From: a virus
Strand: one strand, 5' to 3'
Length of the DNA stretch: 25,127 nt
Virus record (IMG/VR): IMGVR_UViG_3300007539_000189
Span: 1 to 25,127 of that record
Below the pieces are notes generated by a model, which was not told where the DNA came from, made no database searches, and saw only the letters and a list, made by a program, of their open reading frames with translations. The translations under genes were made by a program, and so were the position numbers. This document shows positions 1 through 25,127 of the stretch, one piece after another. Position 1 is the stretch's first letter, and each line of letters starts with the position of its first letter.

Positions 1-778
1 CACCCTTTGCTTTCAGCGCTACAATCACGCCTTTAGGGTCAGCAGGGCGGAAGTCGTGTTCGTCACCGTCTATAGCGCGGGCAGGGAAACCATACTGGCA
101 TTCGAATGTTCCCATGGCCAGAACCTTTTTATATGCATCCGCGCTATAGACCATGGCAACACTGCCACCGGCAGACATAACCTTGATCACATCCGCATCG
201 TTGTCTTCAGTTTTGCTGAATGTTAGGTGGTAGTTGCTAGGCATTTTACCAGCACAATAGGCAAGCGCTCGTTTGGTTACTTTTGTGTAGTCATAGAATT
301 CTACCTCTGGAAAAACGTCCATCAAGCGCTTTTCAACTCCGTCGACATTAATCGTGCGGACTTCCCAAGGTAGGTCGGATGTCGCATTGAGACGGATACC
401 GGGCTGCATGCCAGCCGCCTTAGCCCTTCTGGACAGCGCAGCAATTTCAAATGCCAACACGGCCATGAAAGCATCGCGGTGCTTAAAATATGCCTGCGTT
501 TTATCCTTGCGGGATTTGTCCTTGCCAGCCATATATGCCGGGTTCCCTGCGGTGTGTAGGCATGCTGCGGCACATCCTGCCCTAGCCTGAGGGCGGACCT
601 GAAAGCCCGACAGATCGAAAGGCGCTAGATGCAAGGGCGCGGTCATGACACCTAGCTTTCCATTTTTAGCTACCTTGGGGTTGCTGTCGGGTGCTGCAAG
701 TAGACCTGAGAACTTGTGACCTTGCTCTCTGAGGTAACGTAGCGCTGCGGCTTTGGTTTTGTATCCGTTGATAGTCAT
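1..778 (-). CDS. GP88-type phage protein, C-terminus cut by window edge
   Basis: Leftward gene open from ATG at 778 to the window edge, giving 259 visible residues. I recognise the layout of the phage 'gene product 88-like' proteins of unknown function, found in phages, plasmids and bacteria. Visible marks, in order, are LAPFDLSG (51-58), a Cys pair CAAAC (69-73), RLNATSDLPWE (129-139), FYDYTK (161-166), NYHLTFS (182-188) and IDGDEHDFRPADPKGVIV (236-253). The last block normally sits near the end of such proteins, so probably only a short tail is missing (inference). The Cys residues could bind metal, but this is not shown. The start is supported by AGAGGAA about 9 bases upstream, inside a leader shared with the next leftward gene. 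Its position opposite to the late genes suggests an early role. Confidence 0.75.
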   Translation of the reverse strand, partial: MTINGYKTKAAALRYLREQGHKFSGLLAAPDSNPKVAKNGKLGVMTAPLHLAPFDLSGFQVRPQARAGCAAACLHTAGNPAYMAGKDKSRKDKTQAYFKHRDAFMAVLAFEIAALSRRAKAAGMQPGIRLNATSDLPWEVRTINVDGVEKRLMDVFPEVEFYDYTKVTKRALAYCAGKMPSNYHLTFSKTEDNDADVIKVMSAGGSVAMVYSADAYKKVLAMGTFECQYGFPARAIDGDEHDFRPADPKGVIVALKAKG

Positions 779-800
779 CTGTCGTTCCTCTGTTTGGTTG
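775..800 (-). repeat. Conserved 26-bp translation leader, copy 1
   Basis: On the minus strand this reads CAACCAAACAGAGGAACGAC followed by AGATGA. It covers the Shine-Dalgarno AGAGGAA and the start codon of the GP88-type gene. It is identical over 26 bp to 1007-1032. Confidence 0.85.
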
Positions 801-809
801 CCGGTGTGG

Positions 810-1010
810 TTACTGTGCCGGTATGATGATGCGTGAGCGGTGGACGCGGCGGATTAAACCTCCGAAATCACCGTCCTTTCGAAGATGAATAGTTTCGACA
901 TAGTCTTGTCCCTCTGTGAAACGCGCCCATGCAGGGACAGTGTACAGCGTGTCAGGGTCTTTAATAAGGACGCGGGTATTAAAGCCATTTGCAGGTTTAT
1001 CAGTAATCAT
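810..1010 (-). CDS. Small unknown leftward protein (66 aa)
   Basis: I do not recognise this protein. It is 66 residues, basic, with no membrane segment, and has the sequence feel of a compact beta-rich domain (VLIKDPDTLYTVPAWARF, then DYVETIHLRKDG). An in-frame ATG at 1067 exists. I prefer ATG at 1010 because it is preceded by the same 26-bp leader, with AGAGGAA Shine-Dalgarno, that precedes the neighbouring gene at 778. Both genes also begin ATGA. It lies about 30 bases upstream of the GP88-type gene on the same strand, so the two probably share a transcript coming from the control region on the right. Confidence 0.6.
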   Translation of the reverse strand: MITDKPANGFNTRVLIKDPDTLYTVPAWARFTEGQDYVETIHLRKDGDFGGLIRRVHRSRIIIPAQ

Positions 1011-1032
1011 CTGTCGTTCCTCTGTTTGGTTG
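1007..1032 (-). repeat. Conserved 26-bp translation leader, copy 2
   Basis: Identical over 26 bp to 775-800. It provides the Shine-Dalgarno and start codon of the 66-residue gene. Identity stops immediately upstream of the leader and just after the start codon, so it is a leader module and not a gene duplication. Confidence 0.85.
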
Positions 1033-1050
1033 GCTTTGTTGTCGTCTTGG

Positions 1051-1060
1051 TACCTAGGTA
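1051..1060. promoter_or_regulatory. TACCTAGGTA palindrome
   Basis: Perfect 10-bp palindrome upstream of the leftward genes. Its half-site TACCTAG recurs at about 1149 and 1401. A related palindrome TACCTTAAGGTA lies at 1924-1935 on the other side of the region. It may be an operator, which is inference. Confidence 0.4.
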
Positions 1061-1111
1061 GAGACAAGCCACAGCATGGTCAAGGCACAAAATGCAGTTT
1101 TTTAATTTTTT

Positions 1112-1145
1112 TTTTGACCTGGTCGGTACGTGTTTTGACCTGGTC
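1112..1145. repeat. Paired TTTTGACCTGGTC boxes, 21 bp apart
   Basis: TTTTGACCTGGTC occurs at 1112-1124 and 1133-1145, start to start 21 bp (about two helical turns). A partial third copy, TTTTGACCGTTTGGT, lies near 1200. Each box contains the near-palindrome GACCTGGTC. The helical phasing suggests a protein-binding pair on one DNA face. Confidence 0.5.
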
Positions 1146-1189
1146 AATACCTAGCCAAATGGGTAAGTATTAGTGGACTATATATATAG

Positions 1190-1217
1190 TGTATAGAGAT
1201 TTTGACCGTTTGGTAAA
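1190..1217 (-). promoter_or_regulatory. Possible sigma70-like leftward promoter
   Basis: On the minus strand, TTTACC (1217-1212) and TATACA (1195-1190) are separated by 16 bp, followed by an AT-rich start region. This would transcribe the two leftward genes with a leader of about 170 nt carrying the TTTTGACCTGGTC boxes. It is a pattern match only. Confidence 0.35.
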
Positions 1218-1275
1218 AAATACATCATGAGAAATGTTTAACAGGTGGGGGGACGGTGTGAAATGTATTACCTAA

Positions 1276-1375
1276 ATGCCCGACCGTTTTACTCAGGTAT
1301 ATGCCCGACTGTTTCACTCAGGTATATTCCCGACTGTTTCACTCAGGTATATGCCCGACTGTTTCACTCAGGTAT
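1276..1375. repeat. Iteron array A, four 25-bp units
   Basis: The unit ATGCCCGACTGTTTCACTCA plus GGTAT occurs four times in exact 25-bp register, with the cccgac core starting near 1279, 1304, 1329 and 1354. Units differ by only one to three bases. A degenerate fifth unit (TCCGATAGTTTAAC) blends into array B. Tandem identical units in a gene-free region are typical of replication iterons or operator clusters. Confidence 0.9.
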
Positions 1376-1386
1376 GTCGTCCGATA

Positions 1387-1469
1387 GTTTAACATTGAAC
1401 TACCTAGATGGTTTAACCTTAAACCATTTGGTTTAACCTTGAACTACCAGATGGTTTAACCTTGAACCA
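1387..1469. repeat. Iteron array B, four GTTTAACCTTGAAC units
   Basis: GTTTAAC(A/C)TT(G/A)AAC recurs at 1387, 1411, 1431 and 1454, with spacings of 24, 20 and 23 bp. The unit is unrelated to arrays A and C. The second copy forms the 16-bp perfect dyad GGTTTAACCTTAAACC at 1410-1425. Confidence 0.85.
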
Positions 1470-1473
1470 ATTC

Positions 1474-1548
1474 TGTGATCACAAGGTGTGACCACAAGGT
1501 GTGATCATGAGGTGTGATCACAAGGTGTGACCACAAGGTGTGATCACA
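1474..1548. repeat. Iteron array C, 13-bp TGTGATCACAAGG units
   Basis: There are 5.8 head-to-tail copies in exact 13-bp register, alternating TGTGATCACAAGG and TGTGACCACAAGG, with one TGTGATCATGAGG. The core TGTGATCACA is a perfect 10-bp palindrome. One isolated extra core lies at 1578-1587, on the far side of the G-run. A palindromic core repeated every 13 bp suggests cooperative loading of a dimeric protein. Confidence 0.9.
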
Positions 1549-1559
1549 TGATAGTCAGA

Positions 1560-1607
1560 GGGGGGGGGGGAGGCTTTTGTGATCACAGCAGGGGGGGACC
1601 CAGGGGG
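1560..1607 (+). other. G-rich block with 11-, 7- and 5-G runs
   Basis: Eleven consecutive G at 1560-1570, seven at 1591-1597 and five at 1603-1607. The spacers contain one TGTGATCACA core and GACCCA. The plus strand could fold a G-quadruplex. Long homopolymers also vary in length and are prone to sequencing error, so exact run lengths are uncertain. Confidence 0.7.
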
Positions 1608-1850
1608 ACCCGCGCGGATCCTCCCTATTTAATTGCTAAACGAAAATTTCTCACAAAAGTTTGGCGAAAGAGGCATGTTACAAAGTTCTCACGAAGTTGT
1701 GATCGAAGGGCGGCACTCCCTCTTGATTACATCTAAACTACAAAAAACAAACAAGAAAACACCACCAGGTCTCGACACACCACTGTCTCTTTCTTGCAAC
1801 ACTACACAAAAAGTTCAAAACAAGAGGTTATAAAAATCCCGTCTCAAGCG

Positions 1851-1865
1851 TATACTATAAGTATA
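1851..1865. promoter_or_regulatory. TATACT-ATA-AGTATA inverted repeat
   Basis: Perfect 6-bp arms around a 3-base centre, about 110 bp before the small terminase start. TATACT could also serve as a -10 element, but I see no good -35 at 16-18 bp, so a sigma70 promoter is not claimed. Confidence 0.45.
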
Positions 1866-1923
1866 GACTTTAGTTTGACTTTATAGGATGAGAGACAGTA
1901 AGGGGATGTGATACTAAAGTATA

Positions 1924-1935
1924 TACCTTAAGGTA
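1924..1935. promoter_or_regulatory. TACCTTAAGGTA palindrome before late genes
   Basis: Perfect 12-bp palindrome 41 bp before the small terminase ATG, in the likely leader of the rightward transcript. Its shape matches TACCTAGGTA at 1051-1060, so one factor could bind both edges of the control region (inference). Confidence 0.45.
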
Positions 1936-1976
1936 CACACACCACAACTAACATTTTTAAGAGGGGAAGACCGACC

Positions 1977-2537
1977 ATGGCAATCCTGAAACCTGAGCAG
2001 TACCGAAAGTCATCTGGCCCGTACATGACCAAAGCTCTATTTTACGAAATAACGAATGACCAGGACTCAGCCGTCTTCACTCTAAAAGAGCAGGACTACC
2101 CCATCACGAACACAGAATCTCCAGCCTATGGCAAGACTATGTTATCCTTGCGTAGGTTGTTTGTAGAATACACCTTAGACGATCCTACCGAAGTAACTTT
2201 CTCGGACAAAGTGTTTGGTAGTTGGAGAGCATGGAGTGCCATTTGTAGAAGCCCAGTACTTGCTCCCTACCTTGAAGAGTGGCGAGAAGAGGCTGCTGTG
2301 AGACGTAAGTCCCTTGCGTTCAAGTCTGTAGTAGAAGAGGCTACGGGGGGTAGGTCTGCACTACAAGCCTCAAAGTACCTCATCGAAGAACCTTGGAAAC
2401 TGAAAGGGACTCGTTCTGATACAAAGGACGGGAGAGCTTTGCGGAAGAAAATTAGGGAAACCGCTGCCAAGGCTTTTGACGATGCTGGTATCGAGGAAGA
2501 TATCCAACGGCTTAAGGATCAAGGACTTCTACAATGA
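1977..2537 (+). CDS. terS: Terminase small subunit
   Basis: Predicted 186-residue DNA-recognition subunit of the packaging motor, binding the packaging site and handing DNA to the large terminase. Residues from about 85 on resemble podophage small terminases: a helical central part (WREEAAVRRKSLAFKSVVEE, 102-121), then ALQASKYLIEEPWK (about 128-141) and a charged C-terminal helix ending EDIQRLKDQGLLQ. The call rests on this resemblance and on being first in the late cluster; no single catalytic motif exists in the family. Shine-Dalgarno AGAGGGGAAG precedes the ATG. It overlaps the next gene by ATGA. It sits next to the iteron region, which could hold its binding site. The large terminase lies 4.4 kb downstream, separated by fibre and lysis genes, an unusual split. 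Confidence 0.7.
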   Translation: MAILKPEQYRKSSGPYMTKALFYEITNDQDSAVFTLKEQDYPITNTESPAYGKTMLSLRRLFVEYTLDDPTEVTFSDKVFGSWRAWSAICRSPVLAPYLEEWREEAAVRRKSLAFKSVVEEATGGRSALQASKYLIEEPWKLKGTRSDTKDGRALRKKIRETAAKAFDDAGIEEDIQRLKDQGLLQ

Positions 2538-2818
2538 ACAGACTACACAACATCCTGGATGCCCTATCGCAGTTAGTCAATTGTGTAGTATTGCCGAGGG
2601 CCTCTGACACAAACGCAAACGAGAGTATTAGTGGTAGGGCGCACCGTGAAGGGTGGAAGAAGACGGAATGGACTATTAACCTTCTGTTCTTCTGGGATCG
2701 ACCCCATTGTTCGCGAGCTTATGCAAGAGACGTTGATCGAGCATACCAGTTAGTCCAACAATCTCTAGATGCCGCTGAGAGGAATGAGTTCTTACAACAG
2801 TCAAAAGGGAATAAATAG
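2534..2818 (+). CDS. Conserved small phage protein (94 aa)
   Basis: A 94-residue soluble protein with no signal or membrane segment. The pattern NANESISGRAHREGW (28-42), INLLFFW (48-54) and HC..AYARDVDRAY resembles a widespread family of small phage proteins of unknown role (N/D-E-S-x-S-x-R-A, W, FFW, HC), usually encoded near lysis or terminase genes. The start overlaps the terS stop (ATGA at 2534) and has AAGGA upstream inside terS, so translation is probably coupled. Function is unknown. Confidence 0.7.
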   Translation: MNRLHNILDALSQLVNCVVLPRASDTNANESISGRAHREGWKKTEWTINLLFFWDRPHCSRAYARDVDRAYQLVQQSLDAAERNEFLQQSKGNK

Positions 2819-2820
2819 CC

Positions 2821-3207
2821 ATGGCAACAATCACGCCCGCCACTACAGCAACCTCAATTGAAACACCTTTTTCAGAGCGTAGTTCGAACTATGTTTCTCG
2901 TAGCACAACGACCTGGACCGACCTCTCCACTGCTGACACAGCTACTTCTATTGATGTCTCTGGTCTTGGTGGTGTTGTAGGGGTCTTCGAGGTTAACGGC
3001 ACCTTTGGTGGAGCAACCATCGTCCTGCAAGGCTCCATTGACGGTACGAACTGGTATACGCTCGAAGACGTGCAGGGGACCGCAATCTCCGCTTCATCAG
3101 CCGCCCTGTTCGAGTTTGACACTGAGGTTACCTCAATCCGCCCCTCTAGTTCTGGAGGATCGGCTGATGACGTAACGGTAACCCTGACGTATCGAAGTAA
3201 GGCATAG
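2821..3207 (+). CDS. Small beta-rich virion protein
   Basis: A 128-residue Ser/Thr/Gly-rich protein with few charges and an alternating hydrophobic pattern typical of a beta-sandwich. The stretch FEVNGTFGGATIVLQGSIDG and then TNWYTLEDVQGTAIS, followed by IRPSSSGG, resembles small phage structural or decoration proteins of the 'GATV-LQGS-DG-NW' type. I infer a role on the capsid or tail surface. It starts 3 bases after the previous stop and ends 2 bases before the next start. Confidence 0.65.
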   Translation: MATITPATTATSIETPFSERSSNYVSRSTTTWTDLSTADTATSIDVSGLGGVVGVFEVNGTFGGATIVLQGSIDGTNWYTLEDVQGTAISASSAALFEFDTEVTSIRPSSSGGSADDVTVTLTYRSKA

Positions 3208-3209
3208 AG

Positions 3210-3497
3210 ATGGCGAAGCAAGCTAATATCACCACCATCACGACGGGCTACTACAGTACTACCGCTCTTAACGAGAACTTCAACAACCTGAACACGGCTC
3301 TTGATAATACGCTGTCGCTTGATGGTTCGACCCCTAATGCCCTTTCTGCGGATCTGGACCTGAACGGCTACAGTATTTTAAATATCGGCAGTGTGTTCTT
3401 GGACGATGGCTCGAACCTCGCGAACTTGAACAATATCACAATCAGTTCCTCCTCTCCCTCTGGTGGAAGTAACGGGGATCTGTGGTTCGTCGTCTGA
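3210..3497 (+). CDS. Short tail-fibre-like protein
   Basis: A 95-residue protein matching the start of many phage tail fibres: a helix ALNENFNNLNTALDNTLSLDG (about 18-38) followed by TPNALSADLDLNGYSILNIGS, the 'D-DLNG-ILNIG' motif that begins trimeric fibre shafts. It ends SPSGGSNGDLWFVV, resembling the P-G-GDLWF end motif of fibre segments. It is far shorter than a usual fibre, so it may be a stand-alone trimeric tip or a remnant of a longer one. Translation follows AAGTAAGG in the end of the previous gene. Confidence 0.65.
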   Translation: MAKQANITTITTGYYSTTALNENFNNLNTALDNTLSLDGSTPNALSADLDLNGYSILNIGSVFLDDGSNLANLNNITISSSSPSGGSNGDLWFVV

Positions 3498-3548
3498 TAT
3501 TATCTAATGATATCAATGGGTTATACTCTGCACGATGGGTGATAAGCG

Positions 3549-3977
3549 ATGAATAAAGCATACAAACTGGCCAGAAAGCAAATCGGCACAAGGGAAATTC
3601 CTGGCAGCAAGCACAATTCCAAGATTGTGGGGTGGTTTAAGGCTGTGGGCCACGCTTGGGTGAAGGACGATGAGACTGCTTGGTGTGCTGCTTTTGTAGG
3701 TGCTATGCTTAAAGAAGCCGGAATGCCTCACACTGGTAAGTTGAATGCCCGGTCCTATCTGGACTGGGGTGAGGGAGTCCCTCTCAGCGAAGCAAAGGAA
3801 GGCGACCTTGTTGTCTTCTATAGGGGCAAGAAGAACGGTTGGCAAGGTCACGTTGGATTCTTTGTCAGAGCCGAAGGCAACAGTATTGTAGTTCTTGGTG
3901 GTAATCAGGCTGACGCTGTAAACGAAAAGAAATATGCAGCTTCCCGCCTGCTAGGTGTTCGTCGAATGGAAGTCTAA
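3549..3977 (+). CDS. Endolysin, NlpC/P60-CHAP-type peptidase
   Basis: Predicted peptidoglycan hydrolase of 142 residues that lyses the host. It matches the compact TIGR02594-like fold: substrate motif ARKQIGTREIPGSKHNSKIV (8-27), catalytic Cys46 in AWCAAFV, catalytic His101 in GWQGHVGFFV, and a polar third residue, probably Asn119, in VLGGNQ. EGDLVVF (84-90) is the usual strand before the His motif. There is no signal peptide or membrane segment, so export would need a holin; none is visible nearby. After the TAA the same frame stays open for 27 codons and ends at 4061 overlapping the next start as ATGA, which suggests a longer ancestral C-terminus. Shine-Dalgarno is modest (GGGTGATAAG). Confidence 0.85.
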   Translation: MNKAYKLARKQIGTREIPGSKHNSKIVGWFKAVGHAWVKDDETAWCAAFVGAMLKEAGMPHTGKLNARSYLDWGEGVPLSEAKEGDLVVFYRGKKNGWQGHVGFFVRAEGNSIVVLGGNQADAVNEKKYAASRLLGVRRMEV

Positions 3978-4061
3978 GAGACTGTCGTCAAGCCTACACC
4001 AAAGGGTCGTCCCAGCATTTTTGAAACGATTCTACAAATCCTCAAAGGACTCTTAAAATGA
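3978..4061 (+). other. In-frame open stretch after endolysin stop
   Basis: Continuing in the endolysin frame past TAA (3975-3977) gives 27 codons, KPTPKGRPSIFETILQILK then GLLK at the end, closing with TGA at 4059-4061, which overlaps the ATG at 4058. The peptide has a proline-rich hinge and an amphipathic helix. No ATG, GTG or TTG start exists in it. It is either a lost C-terminal tail, a readthrough product, or chance. Confidence 0.35.
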
Positions 4062-4444
4062 GCGCAATCGCAGATCACGCAGAAAACCTGCTCCTTGACT
4101 GGCTCCTGACTACGGACTCAGTTACCCGACCCACGAATTGGTATATCGCTTTGTATACCGCAGCCCCTAATGATGCAGGAGGTGGAACCGAAGTTTCTAC
4201 TGGTGGCTATGCGCGTCAGGCAATTACTTTTGGCTCCGCGTCTTCTGGCACAGCTTCCAATACGAACCAAATTGACTTCACAGCCTCTGGGGCAGCCTAC
4301 GGCACGGTAACTCACGCTGGTGTGTTCGATGCAGTCTCCTCTGGCAACCTACTGTTCCATGGCGCTCTGGCAGCGTCGAAGACCATTGATGATGGGGATA
4401 CTTTGCAGTTCTCTGTAGGCAACTTTCAGGTGAGTCTTGACTAG
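4058..4444 (+). CDS. Virion protein of the 'LYTAAP-GGGTEV' family
   Basis: A 128-residue protein of a common phage structural family. Residues 1-35 carry the N-terminal helix and NWYIALYTAAPNDAGGGTEV, then GGYARQAITFGSASSGTA, a central ITH-G type strand (GTVTHAGVFDA), and GNLLFHGALAASKTIDDGDT near the end. The family is usually annotated as a minor tail or fibre-associated protein; its exact position in virions is not settled to my knowledge. It lies among fibre-like genes, which supports a tail role. Confidence 0.7.
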   Translation: MSAIADHAENLLLDWLLTTDSVTRPTNWYIALYTAAPNDAGGGTEVSTGGYARQAITFGSASSGTASNTNQIDFTASGAAYGTVTHAGVFDAVSSGNLLFHGALAASKTIDDGDTLQFSVGNFQVSLD

Positions 4445-4454
4445 GGAGTAGACC

Positions 4455-5021
4455 ATGTCCAGCCCTCGCATTACAGAAGCTGGCGACACGAGGGTAACAG
4501 AGGACGGTCTAGACACGCGAGTTGTCCCGTCTACTGAGGTTGCTTCTGTAGCCTTCTCCGGCGCTGGCACAATTAACTACTCGGCCCTGTCGATCCCCGG
4601 CTCCTTTAGCTCTACTGCTTTCTCTGGTGCTGGTTCCGTTTCTATGACGGGCGACAAAGTGTTGTTGGTTTCGGCAACACTCTCTGGCGCAGGAACAACC
4701 TCCTTTGACAACACTTCGACCCTGTTTGGGTTTGCCGGTGTTCTCGTTGAAGGGATCGACTACATCAGGGTTACAACCGGCGAAGACACACGAGTAACTG
4801 AAAGCGGAGCAGATATTCGTGTTACTTCAGAGGTTGGCGGCTTCACAGGTTTTGGATCAATCACAGGTAGCGCGACACGAGTTCCTTTCTCCTCGACCCC
4901 ACAGGTCAAGCACGAAGGCACTTGGAAAACCTTTGTACCCTACGTCAAGTACGAGGGTGAGTGGTGCGTACCGAGGTACATCTACTACAAACAATCAGGA
5001 TCATGGACTAGGGCATACTAA
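4455..5021 (+). CDS. Repeat-rich structural protein, likely surface-exposed
   Basis: A 188-residue protein made of short repeats. The motif RVTE-G-DTRV occurs at residues 4-22 and again at about 106-125. FSGAGTI / FSGAGSV / LSGAGTT occurs three times in the middle. The C-terminus has tandem aromatic units (VKHEGTWKTFVPYVKYEGEW, then YYKQSGSW), like the W-x-V-YVK-GGTW repeats found at the ends of phage tail proteins. The whole fits a beta-structured surface or receptor-contact protein. Good Shine-Dalgarno (AGGGAG). The stop overlaps the next start as TAATG. Confidence 0.6.
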   Translation: MSSPRITEAGDTRVTEDGLDTRVVPSTEVASVAFSGAGTINYSALSIPGSFSSTAFSGAGSVSMTGDKVLLVSATLSGAGTTSFDNTSTLFGFAGVLVEGIDYIRVTTGEDTRVTESGADIRVTSEVGGFTGFGSITGSATRVPFSSTPQVKHEGTWKTFVPYVKYEGEWCVPRYIYYKQSGSWTRAY

Positions 5022-5632
5022 TGGCAAACGTAAAGATTAGCGACCTAACTGCCGCAGCGTCTGCTGTCGGAACCCACCAATACGAAGTGAACGAGTCAGG
5101 GGTATCCAAACGTGTTACCGGCTCCCAGTTAGACACATACATTCGCGGAAACATCACAGCCGCAGACATCTCAGACGTAACGGCCACAGCCGCTGAACTC
5201 AATGCCCTTGATGGTATTACGGCCACTGTGACCGAACTAAATTATACAGACGGTGTTACCTCGGCCATCCAGACCCAGCTTGACGCTAAGATGGACGAAA
5301 CAAACCCTTCGATTACGGCTGGCACTATTGTAGAAGACACATATGCTTGGGCCACCACTACGGGTGCTGTGACCATTGAGCCTGACAACGGTAGTATCCA
5401 AACTGTTACGCTCACAGGTAATGTGACAGCGTCTGATGGCTTCTCTGCTGGACAGGCAGTTACCCTTATGATCGACGATGGTGCTTCTGCCTACACGGTG
5501 ACGTGGCCCACAATGACCTGGGTAAACAATGGCGCAGCGGCTCCTACACTGGCAACTAGTGGTTACACTGTTGTGGCTTTGTGGAAAGTAAGCTCGACGC
5601 TCTACGGCGCGCTGGTTGGGGATGGTTCATAA
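5021..5632 (+). CDS. Tail fibre-like protein
   Basis: A 203-residue protein with a tail-fibre layout. The N-terminus KISDLTAAASAVGTHQYEVN then SGVSKRVTGSQLDTYI (4-41) is the 'DLT-A-V-EVNE-G-SK-VT' opening common to phage fibre and appendage proteins. Residues about 53-90 hold ELNALDG and ELNYTDG units, repeated in many fibres as a triple-stranded coil. The C-terminus is beta-rich (TVTLTGNVTASDGFSAGQAV, TVTWPTMTWVN, YTVVALWK), a typical globular end. It is coupled to its neighbours by TAATG overlaps at both ends. Confidence 0.75.
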   Translation: MANVKISDLTAAASAVGTHQYEVNESGVSKRVTGSQLDTYIRGNITAADISDVTATAAELNALDGITATVTELNYTDGVTSAIQTQLDAKMDETNPSITAGTIVEDTYAWATTTGAVTIEPDNGSIQTVTLTGNVTASDGFSAGQAVTLMIDDGASAYTVTWPTMTWVNNGAAAPTLATSGYTVVALWKVSSTLYGALVGDGS

Positions 5633-6294
5633 TGCTGTGGCATAAAGCAATAGGGGCGGGGGGTGTTGCGGGTGGGCCAGCAAGCTACACCAACGCCTCA
5701 AGCGGCTTCACCAACACCAACACAACCAACCCGACTTTCACCGTCACCAGCCTTGACGCTGCCGCCGATTATTGGGTGGTGCTGTGGTATTCTGGCGCAT
5801 CCGGTTCCGGTAACTTGTTTTCGGCGTTCACCATCACGCTTGATGGCGTCAGTCCGTCTGATGTGATTGCGGACTCAGGGTCGGACGCAATCCACACCGC
5901 TGTTCTGATTTTCGCTGCCAATGGGTCCACATCTGGGACGCTGAGTGTCGGTGGGTCATCGACCCTAAACCGCTCCGGTTATTTCGCATACAATGTTTTT
6001 GATCTGGAATCGGCCACTGCAACCGACGAGGCGGGCGACTATAACGGCGGCGATCCGCTGACGGCATCAATTGACATTGAGCCGGGCGGGATATGCTTTG
6101 CTATCGGTAGCCACGTTTCGTCTAGCAGTTTTACGTGGACCGGGCTGACAGAACGAGCTACGCTTTCCTTCGAACATAACGCTACGGCGGCGGATGACGC
6201 TTTCTTGGCGGGCGACACGGCGCGGACAATTGAATTGGACGTTGCCGCAAGCAACAGCGAGTTTTCCCGCATGTCTGTAGCGGCTTTCCGATAG
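5632..6294 (+). CDS. GC-rich beta-structured virion protein
   Basis: ATG at 5632 overlaps the previous stop (TAATG) and I choose it over an upstream in-frame GTG-like start at 5581. The product is 220 residues, Ser/Thr/Gly-rich: GPASYTNASSGFTNTNTTN then a beta-rich body (YWVVLWYSGASGSGNLFSAF, DYNGGDPLTASIDIEPGGIC). The pattern resembles virion proteins of alphaproteobacterial phages and prophages, inferred to be a tail-surface protein. Its codons end in G or C much more than its neighbours', for example the run around 6031-6090, so it looks recently acquired. No enzymatic motif is visible. Confidence 0.6.
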   Translation: MLWHKAIGAGGVAGGPASYTNASSGFTNTNTTNPTFTVTSLDAAADYWVVLWYSGASGSGNLFSAFTITLDGVSPSDVIADSGSDAIHTAVLIFAANGSTSGTLSVGGSSTLNRSGYFAYNVFDLESATATDEAGDYNGGDPLTASIDIEPGGICFAIGSHVSSSSFTWTGLTERATLSFEHNATAADDAFLAGDTARTIELDVAASNSEFSRMSVAAFR

Positions 6295-6303
6295 GGGTTT
6301 CCC

Positions 6304-6408
6304 ATGAAAACAGGACTATTATTTGTTGGCCGTGAGCGGAATTCTTTCGGAGTTCGGATGACTGATCAATTAACTAAACAAGGGGTCGTCACATGTACAT
6401 TAAACTAA
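6304..6408 (+). CDS. Possible 34-residue small protein
   Basis: An open frame of 34 codons starting MKTGLLFVGRERNS fills most of the only gap in this stretch and overlaps the next gene by 16 bp. AGGGG precedes the ATG at a workable distance. I see no family resemblance, and length this short is compatible with chance. Confidence 0.22.
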   Translation: MKTGLLFVGRERNSFGVRMTDQLTKQGVVTCTLN

Positions 6409-6941
6409 ACAACGGGGTGCCTGAACAGTATTCCATTCGGCAACTGCGTAAGGATAACCCCAACGTCAGTTTCCCCAAAGACCCTCCTGTTGAACTTCTG
6501 GAGGACTGGAACGTATACCCTTACACTGTAGCTGACAAGCCTTCCATTACCGAAGGCCAATACCTCACAGAAGGACAGTTCCAAAAGGTTGATGGCTCCT
6601 GGGTGCGGTCGTGGCTGATCAATGATTACACCGCAGAGGAGCTTGAAGCTCAAAAGCAGTCCAAACGGTCTGATGCTGAGATGAGCCGCTATGACTTTGC
6701 ACTTGCTGCCGCCAACGCTGGGTACATCACTCACGCAGAGGCTTCGCAATGGGTTGTAGGTAATGCCATCCCACAGGCCGTACAAGGGGTACTAGACGGG
6801 CTTCCTGCTGAACAGGTAGGGGTAGCCACCATGGAAGTACTTGCCCGCCCTACGGTCCGCAGAGACGCCCCCATAATGGTCGGCATTGCAGCAGCCTTCA
6901 ACACAGATGACTCTGGCTTGGATGCGCTGTTTGGAATTTAA
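6393..6941 (+). CDS. Phage protein of the 'YSIRQLRKDNPN-SFP' type
   Basis: A 182-residue protein. The N-terminus (MYIKLNNGVPEQYSIRQLRK, then DNPNVSFPKDPP) and NVYPYTV (41-47) match a common family of phage proteins located directly after tail-fibre genes and often taken for fibre assembly or tail accessory factors. The middle has SWVRSWLINDYTAEELEAQK followed by a helical RYDFALAAANAGYITHAEAS segment. The gene follows the fibre cluster and precedes the large terminase. A chaperone or tail accessory role is inference from that position. Good Shine-Dalgarno (AAGGGG). Confidence 0.65.
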   Translation: MYIKLNNGVPEQYSIRQLRKDNPNVSFPKDPPVELLEDWNVYPYTVADKPSITEGQYLTEGQFQKVDGSWVRSWLINDYTAEELEAQKQSKRSDAEMSRYDFALAAANAGYITHAEASQWVVGNAIPQAVQGVLDGLPAEQVGVATMEVLARPTVRRDAPIMVGIAAAFNTDDSGLDALFGI

Positions 6942-6950
6942 GGGTTAGAT

Positions 6951-8444
6951 ATGACACCAGCAGATATTAGGGAACAAGCGGAAGGCTCTCTTGAGGCTTT
7001 CATAACGCTTGTAGCACCTACGCAAGTTTTGGGTAGTTGCCACAAAGACGTGATTCGCTGGTGGAATCGACCTGATGCAAAACTACACCAACTATTACTG
7101 TTCCCACGGGACCATGGTAAGAGCCGACTTGTAGCCTACCGTGTGGCTTGGGAACTCACTCGTGACCCAACACTTAGGGTCTTGTACATTTCAGCGACTG
7201 CTAACCTTGCGGAGAAGCAGCTTACTTTTATCAAAGGCATTCTTACCTCCGAAATCTATCGGCGTTATTGGCCCGAGCATATAGAGAAGGAGGAGGGGAA
7301 GCGGATGAAGTGGACCACTACAGAAATTGCTCTGGACCACCCTCTCCGCAAAAAAGAGAACATCCGCGACCCCAGCATATTTACTGCCGGTTTGACGACC
7401 TCGATTACCGGAATGCACTGTGATATTGCTGTACTTGATGACTGCGTTGTGGCAGAGAATGCTTACAGCGAAGAAGGTCGTAATAAAGTACGGACCCAGT
7501 ATTCTTTGTTGTCGTCTATTGAGGGCGCTGGGGCTAAGGAGTGGGTCGTTGGAACCCGTTACCACCCAAAAGACCTCTACAACGACATGATGAACATGCG
7601 TGAGGACATCTATGATGAACTCGGCAACAAGATTGATGATCAGCCTATCTATGAGACTATGGAAAAGGCTGTAGAGAACCATGGAGATGGCACAGGGGAG
7701 TTCCTCTGGCCACGCCAACAGCGTAGAGATGGAAAGTGGTTCGGCTTCAACTCGAAAATCCTGGCCCAAAAGCGCGGTAAATACCTCGACAGGATGCAGT
7801 TTAGGGCGCAATACTACAATGACCCTCAAGACCCTGACAATGAAAAGATCAGCGCAGACCATTTTCAGTATTACGACAACAAATACCTAATACGTCAGAA
7901 CGGAAAGTGGACTTATCAGGGCCAAAGACTCAACCTTACGGCTGCTATTGACTTTGCCTTCTCAACACGAAAGGCAGCAGACTACACAGCGATTGTAGTT
8001 ATTGGGGTTGATCCAGAAAACAATGTGTTTGTCCTTGATATTGACAGGTTCAAGACCGAGAATATAGGCCAATACTTCAAACATATCTTGCAACTCCATA
8101 ATAAATGGGACTTCAGAAGGCTCGTAGCAGAAGTTTCTGTGGGCCAGAAGGCAATCGTCCAAAGTTTGAAGCAAAACTACTTCGCTCCACATGGTCTTAT
8201 GATCAAGGTAGATGAAATTCGCCCTACTCGAAACAAAGAAGAGCGTATTGAAGCGGTTTTAGGGCCAAGGTACGATAACATGCAGATCTACCACTACCAA
8301 GGTGGTAATACACAGGTGCTTGAGGAAGAGTTAGTACTCCAGAACCCTGCACATGACGACGTGATTGACGCTCTGGCAGTGCGGTGGAACATTCCATCAA
8401 GCCTGCTCGTCAAGTGCGCGATAGGACGCAACAAAGCAACGTGA
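6951..8444 (+). CDS. terL: Terminase large subunit (packaging ATPase/nuclease)
   Basis: The 497-residue DNA-packaging motor that docks on the portal and cuts concatemers. ATPase domain: Walker A variant FPRDHGKS (51-58, Lys57), coupling SAT at 81-83, and Walker B DIAVLDD (158-164). RNase H-like nuclease domain: Asp334 in AAIDFAFSTRKAADYTAI, Glu394 in RRLVAEVSVGQKAI, and the HDD triad at 468-470 in AHDDVIDALAV. Order and length fit podophage TerL. The annotated end looks unnatural: frame 0 stops at 8442-8444 after IGRNKAT. The +1 frame runs on as QRDLAPEIWWKGFLDEKNT and ends at 8496 inside the portal gene, a more natural C-terminus. A one-base indel or frameshift near 8425-8441 is likely. All catalytic residues lie upstream of it. 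Confidence 0.95.
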   Translation: MTPADIREQAEGSLEAFITLVAPTQVLGSCHKDVIRWWNRPDAKLHQLLLFPRDHGKSRLVAYRVAWELTRDPTLRVLYISATANLAEKQLTFIKGILTSEIYRRYWPEHIEKEEGKRMKWTTTEIALDHPLRKKENIRDPSIFTAGLTTSITGMHCDIAVLDDCVVAENAYSEEGRNKVRTQYSLLSSIEGAGAKEWVVGTRYHPKDLYNDMMNMREDIYDELGNKIDDQPIYETMEKAVENHGDGTGEFLWPRQQRRDGKWFGFNSKILAQKRGKYLDRMQFRAQYYNDPQDPDNEKISADHFQYYDNKYLIRQNGKWTYQGQRLNLTAAIDFAFSTRKAADYTAIVVIGVDPENNVFVLDIDRFKTENIGQYFKHILQLHNKWDFRRLVAEVSVGQKAIVQSLKQNYFAPHGLMIKVDEIRPTRNKEERIEAVLGPRYDNMQIYHYQGGNTQVLEEELVLQNPAHDDVIDALAVRWNIPSSLLVKCAIGRNKAT

Positions 8445-8496
8445 TTTGGCACCAGAGATTTGGTGGAAGGGCTTTCTAGATGAGAAAAACACTTGA
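8425..8496 (+). other. Displaced C-terminal tail of large terminase, +1 frame
   Basis: Codons from 8425 in the +1 frame read DATK then QRDLAPEIWWKGFLDEKNT, stop TGA at 8494-8496. It overlaps the portal start (8480) by 17 bp. Frame 0 stops at 8444, and the +1 frame is blocked by TAG at 8422-8424, so a join must fall between 8425 and 8441. The aromatic, charged sequence looks like real protein. Confidence 0.5.
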
Positions 8497-10207
8497 TATA
8501 CATAATCTCGTAGACCCCGATTCCAAGGCTACAGAGATTGCCAAGATGTGGGACGAATGGAACGGCTATCGAAAGGGTTGGATGGACGAGAAGCGGGAAA
8601 TCCGTAACTATGTCTTTGCTACAGACACTCGGACTACTTCTAACTCTAAGTTGCCTTGGTCCAACTCGACCACTATGCCAAAGTTGTGTCAGATTTATGA
8701 CAACCTGAACGCTAACTACACCGCAGCCCTTTTCCCCAACAGTCGTTGGATGTCCTGGAAGGCGGTTGATCGGGAGTCTAATACTCTCGCCAAGAGGACC
8801 ATCATCCAAGACTATATGGAAGCCAAGGTACGGCAGACCCAGTTCCAAAATACTGTAGATCGCCTGTTGGATGACTTTGTCCTTACCGGGAACTGCTTTG
8901 CAACAGTGGACTACGAGTACGATGCTACGGACTACGACGACGGCTCGTTCTCGGTACACTATGCTGGACCTACTTTGGTTCGTATCAGCCCTTATGATAT
9001 CGTTTTTGACCCTACTGCTGCTTCCTTCCACAAGACACCTAAGATTGTCCGCACCCTCAAGAAGATTGGGGAAGTGAAGGCAATGGTTGAGGATGGGGAA
9101 ACCCAGTACAAGGCCGTTTTTGATCGGATCATGACTAACCGTGGTGAGGTTGGTAGCGCTAGTCAGTATGACAAGGCTGATGGGTTCATCGCTGATGGGT
9201 TTGGTAGCATCGACAACTACTACAACTCGTCTTATGTAGAACTTCTTACCTTCTACGGCGACCTGTACGACAGCTTCAATGACAAGCTGCATAAGAACCG
9301 GATCATCACTATTGTAGATCGGGCTTATGTTATCGACGATGTGGAGAACCCTTCATGGTTAGGTGGAACTCCAATCTTCCACGCTGGTTGGCGAAGCAGA
9401 CCTGATAACCTATGGGCTATGGGGCCGCTAGATAATCTTGTTGGGCTACAGTACCGCATCGACCACCTCGAAAACCTACGGGCAGATGTGTTTGACCAGA
9501 TCGCCTTGCCAATGCTCAAGATTCGAGGTGATGTAGAGGATTTCGACTACGAACCGGGTGGTAGGGTCTATATTGGCGAAGAGGGTGATGTTGCTCCTTT
9601 GGTGCCTGACTCGACTGCACTGAACGCAGACCTTCAGATTCGTGAACTTGAGCGCAAGATGGAGGAGATGGCTGGAGCGCCACGTATGGCTATGGGCATC
9701 CGTACCCCAGGAGAGAAGACCGCTTTCGAAGTACAGACCCTAGACAACGCAGCTAACCGTATCTTCAACCACAAAGCCAGCAAGTTCGAACAGGAGTTCT
9801 TGGAGCCTGCACTTAATGCTATGCTAGAGGCTGGTAGGCGGAACTTGAGTTCCTACGACACAATTCAAACCGTTGGCCCTAATGGGGTTGAAATCTTCCA
9901 AGAGATTACACGCGAAGATATCAACGGCAACGGTAAAATCATTCCTATGGGTGCCAGACACTTCCAAGAGCGCGCCCACCGCGTACAAACCTTGACGCAA
10001 CTTATGCAGGTGAAACAAGACCCCTCCGTTGCACCTCATATCAGTGGCATTGAGATTGCCCGCATTCTTTCTGAGGAACTGGATGAGCCAGCTATCTTTG
10101 GTGAGAACATCGCCATCAAGGAGCAAGGGGAAACCCAGACTGCTATGATGGATGCACAGGCAAACGTGGAGGAAGACTTGGAGAATAAGGCGGAGTTGGG
10201 CTACTAA
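8480..10207 (+). CDS. Portal (head-tail connector) protein
   Basis: A 575-residue portal of the podophage type. It forms the dodecameric ring at one capsid vertex through which DNA enters and leaves. Recognisable blocks are SKLPWSNSTTMPKLCQIYDN (55-74) and LNANYTAALFPNSRW (75-89), the hydrophobic core DDFVLTGNCFATVDYEYD, ISPYDIVFDPTA, and MGIRTPGEKTAFEVQTLDNA (about 411-430), followed by FEQEFLEPALNAMLEAGRRN, the wing-stem-crown part of this family. The acidic C-terminus (about 540-575) is a likely barrel. GGAAGGG precedes the ATG. The stop overlaps the next gene as TAATG. It is immediately downstream of the large terminase, its working partner. Confidence 0.92.
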   Translation: MRKTLDIHNLVDPDSKATEIAKMWDEWNGYRKGWMDEKREIRNYVFATDTRTTSNSKLPWSNSTTMPKLCQIYDNLNANYTAALFPNSRWMSWKAVDRESNTLAKRTIIQDYMEAKVRQTQFQNTVDRLLDDFVLTGNCFATVDYEYDATDYDDGSFSVHYAGPTLVRISPYDIVFDPTAASFHKTPKIVRTLKKIGEVKAMVEDGETQYKAVFDRIMTNRGEVGSASQYDKADGFIADGFGSIDNYYNSSYVELLTFYGDLYDSFNDKLHKNRIITIVDRAYVIDDVENPSWLGGTPIFHAGWRSRPDNLWAMGPLDNLVGLQYRIDHLENLRADVFDQIALPMLKIRGDVEDFDYEPGGRVYIGEEGDVAPLVPDSTALNADLQIRELERKMEEMAGAPRMAMGIRTPGEKTAFEVQTLDNAANRIFNHKASKFEQEFLEPALNAMLEAGRRNLSSYDTIQTVGPNGVEIFQEITREDINGNGKIIPMGARHFQERAHRVQTLTQLMQVKQDPSVAPHISGIEIARILSEELDEPAIFGENIAIKEQGETQTAMMDAQANVEEDLENKAELGY

Positions 10208-10437
10208 TGCACACAGCTTGGCTGAAAGGACACAAGGATAAGGAGGCCCGCAGGAACCAGATAAAAGCCTGCGTAGGGGCGTTTGATCTCCTTAAAGAGG
10301 TTCTTGAACGGGATTTCAAAAAGCGTGATTCTGTTCGAGATTATAGCAACCCAAACTGGATGGCTGAACAGATCGCTGTAAATGAACACAATGCAGTGGT
10401 CGATGATGTTCTTCGCCTTCTGGAAATCAAGGAATAA
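10207..10437 (+). CDS. Small conserved protein after portal (76 aa)
   Basis: A 76-residue charged, helical protein starting HTAWLKGHKDKEARRNQIKA and containing DYSNPNWMAEQIAVNEHNAV. The T-A-W-L-KG start and the DY-x-x-P-x-W-A-x-x-QA-x-N-x-N pattern recur in small proteins encoded between portal and scaffold in podophages. The role is unknown; a part in procapsid assembly is inferred from position. Translation is coupled to the portal by a TAATG overlap. Confidence 0.7.
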   Translation: MHTAWLKGHKDKEARRNQIKACVGAFDLLKEVLERDFKKRDSVRDYSNPNWMAEQIAVNEHNAVVDDVLRLLEIKE

Positions 10438-10440
10438 AAT

Positions 10441-11196
10441 ATGAGCGTTTTTGGCGATGGGACCGAGCAAAGCCAGACGGATACACAACAGTCTGATACA
10501 GCTACCGAGACAAAAGATAGCTTTCTTCAGAAGTTGGTAGAGCAGCGTGGTCAGCAATGGAGCGACCCTGAGGTTATTGCGAAAGGTAAGATTGAGGCAG
10601 ACCGCCACATCGAAAACCTTGAGCGTCAACTTGCAGAAATGCGGGAAGATTTGAACAAACAGGACTACTCCAAAAAACTGCTAGACACACTACAGAACAA
10701 GGCGGGCAACCTCAGCCCTGAACCTGTAGATGCCAATAATAACGAGGGGCCTGACGCACAGAATACCACTGGGGCAGAGGGAGTAGATTTGGAAAGCCTT
10801 GTAGAAGCTACTTTGCAGAAGCGGGAGCAGAAAGCTACAGTAGCCCAAAACGTAGCAATGGTTGAGGAAGCCTTGGCCAGCGCATACGGGACTGAAGCTC
10901 AGAAAGTGGTTGTTCAAAAATCACAGGAACTGGGCTTGAGTATGGACCGCATGAAGGAGTTGGCTGAGGAAAGTCCTCAAGCGTTCTTGAACATGCTAGG
11001 TCAGGCACCTGCTCGTGAACGTAATGCGGACCTAGATTCGTCTATGAACACAGCAGGGTTCAAAGCTGGTACGAAGCGTAACTGGAAGTTTTATCAGGAT
11101 ATGCGACGTTCCGACCCCAAAACTTACTATTCGCCCGCAGTACAAAATGAAATTGCAAAGGCTCATGTTGAGCAAGGCGATAGTTTCTACTCATAA
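10441..11196 (+). CDS. Capsid assembly scaffolding protein
   Basis: A 251-residue acidic, Gln-rich, mostly helical protein between portal and capsid genes, the classic scaffold position. The N-terminal 30 residues are disordered (EQSQTDTQQSDTATETKD). A coiled-coil follows at about 46-88 (ADRHIENLERQLAEMREDLN). The middle is low-complexity and Asn/Asp-rich (EPVDANNNEGPDAQNTTGAE), then a second helical segment. The C-terminal basic-aromatic segment TKRNWKFYQDMRRSDPKTYY (about 219-238) would be the capsid-contacting part, as in other scaffolds. Shine-Dalgarno AAGGA precedes the ATG. Confidence 0.85.
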   Translation: MSVFGDGTEQSQTDTQQSDTATETKDSFLQKLVEQRGQQWSDPEVIAKGKIEADRHIENLERQLAEMREDLNKQDYSKKLLDTLQNKAGNLSPEPVDANNNEGPDAQNTTGAEGVDLESLVEATLQKREQKATVAQNVAMVEEALASAYGTEAQKVVVQKSQELGLSMDRMKELAEESPQAFLNMLGQAPARERNADLDSSMNTAGFKAGTKRNWKFYQDMRRSDPKTYYSPAVQNEIAKAHVEQGDSFYS

Positions 11197-11208
11197 GGAA
11201 GCAAAACT

Positions 11209-12171
11209 ATGTCTATGACGACTGGTAATGTTTCGCTGCTCACTCGTGCTGAGGTTTGGAGCCGCGAACTGAAAGAGACCCTTCAGGATGACCTGATGGC
11301 TATGAACTATGTTCGTATGCTTGAGGGCTTCCCTGACGGTGATCAATTCAACATCCCGAGTGTTGGTGACGCTCGTACGGACGACTATGTGGAAGACAGC
11401 GATGTTGTCTACCGTCCGCTGGATACCGGTGAGTTCACCTTCACCATCAGTGAGTACCTCTCCTCGGGTCACTACATCACGAAGAAGGCCGAGCAGGACA
11501 TGTTCTATATGTCGGAACTGGTTTCGTCCTTCGTTCCCAAGCAGCGTCGCGCCATTATGGAGCATTTCGAAGAAACCGCTCTGGCTGCGCCGGAAGCTAC
11601 CTATTCGGCCAACGGTCAGGGTGCCATCAACGGCGCTTACCATCGTATGGCTGGTGGCAACTCTGGGACCATCGAACTGGCTGACTTTGCCTACGCGATG
11701 TACGCGCTCAAGAAAGCCAATGTTCCTCAGACCAACATGATCGCTATTGTCGACCCTTCTGTTGAGTTCATTCTGAACACTCTGTCGAACCTGGTCTCTG
11801 TGTCTGATAACCCGCGTTGGGAAGGTATTGTGGCTGACGGCATCGCGACCGGTATGAAGTTCGTCAAGAACGTCTACGGCTTCGATGTGTACTGCTCCAA
11901 CTACCTGCCGGATGTGGCTGACGGCGCACTCCCCGAGCGTGACGGTTCGACCACCAAGGACTACTCGTCCACCAACGGTAAGGCTAACTACTTCTTCTCG
12001 GCTGCCAGCGATGTACTGCCCTTGGTTGGTGCATGGCGTCAGATGCCGGAAGTTGACACTGAGTTCAACAAGGACAAGCAGCGCACTGAGTTCGTTACCA
12101 CGGCTCGCTATGGTGTCAAGCACTACCGTCCTGAGAACACGGTGACCATCGTTTCCGACCCGAATGTCTAA
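11209..12171 (+). CDS. Major capsid protein
   Basis: A 320-residue coat protein, identified from position directly after the scaffold, length, and resemblance to podophage capsid proteins: LLTRAEVWSRELKETLQDDL (10-29), FPDGDQFNIPSVGDARTDDY (41-60), FTFTISEYLSSGHYITKKAE (about 75-94), an internal MIAIVDPSVEFIL strand, and C-terminal TTARYGVKHYRPENTVTIVS. It presumably has the HK97 fold. Codon choice differs from its neighbours, strongly favouring C-ending codons, as expected of the most highly expressed gene. This bias also creates a long open frame on the opposite strand, which is not a gene. A good GGAAG site lies upstream. Confidence 0.92.
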   Translation: MSMTTGNVSLLTRAEVWSRELKETLQDDLMAMNYVRMLEGFPDGDQFNIPSVGDARTDDYVEDSDVVYRPLDTGEFTFTISEYLSSGHYITKKAEQDMFYMSELVSSFVPKQRRAIMEHFEETALAAPEATYSANGQGAINGAYHRMAGGNSGTIELADFAYAMYALKKANVPQTNMIAIVDPSVEFILNTLSNLVSVSDNPRWEGIVADGIATGMKFVKNVYGFDVYCSNYLPDVADGALPERDGSTTKDYSSTNGKANYFFSAASDVLPLVGAWRQMPEVDTEFNKDKQRTEFVTTARYGVKHYRPENTVTIVSDPNV

Positions 12172-12194
12172 TCTCAAGATAGGAGAATCTTAAT

Positions 12195-12692
12195 ATGTCT
12201 ACTTGGACTAACGAAGACGGCCTTGAGGTTCGCTTTGGTCTGTCGCGGTCGGAGAGCATCAACGAAGGTGTTACTTCTGGCCCCGCCACCAAAACGCTGA
12301 TCCACAAGTTCGATTACACCGACATCGCCAATACGGACACGGCTGCTCCGGCTGCTGACGCTCCGTTCATCCCGGCTGATTCGATCATTACTCGTGCCTA
12401 CCTGTACGTCACCACGGCGTTTGCAGGGGCTACGGCCACTTTGGACATTGGTCTGAAGGTCGCTGCTGGTACGAACACTAATGACGCTGGCATTGACGCA
12501 GCGATTGCTGTGACTGCCCTTGACGCTGTCGGTGACACGATCCTGTGTGATGGCGCGCTGGTTGTTGATCCTACTGGCAACCTGACCGGTGTTCGCTTCA
12601 CTGCGGACCAGTACATCATGACCACTTGGGACACCGCTGCCTTTACGGCTGGTGCCGCAACCTTGGTTGTTGAGTACCTGGAGTTTGCGTAA
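12195..12692 (+). CDS. Head decoration-like protein
   Basis: A 165-residue beta-rich protein directly after the capsid gene with the same C-ending codon bias, pointing to high copy number. The opening STWTNEDGLEVRFGLSRSES matches a family of small proteins following the coat gene in environmental podo- and siphophages. The body alternates strands (IITRAYLYVTTAFAGATATL, VVDPTGNLTGVRFTADQYIM). A role as an outer capsid cement protein is inferred. RBS AGGAGA lies 9 bases before the ATG. A GC-rich hairpin follows the stop. Confidence 0.75.
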   Translation: MSTWTNEDGLEVRFGLSRSESINEGVTSGPATKTLIHKFDYTDIANTDTAAPAADAPFIPADSIITRAYLYVTTAFAGATATLDIGLKVAAGTNTNDAGIDAAIAVTALDAVGDTILCDGALVVDPTGNLTGVRFTADQYIMTTWDTAAFTAGAATLVVEYLEFA

Positions 12693-12702
12693 ATAAACTC
12701 TT

Positions 12703-12727
12703 GAGGGGTGGCCTAGTGTCACCCCTC
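12703..12727 (+). terminator. Hairpin after capsid/decoration genes
   Basis: GAGGGGTG (12703-12710) and CACCCCTC (12720-12727) form a perfect 8-bp stem with a 9-base loop, just after the decoration stop at 12692. The following bases (GCATCCTTT) hold only a short T run, so it could be a leaky terminator, or an mRNA-stabilising hairpin that keeps capsid transcripts abundant. Confidence 0.5.
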
Positions 12728-12748
12728 GCATCCTTTAGGAGAGTAAGG

Positions 12749-13009
12749 ATGTCTAAAGACCCCCGACTGGAACGTGTTGGTGTCTCTGGGTATAACAAGC
12801 CTAGGAGGACTCCTAGCCATCCCACCAAGTCCCACGTTGTTGTCGCTAAGGAAGGCGATAAGGTGAAGACTATAAGGTTTGGTCAACAAGGTGTGACCGG
12901 AGACAAGAAGCCCACTGCACGTCAGAAGTCTTTCAAGGCACGTCACGCTAAGAATATCAAAAAGGGTAAGATGAGTGCGGCATACTGGGCCAATAAAGTA
13001 AAGTGGTGA
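12749..13009 (+). CDS. Small basic phage protein, DUF5872-like pattern
   Basis: ATG at 12749 follows TAGGAGAGTAAGG; an earlier in-frame non-ATG start would run through the hairpin and is unlikely. The product is 86 residues and strongly basic. GYNKPRRTPSHPTKSHVVVA (13-32), KEGDKVKTIRFGQQG and FKARHAKNI...AAYWANKVKW match a widespread environmental phage family: 'KPRRTP-G-KSHVV-V-KVK-I-FG' with 'FKARH-K-AxYWA-K-W' at the end. The role is unknown; it is usually found close to capsid genes and may bind DNA or assist assembly. Its 3' end is duplicated at 13117. Confidence 0.75.
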   Translation: MSKDPRLERVGVSGYNKPRRTPSHPTKSHVVVAKEGDKVKTIRFGQQGVTGDKKPTARQKSFKARHAKNIKKGKMSAAYWANKVKW

Positions 13010-13061
13010 ACTTTTTTAACACAAAAGACTACTAATGCCAGACCACTACAAGAAGCCTAAG
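12977..13061 (+). repeat. 85-bp direct repeat, copy 1
   Basis: This matches 13117-13201 at 80 of 85 positions, with an exact offset of 140 bp. It covers the last 11 codons of the basic protein gene, its stop, a T-run, and the first codons of a small open frame starting at 13035. Confidence 0.95.
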
Positions 13062-13088
13062 GGCTTTATGATTTGGAGATCATATTGA
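13035..13088 (+). pseudogene. Relic start of the Lys/Pro-rich gene
   Basis: ATG at 13035 encodes MPDHYKKPK, identical to the start of the intact gene at 13175, then diverges (GFMIWRSY) and stops at 13086-13088 after 17 residues. Its upstream sequence is CAAAAGACTACTA, whereas the intact copy has CAGGAGACTACTA. The relic has lost, or never had, the Shine-Dalgarno, so it is probably untranslated. Confidence 0.7.
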
Positions 13089-13112
13089 TAATTTATGATC
13101 CAGAGGTCATAT
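13065..13112. repeat. Two tandem hairpin units between duplicated ends
   Basis: Units at 13065-13085 and 13092-13112, 17 of 21 bases identical, offset 27 bp. The first forms TATGAT-TTGGAG-ATCATA (6-bp stem). The second forms TATGA-TCCAGAGG-TCATA (5-bp stem). They lie in the AT-rich spacer between the 85-bp repeats and resemble neither flanking gene. Confidence 0.65.
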
Positions 13113-13116
13113 ACGA

Positions 13117-13201
13117 GCGGCACACTGGGCCAATAAAGTAAAGTGGTGAACTTTTTTAATACAGGAGACTACTAATGCCAGACCACTACAAAAAGCCTAA
13201 G
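13117..13201 (+). repeat. 85-bp direct repeat, copy 2
   Basis: Second copy of 12977-13061, with 5 mismatches. It begins with a vestige of the basic protein gene tail (codons for AAHWANKVKW then stop) and runs into the intact gene start at 13175, where the Shine-Dalgarno AGGAG is present. Confidence 0.95.
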
Positions 13202-13414
13202 CCTCGGCCAAAGGCCAATACAACAAAACCTAAGCCGCGCCCTGAAAAGAGCCTTGCACCCAAAACTTCACCGCGACCTAAGGCACCCTCGGTAGACGGC
13301 CAGATTTTACGAGATATTATCGGAGATATCCAAAAGAGGGAAAAGAAAGAGCGGGAGCGGAGACAAAAAAATACTCCACGACTTCAACCAAAGTCCGGTA
13401 AATACTGGACTTAA
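13175..13414 (+). CDS. Lys/Pro-rich small protein (79 aa)
   Basis: A 79-residue protein, extremely basic. The first half is unstructured KPRPK repeats (KPKPRPKANTTKPKPRPEKS). A helical charged segment ILRDIIGDIQKREKKERERR follows (about 44-63), then a short LQPKSGKYWT end. I do not recognise the family; the composition suggests a nucleic-acid-binding or capsid-internal protein, which is inference. AGGAG precedes the ATG. A degenerate copy of its 5' end lies 140 bp upstream. Confidence 0.65.
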   Translation: MPDHYKKPKPRPKANTTKPKPRPEKSLAPKTSPRPKAPSVDGQILRDIIGDIQKREKKERERRQKNTPRLQPKSGKYWT

Positions 13415-13431
13415 TATAAGAGGAAAGAAAA

Positions 13432-13890
13432 GTGGCCAACGTATCCCATTCTACCCTAACTGGTGCAGACCTCCACGAGCCAAAGGGTGTAGCCTCTGCC
13501 TCGAACAATGAGGTCTATGTTGCCAACGGTTCAGCATCTGGTGCTTGGACTGCACTACAATATCACGCACACGGCGTCATTGCAGATGTATCAACTTCTG
13601 AGACAGTTTACATCCCCATGCCTTATGCCGGAACTGTTGCAAAGGTTATCACCGTTCTAGAGGGGGCAATCACTGTAGCTGATGCAACTATTACGGCTAA
13701 GAACTCAGCAGGCTCCTCTATGGGAACTATTACTGTGGCCTACACAAGCTCTGCCGCTGGAGATGTGGACACCTTAGCCCCCGCTTCCAACAACACAGTC
13801 ACGGCAGATGATTACATCACCATTGAGACAGATGGTGGCTCTACTACAGCCCAGAAGTTGTGGTGGACCGTTGTTGTGGATCGAAGCTAA
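13432..13890 (+). CDS. Head decoration/fibre-type protein, GTG start
   Basis: GTG at 13432 is preceded by AAGAGGAAAG, a strong site; no nearby ATG fits the conserved N-terminus. The 152-residue product opens SHSTLTGADLHEPKGVASAS, a motif found at the start of many virion surface proteins in environmental phages ('TLTG-DLHEPKG--AA---VYVANG-G'). It continues with a beta-rich domain (VYIPMPYAGTVAKVITVLEG, AITVADATITAKNSAGSSMG). A trimeric outer-capsid or tail decoration role is inferred. The stop overlaps the following start (TAATG). Confidence 0.7.
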   Translation: MANVSHSTLTGADLHEPKGVASASNNEVYVANGSASGAWTALQYHAHGVIADVSTSETVYIPMPYAGTVAKVITVLEGAITVADATITAKNSAGSSMGTITVAYTSSAAGDVDTLAPASNNTVTADDYITIETDGGSTTAQKLWWTVVVDRS

Positions 13891-14624
13891 TGCCAACATA
13901 CACCTTGCTCCAAATAGTGCAGAAGATACTTAATGACATGGATGCGGAAGAGGTTAACGCTATTGGCGACACCTCCGAAAGCACCCAGGTTGCGAACATT
14001 GTTGAAGATACCTACTACAACATGATCAGCAACCGCCTTATCCCAGAACATAAGGAGTTGATCCAGCTTACTTCGTTGTCTAGTGCATCTCGGCCCACTC
14101 ACTTCCAGTATCCGACAAATGTCACTGCCATAACTGGTGTGTGGTATGACAAGTCCTCGGACAGCAGCCTAGAGTACAAACCGGTTGAGTGGGTTGAGCC
14201 AGAGGTTTTCTTCCGGCGGACAGATGGTCGGTCCTCGGATTACACGACAGTTACGGATGTCAACGGTGCAACGTCGCTCCGAATTGGTAACGCAAAGCAC
14301 CCCGACTTCTACACCTCCTTTGATGATGAATACATTGTCATGGACAGCCACCTTAGTAGCCTAGACTCTATTTTGTTGGCGTCCAAAACAAGGGCTATAA
14401 GGACTAAGATACCTACATTCAGCATCTCGGACTCCTTCACCCCCGACATTGATGAAAATTACTTCCCCCTCCTGATCTCCGAAAGCAAGTCTGTGGCTAT
14501 GTCTCTGCTAAAAGGTGGTACAGACCCAAAGATTGAACAGGCTGCTCGACGGCAGAGGTCGAGGATTCAGAACGACCTGTACAACACGGTAAAGACTAAG
14601 AGGTTAAGCATCTATGGGCGTTGA
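13890..14624 (+). CDS. Head-tail adaptor, T7 gp11-like (tail tubular A)
   Basis: ATG at 13890 overlaps the previous stop as TAATG; the earlier in-frame GTG at 13860 is less likely. The product is 244 residues. The N-terminus PTYTLLQIVQKILNDMDAEE then VNAIGDTSESTQVANIVEDT and YYNMISNR matches the gatekeeper/adaptor that binds beneath the portal. GVWYDKSSD and a long C-terminal helix KIEQAARRQRSRIQNDLYNT follow. Portal, adaptor and nozzle appear in conserved order. It overlaps the next small gene by 11 bp. Confidence 0.85.
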   Translation: MPTYTLLQIVQKILNDMDAEEVNAIGDTSESTQVANIVEDTYYNMISNRLIPEHKELIQLTSLSSASRPTHFQYPTNVTAITGVWYDKSSDSSLEYKPVEWVEPEVFFRRTDGRSSDYTTVTDVNGATSLRIGNAKHPDFYTSFDDEYIVMDSHLSSLDSILLASKTRAIRTKIPTFSISDSFTPDIDENYFPLLISESKSVAMSLLKGGTDPKIEQAARRQRSRIQNDLYNTVKTKRLSIYGR

Positions 14625-14970
14625 GATTACTACAGAAGAGGGTGTGGACCTGTTTGGTCGACCTACAGTGACCTATAGTTGTCCAAGCAAAACAAAGTCC
14701 GCATATCGGATTCAGAAGTCTCAAGACGGTTTTTGCTTTCTTGAGATTGTTGTTGTAGACGGTGGGGTTGTTCCTAAGAACCTCGAAACGAAAGCTACCA
14801 ACGAAAAAGAGCTTGATCGGAGAATTCGGCACCACTTTGAAACCATGAAAACCTCCACTAGGGCTTTCTATGAAGAGAAGTATAAGGACAAACCTATTCC
14901 CACTCTTAGAACGAAGAAGGTGAAAGATGGCAAAGGCCCCGCAGCAAAAGCCGAGGAACAGGTTCAATAG
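14614..14970 (+). CDS. Unknown protein between adaptor and nozzle (118 aa)
   Basis: An unrecognised 118-residue protein whose reading frame overlaps the adaptor (11 bp) and the nozzle (44 bp) genes. The first half is strand-rich (GVDLFGRPTVTYSCPSKTKS), then a charged helical half (KELDRRIRHHFETMKTSTRA) and a disordered Lys-rich tail. Overlaps at both ends and an AAGAGG site support its being real. It may be a tail assembly factor, on position only. Confidence 0.65.
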   Translation: MGVEITTEEGVDLFGRPTVTYSCPSKTKSAYRIQKSQDGFCFLEIVVVDGGVVPKNLETKATNEKELDRRIRHHFETMKTSTRAFYEEKYKDKPIPTLRTKKVKDGKGPAAKAEEQVQ

Positions 14971-17107
14971 AGGCCTGATCACTGAGGCTGGTGAACTTAC
15001 TTTTCCTGATGATGCTTCTGTAGATGAGCTTAATTGCACCCTTCTGCGTGATGGCTCTAGACGCCGTCGTCTGGGCATTGAGTACGAAACTGGTTATACA
15101 ACTGACGCTGGGGCCACACTCACTGATGGGGCTATCTCTTCTGTCCACATATGGAAGAACGCTGGGGGAGAGCCTGAGACTACATTTGTTGTCGTTCAGT
15201 TAGGTGGAACCCTCCATTTCTACACCGAAGGTTCTGTAGTAAGCACGGGCAAAAAATCGTTTACACAGAACTTAACAACCTATGACCGCCCAACTGGGTC
15301 TGGTGCTGCGGCTGCTGAAGTGCAGACTGCGGTTATCCAAGGTCGGTTGGTTGTAGCTTCTCCCGAGATCAACACCTTTTACATTGAGTACGATCCTGAT
15401 GGAGACAGCATCAGTGCGACTGAAATCAGTTTCCGTGTGCGTGACTTTGAGTGGCAAGGTACGCGGGATGACTACTACACAGAAAGCCCCTCGTCCACTG
15501 TAAGTGTGGCAAGGGACTATGATACTAAAAATGCTGGTTGGGATGAAGACAACAATGGTCGAACTGGGACAGCCCTAGACTACTACAAATCTCAAGTTAG
15601 TAACAAGTACCCAGCCCTCACCCACCCTTGGTTCTCTGGTAAGGACTCCTCCAACCAACAAAGTGTCCCTGAGTTTAAGAAGATTGCTGGCGGTACTAGC
15701 CTCAGCGGTGTGGGGCGGTATACCTATGATCTCTACTCCATTGATCGTCAGACAGCCGCAAGCCTATCCGACAGTTCTCTTAACTACACAGAAACTTCGA
15801 GGTTCAAAACTGTCGCCTCCTTTGCTGGTCGGGTCTGGTACGCAGGTATGGAGAACGATAATACCTCAAAGGTATACTTCTCCCAAGTAATTGATGACAT
15901 CTCGGACATTGGGGAACTTCTGCAAGTTAACGACCCGACGAATGAATACTTCTCGGACCTACTAGACAACGATGGTGGGTTTGTACAAATTCCTGATGCG
16001 TATAACATCAAGAAGCTACACGTCCTTGGAACCAGCTTGATTGTATTTGCTGAAAATGGTGTGTGGTCGATCAAGGGTGTTGACAACGTGTTCCGTGCTA
16101 CCGGTTATGCAATCAACAAGATTTCAGATGCAGGTCTGGCTTATGATGGATCTTTTGTTGCACAAGAGGGTTCACGACCATATTGGTGGTCCTCTATCGG
16201 TATCTACACACTTGAGCTTTCGGTAGAGCAAAACAGTCTAAAGGCTGTCAACATCTCCTTAACTACAATCCAAACCCTGTTCGATAACATTGACCCGTCA
16301 AAGCGGGCGCAAGTTGCTTCTGCCTATGATGGGTTTAACAACCGGGTCGCTTGGTTTTATCCAGATGACGATGAATCAGTAGACTACAAGATGTCTAAGA
16401 TATTGTGGTTTGATGAGATACTGAAAGCCTTCTACCCTTGGGAGATATCGGAAAGCAGTACATCCATATACGCTGTGAAGCCCTTCTTCCTTGAGGGTGC
16501 TGCTTCCGCTGACGTTACCTTTAATGTGGTAGACGCAAACGAAGATCAGGTTATTGATGGCTCATCTGACACTGTGGTTGTTACCAGGACCGGTCGAAAC
16601 TTCTTGTCATCTTCTCTGGTTGTCTTGGTCCGCACTGATGTAGCTACAGACCGAGTAACCTTCGCCAAGTTTACCAATATCGAGTTTGTAGACTGGGGTG
16701 CGGCTGATTACAGTAGTTACGCAGAAGGTGGCTATGACTTCCTTGGTGACTTAACCATGAAGAAGTCCACAATGTACATAACCGTCCTGTGCAAGATCAC
16801 CGAAGACACAGTTGTATCTGATGGTGCAGGGGGTTTTGAATACACTCGACCTTCAAGTTGTAAGATATCCACATTCTGGGATTATGCAACCACAGCATCT
16901 CAAACAGCACAGGAAGCATACCGACTGAAGAATTTGGCAACCCCAACTGAAGCCGGTCCATTCGTTTATCCCCGTACAGTAACAACATCTCGACTTAGGC
17001 TGAGGGGTAGGGGGAGGTCACTTAGGGTGCGCTTTGAAAGCACATCAGGTTACGACTTCCACCTGCTTGGATATGACAGCATAAGTATGGGCAACAGGAG
17101 GCCCTAA
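14927..17107 (+). CDS. Tail nozzle, T7 gp12-like (tail tubular B)
   Basis: A 726-residue tail protein. The opening RNRFNRGLITEAGELTFPDD then ASVDELNCTLLRDGSRRRRL (10-49) is characteristic of the nozzle/stabiliser family in podophages. The body has the repeated beta-propeller-like strands and FAGRVWYAGMEN, IFAENGVWSIKG and YWWSSIGIYTLE motifs typical of the gp12 propeller. The C-terminus is beta-rich, ending SGYDFHLLGYDSISMGNRRP. It would form the distal end of the short tail below the adaptor. GAAGGTG lies just before the ATG inside the upstream gene. Confidence 0.85.
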   Translation: MAKAPQQKPRNRFNRGLITEAGELTFPDDASVDELNCTLLRDGSRRRRLGIEYETGYTTDAGATLTDGAISSVHIWKNAGGEPETTFVVVQLGGTLHFYTEGSVVSTGKKSFTQNLTTYDRPTGSGAAAAEVQTAVIQGRLVVASPEINTFYIEYDPDGDSISATEISFRVRDFEWQGTRDDYYTESPSSTVSVARDYDTKNAGWDEDNNGRTGTALDYYKSQVSNKYPALTHPWFSGKDSSNQQSVPEFKKIAGGTSLSGVGRYTYDLYSIDRQTAASLSDSSLNYTETSRFKTVASFAGRVWYAGMENDNTSKVYFSQVIDDISDIGELLQVNDPTNEYFSDLLDNDGGFVQIPDAYNIKKLHVLGTSLIVFAENGVWSIKGVDNVFRATGYAINKISDAGLAYDGSFVAQEGSRPYWWSSIGIYTLELSVEQNSLKAVNISLTTIQTLFDNIDPSKRAQVASAYDGFNNRVAWFYPDDDESVDYKMSKILWFDEILKAFYPWEISESSTSIYAVKPFFLEGAASADVTFNVVDANEDQVIDGSSDTVVVTRTGRNFLSSSLVVLVRTDVATDRVTFAKFTNIEFVDWGAADYSSYAEGGYDFLGDLTMKKSTMYITVLCKITEDTVVSDGAGGFEYTRPSSCKISTFWDYATTASQTAQEAYRLKNLATPTEAGPFVYPRTVTTSRLRLRGRGRSLRVRFESTSGYDFHLLGYDSISMGNRRP

Positions 17108-17110
17108 TAC

Positions 17111-17563
17111 ATGGCAGTAACCAGACTAGCCACAGAAGAAGACATCTTTGACCTGCTTGTGTTAGGGAGGGCTTTGTCGAGAGAGGCAGGGCCGTTCTAC
17201 AAGTTTGACCCTGAGAAAACTCAAACAGTCTTGAAGGAGTCTCTGACAAACGATCAGCTACAGACGTTTGTTTTGGAGGACCAAGGTAACGTCGTTGGTG
17301 GCATCGTTTGCGTATTGACGACCTTACCTCTTGGTCTTGCGCCCTTGGCTACAGAACTTGGTATGTTCATTGAACGGGACTACAGGGACAAGCACGGGCC
17401 TTGGGGGATGATTAAACTGTTAAAAGAGTTCGAAGGTTGGGCGAGGAAGTCTGGGGCCAAGCACCTGGTTATATCCAACATACTGTCTATGTCCGACAGC
17501 AAGAAACTCTACGAAAGGCTAGGGTTTAACCCTATTGAGTTAAATTACACAAAGGAGTTGTGA
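17111..17563 (+). CDS. GNAT-fold acetyltransferase-like protein (gp13 position)
   Basis: A 150-residue GNAT-fold protein. Motif A is TELGMFIERDYRDKHGPWGM (81-100), with the R-D-K-H-G-P-W-G turn that binds acetyl-CoA pyrophosphate in the family (usual R/Q-x-x-G-x-G/A). The end motif LYERLGF (133-139) is also typical. Residues 1-60 carry the substrate helices. It sits between nozzle and internal proteins, as T7 gp13 does; phage tail GNAT proteins are common, but substrates are unknown. Whether it is a structural or enzymatic factor is open. AGGAGG, a perfect Shine-Dalgarno, lies upstream. Confidence 0.85.
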   Translation: MAVTRLATEEDIFDLLVLGRALSREAGPFYKFDPEKTQTVLKESLTNDQLQTFVLEDQGNVVGGIVCVLTTLPLGLAPLATELGMFIERDYRDKHGPWGMIKLLKEFEGWARKSGAKHLVISNILSMSDSKKLYERLGFNPIELNYTKEL

Positions 17564-17564
17564 A

Positions 17565-18047
17565 ATGGCGGCAGTAGGAGCAGCTATTGGAGCGCTAGGA
17601 AGCAGTGCCGGATTTCTGACAGCGTTAAAGATCGGCGGCACATTATTTTCGATTGCGGGGCAACTTAAACAGCAATCGGCTGCTAAAAAAGCCCAAAAGA
17701 AAGAGCGTGAACGGGCAGCAGCCCAGAGGCGTAGGGAACAAAGGGCAGCTATCCGACAACGACAGATTGCAGCAGCTAGGGCAGCAAATGCAGCAGCAGC
17801 CCAAGGTACGTCTGGAGGGTCGGGACTAGCTGGTGGTACTACGGGCCTAGCATCAACAATTGGGTCAGGCATTGGTTATCAAGGATACATTGGTGGTCTA
17901 AATGATCAGATGATGAAGTATAACCAACAGGCTGTCACTTTTGGTAACTACGCTAGTTTTGGGCAAAGTATCGCTGGTTGGGCTAGTAAGAGGCTAGATG
18001 CTCTAAATGATACGCAACAACTTTCCATCCCAAACTACACACAATGA
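17565..18047 (+). CDS. Internal virion protein, T7 gp14-like
   Basis: A 160-residue protein with the marks of the gp14 pore-forming core protein. Residues about 5-33 are hydrophobic (AAIGALGSSAGFLTALKIGG then TLFSIAGQL). A long Ala/Arg/Gln-rich basic helix follows at about 36-78 (KKAQKKERERAAAQRRREQR), then a Gly/Ser-rich segment and a helical C-terminus. In T7, gp14 is ejected first and inserts into the outer membrane. The sequence and gene order support the same job here. AAGGAG lies before the ATG. Confidence 0.8.
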   Translation: MAAVGAAIGALGSSAGFLTALKIGGTLFSIAGQLKQQSAAKKAQKKERERAAAQRRREQRAAIRQRQIAAARAANAAAAQGTSGGSGLAGGTTGLASTIGSGIGYQGYIGGLNDQMMKYNQQAVTFGNYASFGQSIAGWASKRLDALNDTQQLSIPNYTQ

Positions 18048-18067
18048 CAAAAGACAGGTGATACGGA

Positions 18068-21000
18068 ATGGCTCAACTTCTCTCTACGCAGGTAAAGTCT
18101 CCCACTTTCATGGAAAAACTCTCTTCTGCTCTTACGGAGGAGGATGAGCTAACAGAGGAGAAACTTGTAGACACTGCGGCTGCCAGTGGTGCGCCTTTTG
18201 AAGGGACTGCTAAAGAGTATGTAGCTCAAAATCAAAGCAGCGAACCCTACGACCCTAATGTGCAGCAGGAGATTGTCAACAATGGCTACGCTCAGGGTCT
18301 AACAGCGGAAGAGGTTTACAATAAGCTGGCGGAAGAAGATCAGCGCCGTAAGATCATCAACGAGTATGACAACAAGGGCTATGCAATCTCCTTGCTTGGT
18401 CAAGACCCAGAACTAAGTGCTGTTGACCTCACATTCCACCTAAACCGGAAAACTACGGAAAGTGTCTTAGGTGATCTGTCGAAGAAAGCAGAGGGGGGTA
18501 ACGTCTCTAAGGTTGGTGAGTTTGTAGACCGCTACTTGGTAGGTATGATCGCCCGAACTGCTGAAGATCTTACCAGCGAAAAGGCAGACCTTGGGCAGCT
18601 AATCCGTAAGAACCAGGTCACCATGGACCCGAAAGAGTTCAAGGAGTGGTTCACGGGCCTCATGGAAAAAGAGGCATCAGAAGGGCTTTTCAGTGGTGAA
18701 GTAAACTACTGGAGCCTCATGGAGATGATCGAGGCTACCGAGTTTGGTGGAGACCCTTATTCTTCCAGCGCGTTTACCATGGGCCTGATTGATGTGGCTA
18801 CCGCTGGAACCACTGCTACTGTGGCTAAACTTGGTGTTAAGGCGGTTAAGGGTGCCTTGAAGAGTAGCACAGCAGTGAAGACTACAACCAAAGTCTCTGC
18901 ATCCCAGAGGGCCAAGAAGGTGGTAAGCGCCAACACTCCCGCACAGGCTGCTGCTGCTGCTAAGGGGGCAAATGCTGGAGCCTCCACGGCTGTCAAGATT
19001 GCTAACTCCGGTGTTCAAGGTGCGGTAGCTGATGAGGTTATGCGTAAGGGTACAGAGGCTTTCAACAACAACGGTAGCTACTGGATCAATGAAGCCCGCG
19101 CCGCTATGGATTATAGCCACAACCCAAACCGGATTATTGATCGTATGAGTGAACTTCGTCGCGCCATACCGGGAGTGTCTGAAGAAGAGCTTAAACTGGC
19201 TATTCGGGAAGAAGCCGACAGGGCAAAGAAGGCCTACAATAACGGATATGTCACTTCTGTAGTTACTCATGATGAGTTTAACAACTATAGTCTGCGGATT
19301 ATTGTGGGTGACAGCAAAGGGAATAGTTTTGTTGACCAAGTTGATGCAGAAGATGCAGCGGAAAAGTGGAGCAAGAAGTCTGGACTACAGGTTGATGTAG
19401 TAAACGGTCCAAATGGAAAGGGCCACTACTTGGCAATCAATGAGCGCCTGAACATGGACCAAGCAGCAAGTGCAGATGCTGTGGAAGGTGTCACCTCTAA
19501 TCTTCTCGCTAGACTCGCCGGAAGTACCCGCGCTCAAATTGGAGACCTTGCTAAATCTAGGCAGCAGGGTGGGGGTGTAGCGGCTCGTATACGGGAAAAG
19601 GCACTCCAACCAGAGATAGAGGTATTGCAGAAGGTAAAGAATCCGGTTGAGAGGGCTATTATTGACGATGTCCTTGAGATGGTTCGCGACTCTTCTGTCA
19701 ACGGAGACTTTCTTAAAAGAGACCTCACGGTAGATGAGTTTAAGGCTGAGTACGCCCGAGTTGCATCTGCTTTGGTTGCAAACGGTCAAAAGGGCAAGTT
19801 TAGCCGGACGGCAACACAGGACCACATAAACGCCTATGAGGCTGCACTAGAAATCAGTCGGTTTGACTACATCGAAAAGTCAACCCGTTTGGCTCACCAA
19901 ATGAACGAGCAAGGTTTCCGGCTGGTAGAATTTTCCGTAATGCCGGGTGAAGCCCCTATCTCTCGTGTGGCTACTCCTCATTCTGGTGCTATCCCAGACA
20001 ACGCCCGCATTATAGACCAAAACGGCAAGGATATCCCCAAAAGTAAGCTCAAAAAGGGCGCTAAGATATGGGAAGTCCAGTGGGTGGATGGCCGAACTTT
20101 TGTAGTAGATGCCACAAAAATTCAAGATGTGATGCCAGAAAACGCCTTGGGCTACAACTCTGGTGGTCGTCGTATTTACACAGAGCCTTACGCCATTACC
20201 ATTGGTCCCGATAAGGATTTTGCCATCCTGACCGCCAAGACTAGGAAGCGGGCAGCCAAGGCTGTAGAAGATCTTAAAAGGATTGCTAAGGGTGTGGCCG
20301 GTCGTAGTTGGGACGATATTGTTGGTGATGCATCTCTCGACAAGATCATCAAGGAAAACAATAGCTGGAACCCCAGCATTAAGACCGCTAGTGATTTAGC
20401 TACCTATGCTAAGGAGCGGTCGTGGCCTAAAATGGAAGAGGGCAATCTGGACTTCCTCGACATGCGGGAACCTTCTCGTAAGCGTGGACTAGAGAGCTTT
20501 GACAATGGATCAGCCTTTGACTTCTTGAAAACCAACAGCCGTAGGGATATTCCTATGGACAGCGTTGAGGGCAATGGGCCTAAGGTTGTTCGCCCCATGC
20601 AGTCTATTGTGGCTGGTGCAGAACGTACAGTCCGGTCCATCGTCAACAGACAGTCCAACTACGAAGCCAAGACTGCACTTCTGAAAAGAGTGTATCCTGA
20701 CCTGGTTCGTAGGAACTCCTCTATTGACGCTTTGTGGGCGAGGAAAAAAGCCGAACTAGCTCAACACAGTGATCCAAAAGTGCGTTCCCTCTACAATGTC
20801 ATACAACGCCGTGAAGGCAATGTTTATGGCAAAGAGGTTAGTCGCGAGATAGATGAGGCTCTTCAGGACTTTACCAACAAGTTCATAATGAAGGATGCCA
20901 CCCCAGAGCTTGAAGCTATCCAGCAGGGTATGTTGGCAGCAGCTTTTAAGACCATCTTCGCGTTTCAGACGGTTGGTACTTTCATCGTGCAGGCCGCCCA

Positions 21001-22513
21001 CATACCCTTACTTCTAGGCGCTCACCCAATAAACGGGTCGAGGGCCATCATCCTGTCAACTGGCTTAACTGTTCTGTCGGCCCTCCCAGACGTTGCTATG
21101 AAAGAGCATGCAAAGCGGGGACTAAGTAAGGCTCTGGGCCTGTCCAAAGCAGAAATGGACATGCTAGAAGAGTTTGTCTACGACAGTGGAAGACTTATTA
21201 TCGACGGGGCCGCTGCTGAGAAGGACATTGGTGCATCCCTTGGCCTTGAGAGGTGGAGGGGACGAAAGGTAAGCACAAGTGCCTTTAGGGAAGCTGGTAG
21301 AAATGTTGCCAGAACCGCCAACAAAGCTGTGGACATGAGCCTGTTTGCCTTTAACCAAGGTGAACGTCTCACCCGTTTTAACTCCATGGCTTTGCAGTTC
21401 CTTAACATGAAGTCGGCTGGGCAACTCAATGGGCCTCGCCGTGAGGTGTTTGCGAACTGGTCTGCCGGTGAACATGCTCTGAACCTCAACATGACGGCAG
21501 AAGCTAAGAGCGCTCTACAAACAGGCATAACACGTCTTCCGCTACAGTTCTTCTCATACCCAATGAGAGCTATTGAGGCTATGGTTACTGGGGGTAGTGG
21601 ACAGTGGAGTAAACGCCAGAGGGCGCAGTTTGCCATTGGTGCATTTGCCATGGGTGGTCTGTCTTCTGTTAACGGAGATGAACTTTCCGACAACCTGTCT
21701 GTGTGGCTTGGCTACGATAAGGACTCGATGACAGATGTTCTGGTCCGTAATGGCTGGGTAGATGCTATTATCTCTGGCTTGGTTCGAGCAGCTACAGACA
21801 GCGATGAATACCGTTCTGCTTTGGGAACTCGTATCTCAGCGTTCAGTTTCGTCTTTGATGTCTATAACCTCATGTTTGGCAAAGAGGCGATGGCTAAAAG
21901 TCTCGGTGGTGCCAGTATTTCTGTGCTTGGTACTGCCCTTGTAAAGTCTATAGGGGCAGTAAAAGCGGCTGTACAAGGTGATTTCGATCTATCTCTACGA
22001 GAAGGTCGGGTGCTTCTTCGCCAAGTTGGTGGTATAAACAGTATTATGGCTGGCATAGAATCCATGAAACATAGGCAGTACCGGTCCAGAAGTGGTAATA
22101 TCTTGCCTGTACCACAAGACGAAGTTCAGTCTATTATGCGGGGTCTAGGTATTACTGATGGTATGATGGTCCAATACTATGCGGACAAGAACCGTTTTGT
22201 TAGCGATGACAAGGCGAGAACAAAAGTCCGAAAGGAAGCTAATAAGTATTGGCAGTCCATCAATGACGCCATCAAAGAGGGGGACGACGATAAAGTTCAA
22301 AGGATCATTGAGGAGCTTAGGAACTATGTCTACACCTCCCCATACTTGAGGGACTACGAAAAACGAGACATCCTTGAAAGAGGTCTTCAGGAAACCTCTG
22401 ACCACATTTTGCGTAGGGTCATTAGAGACTTTGAAAACTGGGAGCTTGATGACTTGAAACCAATTGAGCAACGCGCCCTAGAGAGGCACCAAAGACTTAG
22501 GGAAGGTAAGTAA
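18068..22513 (+). CDS. Giant internal virion protein (1481 aa), gp15/16-like
   Basis: A 1481-residue protein, the longest here, in the position of the large ejected core proteins. Segments: charged helical N-terminus (1-230); Ala/Val-rich linker (about 235-325); mixed domain with YVTSVVTHDEFNNYSLRIIV (about 393-412); helical region; beta-rich piece around WEVQWVDGRTFVVDATKIQD; a hydrophobic stretch KTIFAFQTVGTFIVQAAHIP and ILSTGLTVLSALPDVA (about 956-1010), likely to cross or touch membrane; then helical segments to a charged C-terminus (DYEKRDILERGLQETSDHIL). I see no Walker, lysozyme or polymerase motif. By analogy with T7 gp15/gp16 it would help build the ejection conduit through the envelope (inference). 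CAGGTGA precedes the ATG. Confidence 0.8.
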   Translation: MAQLLSTQVKSPTFMEKLSSALTEEDELTEEKLVDTAAASGAPFEGTAKEYVAQNQSSEPYDPNVQQEIVNNGYAQGLTAEEVYNKLAEEDQRRKIINEYDNKGYAISLLGQDPELSAVDLTFHLNRKTTESVLGDLSKKAEGGNVSKVGEFVDRYLVGMIARTAEDLTSEKADLGQLIRKNQVTMDPKEFKEWFTGLMEKEASEGLFSGEVNYWSLMEMIEATEFGGDPYSSSAFTMGLIDVATAGTTATVAKLGVKAVKGALKSSTAVKTTTKVSASQRAKKVVSANTPAQAAAAAKGANAGASTAVKIANSGVQGAVADEVMRKGTEAFNNNGSYWINEARAAMDYSHNPNRIIDRMSELRRAIPGVSEEELKLAIREEADRAKKAYNNGYVTSVVTHDEFNNYSLRIIVGDSKGNSFVDQVDAEDAAEKWSKKSGLQVDVVNGPNGKGHYLAINERLNMDQAASADAVEGVTSNLLARLAGSTRAQIGDLAKSRQQGGGVAARIREKALQPEIEVLQKVKNPVERAIIDDVLEMVRDSSVNGDFLKRDLTVDEFKAEYARVASALVANGQKGKFSRTATQDHINAYEAALEISRFDYIEKSTRLAHQMNEQGFRLVEFSVMPGEAPISRVATPHSGAIPDNARIIDQNGKDIPKSKLKKGAKIWEVQWVDGRTFVVDATKIQDVMPENALGYNSGGRRIYTEPYAITIGPDKDFAILTAKTRKRAAKAVEDLKRIAKGVAGRSWDDIVGDASLDKIIKENNSWNPSIKTASDLATYAKERSWPKMEEGNLDFLDMREPSRKRGLESFDNGSAFDFLKTNSRRDIPMDSVEGNGPKVVRPMQSIVAGAERTVRSIVNRQSNYEAKTALLKRVYPDLVRRNSSIDALWARKKAELAQHSDPKVRSLYNVIQRREGNVYGKEVSREIDEALQDFTNKFIMKDATPELEAIQQGMLAAAFKTIFAFQTVGTFIVQAAHIPLLLGAHPINGSRAIILSTGLTVLSALPDVAMKEHAKRGLSKALGLSKAEMDMLEEFVYDSGRLIIDGAAAEKDIGASLGLERWRGRKVSTSAFREAGRNVARTANKAVDMSLFAFNQGERLTRFNSMALQFLNMKSAGQLNGPRREVFANWSAGEHALNLNMTAEAKSALQTGITRLPLQFFSYPMRAIEAMVTGGSGQWSKRQRAQFAIGAFAMGGLSSVNGDELSDNLSVWLGYDKDSMTDVLVRNGWVDAIISGLVRAATDSDEYRSALGTRISAFSFVFDVYNLMFGKEAMAKSLGGASISVLGTALVKSIGAVKAAVQGDFDLSLREGRVLLRQVGGINSIMAGIESMKHRQYRSRSGNILPVPQDEVQSIMRGLGITDGMMVQYYADKNRFVSDDKARTKVRKEANKYWQSINDAIKEGDDDKVQRIIEELRNYVYTSPYLRDYEKRDILERGLQETSDHILRRVIRDFENWELDDLKPIEQRALERHQRLREGK

Positions 22514-22518
22514 CGCGC

Positions 22519-25127
22519 ATGACTAATTTTAATCTGGGTGAGGAAGTTAATATGGGTGGTGGCGGTGGTGGTGGACCCAGTGCTGTCCGCCCCTCCGGCA
22601 ATGCCTTTACCGCTCTCGGGGGTCTCTTTGATTTAGCAGGGGGGCCGCCCAAAGCACCTACCCGAGGTCAACTAGAAGACAGTAGGCTAAAGGGTTATGG
22701 GCAAGGCCTCCAAGAAGTTGCAGCACTTAGGGATGCCAACAAGCACCAAGAGGCTGATGCGACTTGGGAGAAACTGCGTAAGAATGCTGCCATAGATGGT
22801 CTGGACACTAGTTCTGGTCAGGTCGCTGCAATGGAGGAGTCTTTCCTAGGAGAATCTTACCAAGGTATCCAAGAGAAAGAAGAGAGTTTTGAAGACCAGA
22901 ACCAAGGTCTTATTAACCAAAAGATGGCAGTACTTCGAGCGCAAAACCCAGACCTCCCAGAGGAAGAGATGCGGAATAAGGCTATTGAGATGGCTCAGGA
23001 GGAAGTCATTCGTGCTGCCGGAATGGTTGGTAAGTTCAAGGAAGATTGGCCCAAAATTAGTACGGCCCTTAACGAACAACTGCTTCTGGAGGCTAACGAA
23101 TACTTCAAAGACCCCAGCCGTTCACTAACTGCTACTTCTGCCCAACAGCTTATGGCAGAGTTGGGTCAAGTTCATTCGGAAGTTGTGGCTGCCTTCCAAA
23201 AGTCTATGGGTAAAGATTTTACTCAAGAGGTGGCGGATGAGATAGACAGCTTTTTTGACAGACACAAGAAAAACTTTGAAGCCTTGGTGACCCAAGCTGG
23301 TAAGGACAGTCTTGAGGCCAATGCAACCAAGTTTCAGTCTTATCTGTTCAACAAAGGTCTTGATGGCCCCTTGTCACAGGGTGATGTCCTACAGATCGTT
23401 ATGACAACCTTTACCCAAGGGGGTGGCGTTACTGGAATTATAGACAAACTGTCTGAGGGTGGGGTCTTTAGCAAGAGTGATGAGGAAGTAAGGTCTACCC
23501 TTGATAAAATCAAAGATGCATACAACGACTACATCACAGATGACTCTGAAGTCGCGGATTGGTTTGAAACCGCTAAAGCGTCTATAGATTTTCTGAATAA
23601 GTATGACAGAAACGTAGATGGAACACAAAAGGACGGTACTACAAACCAGACGCCAGATGGAACTCCCGTTGTACAAGACAGGGAGGCTAATTCTGCGGCT
23701 ACTGTCGGTAAGGTAGCACTTTCTGTAGCTTTTGCCAAAGCAGAGCAGAGCAAAAACTTTGTAGACATTCTCGAAGGGGAAATACAAGATTCGCTCAAGC
23801 ATGAGGCAGAAAGTGGTGACCTTGAGGGTGTCAATAGGATCATTGAAACGCAGGAAAACCTTGGTAGGGCTGTCATCAATGACGCTATAAAACAAACCAA
23901 CCAACGTGCCGGTGGACTCCAAGACAACATAAAACCTGGTGGTGGCTCTCCTAACGTACAGATGGGCATGGGCGCAATAGGGGTTCCTCTTCTAAGTGTT
24001 GATGAAGACAACAATGTCTCAATCAATGAGCGGTCCTTGTTGAAAGCATATCAACTTGTAGCTGGAGACAGGTATAATGAGGCAAACTTTGTACCGGCAG
24101 TAGGCAAGGCGTACCGTGATGAGAGCGGTGCTATTGACTGGATGGCCGCTGTAGAAGACAACTTCAACGCTCTAAAGGGACAAGATATCCCCGGTCTTTA
24201 TGCTTTCCAAGATTTTGTTAAAGATCGGATCTTGGGTAACGACAGCAACATGATGGGTCTAAAGGCCATCCGTCGTGCCGAGAAAGGTCTCAATCAGTGG
24301 GGAGGTCTAAGAACTGCGGTCAATCCTGCTGCCCCAGTAGTGGAAGAAGAAGATCCTGAGGCCGCTACTACAGAACCCTCAGTGACCATGGGCGGTACAC
24401 CCTCTCGTGGGCAGGCGGTTGAAGAGGTTTCTTTCACTGACTTCGCCACAAACTTCCTCAAGGGTAAAGGATTCTCGGAAGATCAGATCAACAAGGTTGT
24501 GGAAGAGATCAACGAGATTGGTGAAGAGGCTTACCTTGAGAAGATGCAAGGTGGCGAGGAAACATCTATCTACTTCAACGAAGCTGTCACAAAAGCCATT
24601 ATGGCCGACACAACCGGCGAAGAGTGGGCCAACGGTGTACGACAGGCTATTGCAGAAGCCAAAGGTGTTGATGCATCTGAGGTCACTGATGTAGAAATCG
24701 AGGAGGCCAAAGCTGCTCAAAACAGTGGGGAAGTAGACACGGACAAAGCCGAAGCTCTCGAAGCCCTTAAAGGCATGCCTCCCTCGGAGATGCAAGCTCA
24801 GATACAGGGTCAAAAGAGCCAACGGCGATTGCGTGAAGAGGGTACTTTTGACATCAACATCTACAGCGATGGTCAGAAGGCTGCTCCAGTAAGCAATCTT
24901 ATCCAAGCCACAGTATCAAGCCTTATTACGACAGAGGCGAGAGGCGGCAATGCTTTTTCTTGGAACAGCCGTAACTATGTAGATGGATCAGACGGTGTTG
25001 TTGGTGGTGAACTTGTCACTACAGGCCACTACGGGAGACTACAGTTTGGTCCTGCACGACTACAGGAAGCCCAAGAGGCTGGTGTAATGCCCCCTGACAT
25101 GACTGTTGAGGAGTTCCTTAAGAGCCC
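22519..25127 (+). CDS. Internal virion protein with muralytic domain, 3' end cut
   Basis: Open from ATG at 22519 to the right edge, 869 visible residues. An in-frame ATG at 22552 with GAGGAAG just upstream is a good alternative start; the N-terminus is a poly-Gly run. Most of the protein is helical and charged, with an acidic linker (VVEEEDPEAATTEPS, near 608). The last 70 visible residues match phage-borne transglycosylase-like domains: ITTEARGGN with probable catalytic Glu806, then GHYGRLQFG (836-844) and ARLQEAQEAGVMPPDMTVEE. This would open the peptidoglycan during DNA entry. In T7 the equivalent activity is at the N-terminus of gp16, so its C-terminal location here is notable. Confidence 0.8.
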   Translation, partial: MTNFNLGEEVNMGGGGGGGPSAVRPSGNAFTALGGLFDLAGGPPKAPTRGQLEDSRLKGYGQGLQEVAALRDANKHQEADATWEKLRKNAAIDGLDTSSGQVAAMEESFLGESYQGIQEKEESFEDQNQGLINQKMAVLRAQNPDLPEEEMRNKAIEMAQEEVIRAAGMVGKFKEDWPKISTALNEQLLLEANEYFKDPSRSLTATSAQQLMAELGQVHSEVVAAFQKSMGKDFTQEVADEIDSFFDRHKKNFEALVTQAGKDSLEANATKFQSYLFNKGLDGPLSQGDVLQIVMTTFTQGGGVTGIIDKLSEGGVFSKSDEEVRSTLDKIKDAYNDYITDDSEVADWFETAKASIDFLNKYDRNVDGTQKDGTTNQTPDGTPVVQDREANSAATVGKVALSVAFAKAEQSKNFVDILEGEIQDSLKHEAESGDLEGVNRIIETQENLGRAVINDAIKQTNQRAGGLQDNIKPGGGSPNVQMGMGAIGVPLLSVDEDNNVSINERSLLKAYQLVAGDRYNEANFVPAVGKAYRDESGAIDWMAAVEDNFNALKGQDIPGLYAFQDFVKDRILGNDSNMMGLKAIRRAEKGLNQWGGLRTAVNPAAPVVEEEDPEAATTEPSVTMGGTPSRGQAVEEVSFTDFATNFLKGKGFSEDQINKVVEEINEIGEEAYLEKMQGGEETSIYFNEAVTKAIMADTTGEEWANGVRQAIAEAKGVDASEVTDVEIEEAKAAQNSGEVDTDKAEALEALKGMPPSEMQAQIQGQKSQRRLREEGTFDINIYSDGQKAAPVSNLIQATVSSLITTEARGGNAFSWNSRNYVDGSDGVVGGELVTTGHYGRLQFGPARLQEAQEAGVMPPDMTVEEFLKS

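Follow-up and report, generated by a model that had tools for sequence, protein, structure and literature searches.

What is the function of a short non-coding region in which three families of direct repeats are stacked beside a block of G-runs? This question is raised by the viral record IMGVR_UViG_3300007539_000189, a partial linear IMG/VR contig of 25,127 b that was analyzed over its whole length and is called the window here. The original prediction proposed that a replication initiator, a regulator and the terminase might each bind this region, making it a composite control centre between early and late genes. We found this interpretation, as a whole, to be partly supported. What our analysis adds to it is the placement of the region at a putative genome-end (concatemer) junction, a predicted direct terminal repeat (DTR) that holds one of the arrays, and the finding that sites of each of the three families recur in a related phage.

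Repeat arrays between early and late genes

All of the repeat elements that had been described were recovered at the same positions, on the + strand. Family 1 (1276-1375; TRF score 179) consists of 4.0 copies of a 25-bp unit, each with the site CCCGA-N9-TCAGG-TAT. Family 2 (1387-1467; TRF score 112-145) comprises four copies of GTTTAAC[C/A]TT[G/A]AAC, an imperfect inverted repeat, and its units start at 1387, 1411, 1431 and 1454, the last one running to 1467, so that they are irregularly spaced by 24, 20 and 23 bp. Family 3 (1474-1548; TRF score 122) is made up of 5.8 copies of the 13-bp unit TGTGA[T/C]CACAAGG, and an isolated family-3 core, TGTGATCACA, lies at 1578-1587. The G-run block (1560-1607) contains G11 at 1560-1570, G7 at 1591-1597 and G5 at 1603-1607. 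The repeats are direct and ordered, as in an iteron origin, and each unit is its own inverted repeat, imperfect or perfect; the families are unrelated to one another at the sequence level, as had been claimed.

Comparison with shuffled sequence confirmed that the arrays are real and not chance repeats: among 100 dinucleotide-shuffled versions of the window, the TRF score peaked at 60. The four perfect family-1 sites (expected, 0.04) are the only ones in the window, and over the same 25 kb both the perfect family-3 cores and the family-2 sites with at most two mismatches are confined to the region, with a single one-mismatch family-3 site at 22397. The G-runs show no excess by number (two runs of at least 7 in the window versus a shuffle mean of 2.16); what is notable about them is only their clustering and conserved position. 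A fourth repeat pair, absent from the original prediction, was seen at 1112-1150 on the + strand, where two copies of TTTTGACCTGGTC[G/A][G/A]TAC with the palindromic core GACC-T-GGTC stand 21 bp apart and adjoin an AT-rich stretch.

The region is a divergent early/late intergenic region, because a GP88 family gene on the - strand lies to its left and a late module on the + strand to its right. The GP88 family gene (2-778; PF17338, phrog_1617) is the first sizeable early-side gene and runs off the record, and a possible small early ORF of 67 aa from its ATG (810-1013, - strand) has no family assignment. The right part of the record is a podovirus late module with phrog_8035, the large terminase subunit (TerL), portal (phrog_332), major head protein (phrog_267) and tail protein (phrog_8094). 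The location between early and late genes that had been proposed for a composite region is thus supported. The first late-side gene, next to the intergenic region (1977-2537, + strand), was assigned to phrog_8035, a family annotated as 'unknown function', and gave no match in Pfam; its suggested identity as the small terminase subunit gained no support from these searches.

TerL (6951-8444, + strand) was assigned by family searches and by comparison with cobavirus TerL, and is 65-69% identical to that of ICBM1-3, P12053L, SIO1, CRP-4 and CRP-5. To judge from its proteins, the source phage is a cobavirus-like podovirus of the T7 supergroup, related to cobaviruses (Zobellviridae). Of the gene content that marks the Cobavirinae, which includes a class II ribonucleotide reductase besides replication genes, only structural genes were seen, the early arm lying outside the record. 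Among the late genes we also observed a peptidoglycan hydrolase of CHAP/NlpC-P60 type (3549-3977) and, an ORF (17111-17563) whose position corresponds to that of a GNAT acetyltransferase gene in P12053L and ICBM1, between the tail and internal virion genes.

A predicted genome-end junction

The DTRs of the cobaviruses ICBM1 and ICBM2 have been mapped from PacBio reads, and a conserved G+C-rich end has been noted (PMC6775973). DTRs are annotated in the ICBM1 (172 bp) and ICBM2 (159 bp) records exactly in the corresponding intergenic region, and the two ends of the ICBM3 record are identical over 172 bp; the length range for ICBM1-3 is 159-173 bp. In the orientation of the window, the DTR edge of both ICBM1 and ICBM2 lies 20 nt past the last G-run, and an ATTTTCT/ATTTACT motif follows the edge at a distance of 10 nt; this DTR-edge signal aligns across 16 junctions. 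We built a profile of the signal from 11 relatives, with the window, ICBM1-3, P12053L and SIO1 left out. In both ICBM1 and ICBM2 the annotated edge coincided with position 48 of this relatives-only model.

The same profile found a sole match in the window, at 1591-1661 on the + strand, with a modest score (12.7 bits, E 0.02 in a mixed set), and model position 48 corresponds to approximately 1634 by a mapping read from the alignment. Cutting by the terminase/maturation machinery would most likely occur near 1634, at the conserved DTR edge, because the G-run block and the AT-rich motif that follows it match the edge in cobaviruses; in this respect the link to the terminase in the original prediction gained support. 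Because the edge is near 1634 (plus or minus a few bases) and the known lengths are 159-173 bp, the DTR of the window is predicted to start at 1462-1476, which gives 1469-1634 (+ strand) as its likely extent. The record is a partial 25-kb linear fragment, hence two identical genome ends are not visible in it and the DTR is a prediction.

Taking these signals into account, the region is very probably a genome-end (concatemer) junction, at which the two ends of the genome are joined as the phage replicates. Array 3, which starts at 1474, is predicted to lie at the early-side end of the DTR, and we regard its location inside the DTR as likely. The isolated core and the G-runs would also fall within the DTR, the latter as the counterpart of the G+C-rich cobavirus end, and families 1 and 2 would flank it closely on its early side.

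Sites in related phages

The closest relative holding the junction is G008 (the contig of L003, with the junction in L178), whose TerL and capsid are 76% and 81% identical to those of the window. Its junction contains two family-1 sites (ACCAATTGTTTTAGTCAGGAAT and ACCAACTGTTCTACTCAGGTAT) and two sites each of families 2 and 3, those of family 3 as single cores, and in none of the three families did any of 200 shuffles equal the best site score. Over 68 bp, family 2 together with the TGTGATCACAAG that follows it aligns between the window and G008 with 73.5% identity (E 6e-6), and 23 bp of the DTR-edge motif are shared at 91%; in G008 the full DTR-edge model gave a partial match of 9.5 bits. The order of the sites is partly kept, with one family-1 site between family 3 and the G-block. 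The search of relatives that the original prediction had called for therefore found the repeats recurring at the same place, and because the same three kinds of site do so in the nearest relative, the region looks like a true control and packaging region. Two further features of G008 were observed: TTTTTGACCT of the fourth repeat pair also occurs just right of its DTR-edge motif, and its first early gene inside the junction (L182, 218-598) matches S-adenosylmethionine lyase (PF23780), which in T3 is an early anti-restriction gene.

Other, more distant relatives carry some of the sites. At the corresponding place L012 has an array of three 26-bp units with ACTCAGGTAT, and single family-1-like sites that scored above all shuffles (60 each) were found in L007, L008 and L015; the site in L020 is weaker, and L008 also has a family-2-like pair. 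The late sides of L007 and L008 differ by 2 mismatches in 5755 from approximately 50 bp left of the G-block onward. Their early sides share only 52 bp (92%) at the family-1-like sites and 25 bp (96%) at another element, and are otherwise unrelated. Function or recent exchange would best account for a site that is kept between arms of such different sequence. The break between the two contigs (L007 1133, L008 1242) falls just left of the G-block, as if arms had been exchanged at the genome end.

None of the family-1, -2 or -3 arrays was found in the cultured cobaviruses tested (ICBM1-3, CRP-4/5 and P12053L). The arrays are thus not required for the DTR mechanism, because these phages have a DTR without them. 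Most GP88 relatives (L040-L055) also have no sites of the three families. One of them, L040, has a different short array, in which CCACTCAGGGT is repeated, in the intergenic region (~1100-1270 in window orientation), and L043 (G011), from a phage that encodes an RNA polymerase of the T7 type (PF00940), also shows a double G-run upstream of its GP88 gene.

Wider searches gave no direct DNA similarity to the region among 50,697 phage records and only chance-level BLAST matches of the array to phage and plasmid records, and the exact family-3 array, family-1 unit and DTR-edge 21-mer were not found in other viral contigs. Long tandem arrays of 25/26-bp period with a related unit are present in L074 (6700-6910; ACTCAGGTATATACCCTACGCTTTT) and in L114 (1240-1715) and L089 (ACTCAGGTATTTACCTGACAGATTT); outside the search seed these agree with the window unit at 10 of 15 and 9 of 15 bases, respectively, by our own count. 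The L074 contig had no match to the TerL or capsid of the window, and L114 and L089 had a distant TerL match only. These units are suggestive, though no proof, of a binding protein common to the three contigs and the window.

Several other candidates were rejected. A scan of viral contigs for 'CTCAGGTAT' pairs returned mostly collagen-like coding repeats, a scan of bacterial genomes yielded mainly tandem repeats of other kinds and was set aside, and an array in L078/L083 agrees with the remainder of the unit at chance level only. A half parS site (TGTTTCAC) in family 1 is not kept in relatives, and for family 3 the half-site spacing is unsuited to CRP or DnaA boxes.

Possible function of the arrays

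We consider the best overall explanation, in which we have moderate confidence, to be a genome-end junction of a marine, cobavirus-like T7-supergroup phage with clustered sites for dimeric proteins. Each family would be a cluster of inverted-repeat sites for a dimeric DNA-binding protein. Family 3, within the DTR, would be present in both copies of the genome end, and families 1 and 2 would lie just inside the left (early) end, where their most likely use would be the control of DNA replication start and/or early transcription. For arrays 1 and 2 we favour such a left-end role in replication and/or early control, and for the G-block a function at the genome end; what array 3 does, given that it would be present at both ends, is the least certain part of this explanation.

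That the arrays serve mainly as a replication origin is somewhat less likely than not. SIO1 has no RNA polymerase (PMC6775973), and PF00940 was not matched by G006, G008 or G009, three contigs of near-genome length; a T7-like origin made by transcription with a phage polymerase would thus be unavailable to these phages. Among ten early G008 proteins tested we found a primase/helicase and ThyX and no recognisable initiator. GC skew, which had been put forward as an origin signature, shows no sign change at the region, and with only ~1 kb of early arm in the record to its left the skew cannot decide the matter. A wider proposal, which we offer as doubtful, is that T7-supergroup phages without RNA polymerase may have an iteron-type origin at and inside the terminal repeat, that one set of dimeric proteins may link replication start, early timing and end maturation, and that the family-1 iteron (CCYGA-N9-TCRGG-TAT, 25/26-bp period) may be common to several lineages.

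The position between divergent modules and the inverted-repeat units, which are typical of dimeric helix-turn-helix proteins, would also suit operator clusters, at which early repressors or activators would time the divergent early and late promoters, with no origin at this place. Cobaviruses do encode a small early helix-turn-helix protein (ICBM1 gp7, ICBM2 gp5). However, a scan of 1000-2000 found no sigma-70-like promoter, where the host promoter type may differ, the distance from the arrays to the early ORF starts exceeds 200 bp, and a copy of family 3 would stand at either genome end; we regard this alternative as rather unlikely. A role confined to the formation of concatemers, their cutting or packaging, comparable to that of the short T7 repeats and excluding initiation and transcription, is also unlikely: no array occurs in 1636-1976, to the late side of the predicted DTR, whereas the T7 repeats flank both sides, and the cultured cobaviruses retain a DTR without arrays, even though the predicted position of the arrays beside and inside the DTR and the match of the G-run block to the conserved DTR edge would fit such a role. 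Functionless neutral tandem expansion in non-coding DNA is disfavoured as very improbable, since G008 still has individual sites from each of the three families and family 1 is retained between the otherwise unrelated L007 and L008 early arms, although copy numbers of families 1/2/3 vary strongly (4/4/5.8 in the window versus 2/2/2 in G008) and the exact window units are absent from other viral contigs.

Comparison with known systems

With a genome-end junction bearing clustered dimeric sites as our preferred explanation, the region can be set against three known systems. The concatemer junction of T7 and T3 has arrays of short 7-bp repeats beside the terminal repeat, in T7 on both sides. The arrays of the window likewise adjoin a terminal repeat, predicted at ~160 bp, at the left (early) end, but their units of 25, 14 and 13 bp have inverted symmetry, and unlike in T7 one array is predicted inside the DTR and none is found on the late side. 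Iteron origins are known in plasmids and temperate phages, for example those of lambda O and RK2 TrfA. The window resembles them in its clustered direct repeats of ~13-25 bp in a regulatory region and differs in having three families in place of one, with no initiator gene identified beside the arrays in a record that leaves the early arm largely outside.

No replication origin is named for cobaviruses in the report that described their DTRs (PMC6775973). The third system is the cobavirus DTR of the Lentibacter phages ICBM1-3 (PMC6775973), which the window resembles in the intergenic position between early and late modules, in the G-runs followed by an ATTTTCT/ATTTACT-like motif and in the related TerL. 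Unlike the cultured cobaviruses, which are without the three array families, the window has one array predicted inside its DTR. A compact genome-end region with three conserved site families may provide defined sequences for replication start in T7-like phages without RNA polymerase, and the DTR-edge profile may help to locate genome ends in this group's metagenomic contigs, in which the ends are usually unknown.
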